From NCBI GenBank assembly GCA_013215945.1, contig JABSOM010000012.1:1-64000 (forward strand): a stretch of DNA of 64,000 nucleotides. The letters run 5' to 3'. This stretch comes from Campylobacteraceae bacterium (GTDB taxonomy: Bacteria; Campylobacterota; Campylobacteria; Campylobacterales; Arcobacteraceae). The notes under the pieces were generated by a model that searched no databases, had not been told where the DNA came from, and saw only the letters and a program-made list of their open reading frames with translations. Position numbers and translations under genes: made by a program. Of the stretch, positions 1 to 64,000 are shown one piece after another (position 1 is the first letter of the stretch; each line of letters starts with the position of its first letter).

Positions 1-211
1 CAAACTCTATGCAAATATACTAACATATTCACATAATCTCATTATATAAGTTTCATATCCTAGCTAACAAATAAAAATATTTAGGAACCCGAAGGGCTTT
101 ATCAATACATATTTGCTTCTTTTTTAATACTTGAGCATTATGTATTAATAATTTTAAGTTAATAAATTTTATTAATTGAGGTGGACCCAGAAATCAAATC
201 TCACTTTTATT
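1..211. other. non-coding left edge
   Basis: No gene is visible here. The only structure I see is a short minus-strand hairpin at about 86-98 (5 bp with a TTC loop, one G-T pair) followed leftward by a T-rich run near 72-82. It could be a weak terminator for the minus-strand peptidase gene that ends at 212. The stem is short, so this is only a suggestion. Confidence 0.3.
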
Positions 212-835
212 TTACTCTATTATTTTCTTCATTATTGAATAATCATTTCCACTAACAACTATAAGTTCATCATTTGAAAAAGGAACTAATTCAAGTTTAT
301 TTTTATATTTTTCTACAGTAATCTCTGCTGCTTTTGCAAAAGGAAAATTCTTATAATGTGGGATTACATAAAAATCAATTAATCCTAAGGATTCAAAGGT
401 TTTTAAAATAATTCCTTTTTTACTATCCATATCTTCTATATACTCTATATTTGGAGTAACTACCACTGAACCTGCTGATTCACCGATATATATTTTTCCT
501 AAATTGATTTGTTCATTAATAAGTGCATCTGCTCCTGTTCTTTTTAATTCTTGTAATAAGAAAAAAGTATTCCCACCACTTATATAAATATAGTCATTAT
601 TAGCCAGTTTATTTTTTATTTCATTGCTAGAAGCAGTAGATATTTCAAGAATATCAAGGATCATACCTTTTTCTTCAAAAGCTTTTTTTGCATCCTCTAC
701 ATAAAAATTAACTTCTTCATGAATACTTGCAGTAGGAATAAAAGTAACCCTCTTAGCCTTGACTTCTTCTTTTACATAGCTTGTAAATAGTTCTATAACA
801 TTTGAAAAAGAAGAGCTTAAAAATAATTGTTTCAT
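212..835 (-). CDS. peptidase S51 family (dipeptidase E-like) protein
   Basis: The 207-residue product looks like a member of the S51 peptidase / class I glutamine amidotransferase-like fold, whose best-known member is cytoplasmic aspartyl dipeptidase PepE. The nucleophile elbow GESAGS places the likely catalytic serine at residue 120. SGGNTFFLL at about 86-94 matches the conserved glycine-rich turn of the family, and a histidine in IPHY (about 160) fits the second triad position. There is no signal peptide, so it should act in the cytoplasm. The ATG has an AAGGT ribosome binding site about 6 bases upstream. The gene stands alone. The substrate is unknown: some family members cleave Asp-X dipeptides or cyanophycin, and none of that can be assigned here. 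Confidence 0.75.
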   Translation of the reverse strand: MKQLFLSSSFSNVIELFTSYVKEEVKAKRVTFIPTASIHEEVNFYVEDAKKAFEEKGMILDILEISTASSNEIKNKLANNDYIYISGGNTFFLLQELKRTGADALINEQINLGKIYIGESAGSVVVTPNIEYIEDMDSKKGIILKTFESLGLIDFYVIPHYKNFPFAKAAEITVEKYKNKLELVPFSNDELIVVSGNDYSIMKKIIE

Positions 836-988
836 ATACAGACCTTATGATATTTTTCACATAATAGCTTAAAAAAAGGTAGGTATATTTAAAATATTAC
901 ATTATGAAATATTTCATAATAATTAAAACAAAAGTTCCTCTTCTTAATACGGAAAATCAAGCCAGAAGTTCTTATTAAAATTTCTTAA

Positions 989-1375
989 TTATGCACCATA
1001 ATAAAGTAAAGCTGAACCGACAAACCAAAATATCCATTGAGGTAGAATAAAAAAAGTTTTTACATTACTTTTAATCCAAAAAAGTTGAAGTAACCAAACA
1101 ATCCCCCACATCAAATACAGTAAACTTAGAAATAACGTTAATTCATATTCAAAGCTAATTAAATTACTTAAAGAAATAACAAACAATAAAACACATACTA
1201 AGAGTAAATCTACTGCCAGCATTTGAAACGCACACATAGATTGTTTCCAATTACGCATCAAGATCGAATTATTCTTAGAGGGAATAATACTTGCTGAATC
1301 TTTTGTTCCTCCAAAAACATGAGCAATGACGGCTAATAATGTGAACGAAGCAACAATAAGTACGGGAATATTCAT
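989..1375 (-). CDS. small integral membrane protein of unknown function
   Basis: This 128-residue protein has about four predicted membrane segments (roughly residues 4-23, 50-72, 78-98 and 107-126). The loop between the first two holds a polar stretch with FGGTKDSASIIP, followed by a basic RNWKQ. I do not recognise a named family. An AAAAAGGA ribosome binding site sits just before the ATG. It lies 40 bases downstream of the histidine kinase gene on the same strand and may be co-transcribed with it, but nothing in the sequence shows a functional link. Confidence 0.6.
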   Translation of the reverse strand: MNIPVLIVASFTLLAVIAHVFGGTKDSASIIPSKNNSILMRNWKQSMCAFQMLAVDLLLVCVLLFVISLSNLISFEYELTLFLSLLYLMWGIVWLLQLFWIKSNVKTFFILPQWIFWFVGSALLYYGA

Positions 1376-1415
1376 TTTTTTCCTTTTTAAATTTGTTTTA
1401 GAATATAAGAGTTAA

Positions 1416-3629
1416 TTAAAGGAAAGGAAGAATAACAACAAACTCTATTCCTTTATTTTCTTCACTATGACAATTTATTGTTCCCTTTAATTTTGAGGTC
1501 ACTATATTATAAATAATATTTAATCCCAGACCTGTCCCTCCATGTTCTCTATTTGTAGTAAAAAATGGTTCAAAAATTTTATTTATATTCTCTTTGGGTA
1601 TTCCTTTTCCGTTATCTTTATAAATTAACTTTATACTATTTGACTCTAGTACAATACTTATGTTTATCTTTCCCTTTTCTTTTTCTTTTTCTTTAAAACC
1701 ATGACGTACAGAATTAATAACTAAATTTGATATAATTTGTGAAAATGCACCTGGATAACTTTTTATTTTTACGCCAGCATCACAATCAACGTTAATATTA
1801 ATATTTGTTTTTTTTGTAATATTGCTTATACTCAATAGAACTCCAGAAATATATTCTTTTAAATAAAATTCTCTTATTTCTTCATGAGTTTGATCTACTG
1901 AAGTTTGTTTAAAACTCCTAACTAAAGCAGCCGTTCTTATTAAGTTAGTATTGATTTGCCTTTGTATATCTTTGGATTCTTCTAGATATTCTTCAAATTC
2001 TTCTTTAGTCATATTATTGTTATTGTATTTTAATATGATTTCATCTGTTATATCAACTAAATAAGATATTCCCGTAAGTCCAATGCCTACTGGTGTATTT
2101 ATTTCATGTGCAACACCTGCAACTAGTCCACCTAAACTTGCCATTTTTTCGGATTCAATTAATTTAGATTGAGTTTGTTTTAAATTAGAGATTGTTTCTT
2201 CTAATTCATCATTTGATTCTTCTAGTTCTACTGTTCTGTCAAATACTTCTTGTTTAAGGTTATCATTGAATTTGTTTAATTTTTTTTGTTGTTTTATAAT
2301 TGATTTTTGCATAACTTTAAAATTTGAAATTAAAATACCAATTTCATCTTTTGATTCTAGTTTAATTTCTTTAGTAATGTCCCCTCTTGCAATTATTTTT
2401 GTTATATCTGATAATTCAATTAAAGGCATTAAAAATTTATTTACAGCCATGGAAATTATAAAAGCAAAAATAACAAAAAATATGATTAGCGGAAGTAGAA
2501 ACTTTTCAACAGATTTATTGATAATACTATCTATATTACTACTTAGCTCTTTTGTGACTTTAAAAATTTCATCTGCATATAATATATCTGCATATATCCA
2601 TCCTAAATCGTTCAATTTTGAAAAAGATATATACATTTCTTTATTATTTAAAACAATTCTTTCAAAACCAGATTCTGTTTTGTTTATCTCTTTAAATAAT
2701 TTTTTAAAGTTTGATTTATAATCGAGCAATGTTTTGTTGGAAAGTTCAATATTATTTTTTTTATAAATTTCATTTATTGCGTTTTTAGATAAAGCTATAG
2801 CTTTAAAACTGCTATCCAATAGAATGGAATAACCTTGTTCATTTTCTTTTAATAAATTTTTTAATAAATTTTTGAGGGTTAAATCGGTTCCAACAACACC
2901 AATAAAATTATCATTTACATAAACAGGAGCAATTGCACTAATCATTAAACCTTGTTCTGCGGGATCTTGATATAAAGGTGTCCAAAGCAACTTTTTTTCA
3001 GGATTAAATTTTGGGGTAGCAGGTAGAAAATAAATGTCATCAATAGTTCTAAAATCAGGTGGAAATAACTCCAGCATATTTACTCTTGGGTAGTAGCGCA
3101 AAAATCCCTCTGTTCCTAAAAAGTAGTTTGCAACAGTATTTATATTTCTGTTCAATAATGGTTCAAAATATTCATTTAAATAAGAACTTATTTCAATTTT
3201 CTTTAATACTCTCTCATCCACTTTCATCCACGTTGGTGTCCATAGGGTAGAAATATCAGATGTTTTTTCTGTTAATTGATTATTTGGCAGGTGAATTAAA
3301 TGCTCTTTATAATTCCAATATTTTCTAGTATCGATAATATCTTTGTTTAAGTATAGTTTTTTAGTAAAGTCTTGTAAGTTATAAACATCTGCTTCAATAT
3401 TTTTTATCAGCATTTTTAACGTTTCTTTTTGTAAATGCGTATACTTTAAGTAAAATTCTTTCGTTTGATTAATTAATAATTCATTGCCTGTTTTAATGGT
3501 AGATTTTTTTGCTTCATACAAAGATGATATTCCAATGTAAATACTAATAAAGATTAGTATCAAAAATATCATTGAAAAAAATAACAAGGATTTATTCTTG
3601 ATGCCAAACTTTAATTTATTTTCTTTCAT
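1416..3629 (-). CDS. Cache-HAMP sensor histidine kinase, orphan
   Basis: This 737-residue protein is a membrane sensor kinase. It has a first membrane helix at about residues 13-35, a large periplasmic Cache-type sensor region to about 370 (including GVVGTDLTLKNLL), a second helix at about 377-397 and a HAMP linker. A coiled coil leads to the H-box GVAHEINTPVG with the phospho-accepting His near 508. The ATPase domain shows the N-box (NLVINSVRHGF), the DNGKGIP motif and GGTGLGLNI near the C terminus. This H-box style, with a long coiled coil and a TPVG context, is common in two-component kinases of Campylobacterota. No response regulator lies next to it, so its partner must be encoded elsewhere. 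The ligand is unknown; Cache domains often bind small organic acids or amino acids. Confidence 0.88.
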   Translation of the reverse strand: MKENKLKFGIKNKSLLFFSMIFLILIFISIYIGISSLYEAKKSTIKTGNELLINQTKEFYLKYTHLQKETLKMLIKNIEADVYNLQDFTKKLYLNKDIIDTRKYWNYKEHLIHLPNNQLTEKTSDISTLWTPTWMKVDERVLKKIEISSYLNEYFEPLLNRNINTVANYFLGTEGFLRYYPRVNMLELFPPDFRTIDDIYFLPATPKFNPEKKLLWTPLYQDPAEQGLMISAIAPVYVNDNFIGVVGTDLTLKNLLKNLLKENEQGYSILLDSSFKAIALSKNAINEIYKKNNIELSNKTLLDYKSNFKKLFKEINKTESGFERIVLNNKEMYISFSKLNDLGWIYADILYADEIFKVTKELSSNIDSIINKSVEKFLLPLIIFFVIFAFIISMAVNKFLMPLIELSDITKIIARGDITKEIKLESKDEIGILISNFKVMQKSIIKQQKKLNKFNDNLKQEVFDRTVELEESNDELEETISNLKQTQSKLIESEKMASLGGLVAGVAHEINTPVGIGLTGISYLVDITDEIILKYNNNNMTKEEFEEYLEESKDIQRQINTNLIRTAALVRSFKQTSVDQTHEEIREFYLKEYISGVLLSISNITKKTNININVDCDAGVKIKSYPGAFSQIISNLVINSVRHGFKEKEKEKGKINISIVLESNSIKLIYKDNGKGIPKENINKIFEPFFTTNREHGGTGLGLNIIYNIVTSKLKGTINCHSEENKGIEFVVILPFL

Positions 3630-3726
3630 AAAAACACCTTTTAATATCAGCCAATAATAAACTATACAGTATAAAAACTTAATTATTTAGTATTTAAAAA
3701 AGTAAAGCTAAAAGTTTTTTCTTCTC

Positions 3727-4494
3727 TTATACTATCTGTTCCTGCCCTAGTCTATACAAAGCAAAATCATATTTAATGGGATCTTTTTTATCAAAAGCCC
3801 TTAAAGATTCTGTTATCTCTAAAGCAGATTTCAAATCATACGTTTTTCGCTTTAAAAGCCCTAATTTTTGCGATACTTTAAACGTATGCGTATCCAAAGG
3901 CAAAATCAAATCTTTTGTATCCACACCCTTCCATAAACCCAAATCTAATTCATCCTTTCTAACCATCCAACGCAAATACATATTCCATCTCTTATACGCC
4001 CCATTGCCAATTTCTTTGATATTTCCTATTTTATCTCTTTTAAAATTCTTAGAAACTAGAAAAGTATAACCTTGTGATTTATAATCACTTACCTCTGCAA
4101 TCGCTGTAATAATGGCATCTATTCCTTCTAAAACACTCGCATCTTTTTTATACGCGCCTAAAAAAATATCGTTTAAAGAAGCTTTATGCTTTAACCGTTT
4201 AAACGATATGAAAGACTGTGCTACATCAGAAGCATTTTGGAATCTATAGTAGGAAGAGGAGAGTTCTTTTTTTATTATTTCATCGCTTTCATTAAGCAAA
4301 GAAAAGTCTAATTTTTCTAGAAACCTTACTATTAATGACGCTTTTCCATAAGCATATAATGCACATAATAAAATGATATATTCATCTTTATATTGTCTTG
4401 CAATGAATAAAGGATCTGGTTTATCACTTGATAATTCACTGCTATTATTTCTTTGTTTTACTTCTATGTCTAGGCGCTTTTGTATTGCTCTCAC
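3727..4494 (-). CDS. TIGR02757 family protein
   Basis: The 255-residue protein matches the TIGR02757 (DUF2400) family, seen for example in a short N-terminal region with DPLFIARQY and a C-terminal LPLDTHTFKVSQKLGLLKR segment. The latter resembles the helix-hairpin-helix part of DNA glycosylases, and that is the basis for the loose link to DNA metabolism; the reaction is not established. The start is GTG at 4494, with AAAGG upstream on the minus strand. The gene is divergent from the SDR gene, with 74 bases between the two starts, so the two may share a promoter region. Confidence 0.72.
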   Translation of the reverse strand: MRAIQKRLDIEVKQRNNSSELSSDKPDPLFIARQYKDEYIILLCALYAYGKASLIVRFLEKLDFSLLNESDEIIKKELSSSYYRFQNASDVAQSFISFKRLKHKASLNDIFLGAYKKDASVLEGIDAIITAIAEVSDYKSQGYTFLVSKNFKRDKIGNIKEIGNGAYKRWNMYLRWMVRKDELDLGLWKGVDTKDLILPLDTHTFKVSQKLGLLKRKTYDLKSALEITESLRAFDKKDPIKYDFALYRLGQEQIV

Positions 4495-4568
4495 GTCTTA
4501 CCTTTGCTTTATTTGCTTTGGATATAATATCCACTTATATAAAAATACTAAATAAATATGGACTAAAA

Positions 4569-5390
4569 ATGCAAAATATATTAATTACTGGATGTTCAAG
4601 TGGAATTGGTTTACAAACAGCTCTTACACTCAAAGATAATGGCTATAAAGTGTATGCCTCTGCTAGAGATGATGAAGATATCAAAAACTTAAAAAATCTT
4701 GGATTTATCACTTTAAAAATAGATGTTAGAAAAAAAGATGACATTCAAAATGCTTTGTATTCTATTATTCACGAAGATAAAACACTGGATGCTGTTTTTA
4801 ATAATGCAGGTTATGGACAACCTGGTGCGCTTGAAGATGTAAGCGTTGACGTATTAAAAGAACAATTCGAAACCAATGTTTTTGGACTTCATGAACTTAC
4901 TGTTCAAAGTATGAAAATATTTAGAGCCCAAGGTTATGGAAAACTTATTCAACACAGTTCCGTTTTAGGAATAATATCGTTAAAGTTTAGAGGCGCTTAT
5001 AATGCCAGCAAATATGCAATTGAGGGTTTAAGTGATACCTTAAGGCAAGAACTTCTAGGAAGTAAGATTACACTTTCTGTTATTAATACAGGTCCTGTTA
5101 CGTCTAAATTTAGAGAAAATGCTTTGAGTAAATTTGTTAAAAATATTGATATCAAAAGCAGCTTTTTTAAAACCGTATATGAAAAAGATTTACAAAAAAG
5201 ACTGGAAGATGATAAAGAGTCTACGCCTTTTAATTTACCAGCAAGCAGCGTTGCTAATGTTGTTTTAAAAATAATGCAAAGCCAAAAACCAAGAGGAAGA
5301 TATTATGTAACAAAAGCTACTTATATTATGGGCTTTTTAAAACGCACTTTACCCACAGGTTTATTAGATAAAATACTAAATAAGATGTAG
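4569..5390 (+). CDS. SDR family NAD(P)-dependent oxidoreductase
   Basis: The 273-residue protein is a classical short-chain dehydrogenase/reductase. The nucleotide-binding TGCSSGIG motif is at the N terminus, NNAGYG follows after about 80 residues, a serine lies in HSSVLG, and the catalytic YNASK (Tyr-x3-Lys) is complete. The ATG at 4569 is chosen because it places the Rossmann motif directly at the N terminus; the reading frame is open further upstream but there encodes an unrelated hydrophobic stretch that overlaps the divergent gene. Substrate cannot be told from sequence. The gene ends in a strong hairpin shared with the convergent lipoprotein gene. Confidence 0.85.
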   Translation: MQNILITGCSSGIGLQTALTLKDNGYKVYASARDDEDIKNLKNLGFITLKIDVRKKDDIQNALYSIIHEDKTLDAVFNNAGYGQPGALEDVSVDVLKEQFETNVFGLHELTVQSMKIFRAQGYGKLIQHSSVLGIISLKFRGAYNASKYAIEGLSDTLRQELLGSKITLSVINTGPVTSKFRENALSKFVKNIDIKSSFFKTVYEKDLQKRLEDDKESTPFNLPASSVANVVLKIMQSQKPRGRYYVTKATYIMGFLKRTLPTGLLDKILNKM

Positions 5391-5407
5391 GTCTTATTTA
5401 GTATTTT
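5370..5407. terminator. bidirectional terminator, 16-bp perfect stem
   Basis: Positions 5370-5385 and 5392-5407 are perfect inverted repeats around a 6-base TGTAGG loop. The stem is flanked by A-runs on one side and T-runs on the other, so it can work in both directions. It overlaps the stop codons of the convergent SDR and lipoprotein genes. Confidence 0.85.
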
Positions 5408-6047
5408 CACTCATTTTTTTTATGAGTGTTTTTAAAGCATCTTTAATAGCACTTTTGAATAAATTCCTAAGAACATAATCATTTAGTAAAATATCTTCTT
5501 TTTTAAAAGCATCCGAATTTTTGTTATAAGTACTGTGATTTATATTTTCATATACAAGCTCATTGGATTCGTTAAAAATCTCTATTTGTATATAAATCTT
5601 TACTTGCGCAAGCTCAGATAAAAAAAGAGCATCAAAATCATAATTTACAATTGACAGTTTCATTTTATAAGCAGAGAAAATCTTTCTTCTTTTAGAATAA
5701 AGTTCATGGGCTGATATTTGTTCAAGGAAATATTCTTTTGTTAATTTTTCTAAGTTTATTTTGTGTAAAAGTACACTTCGCTCTAAAGCCAAAGAATCGG
5801 TATTATTAATTTTGGGATTCACTTTTCCACCCATACCTAAAGAAAAGTGTTTTCCAAATAATGCCCCTAAAGAAAGTCCAAAAGTAATAGGAGAAGGAAC
5901 TTTTTCTTTTATCTTATATACTTCTATTTTCTCATCAATATAAAATGTTTTCATAGTATCATTTAAAGAAGGGCTGTTTTTAGAAGCACAAGAACTAAGA
6001 AAGAGTGATACCAGCAGCATATAAAAAATAATTTTCAAAGATCTCAT
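5394..6047 (-). CDS. predicted lipoprotein of unknown function
   Basis: The 217-residue protein starts with a lipoprotein signal: positively charged MRSLK, a hydrophobic core and the lipobox LSSC with Cys at residue 20. After export it should be lipid-anchored in the envelope. The mature part has a glycine-rich segment near residues 55-75 and then an alpha/beta-looking region with several YxIQIEIF-like strands, but I recognise no domain. An AGGAG ribosome binding site precedes the ATG. It lies just downstream of rsmD, with about 37 bases between, and may be read with it. Confidence 0.7.
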   Translation of the reverse strand: MRSLKIIFYMLLVSLFLSSCASKNSPSLNDTMKTFYIDEKIEVYKIKEKVPSPITFGLSLGALFGKHFSLGMGGKVNPKINNTDSLALERSVLLHKINLEKLTKEYFLEQISAHELYSKRRKIFSAYKMKLSIVNYDFDALFLSELAQVKIYIQIEIFNESNELVYENINHSTYNKNSDAFKKEDILLNDYVLRNLFKSAIKDALKTLIKKMSENTK

Positions 6048-6084
6048 CTTGAACTCCTAGGAATATAATATATTTTATTATATA

Positions 6085-6675
6085 TTATACTTTTTTAAAA
6101 TAAGATAAAGTACTTTTTCCAAATTTTTTGCTTTTAATCATAGTAAATAATCCTAAGTTTTCTGGCACTTCTAAACTTGTTACATGTTCCATACAAATTA
6201 AAGAAACATTCTCATTTTCAATGTTTTTAATCATTTCAAAACTTTTTTCATAAATATTTTCCATACCATCTCTAAAATCAAAAGGAGGATCAATATAAAT
6301 AATTAATTCTTCGTTAGAGTTTTTTAAACTAGTAAGTAATTTGGGGAACTCAACAAAAGTATCTCCAAAAATCATTTGTGCATTCAAAGTATTAAGGTTT
6401 TTGCAGTTTTTTCTTAAAATATTGTAAGAATTTTTATTGATTTCAATAAAATATGCTATTTTTGCATCTCTGGAAAGAGCTTCTAAACCAATAGATCCAG
6501 ATCCTGCAAACGCTTCAATAAATACTTTGTCCATAATATCGAACTGTAGTACATTAAAAAATGACTCTTTTAAACGCGATTTTGAAGAACGCGTAACATC
6601 TAAAGAAGGAAGTTCTAACTTCTTACCTTTATATTTCCCTGCTATAATCTGTGTAGTAAATATTTCTTTTTTCAT
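6085..6675 (-). CDS. rsmD: 16S rRNA (guanine(966)-N(2))-methyltransferase
   Basis: RsmD methylates G966 of 16S rRNA in the small subunit, using S-adenosylmethionine. The N terminus has IIAGKYKGKKL, followed by TRSSKSRLKESFFNVL, typical of the family. The SAM-binding loop is EAFAGSGSIGLEALSR and the catalytic motif is DPPF near residue 130. The start is ambiguous. An ATG at 6687 has no ribosome binding site and lies only about 13 bases after a TATACT box, whereas the ATG at 6675 has AAGAG in front, so I use 6675 (196 residues). Confidence 0.88.
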   Translation of the reverse strand: MKKEIFTTQIIAGKYKGKKLELPSLDVTRSSKSRLKESFFNVLQFDIMDKVFIEAFAGSGSIGLEALSRDAKIAYFIEINKNSYNILRKNCKNLNTLNAQMIFGDTFVEFPKLLTSLKNSNEELIIYIDPPFDFRDGMENIYEKSFEMIKNIENENVSLICMEHVTSLEVPENLGLFTMIKSKKFGKSTLSYFKKV

Positions 6676-6901
6676 AATTCTCTTCATAAATAAATTTTAC
6701 GTAGTATAGCTAATTAGAGTTTATATTAAATTTCTTTTTTCAAAAAACAGAAAAAATTAATGCCTAAAACAAAAAATACATCTTTTTTTATAAATTAAAC
6801 CCATATATTTTATTTATACAGTGCATTATTCCAGTAATAAACCTTCACCAATAATATTTTATAGACTATTTTGTTATAATGCAAAAAAACAAAGGGATCT
6901 T

Positions 6902-7393
6902 GTGCCAAGAAAAACATTAAAAAAGATTCTGCCTAACCATCAAAAGATTAAAGACAATAAAATGTTAAAAATATTTGGCTCTTTATTGCAAAAAAAAGAA
7001 ATCTGGAGTTTATCCAGAAAAAAAGTACTTGCAGGTGTTTTTATAGGTATGTTCATTGCTTTTATTCCAATGCCCTTTCAAATGCTTTTAGTAACACTCT
7101 TAGCAATAATTTTAAATGTTAATCTTCCCATACCCTTAGTACTAATATGGATTTCAAATCCTATTACTATGCCTTTTATTTATTATTTTGAATATGAATT
7201 GGGGAATATTTTATTAAACAATCAAAATGCTATTGAATTTTCTTTGGATACTATGCATGAAAATTTAAGCCAGATTGCCTCATCTTTATATGTGGGAGCG
7301 TTTGTTGTATGTTGTTTTGTAAGTATTTTAAGCGTAGTAGTTTTAAATTTTTTGTGGATAAATAAAGTTAAAAAACAAAGAAAAAACAGATAA
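6902..7393 (+). CDS. DUF2062 domain membrane protein
   Basis: The 163-residue protein belongs to the DUF2062 family of small inner-membrane proteins. After a basic N terminus (VPRKTLKKILPNHQKIK, where such proteins normally begin MPRK) come about three membrane segments, with GVFIGMFIAFIPMPFQM and the conserved SNPITMPFIYYFEYELG. I choose the GTG at 6902, which has AAGGGA six bases upstream and gives the family's usual N terminus. The frame is open further upstream but not family-like. Function is not established for the family. Confidence 0.78.
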   Translation: MPRKTLKKILPNHQKIKDNKMLKIFGSLLQKKEIWSLSRKKVLAGVFIGMFIAFIPMPFQMLLVTLLAIILNVNLPIPLVLIWISNPITMPFIYYFEYELGNILLNNQNAIEFSLDTMHENLSQIASSLYVGAFVVCCFVSILSVVVLNFLWINKVKKQRKNR

Positions 7394-7406
7394 GAATTCT
7401 TATCTG
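7387..7406. terminator. bidirectional terminator between DUF2062 gene and rny
   Basis: A perfect 20-bp palindrome (8-bp stem with AATT loop when drawn as a hairpin) spans the stop codon of the DUF2062 gene and sits between two convergent genes. It is followed on the plus strand by a T-rich stretch. Confidence 0.7.
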
Positions 7407-7427
7407 CTTGATTTTATTTCTTTGATT

Positions 7428-8975
7428 TTATCTTGCGTAAGAAAGAGCTCTTAACTCTCTAATTACATTCACTTTTATTTCACCTGGATATTGAACTTTT
7501 TCTTCAATTTCTTTTGCAATTTCACTTGCTAAAATAACCGCTTCATCATCATTAACCAAAGTAGCTTTTACAATAACTCTTACTTCACGTCCTGCATTAA
7601 TAGCATAAGCATTAAGCACGCCTGTTTTAGAAGTAGAAATAAGTTCAATTTCTTCTACTCTTTTTAAGAAACTCTCTAAAACTTCTCGCCTAGCCCCTGG
7701 TCTTGCTGCACTTAAAGCATCAGCAGCACAAACAGCAGCAGATTCAACATTAATAGGTTCTTCAAAACCGTGATGGGCATAAATACCATTAATTACAGTT
7801 GGCGGTTCATTATAACGTCTACAAATATCAACACCTAAATCTACATGTGAGCCTGGCATGTCATGTGTTAATGCTTTACCAATATCATGCAATAATCCAG
7901 CACGACGTGCAAGAATTGGATCCCCACCCATTTGTGCTGCAATTAAACCAGCTAAATGAGATACTTCAAGTGTATGTTTTAAAGCATTCTGCCCATAAGA
8001 AGCTCTGTATCTTAATCGCCCTACTAATTTTACAAGTTCTGGATGCATTGCTTTAATTCCAAGTTCTAAAACAACATCTTCACCCTCTTTAAGAATCTTT
8101 TCACCAAATTCAATTTTAACTTTATTATAGATTTCTTCAATTTTTGCGGGTTGAATTCTTCCATCTTCAATCAAGTCTTTGATTGTTTTAGTTGCAATGG
8201 CACGTCTGTATAAATTAAAAGAAGAAACAGTAATAGTATTTGGAGTATCATCAATAATAATATCAACGCCTAAAAGCATTTCTAAGGCTTTTATATTACG
8301 TCCTTCTTTTCCAATAATTTTACCCTTGGTTTCATCATCATTAATAGGAATATTATTAATAAGTCGCTCAGCAGCAAATTCACCTGCATATCTAGTAACG
8401 GCATTTGCAAGCATATTATTAATACTTAACTCACAGTCTACTTCTGCATTTTTGTATTTTTTTCTAAAAATAGAGGCAATTTGGGCTCTCGAGTCCTCTT
8501 TTACTTTATCTAACATTAATTCTTTTGCTTCATCTTGTGTTAAACCAGAAGCATTTTCTAATACTTTTATAGCAGCCGTTATTTTAGTATCGTAGGTTTC
8601 TTTTTGTTTTTCTAAACCCTCTTTTAATACTTTAATTTTTTCACTGTTATTTTCTACTTCATCTTTTTCTTTTTTAATACTCTCTAATTGTGTTTCTAAA
8701 TGAGAATTTAGTTCTTTTTCTTTTTTTTCAATTTTTTGTAACATATAATCGTAGTCTTTTTTTGCCGTATTAAATTCTTTGTCGTAGTCTTTTTTTGCAT
8801 TGCTTTTTGCATCTTTTAGAATAGCTTGTGCTTCATGCTCAATTACTCTGGCTTTTGCTTTTGCTTGTTCAGTATAAATGTCAAATTTTGCATTTTCAAA
8901 TTTTCCTTTTATAAAGATTGTAATAGCAGCAACAAAAATTGCTAAAACCAATCCTTCTAATAATAATACTTCCAT
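7428..8975 (-). CDS. rny: ribonuclease Y
   Basis: RNase Y is a membrane-anchored endoribonuclease that initiates mRNA decay. The 515-residue protein has an N-terminal membrane helix, a long Lys/Glu-rich coiled coil to about residue 170, a KH RNA-binding domain containing IIGKEGRNIKALE, and an HD hydrolase domain with HTLEVSHLA and LLHDIGKAL. The C terminus RELRALSYAR is typical. The reading frame opens at a TTG at 8981, but the ATG at 8975 has AAAGG 8 bases upstream and is the better start. The gene lies 50 bases downstream of the cyclo-ligase gene on the same strand and is likely in one transcript with it. Confidence 0.95.
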   Translation of the reverse strand: MEVLLLEGLVLAIFVAAITIFIKGKFENAKFDIYTEQAKAKARVIEHEAQAILKDAKSNAKKDYDKEFNTAKKDYDYMLQKIEKKEKELNSHLETQLESIKKEKDEVENNSEKIKVLKEGLEKQKETYDTKITAAIKVLENASGLTQDEAKELMLDKVKEDSRAQIASIFRKKYKNAEVDCELSINNMLANAVTRYAGEFAAERLINNIPINDDETKGKIIGKEGRNIKALEMLLGVDIIIDDTPNTITVSSFNLYRRAIATKTIKDLIEDGRIQPAKIEEIYNKVKIEFGEKILKEGEDVVLELGIKAMHPELVKLVGRLRYRASYGQNALKHTLEVSHLAGLIAAQMGGDPILARRAGLLHDIGKALTHDMPGSHVDLGVDICRRYNEPPTVINGIYAHHGFEEPINVESAAVCAADALSAARPGARREVLESFLKRVEEIELISTSKTGVLNAYAINAGREVRVIVKATLVNDDEAVILASEIAKEIEEKVQYPGEIKVNVIRELRALSYAR

Positions 8976-9025
8976 ACTCAAAACCTTTAAATTGTTTTAA
9001 AAAAATACACTAAAGTCTTGTATTT

Positions 9026-9562
9026 TTATCTTGTTATAATATAATCTGCTTGAATATCGTAATGATTAGATAAAATTTTCGAGCTCTTACAATAGGTTAA
9101 TTGTGTGAATACGATGCATGGTTTATTTTTCAATGAATAAAAAAACCTATCATACATTCCTTTTCCAAAACCAATTCTTTTATATACAGCATCAATTCCT
9201 ACACAAGGAACAATGGCTAAATCAATATCATTTTTTAAATAAGAATTGTTTGGTTCTTTTATACCAAATTTTTTGACTTTTAGAGGCAATCTATATTTAA
9301 CTGCTTTGAAACTTTTTCCTTGCATATAAGGCACGAAAACGTCCACTTTTTTCTCTTTCTTTAATCTTTTAATTAAAGGCATAACATTAACTTCCATTTT
9401 TAAAGGAAGATATAATAAAACTTTTTTAGCACCTAAAGAATCAATTAATTTATATAATTTATTTATAACATCGTAATCTTTTTTAACACGTCGTAATTTA
9501 CTTTGAATTTTTAATCTTTTTATACACGATTTTCTAAAATCACCCTTGTGATTTTCTAACAT
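9026..9562 (-). CDS. 5-formyltetrahydrofolate cyclo-ligase
   Basis: This enzyme (MTHFS) uses ATP to turn 5-formyl-THF into 5,10-methenyl-THF, returning folate to the one-carbon pool. The 178-residue protein has a basic N-terminal region (KSCIKRLKIQSKLRR), then YLPLKMEVNVMPLI, and the family signature VPCVGIDAVYKRIGFGKGMYD, with its glycine-rich turn for ATP/folate binding near the C terminus. The length is near the family norm. An AAGGC ribosome binding site precedes the ATG. It is upstream of rny on the same strand. Confidence 0.88.
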   Translation of the reverse strand: MLENHKGDFRKSCIKRLKIQSKLRRVKKDYDVINKLYKLIDSLGAKKVLLYLPLKMEVNVMPLIKRLKKEKKVDVFVPYMQGKSFKAVKYRLPLKVKKFGIKEPNNSYLKNDIDLAIVPCVGIDAVYKRIGFGKGMYDRFFYSLKNKPCIVFTQLTYCKSSKILSNHYDIQADYIITR

Positions 9563-9623
9563 ATTTAAGCCTTACTTAGATATTATTCATATCCTAATAA
9601 ATATTCTACCTAAAGGACTTAAA

Positions 9624-10154
9624 ATGCAGTTTAAACACATGGCATTTTTTGCAATTATACCCCTACTCGTATTTGTAGCTTGTGATTCAAAAAATAGTAC
9701 AGAAGAAAAAATAAAATACCCCAAAATAAGCTTAACGACGGTAAGAGGCGTAAACTTAGAAATAATTACGAGTGAAAATACTCTGGCATTTAGCAACTAT
9801 CAAAATAAAGCCTTATTAATTAATTTTTTTGCAACCTGGTGCCCTCCTTGTAGAGCAGAGTTTCCACATTTAAATAAATTAAGAGAAAAATACAAAAATG
9901 ATTTTGAAATTATAAACATCTTAGTATCTGATAAGAAAAGTAATGAAGATATGCTTGCTTTTATGAATGAATTTAATATTCAATACCCAACTACCAATGG
10001 AGTAAGTAATGAGCTTTTTGCTCAACATTTAGGAGGAATTAAAACCATTCCAACTATGTATTTATTAAAAAAAGATGGTTCAATTATGGAAAAATACAAA
10101 GGTATGGTTCCTGAAGAAATGTTAGAAAGCGATATACAAAGGGCAATTAAATAA
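9624..10154 (+). CDS. TlpA-like thioredoxin-fold lipoprotein
   Basis: The 176-residue protein has an N-terminal lipoprotein signal with lipobox Cys at residue 20 (VACDSK) and a thioredoxin fold with the active site WCPPC (Cys73 and Cys76). The cis-proline region reads [10 protein letters not shown]. It should face the periplasm as a thiol-disulfide reductase, of the TlpA/ResA group that reduces cysteines in cytochrome c or copper-site assembly; the exact client is not shown. The stop overlaps the ftsY start by one base (TAATG), so the two genes are translationally coupled, a pairing seen in related genomes. Confidence 0.85.
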
Positions 10155-11275
10155 TGTTTAGTTTTTTTAAGAAAAAAGAAAAGAATAATAATGAGAAACA
10201 AGAAGAACTTCAAGTTCTTTCATCTAACAATGAAAAAAATAAAGAAGAAATAGAAGTTGAAAAAGAAATAGAACAAAATATTTCTCATGCAAATATTAAG
10301 GAAACAAAAGAAGATCTAATAACAGATGATAAAACAGTAAATGGAACTATAAAAAGTACCAAAGAAAGGGATGAAAAAGAGATTCAAAAAAACTTTTTCT
10401 CAAGAGCTTTAGAAAAAACAGTTTCTAATTTTTCTTCTATTATTCCCAAGAAAAAAGAAATTATTTTTTTTAATGAAATTGAAGATGTACTAATTGAAGC
10501 CGATATGGAATACGAAGTGATTGAACAAGTAATGGAAGGTTTTGAGAATTTTATTTCAAGAAAACAACTAAGAGAAAAATTAATTCCTTTATTTGCAGAT
10601 ATGCCTAAAATAGAAGAAGAAAACCTTCCTAAACCTTTTGTTCAATTAATTATTGGCGTTAATGGGGCCGGTAAAACGACCACAATTGCTAAACTTGCGA
10701 ACAGATATAAATCTATGAATAAAAAAGTACTTCTAGGTGCTGGAGATACATTTAGAGCAGCAGCCATTGAACAATTAAGTACCTGGGCTACTAAACTAGA
10801 CATCGCCATAATTAAAACCAAACAAGGTCATGATGCATCAGCAGTTGCTTACGATACTATTTCTTCTGGTATTGCAAAAGACTTTGACAATGTTATAATA
10901 GATACAGCAGGACGTTTGCAAACACAAACAAATCTTTCTAATGAACTTAAAAAAATAGTAAAGGTATGTTCTAAAGCACAAGAGAATGCACCCCATCAAA
11001 AACTAATGATTTTAGATGGTACGCAAGGAAACTCAGCTATTGCACAAGCCAAAGCTTTTCATGAGATGATTGGAATTGATGGAATTATAGTTACAAAACT
11101 AGATGGAACAGCAAAAGGTGGCGCTTTATTTTCAATAGCAAGCCAATTAAAAATCCCTATTTTATATGTAGGAATTGGTGAAAAAGCCACAGATTTAATT
11201 GAATTTTCAGCCGATGCTTTTGTAGATTCTTTATTAGATGGTATTTTTACCAAGGATTTAGAAGATAAAAACTAA
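10154..11275 (+). CDS. ftsY: signal recognition particle receptor FtsY
   Basis: FtsY is the membrane-associated GTPase that docks SRP-bound ribosomes at the Sec translocon. The 373-residue protein has a highly charged N-terminal A region to about residue 75, then the NG domain. GTPase motifs are [10 protein letters not shown] at 168-177, [11 protein letters not shown] (the SRP-family insertion motif), DTAGR and [10 protein letters not shown]. The ATG overlaps the stop of the thioredoxin-like gene. Family membership is certain; the variable acidic N terminus is as expected. Confidence 0.96.
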
Positions 11276-11391
11276 GAGATTATTTATAAAAATAATCTTA
11301 AGATAAAAGTGTAAATAAAATAATAATTTAATATTAATTTGATTACACTATTATCCCGACAATTAATATTATATAGTATAAAGGAACAATT

Positions 11392-11895
11392 ATGAGTAAA
11401 ATTGGATTAATCTACGGTAGTGACGGTGGTATGACTGAAGATGTTTGTAAAAGATTAGTAAAAATTTTAGGTGAAGACAATATTGATTTAATAGAAGTAC
11501 AGAATTCTTCTACAGATGAAGTTTCATCTTATGATAAATTAATTCTTGCAAGCTCAACATGGGGTTCAGGAGATTTACAATCAGATTGGGAAGACTTTGA
11601 AGACAATTTAGATGAAATTGACTTTTCAGGTAAAACAGTAGCTTTATTAGGTCTTGGTGATCAAGACGGTTATGGAGATACTTTTGCAGAATCACTTTAT
11701 TTATTACATGAAAAAGTAAAAGCGGCTAATGTTATTGGTCAAACTTCAACTGAAGGTTACGATTATGAAGAATCATTAGCAGTAGTTGATGATATGTTTT
11801 TAGGTTTGGTTATTGATGAAGACAATCAAGATGACTTAACAGACGAAAGACTAGAAGCATGGGCAAATCAAATTAAAGCAGACTTAGGTCTTTAA
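11392..11895 (+). CDS. fldA: flavodoxin
   Basis: Flavodoxin is an FMN electron carrier; in Campylobacterota it takes electrons from pyruvate and 2-oxoglutarate oxidoreductases. The 167-residue protein starts with the FMN phosphate loop (IGLIYGSDGGMTEDVCK). In place of the usual T/S-x-T-G-x-T it reads GSDGGMTE, close to Helicobacter FldA, which has GTDSGNAE. Flavin-binding loops STWGSGDLQSDW and GLGDQDGYGDTF follow. Length and acidic character fit. It has its own strong AAAGGA site and a hairpin terminator, so it is probably a single-gene transcript. Confidence 0.93.
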   Translation: MSKIGLIYGSDGGMTEDVCKRLVKILGEDNIDLIEVQNSSTDEVSSYDKLILASSTWGSGDLQSDWEDFEDNLDEIDFSGKTVALLGLGDQDGYGDTFAESLYLLHEKVKAANVIGQTSTEGYDYEESLAVVDDMFLGLVIDEDNQDDLTDERLEAWANQIKADLGL

Positions 11896-11899
11896 TTTT

Positions 11900-11923
11900 A
11901 AAACAGGATGTAAATCCTGTTTT
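11900..11923 (+). terminator. terminator after flavodoxin
   Basis: A perfect 10-bp stem at 11900-11909 and 11914-11923 with a GTAA tetraloop lies five bases after the flavodoxin stop codon. The descending arm ends in four Ts and is followed by a T-rich stretch, as in a Rho-independent terminator. Confidence 0.85.
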
Positions 11924-12081
11924 AGTTCTTGTTTACTCTCTACTATACATCCCCATTTTTTTAAGCCCTACTCTTTGTATTTATAAGATTTTGCATTAAA
12001 ATAAATCATTTCCCAATTCAATGCATTTTACTATGTAATACAAAGTAAAATGTGATACAATATATTTATCAAAGGATAAAT

Positions 12082-12423
12082 ATGCAAGATGATTATAAAA
12101 AATGGTTAACCCAATTTAGAAAAGGTTATGTAGAACTCTATACTCTCTTGTCTTTAAAAAAGAACTCGCCCATGCATGGTTTAGCCATTCTTAGATTTTT
12201 TGAAAAACATAATTTATCTATAAATGAAGGTACCTTATATCCTTTACTTAATAGAATGGAAACAAATGGCTGGTTAAGTTCTTCATGGAATGTACCAAAA
12301 ATATCTGGCCATCCCAAAAGAGAATATACAATTTCAAAAAAAGGTGAAGAAATTTTGCCTTTACTCTTACTTGCTTACGAAGAACACCATAAAAGTATCA
12401 ATCAAATAATGAAGGAAAAATAA
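12082..12423 (+). CDS. PadR family transcriptional regulator
   Basis: The 113-residue protein has the winged-helix fold of PadR-type regulators: GYVELYTLLSLKK, then HGLAILRFFEKHN and the recognition segment EGTLYPLLNRMETNGWL, which is the family hallmark. The ending PKREYTISKKGEEIL is also typical. The ATG at 12082 has AAAGGA right before it, at the usual distance. Its stop overlaps the next start (TAATG), coupling it to the HAAS-domain membrane protein. PadR/HAAS pairs of this kind are common and the regulator often controls its own pair. The inducing signal is unknown. Confidence 0.88.
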   Translation: MQDDYKKWLTQFRKGYVELYTLLSLKKNSPMHGLAILRFFEKHNLSINEGTLYPLLNRMETNGWLSSSWNVPKISGHPKREYTISKKGEEILPLLLLAYEEHHKSINQIMKEK

Positions 12424-13187
12424 TGAAAACAAATACATATCTTAGTGAATTAAAAAAAGAGTTATCTCTTCTTCCTAAAAAACAAAGAGATGATATTCTA
12501 AAAGAAATATCATCATATATAGATGAAAGTCAAGCCACTTACGAAGATGCAATACAACGTTTTGGATCAGCTTCTGCTTTGGCCCTTTCTTATTTAGAAG
12601 ATAATCCTGAAATAAAAGTAAAAAAAACAGGTACTTTGCCTAAATTACAAAAATTTTTTATTGGACTTTCTGTTTTCTCTATATCTTTGGTTATTCTTGC
12701 ATTTTTTCTTTTCAAATATTTTACGCAAGATGCTTTTGATTACAGCAAATACAATGCAGAAAATATTCAAAATAAAATAACACAAAATTGGACAAACGTA
12801 GAAAATATAAAGAATATTGAAGTGCATCAAGCGAACGCAGTAATGTATTGGAGTAAAAATAATATTTCTAAATATTCATGCTCAAAAGAAGTAAGCTTTG
12901 TCAAAGAAAATACACTAATAGTGAAACAAAATACGTGTTATTTTATACTCCCTAAAAAAATGTTTCATATTACTGCTTTTCAAGCTGACATAACCTTGAT
13001 TGAGCCTTTATATGAAACAGCTGTGAAAATTGAACAAGCAGAGTTACGAATTTGGGAAAATGCTAAAGAATATGAATATATATTTAAAAAAGAACACAGT
13101 AATATAAAATCTTTAAAATCTGTAAAAGGAAATATCGTAATTAGTATTGATGCTTTTCAAGCACATGTAAATAAATACGAATACTAA
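12423..13187 (+). CDS. HAAS/DUF1700-type membrane protein
   Basis: The 254-residue protein opens with a HAAS-like helical domain of the DUF1700 type (YLSELKKELSLLPKKQRDDI, then YEDAIQRFGSA), followed by one membrane helix at about residues 76-98. The rest, about 150 residues, is a beta-rich domain outside the membrane that I do not recognise. It is translated together with the PadR regulator. In such pairs the HAAS protein is thought to act as a membrane partner of the regulator, which remains an inference here. It converges on the esterase gene with a four-base overlap. Confidence 0.7.
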   Translation: MKTNTYLSELKKELSLLPKKQRDDILKEISSYIDESQATYEDAIQRFGSASALALSYLEDNPEIKVKKTGTLPKLQKFFIGLSVFSISLVILAFFLFKYFTQDAFDYSKYNAENIQNKITQNWTNVENIKNIEVHQANAVMYWSKNNISKYSCSKEVSFVKENTLIVKQNTCYFILPKKMFHITAFQADITLIEPLYETAVKIEQAELRIWENAKEYEYIFKKEHSNIKSLKSVKGNIVISIDAFQAHVNKYEY

Positions 13188-13738
13188 GATTTAAAAAAAT
13201 CATTTATAGTTTTGAAATATTTATGAATATTTTCAAAACTGTGATTTCCACCCTCTTCTATATACATAAGACTTCCTTTTAAAAATAATTCAGCTTCTTT
13301 ATAATCCAATACTTCATCCTCTTTTTGAAGTAAAAGAAGAAAATCCTTTGTATTCTTAAGATTCTTTTGTTCCAAATTTTTTAAAAATTCTAAATGTTCT
13401 TTTTTTACTTCAAATAAAGAATTGTCGTAATAATTTGTTTGCATTCCAATTTTTTCTAATGTTTTAGAAGGATAAATTGCAGGATTAATTAATACTGCTT
13501 TTATTTTATATTTATTGGCTAAATACATACAATAAAAACCTCCTAAAGAGGATCCAATTAAACGTACTTTCTCATTTTTATGCAATAACATTTCAATAAT
13601 TTGCTCCAAGGTATTAAGTGCTAAACATGGGACATATGACAAAGAAGGTATAAGAATATCTTCTTTATACTTCTTTTTAAAAAGTTTTGCTTTGTTTCCA
13701 AAACCACTGGATGCAAAACCATGGATATAAATTATCAT
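13184..13738 (-). CDS. YqiA-like alpha/beta hydrolase (esterase)
   Basis: The 184-residue protein is a short alpha/beta hydrolase of the YqiA/YcfP (UPF0227) group. It begins IIYIHGFASSG, whose HG forms the oxyanion region; the nucleophile elbow is GSSLGGFY with Ser near 83. The acidic residue is likely in KEDEVLDY, and the catalytic His in GGNHSFEN. Escherichia coli YqiA hydrolyses short acyl esters and CoA thioesters; the natural substrate here is unknown. No signal peptide is seen, so it is cytoplasmic. Confidence 0.82.
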   Translation of the reverse strand: MIIYIHGFASSGFGNKAKLFKKKYKEDILIPSLSYVPCLALNTLEQIIEMLLHKNEKVRLIGSSLGGFYCMYLANKYKIKAVLINPAIYPSKTLEKIGMQTNYYDNSLFEVKKEHLEFLKNLEQKNLKNTKDFLLLLQKEDEVLDYKEAELFLKGSLMYIEEGGNHSFENIHKYFKTINDFFKS

Positions 13739-13838
13739 TGTTTCTCTTTTTTGTATTTTATTTCTATTTGTAATGTTTTTTAATCTTAGGTAAATTATAT
13801 TGTATTATCCTTATAATAAGAAAAAACAGAGGGTTATT

Positions 13839-15188
13839 ATGGCGAAAAAAAAAGTATCTTTATTTGAATGTCAACATTGTGGAACACAAGTTGGCAAATG
13901 GTTAGGAAAATGTCCTGATTGTGGGGGATGGGATAGTTTTATTGAACTCTCAAGCGCTCAACAAGAAGTTTTAGAACAAACCAAGAAAATTGTTTCTACA
14001 AAAATAAAAGCTACTGCTATTACCGATGTAAAACAAGACAATATTATTCGTTTTTCCTCTTATAATGACGAATTTGATTTAGTTTTGGGAGGAGGAATAG
14101 TTCCTGGTTCTTTGACTTTAATAGGGGGAAGTCCAGGCGTTGGAAAATCTACGCTCTTATTAAAAGTAGCTGGTTCAATTGCAAAAAATGGGAAAAAAGT
14201 TCTTTATGTTTCAGGTGAAGAAAGCATGGGACAAATCAAACTAAGAGCCAATAGACTGGATGCTAATCATCAAAATCTGTTTTTATTTCCAGAAATCAAA
14301 TTAGAAGAAATACAAGATGAGTTATTAAGACAAGACTATGCAGTAGTTATTATTGATTCTATACAAACTATGTATTCAAGTAATCTTACAAGCTCCCCAG
14401 GTTCTGTAACACAAGTTAAAGAAATTACTTTTGAATTAATGAGAAAAGCAAAAGAGAGTGATATTTCTATGTTTATTATTGGACATATTACAAAAGATGG
14501 TGCAATTGCAGGTCCAAGAGTGTTAGAACATATGGTTGATACGGTTTTATATTTTGAAGGAGAAGCTTCAAAAGAGTTAAGAATGTTACGTTCTTTTAAA
14601 AACAGATTCGGCTCAACGAGTGAAATTGGTATTTTTGAGATGACCAATGAAGGTTTGCTGTCTGCTAAAGATATATCCTCAAAATTCTTTGACAAAAGTA
14701 AATCTCAAGCAGGTTCTGCTTTAACAGTAGCAATTGAAGGTACTCGCTCACTTATTCTTGAAGTTCAAGCCCTCGTTTGTGATTCTAATTTTCCTAATCC
14801 CAAACGTTCATCTACTGGTTTTGATATTTCACGCTTAAATATGCTTTTGGCATTGCTTGAAAAAAAGCTTGATTTACCTTTGAATAACTATGATGTTTTT
14901 ATTAATATTTCTGGTGGAATCAAAATCAAAGAAAGTTCTGCTGATTTAGCTGTGATTGCAGCTATTATCTCTTCTTTTAGAGACAGACCTATTTCAAAAG
15001 AATCTGTTTTTATTGGAGAAGTCTCTTTAACCGGTGAAATAAAAGATGTATATTCCATGGATTTACGCTTAAAAGAAGCCCAAGCCCAAGGTATAAAAAA
15101 AGCTATCATTGCAAAAAAACCCAAGATAAAACTAAAACTAACTACCTATGATGTAGATGAAGTTTATAAAATGCTGGAACTATTTTAA
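13839..15188 (+). CDS. radA: DNA repair protein RadA
   Basis: RadA (Sms) is a RecA-like ATPase that helps branch migration and processing of recombination intermediates. The 449-residue protein has a four-cysteine zinc finger at its N terminus (CQHCG and CPDCGGW), Walker A GGSPGVGKST at about 96-105, the RadA-specific motif KNRFG (in SFKNRFGSTSEIGIF), and a C-terminal Lon-protease-like domain. The start is the ATG at 13839, directly before the family N terminus (MAKKK). The open frame further upstream is not family-like. Confidence 0.96.
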   Translation: MAKKKVSLFECQHCGTQVGKWLGKCPDCGGWDSFIELSSAQQEVLEQTKKIVSTKIKATAITDVKQDNIIRFSSYNDEFDLVLGGGIVPGSLTLIGGSPGVGKSTLLLKVAGSIAKNGKKVLYVSGEESMGQIKLRANRLDANHQNLFLFPEIKLEEIQDELLRQDYAVVIIDSIQTMYSSNLTSSPGSVTQVKEITFELMRKAKESDISMFIIGHITKDGAIAGPRVLEHMVDTVLYFEGEASKELRMLRSFKNRFGSTSEIGIFEMTNEGLLSAKDISSKFFDKSKSQAGSALTVAIEGTRSLILEVQALVCDSNFPNPKRSSTGFDISRLNMLLALLEKKLDLPLNNYDVFINISGGIKIKESSADLAVIAAIISSFRDRPISKESVFIGEVSLTGEIKDVYSMDLRLKEAQAQGIKKAIIAKKPKIKLKLTTYDVDEVYKMLELF

Positions 15189-15267
15189 GCGCCTAAAAAT
15201 ACTTCATTTTTTTAATCTCTTACTTTATAACTTTTCGATATAATTGCGAAAAATTATAAGGTAGATT

Positions 15268-15687
15268 TTGATTGATATTGACAACCAAAGTACATTCGAT
15301 TTTAAACCTCACTTATGTGAGAAAATATTAAAAAGTCTTAGTGATAAAAGCATAGAGCTTATTATCTGTGACAATTCATATATACAAGACCTTAACAATG
15401 AACACAGACAAAAAGATAAAGCGACGGATGTTTTATCTTTTCCTCTGGAGTTTGACTTTCCCAATATGCCTCTTGGCTCAATAGTAATTTCATATGATTT
15501 CGTAAAAGAAAAAGCTTCTTTATATAAACACAAAGAAGAAGAAGAATTTACTCTCTTATTTATACATGGTTTATTGCATCTTTTAGGTTATGATCATGAA
15601 ATAGATAATGGAAAACAAAGAGATAAAGAAGAAGAACTTATAAAAGAATTTAATTTACCAAATAGTTTAATAATAAGGAACCAATAA
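15268..15687 (+). CDS. ybeY: endoribonuclease YbeY
   Basis: YbeY is a zinc endoribonuclease needed for 16S rRNA 3' end maturation and ribosome quality control. The 139-residue protein has the metal-binding motif HGLLHLLGYDHE (three histidines), and RQKDKATDVLSFP, which is near-universal in the family. The start is TTG at 15268, with AAGG 8 bases upstream. It lies 80 bases after radA and just before the antiporter gene, and is likely part of that transcript. Confidence 0.93.
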   Translation: MIDIDNQSTFDFKPHLCEKILKSLSDKSIELIICDNSYIQDLNNEHRQKDKATDVLSFPLEFDFPNMPLGSIVISYDFVKEKASLYKHKEEEEFTLLFIHGLLHLLGYDHEIDNGKQRDKEEELIKEFNLPNSLIIRNQ

Positions 15688-15688
15688 A

Positions 15689-16603
15689 ATGGATATTGTA
15701 ATATTTATTCTTGCCATGACGGCGCTTGTTTTTGGAGCAGACTTTATAATCAATCAAAGTGAAAAAATTGCACTGCATTATAAAATTTCACCTTTTGTTA
15801 TAGGAGCTACTCTTGTTGCCCTAGGTACTTCTTTACCTGAAATGGCTGTTTCGGTATCTGCATCCTTACATGGAAGTGGTGACATTGCAGTTGCAAATGT
15901 AATTGGAAGTACTATTTTTAATATTTCCCTTGTATTGGGTACGGTATTTTTAATTGCTAAAAATATCAATCCAAGCAGAGATATTTTTGCAAAAGATTCT
16001 GCCTGGTCATTATTTCCTATTCTAATTTTTATTTTAATGTCAATTGATGGGCAATTAACTGCATTTGATGGTGTCTTATTTTTAATATTAATGGCATCTT
16101 ATTTGGCTTTTTTAATTTCATCCAATCAAGTAGAAGAATCACATGAAGATGATAAAGAAAAATTTGCCTGGGGAAAAGCTTCATTTTTTTTAATTATTGG
16201 TTTTCTACTTACAATAGGAGGGGCTGATTTTGCTATTTCTAGTGCTTCTAATATTGCAAGAGAATTTGGAATAAGTGAATGGATTATTGGCTTATTTTTA
16301 GTTGCTTTTGGTACGTCTTTACCAGAACTTACTATTTCAATAAAAGCTGCTTTAAATAATAATGCAGATTTAGCTATTGGAAATATTATAGGTTCAAATG
16401 TTGCAAACTTTACAATGGTATTAGGAATAGCTTCTATTGTTAATCCTTTGAACGTGGATTTAAGCGCTTATTTCTTTGATATTGCGGCTGCTTTTATACT
16501 CTCTTTAATGTTGGTATTTATAACAGCAAACAGGTTATATAATAGAAGTGCGGGAATTGTATTAATGGTAGTACTTGCTTTAGTTATAAACAATGGTTTC
16601 TAA
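15689..16603 (+). CDS. calcium/sodium antiporter (CaCA family, YrbG-like)
   Basis: This 304-residue membrane protein has the duplicated alpha repeats of the cation/Ca2+ exchanger superfamily: GATLVALGTSLPEMAVS with VIGSTIFNISLVLG in the first half, and LVAFGTSLPELTISI with IIGSNVANFTMVLGI in the second. Both repeats hold the conserved acidic residue in GTSLPE. It has about ten membrane segments in the inner membrane and probably exports Ca2+ in exchange for Na+ or H+. It begins right after ybeY and ends in the terminator shared with the PerR-like gene. Confidence 0.9.
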   Translation: MDIVIFILAMTALVFGADFIINQSEKIALHYKISPFVIGATLVALGTSLPEMAVSVSASLHGSGDIAVANVIGSTIFNISLVLGTVFLIAKNINPSRDIFAKDSAWSLFPILIFILMSIDGQLTAFDGVLFLILMASYLAFLISSNQVEESHEDDKEKFAWGKASFFLIIGFLLTIGGADFAISSASNIAREFGISEWIIGLFLVAFGTSLPELTISIKAALNNNADLAIGNIIGSNVANFTMVLGIASIVNPLNVDLSAYFFDIAAAFILSLMLVFITANRLYNRSAGIVLMVVLALVINNGF

Positions 16604-16627
16604 ATAAAGGTAGTTACCTTTATTTAG
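16600..16627. terminator. bidirectional terminator between antiporter and perR-like gene
   Basis: A 12-bp perfect stem (16600-16611 and 16616-16627) with an AGTT loop covers the stop codons of both convergent genes. A- and T-rich flanks support termination in either direction. Confidence 0.8.
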
Positions 16628-17024
16628 AAGCACAGGTTTTACAAATACCTGTGAAACATAAAGAAGTTTTTTCAATTTCAAAACTGGAATTTGAAGCTAC
16701 TTCTTTCATTAAGTTTTGCAAAGAAAAATCCATATCTTCAATTTCTCCACAAGTAGAACAAATAGTATGAGCATGATCTTTTTTACTTAATTCAAAAACA
16801 GATTTTTTATGTTCAATCTTAACTTCATCAACAAATACTTTTTCAATCATTGCATTAATATTCTTATAAATAGTTGCCAAAGAAATACTTGGGAACTTTA
16901 CTAATAATACTTGGTATAAAGAATCAATATTCATATGCCCATGTTTATGTAATTCATCAACAATAGCAATTCGTTGTGGGGTTACTTTAAGGTTATAATC
17001 TTTTAAAAGCTTCGTATAATTCAT
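16620..17024 (-). CDS. perR: Fur family regulator, probably PerR
   Basis: The 134-residue protein is a Fur-family metal-dependent repressor. The winged helix holds YNLKVTPQRIAIVDELHKHG and SISLATIYKNINAM; the regulatory part has the HAHTICSTCGEIEDMDF metal site and a second C-x2-C pair (CKTC) at the end, the structural zinc site. It is divergent from the desulforubrerythrin gene, a peroxide-defence partner. That context, plus the similar short length, argues for the peroxide-sensing PerR branch rather than iron-sensing Fur, though sequence alone does not settle it. Confidence 0.8.
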   Translation of the reverse strand: MNYTKLLKDYNLKVTPQRIAIVDELHKHGHMNIDSLYQVLLVKFPSISLATIYKNINAMIEKVFVDEVKIEHKKSVFELSKKDHAHTICSTCGEIEDMDFSLQNLMKEVASNSSFEIEKTSLCFTGICKTCASK

Positions 17025-17141
17025 AATTTAACTCCAATATAGCGCGATAATACAATAAATAAGTGTAAATAGCAAATTATTCTAAATACAAACTTAATTA
17101 ATTATATAGCCTTATTTATAAATGTTTAATTAGGGATATAT

Positions 17142-17157
17142 ATTATTAGGTAATAAT
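17142..17157. promoter_or_regulatory. AT-rich inverted repeat in perR-rubrerythrin gap
   Basis: ATTATTA-GG-TAATAAT is a perfect 7-2-7 inverted repeat about 40 bases left of the Fur/PerR-like box. It may be a second binding site for the same repressor or for another regulator. In such AT-rich DNA chance palindromes are common, hence the low score. Confidence 0.35.
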
Positions 17158-17195
17158 AATTTTCCTTTAAGTATTTTAGGACTATAATTATCAAA

Positions 17196-17210
17196 GGATA
17201 ATTATTATCC
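17196..17210. promoter_or_regulatory. Fur/PerR-type operator, 7-1-7 palindrome
   Basis: GGATAATTATTATCC is a perfect 7-1-7 inverted repeat that differs from the classic Fur box core (TGATAATNATTATCA) only in its two outer bases. It lies about 80 bases upstream of the desulforubrerythrin start and in the gap shared with the PerR-like gene. A second, overlapping inverted repeat (17184-17192 with 17197-17205, ATAATTATC and its complement) extends it leftward. Together they look like a double or extended Fur-family site. Confidence 0.7.
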
Positions 17211-17288
17211 TTAAGTGAGAAGAATGTATTATAATAAATAAACTTATTTAGTTATGATATTGAATATTAAACCCCTAAAGGAAAATAG

Positions 17289-17942
17289 ATGAAACAATAT
17301 GAATTATATAAATGTTCTACCTGTGGTAGTGAAGTTGAAGTACAAGTTACGGGAAAAGGAAATTTATCCTGTTGTAATAAAGACATGGAAAATATTACTA
17401 AAAGTTTGACACAAGTTGTTTTACTTAAAGCTTTTGCAGGTGAGTCTATGGCTAGAAATAAATATGAATATTATGCAAAAATAGCCCAAAAAGAAGGATA
17501 TAGAGATATTGCAGAACATTTTCAAAGAGCTGCCAATAATGAAAAAGTACATGCTAAACTTGAATTAAAGCTTTATAATAATTTAACAATAGAAAAAGAC
17601 TTTGGAAATACAAAAGAAAACTTACGCGAAGCAATCGAAGGTGAAGCCTATGAAAATATAACTATGTATCCTGATTTTTCAGCCATTGCAAAAGAAGAAG
17701 GACATAAAGAAGCAGCACGAATACTTGCTGGTATTGGAAAAATAGAGATAGAGCATGAAAACATGTATAGAATGCTTTTAGAAAGATTGGAAAATGATGA
17801 AGAACACTTAAGCTCAAATAAAGATGAAGAATGGATTTGTGAAGTCTGTGGACATGTACACAGAGGGAAAAAACCACCTAAAATCTGTCCCGTATGTGCT
17901 CACCCACAAGAATATCAATCACGTTTAAACAGTAAAAAATAG
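17289..17942 (+). CDS. desulforubrerythrin (three-domain rubrerythrin)
   Basis: The 217-residue protein has three iron domains in order. The N terminus is a desulforedoxin-like knuckle (Cys9, Cys12, Cys28, Cys29). The middle is a four-helix ferritin-like di-iron domain with metal ligands around Glu52, Glu85-x2-His88, Glu119 and Glu153/His156. The C terminus is a rubredoxin domain (Cys184, Cys187, Cys200, Cys203). This layout matches Campylobacter jejuni DRbr (Rrc), which reduces hydrogen peroxide with NAD(P)H-derived electrons. It acts in the cytoplasm. The divergent PerR-like gene and the Fur-type box upstream suggest peroxide-responsive control. Confidence 0.93.
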   Translation: MKQYELYKCSTCGSEVEVQVTGKGNLSCCNKDMENITKSLTQVVLLKAFAGESMARNKYEYYAKIAQKEGYRDIAEHFQRAANNEKVHAKLELKLYNNLTIEKDFGNTKENLREAIEGEAYENITMYPDFSAIAKEEGHKEAARILAGIGKIEIEHENMYRMLLERLENDEEHLSSNKDEEWICEVCGHVHRGKKPPKICPVCAHPQEYQSRLNSKK

Positions 17943-17994
17943 TTTTTTAAAATAAAGAAAAGTCACTTTTTGTTAGTATTGGGTAAAATGACAG

Positions 17995-19521
17995 ATGATT
18001 TTTAAATCCCTGTTTATTTTTATTTTATTAATAAAAGTGCTTTTTGCGGAAGAATTTACTGTTGCTTCTTTCAATGTAGAGAATCTTTTTGATTTAAAAA
18101 ATGATGGTACAGAATATAAAGAATATGTGCCTAATACTACATCTCTTTGGAATAAAAAAACGCATGACATTAAACTCAATAATATTTCAAAAGTAATTCG
18201 TAGCTTAGATGCAGATATTATTGTTTTACAAGAAATTGAATCCCTTAGCGCCCTTCTGTCTTTAAAAAAAAGAACCAAGTATAAATACCATGCTTTTAGT
18301 AAACAAAAAAAATCGTCCATAGGTTTGGCTGTATTAAGTAATTATAAAATTCTAAAACAACATACCCTAAAGGTCAAATCAAGAAAAATCAAGCGTGATA
18401 TTCAAGAAGTAGATATACAAATACAAAACAAACGCATCAAAATATTTAACAACCATTGGCCATCAAAAAGGCAAAAAGAATCTTTTCGTATTTTATATGC
18501 AAATACTCTCAATAACTATATAAAAAAATTTCAAGAAGATCTTGATTATATATTACTTGGAGATTTTAACAGTAATTATAATGAGAAAGAAACACTAAAA
18601 CTAAATAAAGATTTAAATGACAGCTACAATATTACAGGTATAAATGATATTCTACTCTCATCAAATAAAATACACAAAAAAAATCCCTATCATTATAACT
18701 TATGGTACGAACTTGAATACACAGAACGTTTTTCTGCAATGTATAGAAACAATAAAATCACACCGGATAATATATTATTGCCCCAAGCTTTATTTGATCA
18801 AAAAAATATTTCTTATATAAACAATAGTTTTAAGGTATTAAAAAAACCTTATCTTATTACTAAGAAAAAAATACACCGTTGGAAAATGATAAAAAAATAT
18901 ACAGTGCATGCGGGAGAAGGATACTCTGATCACTTAGCAATTATTGCCAGTTTTGATACAGAACCTTATAAACAAATAAAAAAAGTAACACAAAACAAGG
19001 GCATAGCCGCTTTATATAAAAATAACGCTACAAATATAAAAATTAAAAATGCTGTAGTTATATACAAAAATAAGAACAACTACATAATTAAACAAAAGAA
19101 TAATAGAGCCATATACATTTATAATTCAAAAGAAAAACTTGAACTTTCATCTTCTTATAACTTATACATTTTAAAAACAAAAGAACATTATGGATTAAAA
19201 GAAATAAGCTCGTTTAGAATAATTAAAAAACATCCAAAAAAAGAAAATATAATAGAGTATTTCACCCAAGCCAAAAGTATAAATTTATTTGATATGAAAT
19301 ATCAAAATGAACTTATTATCAATCTTAAGGGGCACTATAAAAAGGGTTATTTGTATTATGTCAAAAAGAATAATACGTATAAAATAAGACTTTATTCCAA
19401 AGATAAAACACTTTTACCTAAAAATGGGCAAAAAATTAATATAATACAAGCGCATTTGTCTTTTTTCAAAAACAAGGCACAAATAATTATTAATAAAAAA
19501 AGCGAGTACTATGCTTATTAA
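17995..19521 (+). CDS. endonuclease/exonuclease/phosphatase family protein with C-terminal extension
   Basis: The 508-residue protein has a signal peptide (SLFIFILLIKVLFA) and then a DNase I-like EEP fold: SFNVENLFD, DIIVLQEIESL, FNNHWPSKR, DYILLGDFNSN and the terminal GYSDHLAI with its catalytic His. All core residues (Asn, Glu, His/Asp pair) are visible. About 180 Lys-rich residues follow the fold (from about 330 on) and look like one or two beta-barrel modules; I do not recognise them. The product should be exported and may be a periplasmic or secreted nuclease. The stop overlaps the murJ start by 11 bases. No strong ribosome binding site precedes the ATG. Confidence 0.8.
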   Translation: MIFKSLFIFILLIKVLFAEEFTVASFNVENLFDLKNDGTEYKEYVPNTTSLWNKKTHDIKLNNISKVIRSLDADIIVLQEIESLSALLSLKKRTKYKYHAFSKQKKSSIGLAVLSNYKILKQHTLKVKSRKIKRDIQEVDIQIQNKRIKIFNNHWPSKRQKESFRILYANTLNNYIKKFQEDLDYILLGDFNSNYNEKETLKLNKDLNDSYNITGINDILLSSNKIHKKNPYHYNLWYELEYTERFSAMYRNNKITPDNILLPQALFDQKNISYINNSFKVLKKPYLITKKKIHRWKMIKKYTVHAGEGYSDHLAIIASFDTEPYKQIKKVTQNKGIAALYKNNATNIKIKNAVVIYKNKNNYIIKQKNNRAIYIYNSKEKLELSSSYNLYILKTKEHYGLKEISSFRIIKKHPKKENIIEYFTQAKSINLFDMKYQNELIINLKGHYKKGYLYYVKKNNTYKIRLYSKDKTLLPKNGQKINIIQAHLSFFKNKAQIIINKKSEYYAY

Positions 19522-20812
19522 ATCTATTTTTACAAACAGTTCAGGTATATTATTTTCAAGAGTTCTAGGTTTTATTCGTGACTTATTAACAGCATCAATT
19601 TTAGGCGCTAATATATATTCAGATATCTTTTTTGTTGCATTTAAAGTACCCAATTTATTCAGACGAATTTTTGCAGAAGGTGCTTTTACTCAAGCTTTTA
19701 TTCCTGCTTATGCAAAAAGTAAACATAAAATACAATTTTCATCTGCAATATTTCTTTCATTTTTTGCTTTCATCATGCTTTTATCACTTTTAGTAACACT
19801 GTTTTCAAAATTTGTAACAAGTTTTATTGCCATTGGTTTTGATGATAAAACAATAGAATTAACAGCTCCCTTACTTGCTATAAATTTTTATTATTTACCA
19901 ATGATATTTATTGTAACCTTTATGGCCGCACTCTTACAGTATAAAAATCATTTTGCTACTACAGCATTTTCAACAGCTTTACTTAATCTATCTTTAATTG
20001 CTGCTTTATTAATTTCAAAAGATTTGGACAAATACGATATTACTTTTTACCTATCTTATGGGGTTTTAATAGGTGGAATGCTTCAAATATTAGTACATAT
20101 TATTGCTTTGAAAAACAAAAATTTGCTAAAAGTCTTAAGTTTTAATAAAATCAAATTTGCACAAAGAAAATTTTATAATTCTTTTGCTGCCGCAACATTG
20201 GGCTCATCAACAGCCCATTTATCGGCATTTATAGATACGTGGTTAGCATCATTTTTAATAAGTGGAAGTATTTCTTACCTTTATTATGCCAATAGAATTT
20301 TTCAACTTCCTTTGGCATTATTTGCTATAGCTACTAGTGTAGCGTTGTTTCCCATGATAGCAAAAGCTATAAAAAACAAAAATGAAAATAAAGCTTTAAG
20401 CCTAATGAAGAAAGCAAGTATGATTTTGTCAGTTTTATTACTGATATCCTCTTTTATTGGAATATTTTTCAATGAATTCATTGTTGAACTTCTGTTTCAA
20501 AGAGGTGAATTTACGCAAGTAGATACCATGAATACAGCATTAATACTTTTAATGTATTTAATTGGTCTTTTGCCATATGGAATATCAAAAATATTTTCTT
20601 TATGGTTATATGCACAAGAAAAACAATTTATTGCAGCAAAAATATCTATGAAAGCTTTAACTTTCAATATAGTTTTTTCTTTAATTTTATTTAAACCTTA
20701 TGGAGCAACTGGTCTTGCATTTGCTAGTACAATCGGTGGTTTTGTATTATTTTATTATACAATAAAAGAATTTGGTTTTAAAAAGTTTTATAATCTTTTC
20801 AAAAATAGCTAG
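19511..20812 (+). CDS. murJ: lipid II flippase MurJ
   Basis: MurJ flips lipid II across the inner membrane for peptidoglycan synthesis. The 433-residue protein begins SSGILFSRVLGFIRDLLTAS, the family N terminus with its conserved arginines, followed by FKVPNLFRRIFAEGAFTQAF, a hallmark stretch, and LFQRGEFT further on. About 12 or more membrane helices are seen. It is shorter than most MurJ (roughly 480-510 residues), mostly because the C terminus ends after KEFGFKKFYNLFKN, so the last helices of the longer forms may be absent. It is coupled to the upstream EEP gene by an 11-base overlap. Confidence 0.92.
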   Translation: MLIKSIFTNSSGILFSRVLGFIRDLLTASILGANIYSDIFFVAFKVPNLFRRIFAEGAFTQAFIPAYAKSKHKIQFSSAIFLSFFAFIMLLSLLVTLFSKFVTSFIAIGFDDKTIELTAPLLAINFYYLPMIFIVTFMAALLQYKNHFATTAFSTALLNLSLIAALLISKDLDKYDITFYLSYGVLIGGMLQILVHIIALKNKNLLKVLSFNKIKFAQRKFYNSFAAATLGSSTAHLSAFIDTWLASFLISGSISYLYYANRIFQLPLALFAIATSVALFPMIAKAIKNKNENKALSLMKKASMILSVLLLISSFIGIFFNEFIVELLFQRGEFTQVDTMNTALILLMYLIGLLPYGISKIFSLWLYAQEKQFIAAKISMKALTFNIVFSLILFKPYGATGLAFASTIGGFVLFYYTIKEFGFKKFYNLFKNS

Positions 20813-20868
20813 TTTTCTTAAAAAATAATATTAATTAATTTTATAAATAAACTTTTTTATTTTTACTG

Positions 20869-20890
20869 CTATTATTCCAATAAATAATAG
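20869..20890 (+). promoter_or_regulatory. inverted repeat ahead of oxidase operon
   Basis: CTATTATT and AATAATAG (8 bp each, 6-base gap) form an inverted repeat that ends 15 bases before the first gene of the oxidase operon. It may be an operator or a 5' leader hairpin. Nothing else supports it. Confidence 0.3.
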
Positions 20891-20905
20891 TGTAAGGATT
20901 TTACT

Positions 20906-21721
20906 ATGCTAAAAAAAGTACTTTTGACCCTACTTTTGTCCGCCTGTACATTGTTTTCTGTAGAAATCGGAATTTATGAACAACAAGACAAAGAAATCAA
21001 TTTAGATTTAAAGTTTACGAATGAATATAATCAAGTAAAAACGCTAAGAGAAATAATAGATAATAAACCTACAATTTTAACTATTAACTACTTCAACTGC
21101 CCTACTTTATGTTCCCCTATGTTATACGAAGTTGCAGATGTTATTCCCCGAATTGGACTGATCCCTGGAAAAGAATTTAATGTAATTACCCTAAGTATTG
21201 AAAAAAATGACACTTTTAAACATGCAAAAGAAACAAAAGACAAAATCTTTAAGACCTTTAAAAAACCATTTAATGCAAATGCATGGTCGTTTCTAACCAC
21301 AACTAATCAGGAAAATATAGATATAATAACAAATTCTGTTGGTTTTAAATATGAACGACGTGTAAAAGATGGAGTTGTTGATTATTTGCATCCTGCAGCA
21401 ATCATGGTTTTAACACCAAAAGGGAAAGTAAGCAGATATTTAAATGGTATCACGTACTTACCTTTTGATCTAAAACTTGCGATTTATGAAGCAAGCGAAG
21501 AAAAAACAAGACCAACAATTGCAAATACTTTACTTTACTGTTTTGCTTACGATGCAGAAAGTAAAACGTATTTGTTTAAAGCGGAAAAAATTGTCGGCGG
21601 TTTAATTTTTGCTACTGTAGTAGCATTTTTTGTATTTGTATACCGAACAGGTAAACGAGATGACAAAAGAAAATTAGAAGAAATAAAAAAACGAAAAGAA
21701 AAAGAAGAAAAAGACGCGTAA
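20906..21721 (+). CDS. SCO1/SenC family copper chaperone
   Basis: The 271-residue protein has an N-terminal signal sequence, a thioredoxin-like SCO domain with the copper/thiol motif CPTLC (FNCPTLCSPM) and the distal copper-ligand histidine in DYLHPAAI, then a C-terminal membrane helix and a Lys/Glu-rich tail. SCO proteins deliver copper to the CuA centre of oxidase subunit II. It is the first gene of the oxidase operon, starting from AAGGA, which fits that role exactly. A C-terminal rather than an N-terminal membrane anchor is a little unusual. Confidence 0.9.
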   Translation: MLKKVLLTLLLSACTLFSVEIGIYEQQDKEINLDLKFTNEYNQVKTLREIIDNKPTILTINYFNCPTLCSPMLYEVADVIPRIGLIPGKEFNVITLSIEKNDTFKHAKETKDKIFKTFKKPFNANAWSFLTTTNQENIDIITNSVGFKYERRVKDGVVDYLHPAAIMVLTPKGKVSRYLNGITYLPFDLKLAIYEASEEKTRPTIANTLLYCFAYDAESKTYLFKAEKIVGGLIFATVVAFFVFVYRTGKRDDKRKLEEIKKRKEKEEKDA

Positions 21722-21750
21722 GCGTTTCCATCAAACGAAAAGGAGAGATA

Positions 21751-23403
21751 ATGACACACAAAAGCTTTTATGATGAGACGCACACCGTCTTTGGACATCA
21801 TGAAAATAAAATTTTACAATGGATTTTTTCTATTGATCACAAAAGAATAGCAATACTTTACATGATTGTAATGTTTGCATTTTTTGCAGTAGCACTGCTA
21901 GTTGCACTAACAATGAGGATTGAACTGTTCTTCCCAGGAGAACAAGTTTTAACTCCAGATCAATTTAACCAGGCATTTACTTTGCATGGGGTAATTATGG
22001 TATTTTTATTCATCATTCCAGGTATTCCTGCTATTTTTGGTAACTTTTTATTACCAATTATGATTGGTGCAAAAGATGTATCATTTCCACGACTAAATTT
22101 ATTTTCATGGTGGCTATTTTTATTAGGTGCAATAATTGCTTTATCTTCATTATTTGTAGGTAATGGTTTTGCTGATACTGGATGGACATTTTATGCGCCT
22201 TATAGTGTTAATACAGATACAAATGTAATTGCTGCTTTAAGTGCTGCATATATCTTAGGAATGGCAAGTATTCTTACGGGAATTAACTTTGTTGTAACTA
22301 TTCACAGATTAAGAGCTCCTGGTATGGGATTCTTTAAAATGCCTTTATTTGTATGGGGTTTATATTCAACTGCATGGATTCAAGTTTTAGCTACTCCTGT
22401 AATTGGAATTACATTAATTCTAGTAATTATTGAAAAAACAATTGGTATTGGTATTTTTGATCCTGCAAAAGGTGGAGATCCAATTCTTTATGAACACTTA
22501 TTTTGGATTTATTCTCATCCCGCAGTTTATTTAATGATTTTACCAGCATTTGGTGTTGTTTCTGAAATCGTACCTACATTCTGTAGACGGACTATCTTTG
22601 GATACAGATCAATTGCAATTTCTTCTGCAATGATTTCTATTATCGGATACTTGGTTTGGGGACATCACTTATTTTCTTCTGGTATGAGTGAATGGGCGAA
22701 AGTTACTTTCTCATTTTTAACATTTTTTGTTTCAATTCCTACTGGTATTAAATTCTTTGACTGGATTGCTACTATGTATAAAGGTTCAATTGTAATGAAA
22801 ACACCTATGTTATGGGTTATTGGAACAATTGTTACTTTTGCAATTGGAGGACTAACAGGAGTTGTATTAGCAACACTTGGGATTACTGCTCACTTACATG
22901 ATACATATTATGTTGTTGCTCACTTCCATTACGCAATGTTTGGTGGAGTTGTATTCATGATGTTTGCAGCATTTCATTACTGGTATCCAAAATTTGTTGG
23001 AAGAATGTATGACGAAGCAAAAGCTAAAATTGCATTCTGGATGATTTTCTTAGGATTTAACATATTATGGTTCCCAATGTTTATAGCTGGAATTTTAGGT
23101 ATGCCTAGAAGATATTTTGATTATTTACCAGAATTTACTATTTATCATCAAATTTCAGGTGTTGGTGCGGTATTAACACTTTCAGGAATTGGATTTATGG
23201 CTTATGTTTTAATCAAAGGTTTAAAAAATGGAGAAATCGCAAGTGCAAACCCATGGAATGCAACTACGTTAGAGTGGCAAATTGATTCACCACCACCATT
23301 AGAAAACTTTAGAAATACACCATATATTGATTTTGAACCTTACGATTATAAAGATGGTTTACCCGTTCATAATCTTTATGATGAAATTCACAAAGGGAGA
23401 TAA
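21751..23403 (+). CDS. ctaD: cytochrome c oxidase subunit I, A2-type
   Basis: The 550-residue protein is the catalytic subunit of a heme-copper oxidase, with 12 membrane helices. Ligands visible: low-spin heme His79 (FTLHGVIM) and His393; high-spin heme His391 (in VVAHFHYAMFGG); CuB ligands His256 and the HH pair at 305-306. The cross-linked tyrosine Tyr260 is in SHPAVY. The segment reads YSHPAVY, not GHPEVY: the D-channel glutamate is missing and replaced by the Tyr-Ser pair that marks A2-type oxidases. The enzyme should pump protons in the inner membrane. It follows a strong AAAGGAGAG site. Confidence 0.94.
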   Translation: MTHKSFYDETHTVFGHHENKILQWIFSIDHKRIAILYMIVMFAFFAVALLVALTMRIELFFPGEQVLTPDQFNQAFTLHGVIMVFLFIIPGIPAIFGNFLLPIMIGAKDVSFPRLNLFSWWLFLLGAIIALSSLFVGNGFADTGWTFYAPYSVNTDTNVIAALSAAYILGMASILTGINFVVTIHRLRAPGMGFFKMPLFVWGLYSTAWIQVLATPVIGITLILVIIEKTIGIGIFDPAKGGDPILYEHLFWIYSHPAVYLMILPAFGVVSEIVPTFCRRTIFGYRSIAISSAMISIIGYLVWGHHLFSSGMSEWAKVTFSFLTFFVSIPTGIKFFDWIATMYKGSIVMKTPMLWVIGTIVTFAIGGLTGVVLATLGITAHLHDTYYVVAHFHYAMFGGVVFMMFAAFHYWYPKFVGRMYDEAKAKIAFWMIFLGFNILWFPMFIAGILGMPRRYFDYLPEFTIYHQISGVGAVLTLSGIGFMAYVLIKGLKNGEIASANPWNATTLEWQIDSPPPLENFRNTPYIDFEPYDYKDGLPVHNLYDEIHKGR

Positions 23404-23404
23404 C

Positions 23405-24070
23405 ATGGATCATTCAAGTGAAATAGAAATTATCTACGATAAACAAGGTAATCCTCATGAAGTCGTAGACTTTAATGATGATTATCAAGCATCAAAACTT
23501 GGTTTTTGGTTCTTCTTATTTACAGAGTTAATGTTATTTGGAGGAATGTTCTTAGTATTTACATTCTACTTTTACAGATATACAGATAATTTTTTAGAAG
23601 CATCTGCTACGTTAAATATTGTTCTTGGTGGAGTTAATACTTTTGTTCTTTTAATTTCTACATACTTTTTAGGTATGGGTTTAATCAACTTTAAAAATGG
23701 TGAAGTTTCAAAAGCAAAAGTTAAAATTGTACTTACTATTGTTTTCTCAATTCTTTTCTTAACGATTAAGTATTTTGAGTGGATGGCTGAGATTCATCAT
23801 GGTATTTATCCTGATTCTGACATTTTAAATGCAAAAGAAAGTGGAGTTATTTTATTCTTTGGTTTATACTTTACAATGACAGGACTTCATGGAATTCATA
23901 TTATTATTGGTATTGCTTTAATGACTTGGGTATTAATTTTAATGAACAAAGGAACAATTACTACAAAAAAATATGTTATATTTGAAAATGTAGCTTTATA
24001 TTGGGATTTAGTTCATATGGTTTGGGTATTTTTATTCCCACTCTTTTACATTACTGGATTAGGGAGATAA
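23405..24070 (+). CDS. ctaE: cytochrome c oxidase subunit III
   Basis: The 221-residue membrane protein has the subunit III pattern: KLGFWFFLFTELMLFGGMF, with the conserved E in the second helix of the short form, LTGLHGIHIIIGIALM (the TGLHGxH motif) and YWDLVHMVWVFLFPLFY near the C terminus. The start at 23405 follows GGGAG and leaves one base after the subunit I stop; a longer open frame upstream overlaps subunit I and is not needed. It stabilises subunit I and the proton-uptake path. Confidence 0.93.
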   Translation: MDHSSEIEIIYDKQGNPHEVVDFNDDYQASKLGFWFFLFTELMLFGGMFLVFTFYFYRYTDNFLEASATLNIVLGGVNTFVLLISTYFLGMGLINFKNGEVSKAKVKIVLTIVFSILFLTIKYFEWMAEIHHGIYPDSDILNAKESGVILFFGLYFTMTGLHGIHIIIGIALMTWVLILMNKGTITTKKYVIFENVALYWDLVHMVWVFLFPLFYITGLGR

Positions 24071-24071
24071 G

Positions 24072-24380
24072 ATGACAAATCACGAAACATTAACAGAAAG
24101 TATGTTTATTAAAGTATTTTTTGCTTTAATAGGATTAACTACTTTAACTTTTTTACAACCTTATTTCATGCATCAAGATCTTCAAAATACGATTGCAATT
24201 CAAATGTTTATTGCAGTAATTAAGACATTTTTAATTGGCGCTTATTATATGCACCTTAAGTATGAAGAACCATTGTATAGATGGATTGTTTTAATAGCAC
24301 TTATTACGCTTAGTATATTTTTTATAATTACATCTTTTGATGCAATTTTTAGAAATAGTATTAATGATTTTTTTACTTAG
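24072..24380 (+). CDS. cytochrome c oxidase subunit IV family protein
   Basis: This 102-residue protein has three membrane helices and fits the small subunit IV (CoxD/CyoD-type) of bacterial heme-copper oxidases, including an ending helix after a conserved AYYMHLKYEEPLYRW stretch. It has a GGGAGA site, one base after the subunit III stop. It is an accessory subunit; the gene order I-III-IV supports the call more than the sequence does. Confidence 0.85.
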   Translation: MTNHETLTESMFIKVFFALIGLTTLTFLQPYFMHQDLQNTIAIQMFIAVIKTFLIGAYYMHLKYEEPLYRWIVLIALITLSIFFIITSFDAIFRNSINDFFT

Positions 24381-24389
24381 GAGAATAGA

Positions 24390-25625
24390 ATGTTAGAAGG
24401 AATGGAAGGCGTATCAAGTTTCGCCGGTGAAATTGATTATGCATTTTGGACAGTAAATCTAATTTGTTTATTCTTATTTGTAATTACTATAGGTGCTATG
24501 TTTATCTTTTTATATCAATACGATGAAAAAAGATCAAAGCCAACAGATACTAAAAATATTAAACATAATACTCCACTTGAAATTGCTTGGACAATAATTC
24601 CAACTATTTTAATGATGGTTATTTTTTATATTGGATTAGATGCTTTAAAGATTCAAAGAACTATGCCAGCTGATGATAAAGCAGTTGTTGTAAAAGTTAT
24701 TGGTAAAAAATGGTCTTTTTCTTTTGAGTATGCAAATGGTAAAAAGAGTTCTTCTTTAATAGTTCCTATTGGACAAGATGTTAAATTAAACATGACTGCT
24801 CCACTTGATGATGTATTACATGCATTTTATGTGCCTGCATTTAGAATTAAAGAAGATATTGTTCCTGGACAAATCACAAAATTGTGGTTTAATGCTACAA
24901 AACTAGGAAAATTTGACATTATGTGTGCTGAGTACTGTGGTACAAGACATGCATATATGAGAGCCGATGTAAAAGTTGTATCTCAAGAAGAATTTGATGA
25001 ATTTTTAAATCCTACAGTAGTTGCTGCGCGAACAGCAATGGATGTGTTTAATGAAACTGGCTGTATTGGATGTCATACTCTAGATGGTACAGTATCTGCA
25101 GGTCCTTCTTTCAAAGATATTTATAACAAAGAAGTTAAAGTTATAAGTAATGGCGTAACTAAAACGGTAACAAGAGACGATGCTTATTTAGTGAGAGCAA
25201 TTGATGATCCAGATGCTGAAGTTGTTGAAGGTTTTATGGCCGGAATGATGCCTAGTTTTAAAGGTGCATTAAGTAAAGAAGATATGACTCTTGTTCTTAA
25301 TTATTTCAAAGGTATAGAAGTAGAAGCTGCTAAACCATCAATTAATGGAGCAGAAGTTGTTGATATTAATGGTTGTATTGGATGTCATACACTTGATGGA
25401 ACTCCATCAGCTGGTCCTACCTTTAAAGATATTATGGGAAGAAAAACAAAAATTGTCAAAGATGGTAAAACTATTGAAATTACCATTGATGAAACATATT
25501 TAATTGAAGCAATAAAAAATCCAGAAACTGAAATTGTTGAAGGATACCAAAACATTATGCCTCCATTTAAAGATGTATTATCTGATGATGAAGTAAATGC
25601 AATTGTTGAGTATTTAAAGAAATAA
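24390..25625 (+). CDS. ctaC: cytochrome c oxidase subunit II with two fused cytochrome c domains
   Basis: The 411-residue protein has two N-terminal membrane helices (about 18-41 and 64-85) and a periplasmic cupredoxin domain with a full CuA site: His144, then CAEYCGTRHAYM giving Cys179, Cys183, His187, Met190. Two cytochrome c domains follow, each with CIGCH (225-229 and 329-333), TLDGT, a GPSFKDI or GPTFKDI stretch and a late axial Met (about 287 and 390). The two heme domains are clearly a tandem duplication. They would carry electrons from a donor to CuA without a separate soluble cytochrome. It has a strong AGGAGA site. Confidence 0.94.
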   Translation: MLEGMEGVSSFAGEIDYAFWTVNLICLFLFVITIGAMFIFLYQYDEKRSKPTDTKNIKHNTPLEIAWTIIPTILMMVIFYIGLDALKIQRTMPADDKAVVVKVIGKKWSFSFEYANGKKSSSLIVPIGQDVKLNMTAPLDDVLHAFYVPAFRIKEDIVPGQITKLWFNATKLGKFDIMCAEYCGTRHAYMRADVKVVSQEEFDEFLNPTVVAARTAMDVFNETGCIGCHTLDGTVSAGPSFKDIYNKEVKVISNGVTKTVTRDDAYLVRAIDDPDAEVVEGFMAGMMPSFKGALSKEDMTLVLNYFKGIEVEAAKPSINGAEVVDINGCIGCHTLDGTPSAGPTFKDIMGRKTKIVKDGKTIEITIDETYLIEAIKNPETEIVEGYQNIMPPFKDVLSDDEVNAIVEYLKK

Positions 25626-25626
25626 T

Positions 25627-26469
25627 ATGATCAAGAATATATATGTATTAACAAAGTTTCCTTTATCATTTACAATTAGTTTATCTGCGATTTTTGGATA
25701 TATTCTTGCTAATGGCAGCATAGATATGGGTCTTTTATACCCTTATCTTGCTGTTTTATTATTAGCAATGGGTGTATCTACTTTTAACCAAACGCAAGAA
25801 TATAAAAAAGATGCTTTAATGCCTCGTACTAAAAACAGACCTATTCCTTCTGGGGATATGAGTTTTAGGACGGCATTAATTATTGGAATAATTATTACTT
25901 CTTCCTCTTTTTTCTTTATTTATATTCCTCATGGAGTTACAGGTCTAGTCGTTTTTTTAGCAGTTGTAATTATTTATAATCTTCTGTATACACCTGCAAA
26001 AAGACACAGTATTTATGCTGGTGTTTATGGTGCAGTTCTAGGAGTTATTCCTCCCTATATTGGTTGGGTTTCTGCAGGAAGTTACGAATTTGACATGAGA
26101 TTCTTTGCTTTGGGTTTATTTTATTTTACCTGGCAAATTCCTCACTTTTGGCTTTTAAATTTAAAATATTATAAACAATATGAAGAAGCAGGTTTTCCTA
26201 CTATTACCAAAGTATTTGGAGTTGATAGTTTGGTTAGAATGACCTTTATTTGGTTATTATTAACAGTAATTTGTGGCGTTTTTTTAGTAGCAATGTTTGA
26301 AGTACAATCTCCCATTATTCTTGGTTTATTGTTTGCTTTAAAAGCATATACACTTTTTACAATATTTAAACTATTGAAAAATCGAAACTATATTTATAAC
26401 TTTATTAATATTAATGTATACATGTTATTTTTAATGATTATACTTTGCGTTAACGCGCTGTATATGTAA
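25627..26469 (+). CDS. ctaB: heme O synthase (protoheme IX farnesyltransferase)
   Basis: Heme O synthase adds a farnesyl group to heme b, the first step to heme o and heme a of the oxidase. The 280-residue protein has the UbiA-type prenyltransferase motif NQTQEYKKDALMPRTKNRP (Asn-x2-x-Asp variant with the conserved KNRP) and the second motif YYKQYEEAGFPTI. Around seven to nine membrane helices are seen. The ATG is one base after the subunit II stop, so it belongs to the oxidase operon. Heme A synthase is not in this window, so heme o versus heme a use is open. Confidence 0.92.
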   Translation: MIKNIYVLTKFPLSFTISLSAIFGYILANGSIDMGLLYPYLAVLLLAMGVSTFNQTQEYKKDALMPRTKNRPIPSGDMSFRTALIIGIIITSSSFFFIYIPHGVTGLVVFLAVVIIYNLLYTPAKRHSIYAGVYGAVLGVIPPYIGWVSAGSYEFDMRFFALGLFYFTWQIPHFWLLNLKYYKQYEEAGFPTITKVFGVDSLVRMTFIWLLLTVICGVFLVAMFEVQSPIILGLLFALKAYTLFTIFKLLKNRNYIYNFININVYMLFLMIILCVNALYM

Positions 26470-26485
26470 CGAAGTAAATTTTAGA

Positions 26486-26514
26486 TATAATCCTACTCTT
26501 ATACAAAGAGTAGG
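26486..26514 (+). promoter_or_regulatory. TATAAT box and 9-5-9 inverted repeat covering msbA-like gene RBS
   Basis: A perfect TATAAT (26486-26491) is followed by CCTACTCTT (26492-26500), a five-base loop and AAGAGTAGG (26506-26514), a perfect inverted repeat. The right arm includes most of the ribosome binding site (AGGA, six bases from the ATG at 26521). If transcription starts about seven bases after the -10 box it would begin inside the left arm, so the repeat may be a DNA operator around +1; in read-through RNA from the oxidase operon it would form a hairpin that hides the binding site, or end the transcript. Confidence 0.5.
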
Positions 26515-26520
26515 ACATCT

Positions 26521-28227
26521 ATGAAAGAATTTTACAAACAATATCTCCCTTATTTTAAAAATTACAAACTCAAATTTTTTTATGCCGTTATAGGTATGAT
26601 TTTAGTAGCAAGTGGTACTGCTGGAACTGCTTATGTTATAGAACCCTTATTAGATGATATCTTTATTAATAAAGACAGAGATATGCTTTTTATCATGCCT
26701 TTTATTATTGTTTTTTTATATACTGCTAAAAGTATGGGTGGTTATGTACAAACCTATTATATTTCTTATATAGGACAAGACATTGTAAGAATCATTAGAG
26801 ATAAATTATTACAACATATTTTAAAACTTGATATGAATTTTTTTCAAAAAAAACATACAGGGGAATTAATATCTAGAATAACCAATGACATTAACCGTAT
26901 TCAATCCGCAGTCTCAAACCAAATAGCAGATATGATACGCGAATTTTTAACGATAATTGGACTTATTTCTGTTGCAATTTACCAAAGTTATGAACTTGCT
27001 TTTTATGGTTTAATTGTTTTACCTCTAGCCATTCTACCTTTAAGTAAATTGGCTAAAAAAATGAAAGCTCTTTCTTTTAAATCACAAGAGAGTGTTTCAG
27101 ATATTACTACACACTTAAGTGAAACCTTCCAAAATATTGAACTCATAAAAGCAAATTCAACAGAAAGACTTGAATTAAAAAGTTTTGCAAAACACAATCA
27201 AAACTTTTTTAGTATAAATATGAAGGGTGTTAAAGTAAATGCTTTAGTATCACCTGTAATGGAAATCATAGGTTCTGTGGGTTTTGCAGCAGTTATTATT
27301 GTTGGAGGGGCTCAAGTAATTGATGGCATTATAACAACAGGTTCTTTTTTATCCTTTACAACTGCCCTCTTTATGCTCTATACCCCTATTAAAAGATTAT
27401 CACGAGTGTACAATCAAATGCAAGATGCAATTGCAGCAAATGAAAGAATTAATCAATTATTTGCTCATAAAACAGAAATAATATCAGGTCCTTTAAAATG
27501 TGAGGAAGTCCAAACAATTGATTTTAACAATGTTTCTTTAAAATACGATAATTTTACTGCTTTAAAAAATATACATTTAAGTGCAAAACGTGGAGATAAG
27601 ATTGCTTTAGTAGGTGACAGTGGGGGAGGAAAATCTTCTTTGGTTAATTTGATTATTCGCTTTTACGATACCTCAGAGGGTAAACTTACTATTAATAATC
27701 ACGATATAAAAGATATAAATATTGATTCTTTAAGAGAAAAAATTTCTATTGTTACACAAAGAGTTTATATTATTAATGACAGTATTGCTAAGAATGTAGC
27801 TTATGGATATGAAATCAATGAAGAAAAAGTAATTAAAGCTTTAAAACAAGCCCATGCTTATGATTTTGTAAAAGAACAAGAAAAAGGAATTTATACTGTT
27901 TTGGATGAAGCGGGTACTAATCTTTCAGGCGGGCAAAGGCAAAGAATTGCAATTGCAAGAGCTTTGTATAAAGATCCAGAGATTTTAATTTTAGATGAGG
28001 CTACATCTGCTTTAGATAATGAAAGTGAAAGTATTATTTCGGAAATTATTGATGAAATATCTTCTAATAAGATAACTTTTATTATTGCACACAGATTATC
28101 AACTATTAAAAGCGCAAATAAAATTGCTGTTTTTCAAAAAGGCGAAATAATTGCAATGGACAGTGAAGAAAACTTACTTAAGAACTCTAAAGAATACAAA
28201 CGACTTTACAATCTTGCAAGTATTTAA
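26521..28227 (+). CDS. ABC exporter, MsbA-like lipid A/drug family
   Basis: The 568-residue protein is a half-size ABC exporter: six membrane helices to about residue 310, then a full nucleotide-binding domain. It shows Walker A VGDSGGGKSSL, signature LSGGQRQRIAIARAL, Walker B LILDEATSALD and the H-loop in FIIAHRLSTI. N-terminal features (ELISRITNDINRIQS) match the MsbA group, which flips lipid A precursors, but related drug exporters look alike, so I keep the name broad. It works as a homodimer in the inner membrane. It follows the oxidase operon with its own promoter. Confidence 0.88.
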   Translation: MKEFYKQYLPYFKNYKLKFFYAVIGMILVASGTAGTAYVIEPLLDDIFINKDRDMLFIMPFIIVFLYTAKSMGGYVQTYYISYIGQDIVRIIRDKLLQHILKLDMNFFQKKHTGELISRITNDINRIQSAVSNQIADMIREFLTIIGLISVAIYQSYELAFYGLIVLPLAILPLSKLAKKMKALSFKSQESVSDITTHLSETFQNIELIKANSTERLELKSFAKHNQNFFSINMKGVKVNALVSPVMEIIGSVGFAAVIIVGGAQVIDGIITTGSFLSFTTALFMLYTPIKRLSRVYNQMQDAIAANERINQLFAHKTEIISGPLKCEEVQTIDFNNVSLKYDNFTALKNIHLSAKRGDKIALVGDSGGGKSSLVNLIIRFYDTSEGKLTINNHDIKDINIDSLREKISIVTQRVYIINDSIAKNVAYGYEINEEKVIKALKQAHAYDFVKEQEKGIYTVLDEAGTNLSGGQRQRIAIARALYKDPEILILDEATSALDNESESIISEIIDEISSNKITFIIAHRLSTIKSANKIAVFQKGEIIAMDSEENLLKNSKEYKRLYNLASI

Positions 28228-28264
28228 GTAAAAACAATTAGAAATAATTTTTAATTTACTTTTA

Positions 28265-28279
28265 GGGCTAATTTAGCCC
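28265..28279 (+). terminator. possible terminator after ABC exporter gene
   Basis: GGGCTAA and TTAGCCC with one base between give a 7-bp inverted repeat, shown as a hairpin with a small AAT loop. It lies 38 bases after the stop codon. No clear T-run follows, so it may be a weak terminator only. Confidence 0.35.
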
Positions 28280-28338
28280 CTGCTCTAAAGAATAATTTAC
28301 ATTATTTTGGATAAAATATAAAATCAAAAAGGATAGCT

Positions 28339-29406
28339 TTGTTTAACTATGAAAACCTAAAAAAAATACTCTTTAATTTCCAGCCTGAAACAGCACATAA
28401 TATTTCAGAATTTGCTTTAAAAGTCTTGCCAAGAATACGATTCTTTAATAATTATATGGTGAATAAAAACTTCATAATTAATACAAAACTAAAACAAGAA
28501 ATTTTAGGAATTCCATTTATTAATCCTGTTGGTTTAGCCGCAGGTTTTGATAAAAATGCAACAATGGTTAATTCTATGATGGCTTTAGGTTTTGCAGCTA
28601 CTGAAATAGGTACTATGACACCAAGACCACAAGATGGTAATGCTAAACCAAGAATGTTCAGACATATTGAATCAAAATCCATTCAAAATGCAATGGGTTT
28701 TAATAATGCGGGTTCGTTTAAAGTTGCCAAGAACTTAAAAAAAGTTTATCCACATGCAATTGTAATTGGTGCAAATATTGGAAAAAATAAAAATACACCT
28801 GAAGAATTTGCAATTAATGATTATAAAGTACTTATTGAGAGATTTAAAGATATAAGTGATTATATTGTAATTAATATATCTTCTCCTAATACACCTAATT
28901 TAAGAGACTTACAAAATGAAACTTTTATCAAAGAACTTTTTGTGATGGCTAAAAAACTAAGTAAAAAACCCATTTTCTTAAAAATTGCACCTGATATGAG
29001 TGTAAGTAATGCTATATCTTTATCAAAATGTGCAGTTAAAGCAGGAGCTGCTGGAATTATTGCTACGAATACAACTATTGAATATGCTCTTGTTAATGAT
29101 GCAAAAGATTTTGGTGGTTTATCGGGGGCTTGTTTAAGCGATAAATCGTATACTTTATTCAAAGAAATAGCAAAAGAGTTATTTGGGAAAACTATTTTAA
29201 TATCAGTTGGTGGAATTTCAAATGGTGCTGAAGCGTATAGAAGAATTAAAGCGGGAGCTTCTTTGGTTCAAGCCTATTCAGGAATGGTTTTTGAAGGCCC
29301 TTCTATGGTTAGAAAAATAAATGAAGAAATTTTAGAGCTCTTAGAAAAAGATGGATATAATCATATATCAGATGCTATTGGAGCAGACCTAAAAAATGAA
29401 AAATAA
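28339..29406 (+). CDS. pyrD: dihydroorotate dehydrogenase (quinone)
   Basis: PyrD oxidises dihydroorotate to orotate in pyrimidine synthesis and passes electrons to quinone. The 355-residue protein is class 2: it has an N-terminal helix pair for the membrane (FQPETAHNISEFALKVLP), the FMN-binding GLAAGFDKNATM, the GTMTPRPQDGN substrate loop, and the catalytic serine in VINISSPNTPNL. The start is TTG at 28339 with AAAGGA eight bases upstream. It heads a pyrD - M16 peptidase - dapA - SDR - pgsA block, an order that I recall from other Campylobacterota. Confidence 0.95.
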   Translation: MFNYENLKKILFNFQPETAHNISEFALKVLPRIRFFNNYMVNKNFIINTKLKQEILGIPFINPVGLAAGFDKNATMVNSMMALGFAATEIGTMTPRPQDGNAKPRMFRHIESKSIQNAMGFNNAGSFKVAKNLKKVYPHAIVIGANIGKNKNTPEEFAINDYKVLIERFKDISDYIVINISSPNTPNLRDLQNETFIKELFVMAKKLSKKPIFLKIAPDMSVSNAISLSKCAVKAGAAGIIATNTTIEYALVNDAKDFGGLSGACLSDKSYTLFKEIAKELFGKTILISVGGISNGAEAYRRIKAGASLVQAYSGMVFEGPSMVRKINEEILELLEKDGYNHISDAIGADLKNEK

Positions 29407-29416
29407 AAGAATATAA

Positions 29417-30763
29417 ATGAAGAATGTTAAAACAAAAAAGCACTTTTTTATATTTAATTTTTTACTATTAATAATAATTTCAGGGGAATTAATGAGTTCA
29501 AGTTTACCAAAATATTTTACGCAAACCTTAGATAATGGTTTACAAATTGTAGTTATACCTATGCATAATAACAGCTCTGTTGTTTCTACAAATATTTTTT
29601 ATAAAGTAGGTTCAAGAAATGAAGTAATGGGAAAATCAGGAATTGCTCATATGCTTGAACATTTAAATTTCAAATCAACTAAAAACCTAAAAGCAGGTGA
29701 ATTTGATGAAATAGTTAAAGGTTTTGGTGGCGTTAATAATGCTTCTACTTCTTTTGATTATACCAACTATTATATCAAGTCTTCTTCTAAAAATATGGAT
29801 AAATCTTTAGGTTTATTTTCTGATTTATTACAAAATCTTAATTTAAAAGATGAAGAATTTCAACCAGAACGAGATGTGGTTATGGAAGAAAGACATTGGA
29901 GAACAGATAATAACCCAATGGGATATTTACAATTTAGATTGTTTAACAATGTATTTATGTACCACCCCTACCATTGGACACCTATTGGTTTTATAAACGA
30001 TATTAAAAATTGGACTATTTCTGATATTAAAGAATTCCATAAAACCTACTATCAAGCAAAAAATGCAATTATAGTTGTTGCGGGAGATATTACAAAAGAG
30101 GAGGTTTTTGAAAGTGCTAAGAAGCATTTCGCTTCTATTAAGAATAAGCATGACCTTCCTTCCAAAATACATACAATTGAGCCTAAACAAGATGGGGCAA
30201 AAAGAGCGATTATTTATAAGAATTCAAGTGTGGAGATGTTAACTATTGCTTATCATATTCCTAATTTTGAGCATAAAGATCAAGTAGCACTGTCTGCTTT
30301 ATCTGAATTATTTTCTTCAGGGAAAAGTTCAATTTTACAAAAAATTCTTGTAGATGAAAAAAAATTGGTTAACCAAGTATATGCTTATAATATGGAACTA
30401 AAAGATCCTGGTGTATTTATGTTTGTGGCCGTTTGTAATGAAGGTGTTAAAGCAAAAGACGTTGAAAAAGAGATTTTAAAAATCATTAAAGATGTAAAAA
30501 ATGGAAAAGTAACAAAAAAAGAAATAGAGAAAATTAGAATCAATACACGAGCAGATTTTATCTTTTCACTTGAATCTTCCTCTTCTGTTGCATCTTTATA
30601 CGGTTCATATTTTGTAAGAGACAATATTAAACCCTTGTTTTCGTATGAAGATGATATTAATAAAATCACTAAAGAAGATTTAATAAAAGTAGCAAATACT
30701 TATTTAAATAAAAACAATTCAACAACACTCATTTTAAAAAATGATAAAAATACTAAAGAATAG
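29417..30763 (+). CDS. M16 family zinc peptidase
   Basis: The 448-residue protein is an insulinase-type (M16) metallopeptidase. The inverted zinc motif HxxEH is in IAHMLEHLNFKST, and the downstream glutamate ligand lies in the conserved ERDVVMEERHWRTDNNPMG. It continues through a second, catalytically inactive half. Start choice is uncertain: the 29417 ATG gives a signal-like hydrophobic leader but has no clear ribosome binding site, while the ATG at 29492 follows AGGGGA and gives the cytoplasmic form that relatives seem to have. Role is unknown; it is conserved next to dapA. Confidence 0.88.
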   Translation: MKNVKTKKHFFIFNFLLLIIISGELMSSSLPKYFTQTLDNGLQIVVIPMHNNSSVVSTNIFYKVGSRNEVMGKSGIAHMLEHLNFKSTKNLKAGEFDEIVKGFGGVNNASTSFDYTNYYIKSSSKNMDKSLGLFSDLLQNLNLKDEEFQPERDVVMEERHWRTDNNPMGYLQFRLFNNVFMYHPYHWTPIGFINDIKNWTISDIKEFHKTYYQAKNAIIVVAGDITKEEVFESAKKHFASIKNKHDLPSKIHTIEPKQDGAKRAIIYKNSSVEMLTIAYHIPNFEHKDQVALSALSELFSSGKSSILQKILVDEKKLVNQVYAYNMELKDPGVFMFVAVCNEGVKAKDVEKEILKIIKDVKNGKVTKKEIEKIRINTRADFIFSLESSSSVASLYGSYFVRDNIKPLFSYEDDINKITKEDLIKVANTYLNKNNSTTLILKNDKNTKE

Positions 30764-30776
30764 TAGGAGAGAAACA

Positions 30777-31664
30777 ATGGAAATTATGACAGGGGCAATG
30801 ACAGCACTTATTACACCTTTTAAAAAAGGGAAATTAGATTCAGAAAAATTTGCAAGTTTAATACAGAGACAAATTGATCAAGGAATGGATGTAATGGTTC
30901 CCGTAGGAACAACAGGTGAAAGTGCTACTTTATCTCATGCAGAACATAAAGAATGTATAGAAATTGCAGTTGATGTTTGTAAAGGAACAAAAGTAAAAGT
31001 AATAGCAGGTGCTGGTTCTAATGCTACTGCTTCAGCTATTGAGTTTGCACAACATGCACAAGCTGTAGGAGCTGATGGAATATTATCAGTAACTCCATAT
31101 TATAATAAACCTATGCAAGAAGGACTATACCAACATTATAAAGCAATTGCTACTTCTGTAGATATTCCTTTTGTTTTATACAATGTTCCCGGACGTACTG
31201 GTGTTGATTTAAATGCAGATACAGCCATTCGTTTATTTGATGACATTCCTAATATTTATGCAATAAAAGAAGCAACTGGTTCGCTAGAACGTGCCATTGA
31301 AATTCATTCAAAAAGAGAAGGTTTTCATGTTATCTCAGGAGATGATGCTATTGATTTTCCTATGTTAACCAATGGAGCTACGGGAATTATTTCTGTAACT
31401 GCTAACCTTTTACCTGATTTGAAAAGTGAATTAGTACATTGTGTACAAAATGGGAATTTAAAAAGAGCAAGAGAAATCAATGAATTTTTATATCCTTTAA
31501 ATAAAGTATTGTTTTGTGAGAGTAATCCAATCCCTATTAAAGCAGCAATGTACTTAGCAGGTTTATTAGATACCTTAGAATATCGTTTACCATTAACAGC
31601 ACCAAGTAAAGAAACAATGAAAAAATTAGAAGAAGTATTAAAACAATATAAGGTAATAAAATAA
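30777..31664 (+). CDS. dapA: 4-hydroxy-tetrahydrodipicolinate synthase
   Basis: DapA condenses pyruvate and aspartate semialdehyde, the first committed step to lysine and meso-diaminopimelate. The 295-residue protein begins GAMTALITPFKKGKLD, has the pyruvate-binding GTTGES motif, the tyrosine of the proton relay in LYNVPGRTGVD, and the Schiff-base lysine in AIKEATG. The ATG at 30777 has AGGAGA nine bases upstream, and an earlier in-frame ATG lies within the M16 gene. The stop overlaps the next gene by one base. Confidence 0.96.
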   Translation: MEIMTGAMTALITPFKKGKLDSEKFASLIQRQIDQGMDVMVPVGTTGESATLSHAEHKECIEIAVDVCKGTKVKVIAGAGSNATASAIEFAQHAQAVGADGILSVTPYYNKPMQEGLYQHYKAIATSVDIPFVLYNVPGRTGVDLNADTAIRLFDDIPNIYAIKEATGSLERAIEIHSKREGFHVISGDDAIDFPMLTNGATGIISVTANLLPDLKSELVHCVQNGNLKRAREINEFLYPLNKVLFCESNPIPIKAAMYLAGLLDTLEYRLPLTAPSKETMKKLEEVLKQYKVIK

Positions 31665-32434
31665 TGACAAACAAAACATTAGTAATTAGTGGCGCAACTA
31701 AAGGTATAGGAAAAGCATGTGCTTATAAGTTCGCAAAACAAGGTGTAAATATTGCTTTTACATACAATTCTAACGAAGAAATTGCAAATGAAATTGCAAA
31801 AGATTTAGAAGATAAATTTGGTGTTAAAGCCAGAGCTTATCATTTAAATATCTTAGAGCCACAAACATATAAAGAACTGTTTCTAAAAATTGATGAAGAT
31901 TTTGAAACAGTTGATTATTTTATTTCTAATGCAATGATTTATGGGCGAGCTGTTGTGGGTGGATATGGAAAATTTATGAGACTAAAACCAAGAGGTTTAA
32001 ACAATATCTATACAGCTACAGTTAATGCTTTTGTATGTGGAGCACAACAAGCTGCTAAACGAATGCAAAAACAAGGAACAGGTGGTTCTATTGTTTCTTT
32101 AAGTTCTACTGGAAACTTAGTATATATTCAAAATTATGCTGGTCATGGTACAAATAAAGCAGCGGTTGAAGCTATGGTTAGATATGCAGCAACAGAACTT
32201 GGTGAATTTGGGATTAGAGTAAATGCTGTTTCTGGAGGTCCTATTGATACAGATGCACTAAAAGCGTTTACTAATTATGAAGAAGTGAAACAAAAAACAG
32301 TTGAATTATCTGCTTTAAATCGTATTGGGCAACCTAAAGATTTAGCTGATGCATGTTTTTTCTTGTGTACTAATGATGCTTCTTGGATTACAGCACAAAC
32401 CATAGTAGTTGATGGTGGAACTACTTTTAGATAA
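31664..32434 (+). CDS. FabL-like enoyl-ACP reductase / SDR oxidoreductase
   Basis: The 256-residue SDR protein begins VISGATKGIG (nucleotide binding). In place of the classical Tyr-x3-Lys, it has Tyr158-x6-Lys165 (YAGHGTNK), the spacing used by enoyl-ACP reductases. The flanking NAVSGGPIDTDALKAF is close to Bacillus FabL, where NAVSGGAIDTDALKHF occurs. I infer that it reduces enoyl-ACP in fatty acid synthesis with NADPH, or is a close relative. It overlaps dapA and pgsA by one base on each side (TAATG and AATG), so all three are coupled. Confidence 0.8.
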   Translation: MTNKTLVISGATKGIGKACAYKFAKQGVNIAFTYNSNEEIANEIAKDLEDKFGVKARAYHLNILEPQTYKELFLKIDEDFETVDYFISNAMIYGRAVVGGYGKFMRLKPRGLNNIYTATVNAFVCGAQQAAKRMQKQGTGGSIVSLSSTGNLVYIQNYAGHGTNKAAVEAMVRYAATELGEFGIRVNAVSGGPIDTDALKAFTNYEEVKQKTVELSALNRIGQPKDLADACFFLCTNDASWITAQTIVVDGGTTFR

Positions 32435-32976
32435 TGAGTCATTCATACAATCTACCTAATGCACTGGCTATATTAAGAATACTTTTAGCACCATTAATGC
32501 TGTGGTTTTTTGTAGATAGGGACAATGTAATTTTTGCTTCTTGGCACCCTTCGTGGTTTGATTATTTTGCAGGTTTGATTTTTGTTATTGCTTCAGTAAC
32601 TGATTTTTTTGATGGATATATTGCAAGAAGATGGAATCAAATGACAAAAATAGGTGGAATTTTAGATCCACTTGCCGATAAGATGTTGGTACTTGCTGGT
32701 TTTATTGGGTTAATGGTAATTGATAGAGCTTCTGCTTGGGCTGTATTTTTGATTCTTTCACGTGAATTTTTCATAACAGGAATTAGAGTAGTAGCAGCAC
32801 AAGAAGGTAAAAATGTTGCCTCAACTTTTTCTGGTAAAGTAAAAACAGTTTCACAAATGTTTGCTATAGGTTTTTTAATTATGAATTGGCCTTATGCAAA
32901 TGAGCTTTTATGGTTAGCTGTTTTATTAACCTTATATTCTGGTTATGAATATATAAGAGATTATTTTAAAAATTAA
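32434..32976 (+). CDS. pgsA: CDP-diacylglycerol-glycerol-3-phosphate 3-phosphatidyltransferase
   Basis: PgsA makes phosphatidylglycerol phosphate from CDP-diacylglycerol and glycerol 3-phosphate. The 180-residue protein has the CDP-alcohol phosphotransferase motif DGYIARRWNQMTKIGGILD followed by PLADK, with all three aspartates and the conserved glycine and arginine, and about five membrane helices. The start begins LPNALAILRILLAP, as usual. It is the last gene of the coupled block and is followed by a terminator. Confidence 0.95.
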   Translation: MSHSYNLPNALAILRILLAPLMLWFFVDRDNVIFASWHPSWFDYFAGLIFVIASVTDFFDGYIARRWNQMTKIGGILDPLADKMLVLAGFIGLMVIDRASAWAVFLILSREFFITGIRVVAAQEGKNVASTFSGKVKTVSQMFAIGFLIMNWPYANELLWLAVLLTLYSGYEYIRDYFKN

Positions 32977-32987
32977 CACAATTACGC

Positions 32988-33015
32988 AAGAGAAAATAAT
33001 ATTTAATTTTCTCTT
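32988..33015 (+). terminator. terminator between pgsA and rseP
   Basis: AAGAGAAAAT (32988-32997) and ATTTTCTCTT (33006-33015) pair perfectly over 10 bases with an 8-base loop, and a T-rich stretch follows. It separates the lipid block from rseP, which is then likely to start from its own promoter. Confidence 0.7.
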
Positions 33016-33039
33016 CTTATTTTAAATCGGAGATTTATA

Positions 33040-34092
33040 TTGGGTACTATTACTTTTCTACTAGTTTTATCATTTTTGGTTTTTTTTCATGAATTAGGGC
33101 ACTTTACAGCTGCTCGTTATTTTGGTGTAAAAGTTCACGTATTTTCAATTGGTTTTGGAAAAAGACTTTTTGCTAAAGAATGGTTAGGAACAAGATGGCA
33201 ACTTTCATTAATTCCACTTGGGGGTTATGTAAAAATGAAAGGGCAAGATGACAGAGATCCTGCTTTAATAGAAGAAGGTGATGACTCATACAATACTAAA
33301 AAACCTTGGCAAAGAATTATTATTTTATTAGCAGGTCCTTTTGCTAACTTTTTATTAGCAGCTATTTTATATTTTGTTATTGCAAGTCTTGGTGCAAATG
33401 CATTAGCACCACATATTGGAAACGTACAAGAAAAATCACCTGCACAAATGGCTGGATTAAAAAAAGGCGATGAAATTTTACGTATTAATGATGTAGAAAT
33501 CAAAGAATGGAACCATATTGGTGAAATTATTAGAAACTCAAATGGTGCCTTAAAATTTTATGTTAAAAGAGATAATGCAGTTCAAACCTTTGTTTTAAAT
33601 CCACAAATTTTAGATGCCAAAAATATTTTCAAAGAAGATATTAAAAAAAGAATGATTGGTATTTCTCCTGCACCTAAAGTAATTGTATTGGACTTAAGTA
33701 TAAGTGAGTCTTTTGTTTTTGCATATGAAAAAACCCTTCAATCTTCTTCAATGATTTTTAAAGGTATTCAAAAGTTAATTTCAGGCGTTATTCCTTCTAG
33801 TGAAGTGGGTGGGGTTATAACTATTGGAAAAGTAATATCAGATGCCAGTTCATCTAGTATTATAGCGCTGCTGTCAATTACCGCTTTAATTTCAGTAAAT
33901 TTAGGTGTACTTAACTTACTTCCTATTCCTGCTTTAGATGGTGGACATATTATGTTCAACATTTATGAGATAATAACTAGGAAAAAACCAAGCGATAAAG
34001 TATTTATGTTCTTAACAATTGTAGGATGGCTTATTTTAGCTTCTTTGATGGCTTTAGGAATGTACAACGATATAATTAGATTATTTGGATAA
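33040..34092 (+). CDS. rseP: RIP metalloprotease RseP
   Basis: RseP is a site-2 intramembrane protease. The 350-residue protein has the zinc motif HELGH in its first helix (His17-Glu18-x2-His21), a single PDZ domain in the middle (SPAQMAGLKKGDEILRIND), and the second active-site motif NLLPIPALDGGH with the third ligand. Four membrane helices fit. The start is TTG at 33040, with CGGAGA about six bases upstream. The protein is shorter than the Escherichia coli form because it has one PDZ rather than two, as is usual in this group. Substrates are not evident. Confidence 0.93.
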   Translation: MGTITFLLVLSFLVFFHELGHFTAARYFGVKVHVFSIGFGKRLFAKEWLGTRWQLSLIPLGGYVKMKGQDDRDPALIEEGDDSYNTKKPWQRIIILLAGPFANFLLAAILYFVIASLGANALAPHIGNVQEKSPAQMAGLKKGDEILRINDVEIKEWNHIGEIIRNSNGALKFYVKRDNAVQTFVLNPQILDAKNIFKEDIKKRMIGISPAPKVIVLDLSISESFVFAYEKTLQSSSMIFKGIQKLISGVIPSSEVGGVITIGKVISDASSSSIIALLSITALISVNLGVLNLLPIPALDGGHIMFNIYEIITRKKPSDKVFMFLTIVGWLILASLMALGMYNDIIRLFG

Positions 34093-34094
34093 AA

Positions 34095-34772
34095 ATGAAT
34101 AAAATACAAGCAACACAAAACTTAGACAAAATAGTAACACAAATAGAAGGCGCACGTCTTAGAGTCTCTGATCATCATATTGTAAAATTAATTGCAGTAT
34201 CTAAGTACTCAAGTACAGACGATATAGAAACTTTATACAATGTAGGTCAAAGGGCTTATGGAGAAAATAAAGTACAAGATTTAAAAGAGAAAATGGTAAC
34301 TCTTGATGATTTACCATTAGAATGGCATTTTATAGGACATTTGCAAAAAAACAAAATCAATAATTTGATTGATGCAAAACCTACCTTAATGCACTCTCTT
34401 GATTCTTTGGAATTGGCATATGAACTTAATAAAAAACTCTTGGCAAAAAACAGAACAATGAAATGTTTATTGCAAATAAACTCTGCTAATGAAGAGAGTA
34501 AAACCGGATTTAAAGAAGAAGAAGCATTTGAGGCTTATAAAACAATCCTTAAAGACTGTAGTGCTATAAAACTTATTGGGGTAATGAGTATTGGGGCACA
34601 TAGTAAAGAAAGACTTGAGATTAAAAAATCTTTTTTAAGTACAAAAAAGATTTATGAACAAGTTAAACCTCTTGGAGCAAGATATTGTTCTATGGGAATG
34701 AGTTCAGATTTTGAGCTTGCAATTGAATGTGGTTCAAATATGATACGAGTGGGTTCTTCTTTATTTAAATAA
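34095..34772 (+). CDS. YggS/PLPBP family pyridoxal phosphate homeostasis protein
   Basis: The 225-residue protein is a fold-type III PLP-binding protein like YggS. The PLP lysine is in LIAVSKYSSTDDI, followed by GENKVQDLKEKM, HFIGHLQKNKIN and SMGMSSDFELAIECGS, all family hallmarks. It keeps free pyridoxal phosphate balanced and has no known catalytic role. It starts two bases after rseP and is likely co-transcribed. Confidence 0.92.
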   Translation: MNKIQATQNLDKIVTQIEGARLRVSDHHIVKLIAVSKYSSTDDIETLYNVGQRAYGENKVQDLKEKMVTLDDLPLEWHFIGHLQKNKINNLIDAKPTLMHSLDSLELAYELNKKLLAKNRTMKCLLQINSANEESKTGFKEEEAFEAYKTILKDCSAIKLIGVMSIGAHSKERLEIKKSFLSTKKIYEQVKPLGARYCSMGMSSDFELAIECGSNMIRVGSSLFK

Positions 34773-34868
34773 AGATTTATTTCTATATTGATGCTTTAAC
34801 CTGCAATACAAAGAATTCACCTTCTTTTAAAGCATTTTAAAGTATTCTAAATAAAATTTGGGATTATT

Positions 34869-35699
34869 ATGAACATAAACAATATTATAAACACAGAAGA
34901 TAATATCATCCACTTAGACAACTATTCTTTAGATAAATTACTTGAACAACTTTTGTTTTATATTAGAAATCATATTTCTTGTGATGCAGGAACCATTTAT
35001 TTAAGAGAAAATGACTATTTAAGATTCCATATTTTTCAAAATGACACCTTAATATCTTTGGATAATGATAGTAAAAATAAATCAAAAAACATAAGATTAT
35101 CTTTAGAAAATAATTCAAAACTAATTGCAGTACAAGCATATAACAGCTCAAGCATAATTACAGTTAATAATATTTACGAAAATTCGCAGTATGATTTTTC
35201 AAAAACCAAAGAATTTGATAAAAACTTTAAATATAAATCAAATAATATGCTGGTTATTCCTTTAGTGAACCCAGAAACAATGATTACTATTGGGGTAATA
35301 CAATTAATCAATAAAATGAAAGATGGTACCTATATAGCGTTTACTGATGAGGATACACAGTATTTAAAAGCTTTTGCAACGCTTGCTAGTATTTCTATAA
35401 TTAAACTTCAAAATAATATACTAGGAATGCAATCTATTAACAACAATCTACTTGAACTTAATAAAAATTTAAATAAAGAAATTTTAGATTTAAAAGTGAT
35501 GAAAAGCACAGAAAGAAGAAATTTTAATCACTTACAGAATAATATTCAAACAGTAAAAAGTGCATTAAAATCCATTAAACTGCAAAAAGATTTAAATATT
35601 AATGATCCCCATTTATTTAATGAATCTTATAGTATTTTATTATCAAATATAAATATTATTGAAGAAGAGATTTCAAGAAAAGAGAGTCAAGAAGATTAA
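34869..35699 (+). CDS. GAF-domain protein, function unknown
   Basis: The 276-residue protein has a GAF-like ligand-binding domain (about residues 15-185, with CDAGTIYLRENDYLRF and VIPLVNPETMITIGVIQLIN) followed by about 90 residues of mostly helical, coiled-coil-forming sequence. It has no kinase, cyclase or DNA-binding part. GAF domains bind small molecules or chromophores, or hold dimers; no ligand residue can be named. It may act as a sensory partner for another signalling protein. It has a weak site (GGGATTATT) before the ATG, and stands alone before a convergent terminator. Confidence 0.7.
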   Translation: MNINNIINTEDNIIHLDNYSLDKLLEQLLFYIRNHISCDAGTIYLRENDYLRFHIFQNDTLISLDNDSKNKSKNIRLSLENNSKLIAVQAYNSSSIITVNNIYENSQYDFSKTKEFDKNFKYKSNNMLVIPLVNPETMITIGVIQLINKMKDGTYIAFTDEDTQYLKAFATLASISIIKLQNNILGMQSINNNLLELNKNLNKEILDLKVMKSTERRNFNHLQNNIQTVKSALKSIKLQKDLNINDPHLFNESYSILLSNINIIEEEISRKESQED

Positions 35700-35723
35700 A
35701 AGCAAGTAAATTCTTGCTTTTAA
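35696..35723. terminator. bidirectional terminator between GAF gene and trpC
   Basis: An 11-bp perfect stem (35696-35706 and 35713-35723) with a 6-base loop starts in the stop codon of the GAF gene and ends just left of the convergent trpC stop. Runs of A and T flank the arms. Confidence 0.8.
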
Positions 35724-35729
35724 TTTTGT

Positions 35730-36521
35730 CTAAGTTAAAGCATTCTTGAATTTTTTAACTTCCTCTTCAATTGAATCTTGTCGCATAAAATGCTCCCCAA
35801 TTAAAAATGCATCTGCCCCTATTTCACTCAATCTTTTAATGGTTTCTATATTAGAAACCCCACTTTCAGCAATAATTATTTTTCCATTTGGGATCATAGG
35901 AATTAATTTATCACATAAATGCATGTCCATTTCAAAAGTATCAAGATTTCTGTGATTAATACCAATAATACTAGCTCCACACTTCATAGCTTTTGTAAGA
36001 TCTTCTTTATCGTGTATTTCAACTAATACTTCAAGACCTAAATGCAGTGCATACTCATACAGTTCTTTTATCGCTTTAGTGCTCAAAGCTTTTGCTATTA
36101 ATAAAATAAAATCTGCTCCATATACTAAAGCTTCCACAATTTGATACTTATCTACTATGAAATCTTTTCGTAACAAAGGCGTAGGAACATAGCGTCTAAT
36201 TCCCGTTAAATATTCAAGATTTCCTTGAAAATAATGTGGTTCAGTTAATACTGAAATAGCATTAGCCCCTGCGTTACTATAGGCTTGAGCAATTAGTAAA
36301 GGATCAAAGTCTTCTTTTATAATTCCTTTTGAAGGACTTGCTTTTTTAACTTCCGCAATAATTCTTATTGGCTCGTCTTTTGTCGCTCTTAGATACGTTT
36401 TTACATCTCTTGGGGCAAAAGGATTTGCACTTAAACTTCTACCTAACCACTCTAGGGGGAAATCAATTTTTCTTTTTTCTAAGTCTTCTTTTGTTTTTTC
36501 TATAATTTCATCTAAAATCAT
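35730..36521 (-). CDS. trpC: indole-3-glycerol phosphate synthase
   Basis: TrpC closes the indole ring from carboxyphenylamino-deoxyribulose phosphate in tryptophan synthesis. The 263-residue protein has the TIM-barrel motifs [13 protein letters not shown] (catalytic Glu and Lys), LRKDFIVD, and [11 protein letters not shown] with IIAESGVSN. The ATG at 36521 overlaps the upstream TPR gene stop by one base (TAATG) and has AAGGAG 11 bases upstream. A GTG at 36533 touches the AAGGAG itself, so it is less likely. It is monofunctional and is not beside the rest of the trp genes. Confidence 0.95.
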
Positions 36522-37774
36522 TATTTTAGGCACTCCTTAATTTTTTTCCAATGATGTTTAATTTCTAAATCATCTTCTCCTACTTCATTAATAACTTCTT
36601 GCATATGTTCTTTTGCTTTTTTACACCTACCCAGTTTATACTCACCCCATGCTAAAGAATCAAGATAAGCAACATTTTTAGGTGCTTGAAGTAAAGCTTT
36701 ATTAACATACATCAAACCTCTTTTTATATCTTTGTCATACTCAATTAGAATATAACCCAGATAATTTTGATATACGTGATTATCTAAAACTCTCAATACT
36801 TTTTCAAATTTTTCAATCACAGAATTCAAAACTTTGCTTTTATTTTTGGCTAACTCAAATTCTAAAATAGCAATTTGCGCTAAGTAGTCAATTTCTTTAT
36901 TTTTTATATAAATCTTTTTTACCAAGAGGTATGCTTTAGTTAATAAATTGGCTCTTTTGTATAAAGCAAATAAAGTATCATCACTTAACTTATTCTTTTC
37001 TAAAAAAGAAATAGCCAAGTTAATATCTTTTTGTGCCATATAAGATATCAATAAGTTTAATGTTTTATCTTTAGAATAATAAGAATTAGAGTTCTTTGAA
37101 AAATAACTTGTTTTTAAAACTGAGATGATACCATCAAGATTTTTCTGTTCTTGATAAATGGACAATAACTTTGAACATACAAGGTAATCACATCCATTTA
37201 AGCGAATATGCGTTTCTAAATAAGAAATGGCTTTGTTTTTTTCATTGGCATAAGCATAAAGAATATTCACTAAATTAAATAAAACTTTAGGGCTATTGTT
37301 TACAATATATGAACTTTCAAAATATTCAATTGCTTCTTTATATTTTCTTTGTGCAAAATAAACATTTGCTACAATTTCATAATTTAAGGCACTTTTATTT
37401 TGAGATAAAAGAGTCCGTGAAGAATGAAGTGCTTCTTTAAATTCTTGTAAATTTATCAGTGAAATAATATATATTCTAAGAATTTGTTCGTACTGCAAAC
37501 TTTCTTTATCAAGATTGTTTAAAGCATAATATTTCACTTCTTTAAATTTTCTTTGATTTAAAGAGAGACTTAGATATCGAAGGAGGTATTCGTAATTATT
37601 GCTCTTTTCAAAAAGTTTTAAATACAAAAATTTCGCAGAACTTACATCATTTAATCGTTCAAACTCAATAGCAAATAAGATATCTCTGTCTTCATTTCCA
37701 TACGCTTTTGAAGCTTGCAGATTAATAGCAAAAAGAAATAAAAAAAGTATTATAATTTTTTTATAGCAGGACAT
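36521..37774 (-). CDS. exported TPR-repeat protein
   Basis: The 417-residue protein has a signal sequence ([20 protein letters not shown]) and then helical repeats with TPR character, for example [19 protein letters not shown] and [20 protein letters not shown] near the end. It probably faces the periplasm as a scaffold for protein complexes. The 5' end overlaps the cysteine-cluster gene by 25 bases, and its stop overlaps trpC, so it is within an operon. The partner is unknown. Confidence 0.75.
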
Positions 37775-38133
37775 TCGTCAAATACCTCTTGTTCATTGTT
37801 TTTAAAATAATCCCAAAAAGGGAACGTTCTACATTGTACGGGCCTTGCTTCATAAATTGAGCACTGTTTTTTCTTTAAATCAAAAAACGTACAGGCAAAA
37901 TTATCAGCACTTAGTTTTTTTTCTTTAATAGAATATTTATACCCTACTTTTCTCAAGTATTTTTCTTTTAATTCATCTAAACTTATTTTTAAATGTTCAG
38001 ACAATGTTAACATTTCTGTTTTATTTATCCAAATATAACCACTCTCGCCAATGCAACAATTTCCTGCACATGTATCACAAGCACTGGGGGTAAAAGCAAA
38101 ATTAAAACCATTTTTTTTAATTATTTGACTCAT
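37750..38133 (-). CDS. YkgJ family cysteine cluster protein
   Basis: The 127-residue protein belongs to the YkgJ (CxxCxxCC-type) cysteine cluster family: CDTCAGNCC at the N-terminal end, then ACTFFD, CSIYEARPVQCRTFPFW, and DECPA near the C terminus. The eight cysteines probably bind zinc or an iron-sulfur cluster. Start: the ATG at 38133 overlaps the upstream methylase stop in the ATGA style, so the longer form from 38163 is less likely. Function is not established. Confidence 0.82.
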   Translation of the reverse strand: MSQIIKKNGFNFAFTPSACDTCAGNCCIGESGYIWINKTEMLTLSEHLKISLDELKEKYLRKVGYKYSIKEKKLSADNFACTFFDLKKKQCSIYEARPVQCRTFPFWDYFKNNEQEVFDECPAIKKL

Positions 38134-38840
38134 ATGTCTACTTTTATACTGTGCGTTTGACATTTAGCATATATATCTAATGCTTCTTGTGTAAATTCTT
38201 CTTTTTCAAATACAAATAAAGGGGAAAGAACTTTTGTTAAAGATTTAGAATTCTTTCTTGCATATACCAGTATTAAAGAAGCATCTTTTTGTTTTTTAGG
38301 ATGTACGAACTGCAAAGCTTCAAGATTAAACTTATATTTACTTAATAAAATAATAATATCATTTATTTGCTTAACATCGTAACAGAAAAAAAACTTACCG
38401 TTATTGTTTAAAATTTTTGACGTTTTTTTAATGAATTCTTCAAGAGGTAAAGCATCGTTATATCGTGCAGTTTTTATATTTTCATTCTTAGTTTTTACTA
38501 CACTTGAATGATAAAAAGGAGGATTAGAGACACAAATATCAAAACTTTTATTAAAAATAATATCTTGAAATTTTCCCTTGTATAAAACATTTATAATTTT
38601 ATTATTTTTTGAATTAATGTTTGAGAGTTTTTCAAAACTGTCTTGAACTTCACACTGATTTAAGTGTAGTTTCTCATTATCTCTGCATAAAAGTAAGCCT
38701 AAAATCCCACTACCACTTCCAATATCTAATACTTCCCCTCTAACGTTTTTAAACATTGCTAGGTTTTTCGTGATAAAGTTATATAAAAAATGGGTATCAC
38801 TATTGTAACAATAGCCATTAATGGGTTGATAGAGTAACAA
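38130..38840 (-). CDS. TrmN6-like tRNA (adenine-N6) methyltransferase
   Basis: The 236-residue protein is a SAM-dependent methylase: motif I is VLDIGSGSGILGLLL and motif IV is SNPPFYHSS, the NPPF of N6-adenine or N2-guanine methylases. It fits TrmN6 (YfiC), which modifies A37 of tRNA1(Val), though close relatives have other targets. The start is TTG with AAAGGAG four bases upstream. It is the first gene of a coupled run with the cysteine-cluster, TPR and trpC genes. Confidence 0.8.
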   Translation of the reverse strand: MLLYQPINGYCYNSDTHFLYNFITKNLAMFKNVRGEVLDIGSGSGILGLLLCRDNEKLHLNQCEVQDSFEKLSNINSKNNKIINVLYKGKFQDIIFNKSFDICVSNPPFYHSSVVKTKNENIKTARYNDALPLEEFIKKTSKILNNNGKFFFCYDVKQINDIIILLSKYKFNLEALQFVHPKKQKDASLILVYARKNSKSLTKVLSPLFVFEKEEFTQEALDIYAKCQTHSIKVDI

Positions 38841-38953
38841 AGTGCTCCTTTAAATATTTTGTTGATTATAGCGAAATTAAAGAAAATATCATTTTTGAAA
38901 AGAATATTTTCTTTAAATTTTATTACATTTTTTATTAAGTATTGGAAAAAATA

Positions 38954-39493
38954 CTAAAGATATTCTTCATACTTAAGCATTTTTTCTTCTAAACGTTTGG
39001 CTAAATAAATATTAGAATTTTTCAAACAAGAGAAAATTAGTTTTGATTCTTTTAAGTACAAAGTAGCTTTTTCTTTAGTCCAAGAAGAAGGCGGTTTTTG
39101 TAGATTTGTTATTCTATCAGCAAGTTTTACCATTTGTACAGGATAAGGTTGTGCAAGTAACTTATTCAAAGAATCTTGCATTTGTTCTTTTTTACTTGAT
39201 AAACTCTTGTCTTTACTTAAGGCTTCTACACCCAAAGCAATTTCTTCTGTAAATTCTTTAAAAATATCATCTATAATACAAGAAGTATCTTCTAGTACAT
39301 CATGAAGCAGTGCACATGATACTGCGATATCAGTATCTTCGTCTTTTAAAGAAGACTCAGTACAAGCCCAGATTACTTCCATAGCTACTGATGAAAGGTG
39401 GGTCAAATAAGGCAAACCTTTTGGCGTTTTTTGATCAGCATGGAAATGTGCTGCAAAATTAATGGCACGTAAGTATATATCTTGGTTAAACAT
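38954..39493 (-). CDS. HD-domain hydrolase, (p)ppGpp hydrolase-like
   Basis: The 179-residue protein is an HD hydrolase resembling the hydrolase half of RelA/SpoT on its own: AAHFHADQKTPKGLPYLTHL, then SCALLHDVLEDT with the HD pair, and VKLADRITNL. It has no synthetase, TGS or ACT domain. Standalone small alarmone hydrolases cleave (p)ppGpp, and this is the likely, but not proven, reaction. Its start overlaps the DnaQ-like gene by eight bases. Confidence 0.75.
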   Translation of the reverse strand: MFNQDIYLRAINFAAHFHADQKTPKGLPYLTHLSSVAMEVIWACTESSLKDEDTDIAVSCALLHDVLEDTSCIIDDIFKEFTEEIALGVEALSKDKSLSSKKEQMQDSLNKLLAQPYPVQMVKLADRITNLQKPPSSWTKEKATLYLKESKLIFSCLKNSNIYLAKRLEEKMLKYEEYL

Positions 39494-40349
39494 TTTTATC
39501 CTTTTCTTCTGTTTTTATATCCGTATTATTTTTTGCAAAGTGTTTTACAGCAGGGTTAATAATATTATTGGATTTTGCAAATACCAATAAATCTTCACTG
39601 ACTTGTATTTCATTGGGAAGTTTTTCCAGCGCATGTTCTAAAATATAGGTGGTACTTAAAGCATCACTGTAGGCTCTGTGTTGAAAAGCTATATCAATAT
39701 TTAACAAGTCTTTTAAAAAATCCAAGCCATAACGCTGCGCTTTTATCGTTCTTTTTGATAAATCAATGGTACATAATTTTCTATTTTCCAGCACACCCAA
39801 ATCGTATTTTTCAAAAGAATCTGAAATAAATTTATAATCAAACTTTATATCATGTGCAACAAAAATATCATCTTCTAAAAACATTTTAAATTCTTCTAAT
39901 ACATCTTGTATTTTAGGAGCATCTTCCAACATAAGGGGTGTAATATTAGTTACTTCTTGTATATAAGGAGGAATGTCTTTTGCATAAACAAGGGAATCGA
40001 ATTTATCTATGATTTTTCCATTTTTATATTTAACAGCTCCAAGCTCTATAATTTGACCTTTTTGTATATTTGAAGCATTTGTTTCAATATCAACAATACA
40101 AAATGTTTGATCAGTGATTCTTGTACGGGCTGTTTTTAGAAGTACTTTTTCATTTTGTATTTCTAGAGGAAAACCATTGGCTATTAAAAGTTCTAACTCT
40201 AGGGAAGCTGAATTAAAAAAAGTATTTTTAAAAGTACTAATGATAGAGAGTACTTCCTCCAAAGGTAAGTCTTGTGACGTTAATTTAGAAGCAAGAATAT
40301 CAGAATTTCTCAAATGTATTTGATTCTTTCTTTTTGTTTTAGCTTTCAT
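39486..40349 (-). CDS. DnaQ-like 3'-5' exonuclease
   Basis: The 287-residue protein has an N-terminal region of about 80 residues that I do not recognise and then a DEDDh exonuclease domain: CIVDIETNASNI (Asp and Glu), HDIKFDYKFI with an Asp, and HRAYSDALSTT with the catalytic His and Asp. It may be the proofreading subunit of DNA polymerase III or a separate DnaQ-family nuclease; the extra N-terminal part makes the second reading plausible. It overlaps trpF by 11 bases. Confidence 0.82.
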   Translation of the reverse strand: MKAKTKRKNQIHLRNSDILASKLTSQDLPLEEVLSIISTFKNTFFNSASLELELLIANGFPLEIQNEKVLLKTARTRITDQTFCIVDIETNASNIQKGQIIELGAVKYKNGKIIDKFDSLVYAKDIPPYIQEVTNITPLMLEDAPKIQDVLEEFKMFLEDDIFVAHDIKFDYKFISDSFEKYDLGVLENRKLCTIDLSKRTIKAQRYGLDFLKDLLNIDIAFQHRAYSDALSTTYILEHALEKLPNEIQVSEDLLVFAKSNNIINPAVKHFAKNNTDIKTEEKDKNV

Positions 40350-40929
40350 TGGCTGCTTTTAAAAAATCAATCATTTTATTTTTATCTTTTTTTCCTGGTT
40401 TTTCTTCTACCCCAGAACTTACATCCAAACCAAAAAAATTAAGATCTTTTATTTCTTTAAGATTAGAAGCATTTAAGCCACCTGCTAAAATCATTTTAGA
40501 CGTATCAATATTCTTAAACCAGCTTTTATTGATTGTTTTACCAGCCCCTCCAAAACTTTCAACAAAAGCATCAACTAATACAAATTTATCACTTAAAGAT
40601 TCTAAATCTTCTTTTGATTTCACTCGTAATACTTTAATATGTTTTATATTTAGATTTTCGAAACTTGTAATATTTTCATCATCAATAATTTGTGCCAATT
40701 GCATATGAGAAAGAAAACAAATATCATTGATATGTTTAGAGCTTTCATTAACAAAAAGACCCACACTTTGAATAAAAGGGGGCAAAGCTTGTACAATTTT
40801 TTTTGCCACTAAAGGATCAATGAAGCGCGGACTTTTTTCATAGAATACAAACCCCAACGCATCGGCCCCTGCTTCAATTGCCGCAAGTGCATCTTCTAAA
40901 TTAGTAATACCACAAATTTTTACACGCAT
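40339..40929 (-). CDS. trpF: phosphoribosylanthranilate isomerase
   Basis: TrpF converts phosphoribosylanthranilate to the open-chain ribulose form in tryptophan synthesis. The 196-residue protein starts VKICGITNLEDALAA, including the catalytic Cys, has ALGFVFYEKSPRFI, and the catalytic aspartate in FVLVDAF followed by GGAGKTINKSW. The phosphate-binding GGLNA and LDVSSGVEEKPGKKD close the barrel. It starts nine bases after rpe. Confidence 0.95.
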   Translation of the reverse strand: MRVKICGITNLEDALAAIEAGADALGFVFYEKSPRFIDPLVAKKIVQALPPFIQSVGLFVNESSKHINDICFLSHMQLAQIIDDENITSFENLNIKHIKVLRVKSKEDLESLSDKFVLVDAFVESFGGAGKTINKSWFKNIDTSKMILAGGLNASNLKEIKDLNFFGLDVSSGVEEKPGKKDKNKMIDFLKAANES

Positions 40930-40937
40930 CTTAAACC

Positions 40938-41579
40938 TTAGATTTGTAAAGAAGAAATCGCTTCTTTTATGTTTTTTGCTCCATAAACATAAGAACCAGC
41001 AACAACAACATCAACCCCAGCATCTTTTAGCTCATGTATATTTTTATCATTCACTCCCCCATCGATTTGAATCAAACAAGAAGGATTGTATTTATTAATA
41101 AGCGTTTTTAGTTTTTTGGTTTTATCAACAACGCTTTGTATGAATTTTTGACCCCCAAAACCTGGGTTTACAGACATTAATAAAACCATATCTAAATCAG
41201 CCAATAAGTATTCAATTTCTTCTGGTCTTGTATGAGGGTTTAAAACAATTGCAGGTTTAATCCCTAAAGCACGCAGTTTTTGAATAATTCTATGGGGATG
41301 ATTTTCGCTTTCAATATGAAAAGAGATGTATTTGGGTTTTAAATGTGAGAATAAATCAATAAAAAAATTATTGTCTTCAACCATTAAATGAATATCTAAA
41401 GGTTTAGTTGCAATTTTTGCAACACTGTTTACAACAACAGGTCCAATAGTCATATTAGGAACATAATGCCCATCCATAACATCTACGTGAATTAAATCAC
41501 AGCCGCCATCACAAATAGCTTTTATATCTTCATTTAATTTTCCAAAATCTGCTGAGAGAATTGAAGGTGCAACTAACAT
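40938..41579 (-). CDS. rpe: ribulose-phosphate 3-epimerase
   Basis: Rpe interconverts ribulose 5-phosphate and xylulose 5-phosphate. The 213-residue protein has the TIM-barrel motifs APSILSADFGKLNED, HVDVMDGHYVPNMTIGP and LLMSVNPGFGGQKFI, with the metal-binding His and Asp pairs, and IQIDGGVN. It is first in the minus-strand run with trpF, and its promoter should lie in the gap shared with the tct operon. Confidence 0.96.
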   Translation of the reverse strand: MLVAPSILSADFGKLNEDIKAICDGGCDLIHVDVMDGHYVPNMTIGPVVVNSVAKIATKPLDIHLMVEDNNFFIDLFSHLKPKYISFHIESENHPHRIIQKLRALGIKPAIVLNPHTRPEEIEYLLADLDMVLLMSVNPGFGGQKFIQSVVDKTKKLKTLINKYNPSCLIQIDGGVNDKNIHELKDAGVDVVVAGSYVYGAKNIKEAISSLQI

Positions 41580-41695
41580 TTCAAACCTTTAATATAATAT
41601 TTCGCGATTATAGCATTTTTTGTATTAGAAAATAAAATAAGTTTTATTTTTTATACTTTTTTTGTGGATATTTAAAAGCTGTTTTTGTTTTTGAA

Positions 41696-41712
41696 AGCTT
41701 TACGATAGCTTT
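41696..41712 (+). promoter_or_regulatory. candidate direct-repeat site ahead of tctC
   Basis: AGCTTT occurs at 41696-41701 and again at 41707-41712, 11 bases apart, about 40 bases before the tctC start. Tandem half-sites about one helical turn apart are typical of OmpR-family response regulators, and TctD is encoded in this locus. This is a hint, not proof. Confidence 0.25.
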
Positions 41713-41751
41713 GTATGTTAAAGTCTTTTATAACAAAATTAAGGAGTGAAA

Positions 41752-42750
41752 ATGTATACAAAATTACTTAAAAAAACAATGAAATTGGCAAGCGTTTCCC
41801 TATTAGGTTTGGGATTAATTACATCCAGTATGGCAGCTGAAAATTATCCCAATAAAGCAATAAATGTAGTTGTTGGTTTTGGTATTGGTGGAAGTGCAGA
41901 TAGAATGTCACGATCTATGTCCACCTTTTTTTCAGATGAAATTGAACAAAGAATTAAAGTCATTAATAAAAAAGGTGCAGGAACACAAATTGCAGCAAAC
42001 TATGTATTAAAGAGACCAGCTGATGGTTACACAGTTTTTGGATCTACGTTTGCACCTTATTTGGCAACAACTATTCTAACAGGCTCCGCTAAATATAAAA
42101 TAGAAGATTTTTCATTTATTAATATTCAATGGTTTGATTTTGAATTATTAGCAGTTAATAAAGATACAAAGTTCAAATCTATGGTTGAAATAATGGAAGA
42201 AATTAAAAACAAACCTAAAACGGTAAAAGCGGCCGTAGTTCAAGGAAGTGGTGGACATTTAATTTTAAATTTATTGTTAAAAAAATATGGAGTACCTTTA
42301 GAAAATCTTAATCTAGTAACCTATAGTTCAGGTGGAAAAGCAAGAACAGCAGTAGCTGGAGGTCAAGTTGATTTAATTGCGATTTCAGCCCAAGGAAGTG
42401 AAAGTATAAGAGAATTTATTCGTCCTTTAGCTATTGTAAAAGACAAAAGAATGAAACAATGGGATGCGCCTACATTAAATGAAGCAATAGCTCCTTTAGG
42501 TTTTCAACTTCCTGTTTTTCCTGGTTCAATGAGAGGTTTTGCAGTTTCAACAAAATTTAAAAATAAGTATCCAGAACGTTTTGATATTTTAACCCAAGCA
42601 ATGAAAAGAACATTAGCAACAAAAGGTGTTCAAAAATTCTTGAAAAAAAGCAATATTGGATATACATGGACAGGACCTGAAAAATCCAACCAATTAATAA
42701 AAGATTCTTATGATATTTTCAAAGAATATGCTTATCTTTTAAAAAAGTAA
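41752..42750 (+). CDS. tctC: tripartite tricarboxylate transporter substrate-binding protein
   Basis: The 332-residue protein is a Bug-type periplasmic binding protein. It has a signal peptide (LASVSLLGLGLITSSMAA), then ENYPNKAINVVVGFGIGGSADR and a later GSGGHLIL and VQGSGG-type turn, with two lobes. It should capture a carboxylate and pass it to TctAB. The ATG at 41752 has AAGGAG five bases upstream; a GTG two codons earlier is too close. The ligand cannot be read from sequence; citrate, or another di- or tricarboxylate or an aromatic acid, is possible. Confidence 0.92.
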   Translation: MYTKLLKKTMKLASVSLLGLGLITSSMAAENYPNKAINVVVGFGIGGSADRMSRSMSTFFSDEIEQRIKVINKKGAGTQIAANYVLKRPADGYTVFGSTFAPYLATTILTGSAKYKIEDFSFINIQWFDFELLAVNKDTKFKSMVEIMEEIKNKPKTVKAAVVQGSGGHLILNLLLKKYGVPLENLNLVTYSSGGKARTAVAGGQVDLIAISAQGSESIREFIRPLAIVKDKRMKQWDAPTLNEAIAPLGFQLPVFPGSMRGFAVSTKFKNKYPERFDILTQAMKRTLATKGVQKFLKKSNIGYTWTGPEKSNQLIKDSYDIFKEYAYLLKK

Positions 42751-42756
42751 TATAAA

Positions 42757-43209
42757 ATGACAATTTCAAATGAACGAATCGCCAATAGCATAGTAATTTT
42801 ATGCTTGGCGACTTTTGTAGTATGGTACGCATTGGATGCACACAATGCTTCAAGTTCTTTAGAGAATATGATTTTAATTCTCCCTGTTTGTGCCATTACT
42901 TTGTGTTTGTGTCTTTATGATTTTTTTACATCAAAAGACGATACAAAAGAAGAAAAAGAAAAAAAAGAGAGTTTTTCTACTGTAATACCAGTAATGATAC
43001 TGTTTGCTTTATATGTAATTACTCTAGAATATCTCGGCTTTGATTTAGGAACAGTAATATTTTTAGCCCTGTTTTTATTTTTCCATGGAGAAACAAGGTG
43101 GACATGGATTATTGGATATTCTATAGTATTTGGATTTTTAATTGCATTTTTCTTCTCTATGATGTTACCTTACCCAATGCCTATGATGGTATTTCCAACA
43201 GATTATTAG
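42757..43209 (+). CDS. tctB: tripartite tricarboxylate transporter, small permease TctB
   Basis: The 150-residue membrane protein has four helices in the TctB pattern, with a polar Lys/Glu-rich loop (KDDTKEEKEKKE) in the middle and a last helix rich in Met and Pro (MMLPYPMPMMVF). It pairs with TctA. It starts six bases after tctC. Confidence 0.9.
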   Translation: MTISNERIANSIVILCLATFVVWYALDAHNASSSLENMILILPVCAITLCLCLYDFFTSKDDTKEEKEKKESFSTVIPVMILFALYVITLEYLGFDLGTVIFLALFLFFHGETRWTWIIGYSIVFGFLIAFFFSMMLPYPMPMMVFPTDY

Positions 43210-43217
43210 GATAAATA

Positions 43218-44717
43218 ATGGATTTAATAGATATACCAGCTGCTCAAGCAGCTTTAACCTTACTTTTTTCGCAGCCTTCTTATTGGCTTGTTGTAATTCC
43301 TGGAATTATGATAGGTTTATTTTTTGGTGCAACCCCTGGTTTACAAACTTCTATGGCTATGGCTATATTTTTGCCTATGACTTTATACATGGACTTTTTA
43401 CAAGCTATGTTGTTTTTAACAGCCATTTTTACAGGAGGTGGTTTTGGAGCAGGAGTTCCTGCTATATTAATGAATATACCAGGAACCTCCTCTGCTATTG
43501 CAACAGCATTCGATGGCTATCCAATGGCAAAACAAGGGAGACACAATGAAGCCCTAGGTTTAGCACTTGGATCCTCAACCTTTGGCGTTTTTTTAGGTTA
43601 TATATTATTGTTTTTTTTAATAAAACCTATGTCTTTATTTGTCCTTAAGTTAGGCCCTTCTGAAATGTTTATTGTAATTTTATGGGGCTTAACTCTTATT
43701 GCTTCTTTAACAGGAAAACATGTTACAAAAGGTTTAATCGCAGGGTTATTTGGTTTATTAATAGGAACGATTGGCTTTAGTGAAGCAGGTGTTATGAGAG
43801 GAACTATGGGCATTGAAATTCTTGCCGATGGCATTCCTGTAATTCCTGCAATGATGGGAATGTTTGCTGCATCTGAACTCTTCAAACTCGTAAAAACTGA
43901 ATTTTTAGTTGAAGATGAAAGTAAAAGACAAGTTCGAATTTCTGAAATTCTTAAGGGCTTTAAAAAAGCATTTTCTTATCCTGTAATTCTAATTAGAGGC
44001 TCAATTATTGGTGTTTTAATTGGTGCAGTTCCTGGAGTTGGGTCTTCTGTGTCAAATCTTTTGTCTTATATTGAAACAAAAAGAAGAGATAAAGATCCTG
44101 ATTCTTTTGGAAAAGGAAACCCCAAAGGAGTAGTAGCCTCAGAAGCTGCAAACTCGACTTCAGAAGCTGGTTCAATGGCAACACTTTTAGCACTTGGAAT
44201 TCCAGGAGGAGGAGCAACAGCAGTTATGTTAGCAGCTTTTTCTATGCACAATATTACAGGGGGACCACAATTTATAAGAGAAGAAATGGACATTGTTTAT
44301 GCTATTATTTTTGCTAATTTTGGGCAAGTATTTTTACTTGTTATTTTAGGGCTTCTTTTAATTCCTATTTTAGCATCTATTATAAAAGTAAAAATGACCT
44401 ATTTAGTACCTTCTGTACTAATACTTGCTGTTTCTGGTTCTTTTGGTTTAACAGGAAATATGTCAGGACCTAATACAGTATTAGTATTTGCAATCATTGG
44501 TTGGTTATTTAGACGCTATAATTTTTCAGTGCCAGCTGCTGTAATTGGAATGTTATTAGGAGCCATGGCTGAAAGTTCTTTGGTTCAAACCTTACAAATA
44601 TCAGGTGGCAATTTTTCATATATTTTTGAAAGACCAATTACACTGGTTATAATGTCCTTATTATTATTTTCACTTTTTGGATCTAAACTCATACAAAAAT
44701 TTACTCAAAAAAAATAA
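43218..44717 (+). CDS. tctA: tripartite tricarboxylate transporter, large permease TctA
   Basis: The 499-residue membrane protein has about 12 helices and the two TctA repeats: MIGLFFGATPGLQTSMAMAI with FTGGGFGAGVPAILMNIPG in the first half, and GVLIGAVPGVGSSVSNLLSY with ALGIPGGGATAVMLAA in the second. These glycine-proline-rich turns are the carrier hallmarks. It takes up the ligand with Na+ or H+. Its AGGAT site lies nine bases from tctB. Confidence 0.95.
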   Translation: MDLIDIPAAQAALTLLFSQPSYWLVVIPGIMIGLFFGATPGLQTSMAMAIFLPMTLYMDFLQAMLFLTAIFTGGGFGAGVPAILMNIPGTSSAIATAFDGYPMAKQGRHNEALGLALGSSTFGVFLGYILLFFLIKPMSLFVLKLGPSEMFIVILWGLTLIASLTGKHVTKGLIAGLFGLLIGTIGFSEAGVMRGTMGIEILADGIPVIPAMMGMFAASELFKLVKTEFLVEDESKRQVRISEILKGFKKAFSYPVILIRGSIIGVLIGAVPGVGSSVSNLLSYIETKRRDKDPDSFGKGNPKGVVASEAANSTSEAGSMATLLALGIPGGGATAVMLAAFSMHNITGGPQFIREEMDIVYAIIFANFGQVFLLVILGLLLIPILASIIKVKMTYLVPSVLILAVSGSFGLTGNMSGPNTVLVFAIIGWLFRRYNFSVPAAVIGMLLGAMAESSLVQTLQISGGNFSYIFERPITLVIMSLLLFSLFGSKLIQKFTQKK

Positions 44718-44727
44718 ATTATTTATC

Positions 44728-44753
44728 TAAACAGGCAGTAAAATGCTTGTTTA
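44728..44753 (+). terminator. hairpin between tctA and TauE-type gene
   Basis: TAAACAGGCA and TGCTTGTTTA pair over 10 bases (one G-T) around GTAAAA, 11 bases after the tctA stop. It may be a terminator or a partial attenuator, since the next gene starts only 12 bases later. Confidence 0.6.
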
Positions 44754-44765
44754 AAAAGGTTATAA

Positions 44766-45518
44766 ATGGATATATTTCCAGCTTCATTGTCTTTATTTGA
44801 ACTAATTGTTCTTCTCTTATCTTGTTTTTTAGGAGCAATTATTTCAACCAATATTGGTTCAGGAGGAGGATTAATTATTATTGCTGCAATGGGACAATTT
44901 TTGCCAATACAGGTTTTAATTCCTATTCATGCATTAACACAAGGTGGGGCTGGGGTATTTCGTTCATTTTTATTTCGAAAACACTTTTTAAAGAAATTTT
45001 ATATTTTATTTATGCTAGGTTCTGCTTTAGGTTTTTATCTGGCATCAAATATTTTAATTACCCTTCCTGATTTTATTTTAAAACTCATTTTAGGACTTGG
45101 AATAATAAGTTTAAGTCTGCTTCCTAATTTTAAAATAGTGAAAATAAGTGCTGTAACAATAGTAGGTTTTGGAGCATTAACTGGTTTTTTAACTATGTTT
45201 ATGGGAGTAATGGGACCATTGCTTGCATTATTTCTAGCCTCTTTTTTAAAAGAGAGACATGAAATTATTGCTACAATTGCTTGGTGTATTTGTACACAAA
45301 ACTTAATAAAATCTTTCTTGTTTGCATCCCTTGGTTTTGATTATTTACCTTGGTTATCTCTAATAAGTTTATTAATACTAAGCTCCTATTTGGGTATATT
45401 TATTGGGAAACAACTTCTAGCTAAATCCAGTAACAAATTATTTAAAATAATGCTGAAATACGTTATTTTACTTTTAGGATTTAAACTTTTAATTGAAGCT
45501 TTAATTTCTCAATACTAA
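44766..45518 (+). CDS. TSUP (TauE/SafE) family permease
   Basis: The 250-residue protein has about seven or eight membrane helices, with the TauE-like repeats SCFLGAIISTNIGSGGGLII and GFGALTGFLTMFMGVMGPLL. The family exports or imports sulfite, sulfonates or other organic anions. Here it sits right after tctCBA, so it may help move the same carboxylate or a by-product. It has an AAAAGG site. It overlaps the tctE stop by four bases on the opposite strand. Confidence 0.88.
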   Translation: MDIFPASLSLFELIVLLLSCFLGAIISTNIGSGGGLIIIAAMGQFLPIQVLIPIHALTQGGAGVFRSFLFRKHFLKKFYILFMLGSALGFYLASNILITLPDFILKLILGLGIISLSLLPNFKIVKISAVTIVGFGALTGFLTMFMGVMGPLLALFLASFLKERHEIIATIAWCICTQNLIKSFLFASLGFDYLPWLSLISLLILSSYLGIFIGKQLLAKSSNKLFKIMLKYVILLLGFKLLIEALISQY

Positions 45519-46891
45519 GTCTTCAAATAAGGAAAAATAATAGAAATTTCTAAACCCTTATCACTTCGTGCTTCCACTTTTGCATTGTGTAAAAGAGCTA
45601 TTTGTTTTACTATGCTAAGTCCTAAACCACTGCCACTTTTAAAGGAATCGACTCTGTAAAACCGCTCAAAAATATGTTTTAATTCTTTTTTATTTAAGCC
45701 TTTTCCCTGATCTTTAATTTTAATCCAAAGGGTTTCATTGTGTTTTTCTAAACACAAAGTAATAGTACCTAAGGCTTTGTTTTTTTCATCTCTTGCATAA
45801 TACAATGCATTATTAATAATATTATCCAGCATAGAGTCCAACATTATTGTATCCACATCAATAAAAACATCTTCACTAAAACTTTCATAAGCAAATTCAA
45901 AACCTTCTGCGTATATTTTTGTAGCAATACGAAGTCCGTAGTTTTTACAATATACACGTAAATTTACTTTTTTAAAGCGCTTTAGATTTATACTATTGGG
46001 ATTACTTTTTGCATAGAGTAAAAGCTGTTCAGTAATATGACTCATGGAATTAACCAACTTAAGTAAAGAAATATATTCTTTATTGTCTTTTTCATACATA
46101 AGTTCTAGTGTTACTTTTATTTCAGCTAATGGTGTACGTAATTGATGAGAAACATCAGAATTAAAGTGCTCAATATATTCAATATTATCACGGCTTCTTT
46201 CTAAAAGTATATTAATACTTTTAAGAATTTCTTCCAGTTCTTTTGGTGCGTCAAAGTGTATTGTTTTTAAATCCCTTGAATCTCTTTTTAATATTAAATT
46301 TTGCAATAAATACAAAGGATAAAGACCTTTTTTCACAGCAATTAAAGAAATAATTATAGTAAAAAGAACAACACTGAACAAAATGATAAATAAAGAACTT
46401 AAAATATCATTGATTGTTTGGACTCTTGATTCTGTACTTTCTGCTATGGTAATACTTGAATAATAAACTTTATTCTCTTTTATTATTGATGTTTTAAAAG
46501 ATACGACACGCAAAGTTACACCTGCATATACTGTATTATAAAATACTTTGTCTTGTTTTTTTAAAACATCTTTATTAAAAAGATCCTCATAACCCACCAA
46601 TAAACGATTATCTTCATTTGCAACAACAGAATAAAAAATCAAGCCAGCACCATTTGATGAGAGTAAATCAATTGCAAAATAAGGTAAATCAACACTTAAA
46701 ACACCCTCTTCAATTCCAATACTGTCTTCAATACTTTTTCCCGTAGCATAAAGCGTTTTATCAAAAAAGTCATTTACTTTTTGATTCACCAAAAAATAAA
46801 TATAAACAAATAAAATAATTGTAAATATGCTTAAAGGAATACTTAACCATATTAATAAGCGCGAACGAATGGATTGAATGTTTTTTTTCAT
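45515..46891 (-). CDS. tctE: sensor histidine kinase, TctE-like
   Basis: The 458-residue protein has two membrane helices (about 11-33 and 165-187), a periplasmic loop of about 130 residues, HisKA with the phospho-His in HFNSDVSHQLRTPLAEI, and an ATPase domain with DNIINNALYYARDEK, KDQGKGL and GSGLGLSIVKQIA. The sensor loop pattern (YFAIDLLSSNGAGLIFYSV) fits TctE, which senses tricarboxylates. It overlaps tctD by one base (TAATG) and lies opposite tctCBA. Confidence 0.9.
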   Translation of the reverse strand: MKKNIQSIRSRLLIWLSIPLSIFTIILFVYIYFLVNQKVNDFFDKTLYATGKSIEDSIGIEEGVLSVDLPYFAIDLLSSNGAGLIFYSVVANEDNRLLVGYEDLFNKDVLKKQDKVFYNTVYAGVTLRVVSFKTSIIKENKVYYSSITIAESTESRVQTINDILSSLFIILFSVVLFTIIISLIAVKKGLYPLYLLQNLILKRDSRDLKTIHFDAPKELEEILKSINILLERSRDNIEYIEHFNSDVSHQLRTPLAEIKVTLELMYEKDNKEYISLLKLVNSMSHITEQLLLYAKSNPNSINLKRFKKVNLRVYCKNYGLRIATKIYAEGFEFAYESFSEDVFIDVDTIMLDSMLDNIINNALYYARDEKNKALGTITLCLEKHNETLWIKIKDQGKGLNKKELKHIFERFYRVDSFKSGSGLGLSIVKQIALLHNAKVEARSDKGLEISIIFPYLKT

Positions 46892-47550
46892 TATGAATTT
46901 AGGATATAACCTAAACCTCTAACTGTTTTTAAATTAATTGAAAAAGAAAGTTTTTTCCTAAGTCTTGAAATATATATTTCAACAGCAGTAGGATTAAAAT
47001 CATCATCATAAGAAGTGATATGCTCAACAATGGTTTCTTTACTAACAACGGTATCTAAATTAAACAATAAATATTCAAAAATACTTAATTCTCTTTTTGT
47101 TAATTCTATATTTTGTTCATTTTTACGTAAGGTTCTGCTTTTGGAATCAAATTCTAAATCTTTGTATTTAATTGTTTTTAAACTTTTGTTTTTACTGCGT
47201 CTTAAGAGCGCATGTACGCGTGCAATTACTTCGTCTAATTCAAAAGGTTTGCATAAATAATCATCTGCACCTGTATCAAGTCCTAATATTCTTTGATCTA
47301 ATTTATCTCTTGCAGAAATAATAAGAATAGGAATAATCTCTTTATTTCTGCGTAGTTTTTTGATAATATCAATTCCATCCAAAGAAGGCAAACCTAAATC
47401 CAAAATAAGTAAATCATAAGATCCTGTTTTTAAAGCAAGTAAACCTTCCATTCCATCATTTAATTGATCAACAACATAAGCGTTTTCTTTTAATTTTTTA
47501 TATATTCCATAAGAAAGTGTTTCATTATCTTCTAAAAGTAATATTTTCAT
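46891..47550 (-). CDS. tctD: response regulator TctD, OmpR family
   Basis: The 219-residue protein has a receiver domain with the phospho-Asp in LLILDLGLPSLDG, the switch threonine/serine in ILIISARDK, and a Lys in DYLCKPFELDE. A winged-helix OmpR-type DNA-binding domain follows (ELTKRELSIFEYLLFN, VEIYISRLRKKL). The start is the ATG at 47550 giving MKILLLEDN; a longer frame upstream overlaps the stress gene and is not needed. It should control tctCBA when phosphorylated by TctE. Confidence 0.93.
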   Translation of the reverse strand: MKILLLEDNETLSYGIYKKLKENAYVVDQLNDGMEGLLALKTGSYDLLILDLGLPSLDGIDIIKKLRRNKEIIPILIISARDKLDQRILGLDTGADDYLCKPFELDEVIARVHALLRRSKNKSLKTIKYKDLEFDSKSRTLRKNEQNIELTKRELSIFEYLLFNLDTVVSKETIVEHITSYDDDFNPTAVEIYISRLRKKLSFSINLKTVRGLGYILNS

Positions 47551-47554
47551 TAAA

Positions 47555-48403
47555 CTAATGTGACATAAAAATAGGTAACACGGAGTTCTCAAGTAAATAT
47601 CTGGTAGCTCCCCCAAACATTAATTCTCTTAACCCTCTATGTCCATAAGCACCTGCAATGATTAAATCAAAATTTCCATCAAGTCCCGCATTTAATAAAG
47701 CTTCTCCTGGAACTTTTGTTGTTTCTACAATTTCAAAAGTAGCATCAATATCATGATATGCCAAATAAGAAAGTAAATTATTCATATTATCATCATTTTT
47801 TGAATACTCTAAAGAAGATACAATATGCACTCTTTTTGCTTTTTGCAATAAAGGAATTGCCGAAGTCACTGCACGTGAAGCCTCTGGGGAATTATTCCAA
47901 CCAATCACGATATTATTTGCATCAAAAATCTGCATATTCCTAGGAATCATTAACACAGGTTTTCCACTGTTTAAAACAGCAGCTTCAAAGGTAGCAGTAG
48001 AGACACCTAAAGGAGGAGCAGCAGCTATTACTAAATCACAAAATTTTGATGCTTGTTTTACCAAATCACTTCTTAGTCCATCTTTACTTGTAAAATAAAC
48101 AGAAGCTCTGTCTTTATAATAAAGTTTACTTACTTCAATATCATTATCTTTGGCCAATTTTTTGAAAAGTTTAGAAAACTTTTCTTCTTCAACTTGTACT
48201 TGCCCCTCAAGAACGGCCAAGATTTCTTCTTGAATGTTTAAAGGTAAATTAATGGTATTGAGCATTTTACGATTGGGATTAGATAAACAAAGTAAAAATT
48301 CCAGATTTACATTAAAATACTTAGCCACTAACATAGCCCCATGTAATCTTTCTTCTAACTCTTCTCCTCCACCAATAGGAAAAAACATTTTTTTGTAATT
48401 CAT
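47555..48403 (-). CDS. tandem universal stress protein
   Basis: The 282-residue protein has two UspA-like domains. The first is MNYKKMFFPIGGGEELEERL with VKQASKFCDLVIAAAPP; the second ends in the ATP-binding GAYGHRGLRELMFGGATRY and VLPIFMSH. The second half looks ATP-binding (G-x2-G-x8-G) and the first less so. The start at 48403 follows AAAGGA. It lies four bases before tctD on the same strand, so stress protein, regulator and kinase are likely one transcript. Confidence 0.88.
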   Translation of the reverse strand: MNYKKMFFPIGGGEELEERLHGAMLVAKYFNVNLEFLLCLSNPNRKMLNTINLPLNIQEEILAVLEGQVQVEEEKFSKLFKKLAKDNDIEVSKLYYKDRASVYFTSKDGLRSDLVKQASKFCDLVIAAAPPLGVSTATFEAAVLNSGKPVLMIPRNMQIFDANNIVIGWNNSPEASRAVTSAIPLLQKAKRVHIVSSLEYSKNDDNMNNLLSYLAYHDIDATFEIVETTKVPGEALLNAGLDGNFDLIIAGAYGHRGLRELMFGGATRYLLENSVLPIFMSH

Positions 48404-48541
48404 TTGACATCCTTTATATAAAAATTTTAGCAAACTTAACTGTCATTAAGCTTTCAGAAAAACTCTATATAAAGTATAGGCTCTAAAAATGTAAATAAAA
48501 TCAGAAGAATTTACTCCTTCTTTCAAACTAAGAAAATATTT

Positions 48542-48718
48542 TTATTCTATGAAAAAGACACCTTCTATTTCTTCATTAAAAGAGATTACTAAAGAAGAAA
48601 AAACAGGCTGTTCATTCTGTTTTGTAAACATATTTTCATTTAATAATACTTTATCCAATAAAAAATAGAGTAAAAAAGTAATCAGAACACATAAAAATAA
48701 TATTTTGAATTTATACAT
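48542..48718 (-). CDS. small membrane protein of unknown function
   Basis: The 58-residue protein has one membrane helix (FKILFLCVLITFLLYFLL) and a polar C-terminal tail of about 35 residues. I do not recognise a family. The ATG at 48718 overlaps the upstream small gene by eight bases, with only a weak ribosome binding site, so translation may be coupled. The frame is open as far as 48817. It lies in a 1-kb gap between the stress protein gene and the efflux operon. Confidence 0.45.
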   Translation of the reverse strand: MYKFKILFLCVLITFLLYFLLDKVLLNENMFTKQNEQPVFSSLVISFNEEIEGVFFIE

Positions 48719-49022
48719 AATAGGAAAAAACTTCATTTTTTTGTTCTCTTTGATTTTTTTGATACGATGAAAGAGAAAGTGCCGACACTTCATGTTTTTG
48801 TTCTGCTTCTTTTTCAAATAAGATATCCATTACATTTTTTGTCATTTGATTATTTTTATAACTATAATATAAAACAGTTTTTTCCTCTTTTGAATATATA
48901 TCTTTTTCTTTTTCTACTTCTTTGATGCCAGGACTTTGTAAAACATCGCTATTTTCTTCCTTTGCATAACTTGGGAAAACATATCTTTTGGCTTCTACAT
49001 TTATAATATTGTTAATGTGCAT
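48711..49022 (-). CDS. small soluble protein of unknown function
   Basis: The 103-residue protein is polar, rich in Lys and Glu, and has no membrane helix or known domain; it begins HINNIINVEAKRYVF. The ATG at 49022 has AAGGAG five bases upstream, a clear ribosome binding site, so it is probably a real gene. It runs into the small membrane protein gene. Function is not known. The pair is not seen near a recognisable partner. Confidence 0.5.
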   Translation of the reverse strand: MHINNIINVEAKRYVFPSYAKEENSDVLQSPGIKEVEKEKDIYSKEEKTVLYYSYKNNQMTKNVMDILFEKEAEQKHEVSALSLSSYQKNQREQKNEVFSYYV

Positions 49023-49397
49023 GTATACTCCTTGTTCTCTAGTATAAAGACAAAAAGTGTTCAAAGGGTGTGGAAATAAAATACTTTAAGATAAAGGAAA
49101 TGAATAATGAAAAAATCACTTATTATAGATAAAGAGTTTTTTTAATCTGCCTGTGTTTAAAGAGAAAAATTTTGTGAGTTGTAGAAGTAAAATCATATTA
49201 AAAGGCTTTCTTTAAAGCATAAAACTAGTATTATTGTTTCTTACAGCATGTAAAATAACTTTATAGTATACTAAATTGTTTAAATATTTACGTTTATTCT
49301 ACTTATTTACCTTTTTTCTTGTAAAATACATAACAATTATAAAACCAAATTGACACTTTATTATCTTAATATGATTCATACCAATAAGGAAGTTCTA
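49023..49397. other. gap before RND efflux operon
   Basis: This 375-base gap holds no real gene that I can support. It should contain the promoters of the leftward small genes and of the rightward efflux operon. A TATGAT (49367-49372) about 26 bases before the efflux ATG is a possible -10 box. A 12-codon open frame at 49107-49145 follows AAAGGA, but too little supports it as a leader peptide. Confidence 0.4.
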
Positions 49398-50528
49398 ATG
49401 ACAACAAAATATATTTTAACAATGACTTTACTCTCTACTCTTGTTTTTTTTCAGGCCTGCTCAGATAAAGAAGAAAAAAAAGTAGAAGTAATAAAAAAAA
49501 CAACACAGGTCAATATTAATACCATAAAAAAACAAAACTATGCTATTTGGGTTAATTTCTCAGGAAAAACACAAGCCTCTAAAAATGTTTCCATTACAGC
49601 AAAAGTACAAGGAGAATTAAAAAAAATACTTTTTACTCCTGGCTCAAAAATTACCCAAGGGCAAGCCTTATTCCAAGTTGATGACAGCGAATATAAAATT
49701 ACCTTATTGCAAAAAGAAGCCACACTTAATAAAAACAAAGCCTCTTTGAAATTGGCACTTGCTAATGTCAACAGATACAAACCTTTAGTACAAAAAGAAC
49801 TGGCTCCCAAAGAAAAACTGGATGAATTAATAGCAGTCAAAGAACAACTGCAAGCCCAAATTACTGCGGATAAAGCCATTATTAAACAAGCAAAATTGGA
49901 TCTTGAATATACTATTATTAAAGCTCCCATAAAAGGAAGTATAGGAAAAGCTCTTTTAGATATAGGGAATATGATTAATACAAATACTGTTTTAGCCAAT
50001 ATTGTTCAAAGCGATGTTCTTTATGTAAACTTTAATCCAAGTGCCAATGAAGTTTCTTTAATTAAAAAATACAAAGCAGAAAAATATCCTAAGATAAAAG
50101 TCATTCCACAAAATGCCAATAAAAATTTGGAACTGTATGGAAAATTAGATTTTATTGATACTATTAGCAATGAAAGTACGGGAACAGTTGCTTTAAGAGC
50201 CAGTATTAATAATACAGACAATATTTTATTTCCAGGAACATTTGTGGATATAAAACTATTTATAAGTGATAAGATTCCTTTTATTGCACTTTCTCCAAAA
50301 GTAATATCAAGAAACCAATTGGGAGCTTATGTTTATATAGTGAATGAAGAAAACAGCATTGAAATCAGACAACTGGAAATCACTTATTCAAACAAAGACT
50401 TAGTTATTATAAAAAAAGGATTAAAAGAAGGAGATAAGGTCATTATAAGTGCTATTAACAAATTAAAAATAGCACAAAAAGTAGAAGGAATAGAGCGTCC
50501 GAATTCTATTGATATAAAAGGCTTATAA
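49398..50528 (+). CDS. RND efflux periplasmic adaptor (membrane fusion protein)
   Basis: The 376-residue protein is an AcrA/MexA-type adaptor with a lipoprotein signal (lipobox QACS with Cys21). It has a lipoyl/barrel-sandwich domain (SITAKVQGELKKILFTPGSK and DLEYTIIKAPIKGSIGKAL), an alpha hairpin between, and a beta-barrel domain (LFPGTFVDIKLFI). It joins the inner-membrane pump to the outer-membrane channel. The ATG at 49398 has AAGGA upstream. It overlaps the pump gene by one base. Confidence 0.92.
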   Translation: MTTKYILTMTLLSTLVFFQACSDKEEKKVEVIKKTTQVNINTIKKQNYAIWVNFSGKTQASKNVSITAKVQGELKKILFTPGSKITQGQALFQVDDSEYKITLLQKEATLNKNKASLKLALANVNRYKPLVQKELAPKEKLDELIAVKEQLQAQITADKAIIKQAKLDLEYTIIKAPIKGSIGKALLDIGNMINTNTVLANIVQSDVLYVNFNPSANEVSLIKKYKAEKYPKIKVIPQNANKNLELYGKLDFIDTISNESTGTVALRASINNTDNILFPGTFVDIKLFISDKIPFIALSPKVISRNQLGAYVYIVNEENSIEIRQLEITYSNKDLVIIKKGLKEGDKVIISAINKLKIAQKVEGIERPNSIDIKGL

Positions 50529-53500
50529 TGTTTTCAATATTTTTTATCAAACGTCCAATTTTTGCAAAAGTAATTGCTATTTTCATTATTTTGATTGGTT
50601 TAATTGCTTTAAACATATTGCCAGTAGCTCAGTTTCCAGAGATTTCACCTCCTTCCATTTCAGTTAAAGCCTCTTATACAGGGGGAAGTGCCAAAAGTGT
50701 AGAAAGTTTTGTTACTTCTCCTTTGGAGCAACAACTCAATGGTTTAGAAGGTTTGATTTATATGGATTCAATCTCTTCTTCTGATGGAAGTTCCAATATT
50801 AATTTATATTTTGAATCCGGTTATGACTTAAATACAGCAGCCATTGATGTTCAAAACAGAGTAGCTTTAGCCCTTCCCTCTTTGCCTGAAAGTGTCAAAC
50901 AACAAGGGGTAATTACCAAAAAAAAATCAACCTCAATGTTACAAATTTTAACCCTATCCTCTTCGAATGAGGATCATGATGCTTTATTTTTATCCAATTT
51001 TGCAAGCCTTAATATCATTGAAGAACTCAAAAGAATCAAAGGAGTAGGAGATGTGCAAAACTTAGGAGAGAAAAAATATTCTATGAGAATTTGGATTAAT
51101 CCCAATATTTTGTCCAACTTAAAACTTAGCGTAAATGATGTAAGTGCTGCTATTAAAGCTCAAAATTTGCAAGCAGCTTTAGGAAGTATTGGAGCCAGTC
51201 CCAATGATTCTAATGCCAAGTTTCAATATTCTCTTGTTTCTAAGAGCAAACTAAACACCGTTGAAGAATTTGAAAACATAATTGTAAAACAAAATGAAGA
51301 TGGCTCTCAAATAAAACTTAAAGATATTGCAAACATTGAATTAGGAGCTGAAACCTACTCATGGGATGCAAGATTAAACAATAAAGATGCAGCCATGCTT
51401 GGTATTTATCAATTGCCTGGCTCAAATGCCTTGGAACTTGCAAAAAATATTCAAGAGGTTTTAAAAAAAGTTGAAAAAACCTTTCCTCCTGGTCTTAAAA
51501 TAAAAGCCACTTATGATACAACTAAGTTTGTTGAAGCATCTATTAAAGAAGTGGTTATTACTTTATTTCAAGCCTTGGTTTTAGTTTTATTAGTTGTATA
51601 CTTCTTTTTACAATCGTTTAGAACCACTATTATTCCAGCCATTGCCATTCCAGTTTCTTTAGTAGGAACATTTGCTCTTCTTTTGGCTATGAATTTTTCA
51701 ATCAATACACTCACTCTTTTTGGTTTAATTCTAGCAATTGGAATTGTAGTAGATGATGCAATTATTGTGGTTGAAAATGTTGAAGCAAACTTAGAAAAAA
51801 ATCCTGATATTTCTTTAAAAGAAGCCACAACAAAAGCAATGAAAGAAGTATTTGCACCTATTATATCTACAACGCTTGTTTTATTAGCTGTTTTTATTCC
51901 TGTCACTTTTATTCCAGGAATCTCAGGAACGCTGTATCAACAATTTGCAACCACTATCGCTTTTGCAGTAATTATCTCATCATTGAATGCTTTGACCTTA
52001 TCGCCTGCTTTATGTGCGACTGTCCTCAAAAGGAAAAGAGAAGATCAAGAAAAAAATGCTGTTTTTAAAGCTTTTGATAAAGCACTTGAAGCACTAAAAG
52101 TACGTTATGAAAAAATCTTAAGAAAATTAATTCAACACTGGATTAGCATTGCAGTTATTTATGTTTTATTATTAGGCGCAACTTTTATGGCTTTTAAAAT
52201 TCTGCCTACTGGTTTTATTCCCAATGAAGATCAAGGTACATTATTGGCATCTATAAGTCTTGAAGCAGGAACAACACTAAAAACAACCAATGAAGTAACC
52301 AAAAAAGTAAGTGCTATTATACAAAATACAAAAGGCGTTTCTGATGTTCTAAGTATTCCAGGTTTTTCTGTTATTTCAGGCGCAATTGATTCATCTACGG
52401 CTACATTATTTATTGTTTTAGACGATTGGGAAAAAAGAAAAACCATTCAAACATCTATTAATGGTATTATTAGCTCTATCAATCAAGAAACGCAAAGTAT
52501 TGACAATGCTAAGGTGAGAGTTTTTAATATGCCTTCTATCCCTGGTATTTCAGCAGTAGGAGGTTTTGAATTAAAACTTCAAAACATACAAAATATTCCT
52601 TTACTTGATTTTGAGAACCATGCAAAAGAATTTATACAGAAATTAAATCAAGAAAATACCATAATGATGGCCTATACCACATTTAATTCCAAATATCCAC
52701 AACTTTTTATTGATGTAAACAGAGATAAAGTGGCTGCTTTAAATATTAAATTATCCGATGTATTTGCTGTATTACAGTCTTATTTAGGTTCTTTATATGT
52801 CAATGATTTTTCTAAATTTGGAAAATCTTATCGAGTTTTTATCCAAGCACAGCAAGAATACAGAGACAATAAAAATGATATTTCACGTTTTTTTGTTAAA
52901 AACAAAAATGGGGAACTAATACCCTTAAGTGCCATTTTAAGTATCAAAGAAATAGTAGGTGCAAACAGTATTACGCATTTTAACTCTTACCAAAGTATTT
53001 CGGTTAACGGTATACATAATATTAAAGAAGGTTTTAGTTCCTCTGATGCTCTAAGAAGTATAGAAAACATTGCTAAAAGCCTTCCTTCAAGTATGTCTTA
53101 TTCTTTTTCAGGCTTAAGTTTACAAGAAAAAGAAGCAGGAAATGCGGCAATGTATATTTTTGCTTTATCTATTTTTATCGTATTTTTATTTTTAGCAGCA
53201 CAATATGAATCATGGTTGATGCCCTTAATGATAATGTTACCTATTCCTATTGTAATGTTAGGCGCGTTAGGTGCAAATATGATGGCAGGTCTTTTAAACA
53301 ATACCTATACACAAATTGGACTGGTCCTTCTAATAGCCATGTCCTGCAAAAACTCTATTCTAATTGTAGAGTTTGCAAAAGAGTTAAGAGATCAAGGAGA
53401 GAGTATTGTAGATGCAGCTATAAAAGCTTCTATTTTACGTATGAGAGCTATTTTAATGACTATTTTTTCTTTTCTTCTGGGTATTTTACCTCTTGTTTTT

Positions 53501-53671
53501 GCAAGCGGCGCAGGGGCAGCAGCTAGAGCCTCTTTAGGAACAGCTGTTTTTGGAGGAATGTTAGTATCAAGCATATTAACGTTTATTTTAAGTCCCGTAT
53601 TATTTGTTGTTTTACAAAGATTAAGAGAAAAGAAAAAAATGAAAAAGGAAAAAAACAATGAAAGTATTTAG
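50528..53671 (+). CDS. RND efflux transporter, HAE1 family
   Basis: The 1047-residue inner-membrane pump has 12 helices in the AcrB pattern. It begins FFIKRPIFAKVIAIFIILIG, has the helix 4 motif GIVVDDAIIVVENVE with the proton-relay aspartate pair, GFIPNEDQGTLLASISL in the second half, and the relay lysine in SCKNSILIVEFAKEL. The periplasmic loops hold the docking and porter parts. It should export hydrophobic drugs, dyes or bile-like compounds. No regulator lies beside it. It overlaps the tolC-like gene by 14 bases. Confidence 0.95.
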   Translation: MFSIFFIKRPIFAKVIAIFIILIGLIALNILPVAQFPEISPPSISVKASYTGGSAKSVESFVTSPLEQQLNGLEGLIYMDSISSSDGSSNINLYFESGYDLNTAAIDVQNRVALALPSLPESVKQQGVITKKKSTSMLQILTLSSSNEDHDALFLSNFASLNIIEELKRIKGVGDVQNLGEKKYSMRIWINPNILSNLKLSVNDVSAAIKAQNLQAALGSIGASPNDSNAKFQYSLVSKSKLNTVEEFENIIVKQNEDGSQIKLKDIANIELGAETYSWDARLNNKDAAMLGIYQLPGSNALELAKNIQEVLKKVEKTFPPGLKIKATYDTTKFVEASIKEVVITLFQALVLVLLVVYFFLQSFRTTIIPAIAIPVSLVGTFALLLAMNFSINTLTLFGLILAIGIVVDDAIIVVENVEANLEKNPDISLKEATTKAMKEVFAPIISTTLVLLAVFIPVTFIPGISGTLYQQFATTIAFAVIISSLNALTLSPALCATVLKRKREDQEKNAVFKAFDKALEALKVRYEKILRKLIQHWISIAVIYVLLLGATFMAFKILPTGFIPNEDQGTLLASISLEAGTTLKTTNEVTKKVSAIIQNTKGVSDVLSIPGFSVISGAIDSSTATLFIVLDDWEKRKTIQTSINGIISSINQETQSIDNAKVRVFNMPSIPGISAVGGFELKLQNIQNIPLLDFENHAKEFIQKLNQENTIMMAYTTFNSKYPQLFIDVNRDKVAALNIKLSDVFAVLQSYLGSLYVNDFSKFGKSYRVFIQAQQEYRDNKNDISRFFVKNKNGELIPLSAILSIKEIVGANSITHFNSYQSISVNGIHNIKEGFSSSDALRSIENIAKSLPSSMSYSFSGLSLQEKEAGNAAMYIFALSIFIVFLFLAAQYESWLMPLMIMLPIPIVMLGALGANMMAGLLNNTYTQIGLVLLIAMSCKNSILIVEFAKELRDQGESIVDAAIKASILRMRAILMTIFSFLLGILPLVFASGAGAAARASLGTAVFGGMLVSSILTFILSPVLFVVLQRLREKKKMKKEKNNESI

Positions 53672-54941
53672 TTTTATTCTATTATCAAGTTTGAGTTTAC
53701 AAGCAAGTACAAGCCTTGATTTGCAGGCTTTACTTGAACTGGCATTAAAAAACAATCCTTCTGTTCAAATACAAAAATATATTAAAGAAGAACAATACGC
53801 CAATATTACAAGTACAAAAGCTGCATATTTACCTACACTAAGTGCCAATGCAGATCTTAGTTCTTATGATATAAAACAAGCTTCATCTGCTGTCAAAGAT
53901 AAGAGCGTAAAAACATACTCTCTTATAGCCAAACAACTTATTTATGATTTTGGAAAAACATCTTATAGTATAAAAGCAAGTAAAAGTAATTATAATGCGT
54001 CCAAAGAAAAAGTATTAAGCATTGTTTCTAAAGTTAGTTTTGATGTCAAAAAAGCGTACTTCAGTATTTTAAAGAATTATGAACTGATTAAAGTAGCGCA
54101 ACAATCTGTTGACATAGATGCCCAACAATTGTATAGAATACAAGAGTATGTAAATGCAGGAATAAAAAGTAAAATTGATATTTCAAATGCTAAACTTTCT
54201 TTATCCACATCAAAACTGGACTTAATAAAAGCAAACTTTGCATTAAAACAAGCCTACAATAGTTTGATTTCTCTCTTAGGTACAAAAGAAAAATATCTTA
54301 TAAAAGAAGAAAAACGCGATATTAAAGACTTAAGTAAAAAGATTGCCCCTCCTTTACAAGACCTAGAATATTATTTGGCTCAAGGCTTAAAAAACAGATA
54401 TGAACTTAAAATGTATGAATACTTAATTCAAGGAAATAAAGATGCCTTAAGCAGTAGCAATGCAGAGTTTTTTCCAAAAGTAAATATACAAGCATCTTAT
54501 AATAATACCCTCTCCCACGAACAATTTTTAGACAAAGAACAAAATATTGTAGGAGTTTACCTTTCATGGGATCTTTTCACAGGTTTTTCTTCTAAAGCCA
54601 AAGTACTTAAAAATAAAAGTGCACTCAATCAAAATAAAGAAAAAAGAGTACAAGAAGAATTGAAAATACAAGAAAATATAAGTGCAGCGTATATTTCATT
54701 ATTGGAAAACTATGAGAGTACAAAACTTTCTTTAGAAAGCCTTGCTTTAGCAAAAGATAATCTGTATTTATCCCAAGAAAGATATAAAAATGGTTTAAAT
54801 GATATTTATGAGTTAAACACCTCTAAAGTCCAGTTTACAAAAGCACTAAGCTCTTTGGTTGATATTTATTATTCCTATGAAATTTCAATTGCAAATTTAG
54901 AGTATGCTAGTTCTATTCTCTATAATAAAGGTCAAAAATGA
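53658..54941 (+). CDS. TolC-type outer membrane efflux protein
   Basis: The 427-residue protein has a signal peptide (FSFILLSSLSLQAS) and two TolC repeats, each with long coiled helices: LALKNNPSVQIQKY and YDFGKTSYSIKASKSNY in the first, and LAQGLKNRYELKMYEYLI with YLSWDLFTGFSSKAK in the second. The pattern is of the trimeric channel with an alpha barrel in the periplasm. With the adaptor and pump it makes a complete tripartite efflux system in one operon. Confidence 0.9.
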   Translation: MKVFSFILLSSLSLQASTSLDLQALLELALKNNPSVQIQKYIKEEQYANITSTKAAYLPTLSANADLSSYDIKQASSAVKDKSVKTYSLIAKQLIYDFGKTSYSIKASKSNYNASKEKVLSIVSKVSFDVKKAYFSILKNYELIKVAQQSVDIDAQQLYRIQEYVNAGIKSKIDISNAKLSLSTSKLDLIKANFALKQAYNSLISLLGTKEKYLIKEEKRDIKDLSKKIAPPLQDLEYYLAQGLKNRYELKMYEYLIQGNKDALSSSNAEFFPKVNIQASYNNTLSHEQFLDKEQNIVGVYLSWDLFTGFSSKAKVLKNKSALNQNKEKRVQEELKIQENISAAYISLLENYESTKLSLESLALAKDNLYLSQERYKNGLNDIYELNTSKVQFTKALSSLVDIYYSYEISIANLEYASSILYNKGQK

Positions 54942-55007
54942 AATATGCACGCAGTAAACTCTGTTCTTTAAGAATAAAAGAAGTAAAGAAAGAAAATATT
55001 TAAGCCC

Positions 55008-55940
55008 ATGAAAAAAATATACTCCCTTCTCTTTCTTTCGTCTTTGCTTTTTGCCAATAATGATGTTTTAAGAGAAGCACAAGAACTGGAAAAACAAGGA
55101 AAATATAAAGAAGCAAATATTTTATACAAAAAGCTACTTCAAAAAGACAGCATAACCAATAAACAAGTACAATTTTTTAATGAAAACATAGACAAAAGTG
55201 AAGATGAAGAAACAAATCAAAGTATTGAACAAGTGATTACTTCTTCTTTTGATATTTATCCCTATAAAGACAATTATTTCCTGCCTTTTTCTTACGACTT
55301 AAAAAACAAGAAAGACAGAGAAAATATGGAGGCAAAATTTCAAATATCATTCAAAAAACCGATTTCATATAATTTTTTCTCTCTTAATGAAACCATTAAT
55401 TTAGCTTATACTCAAACCTCATTTTGGCAGATATACAAAGAATCTGCCCCTTTTAGGGAAACAAACTACAAACCAGAACTTTATATTTTGTTTCCCTATA
55501 AAAACCTTGATCATACCTCTTTAAAAGCGTATAAACTTTCTTTAATGCATGAATCCAATGGAAGAGAAGGGGAACAATCTCGGTCATGGAATAAAATATA
55601 TGCAGAAGCTTATTTTCAAGTAGGAGATATGTTTATTAAACCGCAAGTTTGGTATAGAATTCCAGATTCTAAAGATGATAACCCTGATTTATATAAGTAT
55701 TATGGTTATGGAGAAATGAATTTCTCTTATGTGTATCGACACAATATTCTAAAATTAAAACTAAGAAACAATTTTAAATTAAATAAAGAAAACAAAGGAC
55801 TAATACAAATAGATTATTCTTTTGCTTTTAGAAAAAATGCTTTTGCTTATGTTCAACTGTCTTCTGGTTATGGGGAAAGTTTAATTGATTATGACAAAGA
55901 AATTAATAGAATCTCTGTTGGTATCTCTTTATCACGCTAG
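55008..55940 (+). CDS. pldA: outer membrane phospholipase A1 (PldA)
   Basis: OMPLA cuts phospholipid acyl chains in the outer membrane. The 310-residue protein has a signal peptide, an N-terminal extension of about 80 residues with a TPR-like pattern (EAQELEKQGKYKEANILYKK), then the beta barrel. The catalytic triad follows the family spacing exactly: His181 and Ser183 in HESNG, and Asn195. Ser191 falls at the calcium-site position. Barrel strands run to the end (YVQLSSGYGES, ISVGISL). It follows the efflux operon by 66 bases and may share its transcript. Confidence 0.92.
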   Translation: MKKIYSLLFLSSLLFANNDVLREAQELEKQGKYKEANILYKKLLQKDSITNKQVQFFNENIDKSEDEETNQSIEQVITSSFDIYPYKDNYFLPFSYDLKNKKDRENMEAKFQISFKKPISYNFFSLNETINLAYTQTSFWQIYKESAPFRETNYKPELYILFPYKNLDHTSLKAYKLSLMHESNGREGEQSRSWNKIYAEAYFQVGDMFIKPQVWYRIPDSKDDNPDLYKYYGYGEMNFSYVYRHNILKLKLRNNFKLNKENKGLIQIDYSFAFRKNAFAYVQLSSGYGESLIDYDKEINRISVGISLSR

Positions 55941-55941
55941 T

Positions 55942-56640
55942 TTATTCTTTATCTAGTTCTTTATCTATTAAAGCAATAACACGTGTAAGATGCAAAGACA
56001 TTAAGTTTTTTGCTTCTTCTTGATTTCTATTTTTAATGGCTTCTAAGATATCTGCATGATCTTTTATAGACTGTACATTTAAACTTGAAGTAACATTTTT
56101 TTGACATCGTACTCTATCAATATGCAAATTTATTTTTTCCAAAATAGTCCAAGCATCTAATAATTTTGCTGTTTTTGCAAGATGGAAATGAAAAGCCACA
56201 TCGTATAGATAAAAATTTTGTATATCATCCTTATTAATTGCCACTTGTTGTTTTTGAAGCAAAGACTCTAAGATTAGGATATCGTCTTGTGTTACGTGTT
56301 TAATTGCTTCTCTAATAAGCATTAACTCTAAAGCTTCTCTTATAAGATAAGAACTTCTTACTTTTTTTATATTAATAGGTAAAACATAGGTTTTACTTTG
56401 AGGCATAATACGAATAAGTTCATCTTGTTCTAAGCGTTTAAGAGCTTCACGTACAGGACTTTTACTTACATTCAAAGTAAGTGAAATTTTTTTATCAGAT
56501 AATATTACCATGGATTGCAAAATACCCTTTGTAATTAAATCCAATAAGAGTTTATATATCTGTTTTTGTAAATTTTTAGTTTTACTTAGTTTTGACGCTT
56601 GTAAGTGAGTTAAATAAACCTCGTCATGTATATACTGCAC
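55942..56640 (-). CDS. GntR family regulator, FadR subfamily
   Basis: The 232-residue protein has a GntR winged helix (KISLTLNVSKSPVREALKRL, then DELIRIMPQ) and a C-terminal all-helical FCD domain (SYLIREALELMLIREAIKH, and FHFHLAKTAKLLDAW with HADILEAIKNRN) whose His and Asp residues often bind a metal and a carboxylate. It should repress its targets until a small acid binds. The start is GTG at 56640 with AAGGA upstream. The target is not shown; the gene upstream on the same strand is a YeiH-type exporter. Confidence 0.85.
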   Translation of the reverse strand: MQYIHDEVYLTHLQASKLSKTKNLQKQIYKLLLDLITKGILQSMVILSDKKISLTLNVSKSPVREALKRLEQDELIRIMPQSKTYVLPINIKKVRSSYLIREALELMLIREAIKHVTQDDILILESLLQKQQVAINKDDIQNFYLYDVAFHFHLAKTAKLLDAWTILEKINLHIDRVRCQKNVTSSLNVQSIKDHADILEAIKNRNQEEAKNLMSLHLTRVIALIDKELDKE

Positions 56641-56738
56641 CTTGTTCCTTTTAATCTTGAACTCGTATTATAACCAATTTAAAAAAACATCTTCTTATTT
56701 AAAAAATGATTATAGCTCTAAAATAAAAAGCGCTTTAG

Positions 56739-57779
56739 CTAGTAAATACTAATAGAAAACTTTGTAATATAATAGCCTCCAAAAATAAGCCAAAGAAATA
56801 AAATACTAGATAGATAAAAAGGTTTAAGCCCTACATTTTTAAATTTAGAAAAACTTGTTTCCATCCCCAGTGCGCACATACTCATTGTTAAAACAAAAGT
56901 ATCTACTTCATTAATGGCGTATACAAAAGTAGAAGGTAATAAATCTAAAGAATTAAAACCTGCTACTAAAATAAAACAAAGGGCAAACCAAGGAATAAAA
57001 AGAGGTGTTTTATTTGTAACGCTACTTGTTTTATTTTTTAAAAACAAAGCTAAAATTATTAAAAAAGGCGCAAGCATCATTACACGAATCATTTTAACAA
57101 TAACAGCATCGTTTGAAACATCTTGGCTTATTGCATTTCCTGCAGCCACTACATTTGCTACTTCATGTAAAGTAGCGCCAATATAAATACCTATCTCACT
57201 TTCATCCAAAGAAATAAATCCTATTTTATATAAAAAGGGGTATAAAAACATTAAAGTACTTCCAAAAACAACAACTGAAGATACGGCAATTGCTGTTTTA
57301 TACGCTTCACTTTTTAAAACAGATTCTGTAGCTAATACAGCTGCGGCTCCACAAATAGAGCTTCCTGCTGCTATTAGGATAGTAGTATGTGCATCTAATT
57401 TCAAAAGTTTCACTCCTATAAAATAACCAAGAGTAAATGTCATTGTTACAATTAAAACACCAGCTACAAAACCAGATAATCCCAATTCAAAAATACTTTG
57501 ATAAGTGATTCTAAATCCATAAAATACAATAGCAATTTTTAAAAGTTTTTTTGTTGAAAAAATTATTCCTATGGAATATTTTTGAGGTAAATATACTCCA
57601 AGGGTATTTCCATATACAATTCCTAGTATTATTCCAATAATAAGAGGACTAAGCCCAAGACTTTGAATATAAGGAATTTTTGAAAGTACAGTAGAAACAA
57701 TAGCAAAAGAAGCCACCAAGATTATTCCATAAAATATTTTGGGAAGAACCTGTTTTTTTAAGATTCCACTTTTTTCCAT
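56739..57779 (-). CDS. YeiH-type putative sulfate exporter family protein
   Basis: The 346-residue membrane protein has about ten helices and the conserved segments of the YeiH/UPF0324 group: GIILGIVYGNTLGVYLP, KIAIVFYGFRITYQSI, AAGSSICGAAAVLATE (its SSICGAAA is a hallmark), IYIGATLHEVANVVAAG and MCALGMETSFSKFKNVGLKP. The family is thought to export sulfite or sulfonate-derived anions; the real substrate is unproven. It is divergent from a LysR regulator across a palindrome, the classic layout for LysR control. Confidence 0.88.
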   Translation of the reverse strand: MEKSGILKKQVLPKIFYGIILVASFAIVSTVLSKIPYIQSLGLSPLIIGIILGIVYGNTLGVYLPQKYSIGIIFSTKKLLKIAIVFYGFRITYQSIFELGLSGFVAGVLIVTMTFTLGYFIGVKLLKLDAHTTILIAAGSSICGAAAVLATESVLKSEAYKTAIAVSSVVVFGSTLMFLYPFLYKIGFISLDESEIGIYIGATLHEVANVVAAGNAISQDVSNDAVIVKMIRVMMLAPFLIILALFLKNKTSSVTNKTPLFIPWFALCFILVAGFNSLDLLPSTFVYAINEVDTFVLTMSMCALGMETSFSKFKNVGLKPFYLSSILFLWLIFGGYYITKFSISIY

Positions 57780-57840
57780 AGTTTATCCTTTTGCCTTATT
57801 AATATTTACAATTCTATAACAAATCATTTAATAAGTAAAA

Positions 57841-57858
57841 TATATTAAATTTAATATA
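57841..57858. promoter_or_regulatory. 18-bp perfect palindrome, probable LysR site
   Basis: TATATTAAA and TTTAATATA form a perfect 18-bp palindrome in the 107-base gap between the divergent yeiH-like and lysR genes. It fits the T-N11-A motif of LysR-type operators. It is 28 bases before the lysR start, so it could act on both promoters. Confidence 0.55.
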
Positions 57859-57886
57859 ATGATATATAAAATCAATAAGGAATAAA

Positions 57887-58765
57887 ATGACCTTAAAAGA
57901 ACTGGAATTATTCTACCTATTATGTGAAAACACTCATGTATCTGGACTTTCAAGAAAATTAGGAATGAGTCAATCTGCTATTTCTTTAGCAATAAAATCT
58001 TTAGAGAAAAAACTAGAGGAACCTTTATTTGATAGATTAGGGAAAAAACTCGTATTAAATGAGAGAGGAAGAATCTTTAAAGAGAAAACACATCAACATT
58101 TTCTGTCTTTAAAAGATGCCCAAAAGAACTTTAAAGAAGTCAAAATTTCAGGAATACTTAATATTGCTGCTAGTAAAACCATAGGAAATTTCATTCTTCC
58201 ACAAATTGTATTTGATTATCTTTCTATGCATCAAAATATTTCTATTCAAAAACAAATTACAAACTCTACTCGTATTATTCAGATGGTAAAAGAGGGAAAA
58301 CTCGACCTTGGGTTTATTGAAATAATATCCAAGGAGGAAGATATTATAAAAGAAGTATTGGGACAAGATGATTTAATTGTAGTATCTTGTGATGAATCCC
58401 TGCCCAATGAATTATATTTGGATCAACTATTAAACAAAAAATGGATTTTAAGAGAAAAAGGTTCAGGAACAAGAGATGTTTTTTTAAAAGAAATTGATGA
58501 AATAAGTGATTCTCTTGATATTTTCATGGAATATTCTGATTTTGAAGAGATTAAAATGTTATTGGTAAATAACAAAGAAATCATTACTTGTATTTCAAAA
58601 GTAGCCGTTCAAAAAGAATTAAAAACAAAACATTTAAAAGAAATAAAATTAAAAAACATTAGCATTAAAAGAAATTTTTATTGCATTTATCACAAACAAA
58701 AATACAAAAGTAAACTGTTTAACTCTTTTAAACTCTTTGTCAAAAAACGATTTAAACAGCTTTAA
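57887..58765 (+). CDS. LysR family transcriptional regulator
   Basis: The 292-residue protein has the LysR N-terminal HTH (TLKELELFYLLCENTHVSGL, then GMSQSAISLAIKSLEKKL and LFDRLGKKLVLNERG) and a two-lobe ligand-binding domain (NIAASKTIGNFILPQI, DLGFIEIISKEEDI, and WILREKGSGTRDVF). The latter resembles CysB- and CysL-like regulators that sense sulfur compounds or related acids, a fit with the divergent YeiH-type exporter. Its ATG follows AAGGA. Confidence 0.92.
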   Translation: MTLKELELFYLLCENTHVSGLSRKLGMSQSAISLAIKSLEKKLEEPLFDRLGKKLVLNERGRIFKEKTHQHFLSLKDAQKNFKEVKISGILNIAASKTIGNFILPQIVFDYLSMHQNISIQKQITNSTRIIQMVKEGKLDLGFIEIISKEEDIIKEVLGQDDLIVVSCDESLPNELYLDQLLNKKWILREKGSGTRDVFLKEIDEISDSLDIFMEYSDFEEIKMLLVNNKEIITCISKVAVQKELKTKHLKEIKLKNISIKRNFYCIYHKQKYKSKLFNSFKLFVKKRFKQL

Positions 58766-58803
58766 TATGTGAGTTAGTCTCTATTTTATTTTTAATAAAC
58801 GTT

Positions 58804-59382
58804 TTAGAGACTCTTTTGTTTTTTTTGAAGAAACCATAAAAAAGAAAACATCAAACCAGGGGTTTTAGCTTTACTCTCATCATACATAAATTCTTCATAC
58901 TCAGCAATGGGTAAATAAAACGATTCAATTTGTTCATCATTAATACCGCCCCCTTCGTGTATTTTCATAGCATTATTGATTTTTGCATAAAACAGTGTTT
59001 GAAGGCCTCCACTTATTCCAACGTTTGTAAAAAAAGAAGATATTTTTTCTATTTTTTCTAAAGGAACATCGTAACCACATTCTTCATCTATTTCTTCTTT
59101 TGCAATTACATTTAAAGCCTTGTCTTTATCTACTAGTCCTGCACATAATTCATAGGTAAATTCTTTGCTTTTATCATTTAAATAAACAGGTGCTCTAAAC
59201 TGTTTTACGAGTAAAAATGCATTTTTTTCTTCATGATATAAAAGCACAGAAACAGAAGAAAAACTCTCTACGGCTTCCCATATTTTATCGATTCCATTTA
59301 AGGTATAAGTCAGTTGTACGGGTTTTACATAATTTGTATTTTTAAGATCTTGTTTTTTAAAGTTTTTAATTTGATTTTTCAT
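58804..59382 (-). CDS. NUDIX hydrolase, NUDT14-like UDP-sugar diphosphatase
   Basis: The 192-residue protein is a Nudix hydrolase. Its Nudix box, from GLVDKD to EEIDEECGY, keeps the essential EExGY end, but the first Glu is Lys and the Arg is Glu. The N-terminal VKQFRAPVYL and FTYELCAGLVDKDKALNVIA, and the later FFTNVGISGGLQTLFYAKI, match NUDT14-type UDP-sugar pyrophosphatases and ADP-sugar relatives better than general ADP-ribose enzymes. The exact substrate is not known. It stands alone. Confidence 0.78.
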   Translation of the reverse strand: MKNQIKNFKKQDLKNTNYVKPVQLTYTLNGIDKIWEAVESFSSVSVLLYHEEKNAFLLVKQFRAPVYLNDKSKEFTYELCAGLVDKDKALNVIAKEEIDEECGYDVPLEKIEKISSFFTNVGISGGLQTLFYAKINNAMKIHEGGGINDEQIESFYLPIAEYEEFMYDESKAKTPGLMFSFLWFLQKKQKSL

Positions 59383-59472
59383 AGTATACCTTTTAGCTGT
59401 ACAAGTATATTTATATTTGCCTAAGGCTTATCTAAAAAAAAATCTTTACTTTAGTCCCTTTGTAAATTAACT

Positions 59473-60147
59473 TTATTTTAGCATTGCTTTTATTTTTTTA
59501 ATAAATATAGGCAATAAAGATAATAAGCCCAAAAGTAAAAAAGCAAACAATATATTTTGAGTGAAAATATCGCTTAGGGCATTAATACTTGATAATTGAC
59601 TTCCTGCATAAGTATAAACAAATGAACCAGGAATTATTCCTAAAGACGTAGTAATAACAAAAGATTTAAGATCAAGTTTGGTAATACCACATAAAAAGTT
59701 TACTAAAAAGAAAGGGAAAATAGGCAAAAAACGCAAAGAAAACAAATACTGGTACTTATTTGTTTCAAGTTCTTTATTAAAGGTTTTTAAAGCTACTTCA
59801 TACTTCTTTTGTAGTTTTGCCCCTAAAATATAACGTGCAAAACTAAAAGCTGCTATAGCTCCAAGAGTAGCTCCTATATTTACAAACAATAATCCATATA
59901 CACTTCCAAATAAAAAGCCTCCACTTAAGGTTAAGAGTGTAGCAATAGGTAATAAAAAAGCTACTGCAGAAATATATAAAGAAATAAACAATAAAACACT
60001 TAAGAGATAATTGTTTTGTACAAAAGCAGATAAAGAATCTTTTTGATTTTTAAGATTTTCAAAAGAAAAAAAACTGTCCAGCTCAAAATATTTAATTGCA
60101 AAAACAAAAAGTATAAATACTGCTACAAAAAATAATCTAGTTTTCAT
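59473..60147 (-). CDS. TVP38/TMEM64 family membrane protein
   Basis: The 224-residue protein has about six membrane helices and the DedA-like central region: LTLSGGFLFGSVYGLLFVNI, then GATLGAIAAFSFARYILG, and RFLPIFPFFLVNFLCG followed by FVITTSLGIIPGSFVYTYAG. The start is the ATG at 60147, which overlaps the FAD oxidoreductase stop by 11 bases. The family is thought to be transporters or scramblases; in this operon its partner is the oxidoreductase. Confidence 0.85.
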   Translation of the reverse strand: MKTRLFFVAVFILFVFAIKYFELDSFFSFENLKNQKDSLSAFVQNNYLLSVLLFISLYISAVAFLLPIATLLTLSGGFLFGSVYGLLFVNIGATLGAIAAFSFARYILGAKLQKKYEVALKTFNKELETNKYQYLFSLRFLPIFPFFLVNFLCGITKLDLKSFVITTSLGIIPGSFVYTYAGSQLSSINALSDIFTQNILFAFLLLGLLSLLPIFIKKIKAMLK

Positions 60148-61579
60148 TGTTTTTACTTTTAAATACACTTAAAATCTTTTTTAACAATAATAAAGCTTTG
60201 TTGTTTAAGAGTTTGTTGATATAAAACTTTTTTGCTGGTTGTTTTATAATATCTGCATACGTAGGATATAAGTATATCATTTTGGATAATTTATCAAAAG
60301 AAATATCAAATGTTTTTGCTATTTGTAATTGATGTATTAACTCCCCTGCTCGCGAGCCTAAAATACTAGCAGCAAGAATTTTGCCATTGTTTAAAACAGA
60401 TACTTTTATCATACCCACTTTGTTTACATCCGTATATCCCCTATCAGAGTTTTTATATTCAAAACTATAAATGCTGTATTCATTCTTTTTATATTTATTT
60501 TCTATTTCTTTTTTATTTAATCCAATATGTGCAAGTTCTGGTTGGGCATAAATACAAGAACCAATATGTTCATATGATATTTTTTGTTTAATAGGTAAAA
60601 CAATATTTGAGGCTGCTTTAATTGCTTCTTGTTCTGCTATATGCGTATATTTATAAGCAGAACTCACATCTCCAATGGCATAAATATTCTTATTCGCACT
60701 TTGTAAATATTCATTTACTATTATTCCATTTTCATTGCATGTCACTTTTGCTTTTTCTAAATTAATATTGCTATTGGCTTTTCTTCCTATTGCAAAAAGA
60801 ATTTTTTGGGCTTGGATATTTCCACATTTTTCTTTTCTTTCATAATCTAAAGAAATACCATTTGATGTTTTTTGAACTTCTAATAATTTGCTATTTGAAA
60901 AAAAAGAAATACCTTCTTTTATAAGCTCTTTAAGTAAAATACCACTTAGTTCTTCATCATACGTTTTTAGTATTCCACTTGACCTAGAAAATAAACTTAT
61001 CTTTGATCCCAAACGATTAAAAGCACTGGCCATTTCAATACCAATAGCACCAGTTCCTACAATAATCAAAGATTCTGGAATCTTTTCTTGTAAAAACATA
61101 TTTGCATTAGTTAAATAAGGAACAGTTTTTATTCCTTTTATTGTAGGAATAATAGCACTTGAACCTGTTGCAATAATGTATTTGTTTGCGCAATAGATTT
61201 TATCATTGACCTTAATTTCATTCTCACTAATGAAATGGGCTCTTCCTTGTATAATAGAAATACCTTCTTTCTCAAAAATTTCAGGTGTTTCATGAGAATA
61301 AATTTCTGCTACGATTGAACGTACATGAGCTAGTACATTTTTTGTATCTATTTTTACGTCATTTGAAGCAAGGCCATATTTTGAAATATGTTTTGTTTCA
61401 TAAGCAACATTGGCACATTTTAATAAAGCTTTTGAAGGAATACATCCACTGTGTGTACAATCCCCTCCTAATAAAGCTTCTTCTACAATAGCAACTTTTT
61501 TTCCAAAAGCTTTTAACAATTTAGAAGAAACAAGACCAGCAGGACCTCCTCCAATAATAATTACGTCAAATTTTTCCAT
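60137..61579 (-). CDS. FAD-dependent dithiol oxidoreductase (mercuric reductase-like)
   Basis: The 480-residue protein is a class I pyridine nucleotide-disulfide oxidoreductase: FAD-binding IIIGGGPAGLVSSK at the N terminus, redox pair GGDCTHSGCIPSKALLK (Cys41 and Cys46), an NAD(P) site (IVGTGAIGIEMASAF), a second FAD motif (IYAIGDVSSAYKYTHIAEQEA) and the C-terminal dimer domain. It lacks an N-terminal HMA domain and the C-terminal vicinal cysteine pair of true MerA, so it belongs to the mercuric-reductase-like group seen with TVP38 proteins. It lies between the arsenosugar glycosyltransferase (19-base overlap) and the TVP38 gene, so arsenic or sulfur chemistry is a possible role. Confidence 0.85.
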   Translation of the reverse strand: MEKFDVIIIGGGPAGLVSSKLLKAFGKKVAIVEEALLGGDCTHSGCIPSKALLKCANVAYETKHISKYGLASNDVKIDTKNVLAHVRSIVAEIYSHETPEIFEKEGISIIQGRAHFISENEIKVNDKIYCANKYIIATGSSAIIPTIKGIKTVPYLTNANMFLQEKIPESLIIVGTGAIGIEMASAFNRLGSKISLFSRSSGILKTYDEELSGILLKELIKEGISFFSNSKLLEVQKTSNGISLDYERKEKCGNIQAQKILFAIGRKANSNINLEKAKVTCNENGIIVNEYLQSANKNIYAIGDVSSAYKYTHIAEQEAIKAASNIVLPIKQKISYEHIGSCIYAQPELAHIGLNKKEIENKYKKNEYSIYSFEYKNSDRGYTDVNKVGMIKVSVLNNGKILAASILGSRAGELIHQLQIAKTFDISFDKLSKMIYLYPTYADIIKQPAKKFYINKLLNNKALLLLKKILSVFKSKNNEN

Positions 61580-62223
61580 GAAGTACTTTCCTTTAAATAG
61601 TGTAATGTGTGATCAAGCATAAAATCATTGTGTTTAAACTCATCATAAAATCTTTGTAAATCTTCACTGTCATCAATATCATTTAAATTTTCAAGCAAAG
61701 CTAATTTTTTAACATTTAGTTTTTGTAAGGTTTGGGTAAAAACCATAGGGCTGCTCCAAGAAATATTTTCAAAGACATTTTTATTAAAGCTTGTTTTATT
61801 AAAAGCAATTAAATAATATCCTCCATCATCAGCAGGGCCTAATACAATTTCTTTTGTATTTAATTTTAAAAAAGCTTCATTTATAAAAGAATGTCTAATA
61901 TGAGGCGTATCACTTCCGATTAAAACTACTTTTTCATAAAATTCAAATTCATTCATGAAAGCTGTTTTCATTTTAAGCCCTAAATTACCATCAACTTGTG
62001 AAAAAACACAAGAAAAGTTAAATATTTTTTGTGTTTTTTCTTTTGAACCTGTTACATACATTTTAATATCATAGTTTTTTGATTCTACATTCACAAGCAA
62101 ATCTTTTACAAAACATTTATATAACTCTAAAACAAATTCATCTCCAAGCTTATTTGCCAGTCTTGTTTTAACAAAACCCTTTTTAGGTTCTTTTACAAAA
62201 ATAATAAGTAGGTTTTTATTCAT
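61561..62223 (-). CDS. TIGR04282 family arsenosugar biosynthesis glycosyltransferase
   Basis: The 220-residue protein matches TIGR04282 (DUF2064), a short GT-A-fold transferase: LLIIFVKEPKKGFVKTRLA at the N terminus, then VVLIGSDTPHIRHSFI, and LGPADDGGYYLIAF with its conserved aspartates. The family is linked to arsenosugar biosynthesis by its regular place beside ArsS and ArsM; it may add or shape the ribose-derived sugar part. The ATG at 62223 gives the usual start, while a TTG four codons earlier has no better site. It lies 36 bases after the fusion gene. Confidence 0.85.
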   Translation of the reverse strand: MNKNLLIIFVKEPKKGFVKTRLANKLGDEFVLELYKCFVKDLLVNVESKNYDIKMYVTGSKEKTQKIFNFSCVFSQVDGNLGLKMKTAFMNEFEFYEKVVLIGSDTPHIRHSFINEAFLKLNTKEIVLGPADDGGYYLIAFNKTSFNKNVFENISWSSPMVFTQTLQKLNVKKLALLENLNDIDDSEDLQRFYDEFKHNDFMLDHTLHYLKESTSWKNLT

Positions 62224-62259
62224 AAAAATCTTCAAAACCAGTTAATAATGTAGTTAGGT

Positions 62260-64000
62260 TTAACAACATGCTACTACCCCATTTTCTTTTTCTTCATTTT
62301 TAGCCATACTAGCAAGTGTAGCACAGGCTTTAAATTCTCCAAAATGGGTATTACTATTACCTTGTAGTTCAAAATACTTTTTATATCTTGTTTTCATTAA
62401 CATATCCGCTGTATTTTTACATACATGCTCAGGTCTGTTAATTTCAAAAAGATGATTTGCATCCAATAAAAACTCTGCTTTACAATATTCAATTCCACCT
62501 TTATAAATAATACTTTGTCCATAATCTTCACAAACAGAATCTAGGTTTTTTATTTTCCAAAGTCTATACGTTAATGAATAAAACTTAATATTCCCAAGAA
62601 GTTCTTTAATATTGGGATCTAAGATTTCGATTTCTTTTGAAGAAACCAAGCGTGGTTCAACAAAACCAGCTTCTATTGCATAAGTAATAAAATCATTCAC
62701 ATACAAAGCGCCTCCTAAACACTCCCCATGTAACAGTTTATTTGTTTTAAGTTCTTGCCCTAAGCGTCTGTTTGAATATACATCTGAGAAATAAAATTCT
62801 CCACCTTCTTTTAAAAGTGTATGTACTTTTTTTAAGATTTCTTTTTTATCTTTTAATAAATTTATAACACAATTGGATGTCACAATATCTAAAGAGTTTT
62901 CTTTAAAATGTTTGTCTATATTTTCTATATAATCATGAATAAAAGAGGTATTGTTTTTTTTATATTCAAAACGTCTTGTTTGTTCGTTTTGATATTTTTT
63001 TGCAACATCAATTTGATTTTTTGTCATATCAATTCCATAAACAAAACCTTCTTGCCCTGTCAATTTTGATAAAATATATACATCACGCCCACTACCACAT
63101 CCTAAATCAAGAATCTTTGCGCCTTGTAATACTTCTGGCATAGGTGAACCACAGCCATAATATTTGTCTTTAATCTCATCCATTATATAAGGCAAGGTAT
63201 CTTTTATTCTTTTAGGAATCATATCAATAGTACAACAAGCCGATGTTTTTAAATCCGAGGAAGAAGACAAAATTTCTCCATAATATTCTTTTGCATTTTC
63301 TTGGTAATCCATCTCTTCTTCTTTTGTATTTACTGCTTTTTCTTTTAGTACTTCTCCACTACAAGAAGAGCCAGAATTAACCGTACAGGCATAACAATGA
63401 GAATCAAAAGAAATTTCAGGCTTAAAATTAGAAAAATCAATATCCCAAAAATACGTATTCTCATACGCTTTGATTCTCATCTCCAAAGACAGATTAAAAT
63501 CACAGTCGTATACATAACCTTCATAATCAATTGAGAGAATATTTCTGCACATAATATTATCTAAGGTGTTTTCATTGTATTTACTTCTTAAAGTATTCAT
63601 ATACTCATCAAGCACCTTATGTTTGTTTAAATCAAATTTAAAGCGTTTGATTGGCATGTTTACAATAGTGGCCAATGAATTAAAAGAAACATCAAACTTT
63701 TCTTTTAAAATAGTTTTATATTCAAGCTCTAATTGACTCTGCGCTGCTGGAAGAAAAGTGCCTACAGGATTATAAACTAGGTCAAGATTTAAATCTCCTT
63801 TTCCATAACCCATAGTATTAAAACGTCGTAATAACTCAATAGTAGAATCATATACCCCTTTTCCTCTTTGTTTACTAGTCGTTTCTTCAAACACAGAAGG
63901 CAAAGAAGCAATTACTTTTACTTTGTATTTTATATATATATCAATAAAATGTGAATATTTTTCATCTTCTAAGACGGTTAAAGAGGTTCTAACAACTAAG
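62260..64000 (-). CDS. ArsS-ArsM fusion protein, 5' end outside window
   Basis: The frame stays open from 62260 to the window edge, so the start and the radical SAM CxxxCxxC motif lie beyond 64000. The visible N-terminal part matches ArsS (TIGR04167): VIASLPSVFEETTSKQRGKG, YNPVGTFLPAAQ, DIMCRNILSIDYEGYVYDCD, and CYACTVNSGSSCSGE. After a short linker, a full ArsM domain follows: EYYGEILSSSSDLKTSACC, YYGCGSPMPEVLQGAKILDL with GCGSGRD, SNCVINLLKDKKEIL, GECLGGALYVNDF, and the tail GVVACC. ArsM methylates arsenite; ArsS builds the deoxyadenosyl-arsenic bond of arsenosugars. The Cys in GSSC is TGT, so it is not the selenocysteine form. At least 579 residues are visible. Confidence 0.88.
   Translation of the reverse strand, partial: LVVRTSLTVLEDEKYSHFIDIYIKYKVKVIASLPSVFEETTSKQRGKGVYDSTIELLRRFNTMGYGKGDLNLDLVYNPVGTFLPAAQSQLELEYKTILKEKFDVSFNSLATIVNMPIKRFKFDLNKHKVLDEYMNTLRSKYNENTLDNIMCRNILSIDYEGYVYDCDFNLSLEMRIKAYENTYFWDIDFSNFKPEISFDSHCYACTVNSGSSCSGEVLKEKAVNTKEEEMDYQENAKEYYGEILSSSSDLKTSACCTIDMIPKRIKDTLPYIMDEIKDKYYGCGSPMPEVLQGAKILDLGCGSGRDVYILSKLTGQEGFVYGIDMTKNQIDVAKKYQNEQTRRFEYKKNNTSFIHDYIENIDKHFKENSLDIVTSNCVINLLKDKKEILKKVHTLLKEGGEFYFSDVYSNRRLGQELKTNKLLHGECLGGALYVNDFITYAIEAGFVEPRLVSSKEIEILDPNIKELLGNIKFYSLTYRLWKIKNLDSVCEDYGQSIIYKGGIEYCKAEFLLDANHLFEINRPEHVCKNTADMLMKTRYKKYFELQGNSNTHFGEFKACATLASMAKNEEKENGVVACC

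Follow-up and report, generated by a model that had tools for sequence, protein, structure and literature searches.

The window, by which is meant the whole 64 kb stretch of DNA that was analysed, is the initial part of a 112,652-base contig (C12) from the 3.24 Mb genome (G000) of a marine, Arcobacter-like member of the Campylobacterota, and it ends within arsSM, a gene encoding a real, complete and conserved fusion of the radical SAM enzyme ArsS with the arsenic methyltransferase ArsM, the two enzymes that open arsenosugar synthesis. The protein is a relative of a kind already reported and is encoded in a recognisable arsenosugar cluster; judged from its sequence, it is very probably a bifunctional enzyme of arsenosugar synthesis. 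Adjoining the cluster is a gene for a methylthioribose kinase (MTRK). On balance, we favour the view that Campylobacterota have recruited an MTRK-type enzyme on three or more occasions for a dedicated arsenosugar step, in which it phosphorylates the dimethylarsinoyl-ribose derived from 5'-deoxy-5'-dimethylarsinoyl-adenosine (DDMAA) and feeds the transferases TIGR04282 and TIGR04283. The reading as a whole, a bifunctional ArsSM with kinase and transferase steps downstream, is likely to be correct. Arsenosugars are major arsenic compounds in marine food webs, and to our knowledge the steps that lead from DDMAA to finished arsenosugars are not settled. The presence of ArsSM in one conserved cluster offers a compact gene set that could be expressed whole, and the link to MTRK points to a specific enzyme that may carry out the missing activation, together with a predicted substrate.

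A single reading frame for ArsS and ArsM

The arsSM gene is a complete open reading frame of 670 codons on the minus strand (62260–64272), of which 579 codons lie in the window (62260–64000) and the final 272 bases in contig order lie past its edge. The first-pass annotation had proposed an in-frame fusion from the minus-strand frame that stays open between the window edge and its stop at 62260, and the complete frame bears this out, with both domains in one polypeptide and all of the peptides that had been quoted found in it. Reading past 64000 recovers the radical SAM motif CNLSCKHC (CxxxCxxC; residues 26–33) and an ATG start at contig position 64272, with a Shine–Dalgarno-like site, AAGGAAGAATTC, on its 5' side. 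The genomes concerned are drafts, several of them from metagenome assemblies, where an assembly or sequencing artefact might be suspected. However, no stop or frameshift was found at the junction, and the same frame, with zero stops, recurs in nine Campylobacterota loci from separate records at 65–98% identity; because of this recurrence an artefact or frameshift is rejected as extraordinarily improbable. An internal start that could yield free ArsM was also considered, at the ATG of residue 319 behind a purine-rich stretch, and discarded as not conserved because the other four aligned proteins have no methionine there.

The ArsS half has been identified by profile search, with a match to TIGR04167 over residues 12–307 (352.3 bits; cut-off 300), and has Pfam matches to Radical_SAM and DUF3641. 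Its part within the window, to residue 307, spans 63352–64000 (minus strand), the CxxxCxxC motif being outside. ArsS has been described as an adenosylating radical SAM enzyme (PMC12159101, referring to Cheng et al., 2021). The C-terminal motif, sought as CxxCTAGxGSSC/U, is present in its cysteine form as CYACTVNSGSSC, with flanks unlike those of stand-alone ArsS: throughout the fused clade CTVNSGSSCxGEV replaces the usual CTAGxGSSCGGAL, an alteration that could signify a changed reaction. CxxxCxxC and the conserved C-terminal cysteines are retained in all nine fused copies. Selenocysteine in the C-terminal motif was ruled out, every fused copy having cysteine.

A short linker of variable length among homologues (residues 309–325; 63298–63348, minus strand) leads into the ArsM segment (residues 323–654; 62311–63306, minus strand), which matches solved ArsM structures over about 330 residues (5evj, E 3e-87; 4kw7/4fr0, E 6e-86). 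Cysteines 346, 374, 468 and 518 are in register with the catalytic and substrate-binding cysteines 44, 72, 174 and 224 of CmArsM. The stand-alone ArsM proteins of known structure (5evj, 4kw7/4fr0, 8xt7) thus share the fold family, the SAM motif and the four cysteines with this half but, unlike ArsSM, have no radical SAM domain attached. The half scores below the cut-offs of the narrow NCBI arsenite methyltransferase and arsenosugar ArsM models NF008823 and NF038099 (144.7 against 263 and 105 against 400 bits, respectively). An AlphaFold model of ArsSM built with eight sequences has a mean pLDDT of 61.7, falling below 35 over most of the junction, and does not give the orientation of the domains. 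The linker of one relative (L010/L077) contains a cysteine-rich, repeat-like insertion, SSCCSETSCSDEKVEEVSSCCVESSCSDDEAKC, which perhaps binds metal.

Spread and origin of the fusion

The fused frame was found in 5 of 397 Campylobacterota genomes, with stand-alone ArsS in 13 others; a family survey added three fused genomes (G444, G413 and G432) and a named collection one more separate locus (L040). Within that collection, the metagenome-assembled Arcobacter sp. NORP36 is a near-identical relative (98%). The two proteins are usually separate, as the first-pass annotation had held: they are unfused in 13 of the 18 Campylobacterota genomes that bear ArsS. A second phylum-level group, the one to which Micavibrio sp. 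DHS20C02 belongs, gave 114 genomes with ArsS, and the fusion is missing from every one of them, the longest frame (444 residues) being too short for it. These figures describe the two phylum-level groups surveyed, and the accompanying contig scan used narrow peptide patterns that reach near relatives only. No fused copy was found on plasmids, none of the 58 records reaching 80% query coverage.

In separate trees of the ArsS and ArsM halves the fused copies form a single clade each time (100/100), so the fusion happened a single time within the sampled set. The N-terminal DLKTSACC of the ArsM half had been taken as a hint of an algal-type origin. This idea does not hold, since DLKTSACC occurs in ordinary stand-alone bacterial ArsM of Acinetobacter and of G729, and DLQTSACC in that of Micavibrio, and the tree groups the half with bacterial ArsM, the nearest neighbours being Acinetobacter and G729. 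At one unfused locus (L097:9737–11754) the end of one of the two genes and the start of the other share 16 bases, possibly a pre-fusion state and an easy route to fusion.

The suggestion that the fusion might be an undescribed system has to be given up because a 2024 title already names an "ArsSM fusion protein", that of a sulfate-reducing bacterium of paddy soil (Yang et al., Environ Sci Technol 2024, 58:19266; cited by PMC12124457). By that title alone, the published enzyme is an arsenic-methylating fusion of ArsS with ArsM, like the one described here, and its host belongs to another phylum than the present bacterium; with the likeness drawn from the title, its pair of domains could be of the present kind or of a second kind. 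This second kind, of about 1000 residues, joins a radical SAM, an ArsM-like and a DUF5714 domain and was seen in Sulfurospirillum-like genomes (L123:10071–13055, L124:6009–9002 and L024–L035), where its cluster also encodes two TVP38 proteins, an Fe-S protein, an MTRK-like kinase and a TIGR04282–TIGR04283 fusion. At L108:9605–11494 an N-terminal part of about 320 residues, lacking a Pfam match and metallophosphoesterase-like in appearance, is joined to ArsS; similar proteins are encoded separately in L105 and L095.

The arsenosugar cluster and the adjoining kinase gene

On the minus strand, arsSM is followed by genes for a TIGR04282 transferase with a CofC-like nucleotidyltransferase fold (61561–62223), an FAD/NAD pyridine-nucleotide disulphide oxidoreductase (60137–61579) and a TVP38/VTT-domain membrane protein (59473–60168), and the TIGR04283 gene lies divergently upstream of it. 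A NUDIX hydrolase gene (58804–59382, minus strand), near the cluster in some relatives, is a putative further member. The order is retained in most relatives with a long enough contig; in some, a gene for a DUF3047 protein or for a phosphate transporter has been added within it. TIGR04282 (171 bits; cut-off 134) and TIGR04283 (215 bits; cut-off 182) both lie near ArsS, and together with the TIGR04167 match they substantiate the arsenosugar setting that had been proposed for this region. The PDB relative of the TIGR04282 protein, 3cgx, is a putative nucleotide-diphospho-sugar transferase. The Acinetobacter portensis plasmid pJNE5-X3 (L053) shares TIGR04282, TIGR04283, TVP38 and the FAD oxidoreductase, with 36% identity in ArsS and 49% in ArsM. 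However, arsS and arsM are apart there, TVP38 and the oxidoreductase form a fused pair, and the operon ends with mtnP (MTA phosphorylase) where the window's cluster has MTRK. In G581, too, mtnP lies beside arsS.

The MTRK gene occupies contig positions 65060–66292, convergent with that of TIGR04283, and its product scores 433 bits against TIGR01767 (cut-off 275). It matches MTRK of Bacillus subtilis (2olc) and the related chain 2pyw (E 2e-61 and 7e-80) and retains HGDxHTGS as HGDFHTGS. It differs from these in lying among arsenosugar genes, in a genome that lacks a partner MtnA, the isomerase that acts after MTRK in methionine salvage: no match to TIGR00512 was found in G000, which is 98.7% complete. 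MTA/SAH nucleosidase is present in the same genome. Within the family, MTRK occurs in 12 of 104 genomes, among them all six with ArsSM (Fisher p 6e-7). Three of the 12 lack MtnA, and each of these has ArsSM, with the kinase gene adjoining the cluster.

Chance placement of a kinase that serves ordinary salvage of methylthioribose or 5-deoxyribose is the alternative to be weighed here. MTRK salvages both compounds in other bacteria, 5-deoxyribose salvage being the subject of PMC6079011, and in two ArsSM genomes, G304 and G330, the sole MTRK is the one paired with MtnA, which means that some ArsSM genomes have no kinase reserved for arsenosugars. Against this, besides the missing MtnA of the window's genome, stands a survey of 50 MTRK-family loci across Campylobacterota. 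MtnA is nearby at 29 of them; TIGR04282 and/or TIGR04283 lie near 20 of the 21 MtnA-less loci, often as overlapping genes and in at least three lineages, whereas they lie near only 2 of the 29 with MtnA (Fisher p about 1e-10, uncorrected for kinship). In Sulfurospirillum-like genomes an MTRK-like gene overlaps or abuts the TIGR04282–TIGR04283 fusion gene, and in G195, whose ArsSM locus has neither transferase, this very combination of kinase gene and fused transferase gene is found elsewhere in the genome. In the MTRK tree the arsenosugar-linked copies require at least three changes of label, and the window's copy has a long branch. Salvage with a chance location is on this evidence somewhat unlikely, and a dedicated arsenosugar kinase is the reading preferred. 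The association of kinase and cluster was not encountered in the literature searched, where no paper was found tying MTRK or TIGR04282/TIGR04283 to arsenosugar steps, unlike the fusion, which had already been reported.

The proposed pathway and its alternatives

By analogy with characterised ArsM and ArsS, the C-terminal half of ArsSM would use SAM to methylate arsenite twice, giving dimethylarsenite, and the N-terminal half, as a [4Fe-4S] radical SAM enzyme, would take the 5'-deoxyadenosyl group from one more SAM and attach it to the arsenic, which yields DDMAA. The ArsSM of the paddy-soil bacterium reportedly does the same, methylating arsenite and adenosylating dimethylarsenite to DDMAA. 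Fusion would keep the two enzymes at a 1:1 ratio and, as a guess, might bring an advantage by shortening the path of toxic dimethylarsenite. Direct passing of methylated arsenic from one half to the other, raised in the first-pass annotation, is a conjecture on which the model, with its poor junction, has no bearing. The steps past DDMAA are drawn from gene context and chemistry. DDMAA is methylthioadenosine with a dimethylarsinoyl in place of the methylthio group, and because of this resemblance the housekeeping MTA/SAH nucleosidase is proposed to cut adenine from it. The MTRK-type kinase would then phosphorylate C1 of the resulting dimethylarsinoyl-ribose, an analogue of methylthioribose. 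Where mtnP lies near arsS, as in Acinetobacter and G581, MTA phosphorylase alone could generate the same 5-deoxy-5-dimethylarsinoyl-ribose 1-phosphate as nucleosidase and MTRK together. TIGR04282 could convert the 1-phosphate to a nucleotide sugar, as its CofC-like fold and its match to 3cgx suggest, and TIGR04283, a family-2 glycosyltransferase, would pass the sugar to a glycerol-type acceptor.

It is conceivable that the fusion only detoxifies, its ArsM half producing di- or trimethylated arsenic to be exported, with an ArsS half that is inactive or has another role. By itself ArsM is a widespread means of resistance, and the altered C-terminal motif of ArsS in the fused clade would fit such a role; nevertheless, both sets of ArsS cysteines persist in every fused copy and the cluster has kept both arsenosugar transferase families, which leaves detoxification alone very unlikely. 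The neighbouring transferases might instead convert DDMAA to a different organoarsenical, such as an arsenolipid or an antibiotic-like compound. They might use other acceptors, and TVP38, sometimes accompanied by DUF3047 and the phosphate transporter, may point to chemistry involving lipids or phosphate. However, the gene content fits clusters that NCBI labels as arsenosugar biosynthesis, and arsinothricin-specific genes were not seen in the neighbourhoods examined. Such a product is therefore considered improbable, and synthesis of arsenosugars remains the preferred function of ArsSM and its cluster.

Some peculiarities of the two transferase genes may be recorded. Twelve Campylobacterota clusters (L103–L107 and L109–L115), of the Campylobacteraceae type and with ArsS standing alone, encode a TIGR04282 protein that continues at its C-terminus into an APH-fold domain. 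The HGD motif of this domain is lost, so it does not serve as a clear second case of a kinase. The TIGR04283 gene beside arsSM apparently starts with ATC or ATA (L005:9361, equivalent to contig position 64360; also L079, L077, L037 and L080), ahead of which is an AAGGA-like site; ATG, GTG and TTG are absent from the stretch that separates the in-frame stop on the upstream side (visible in L079, L077 and L080) from the conserved ISIIIPV with which the protein begins. In L040 the start is TTG and in L076 it is ATG.
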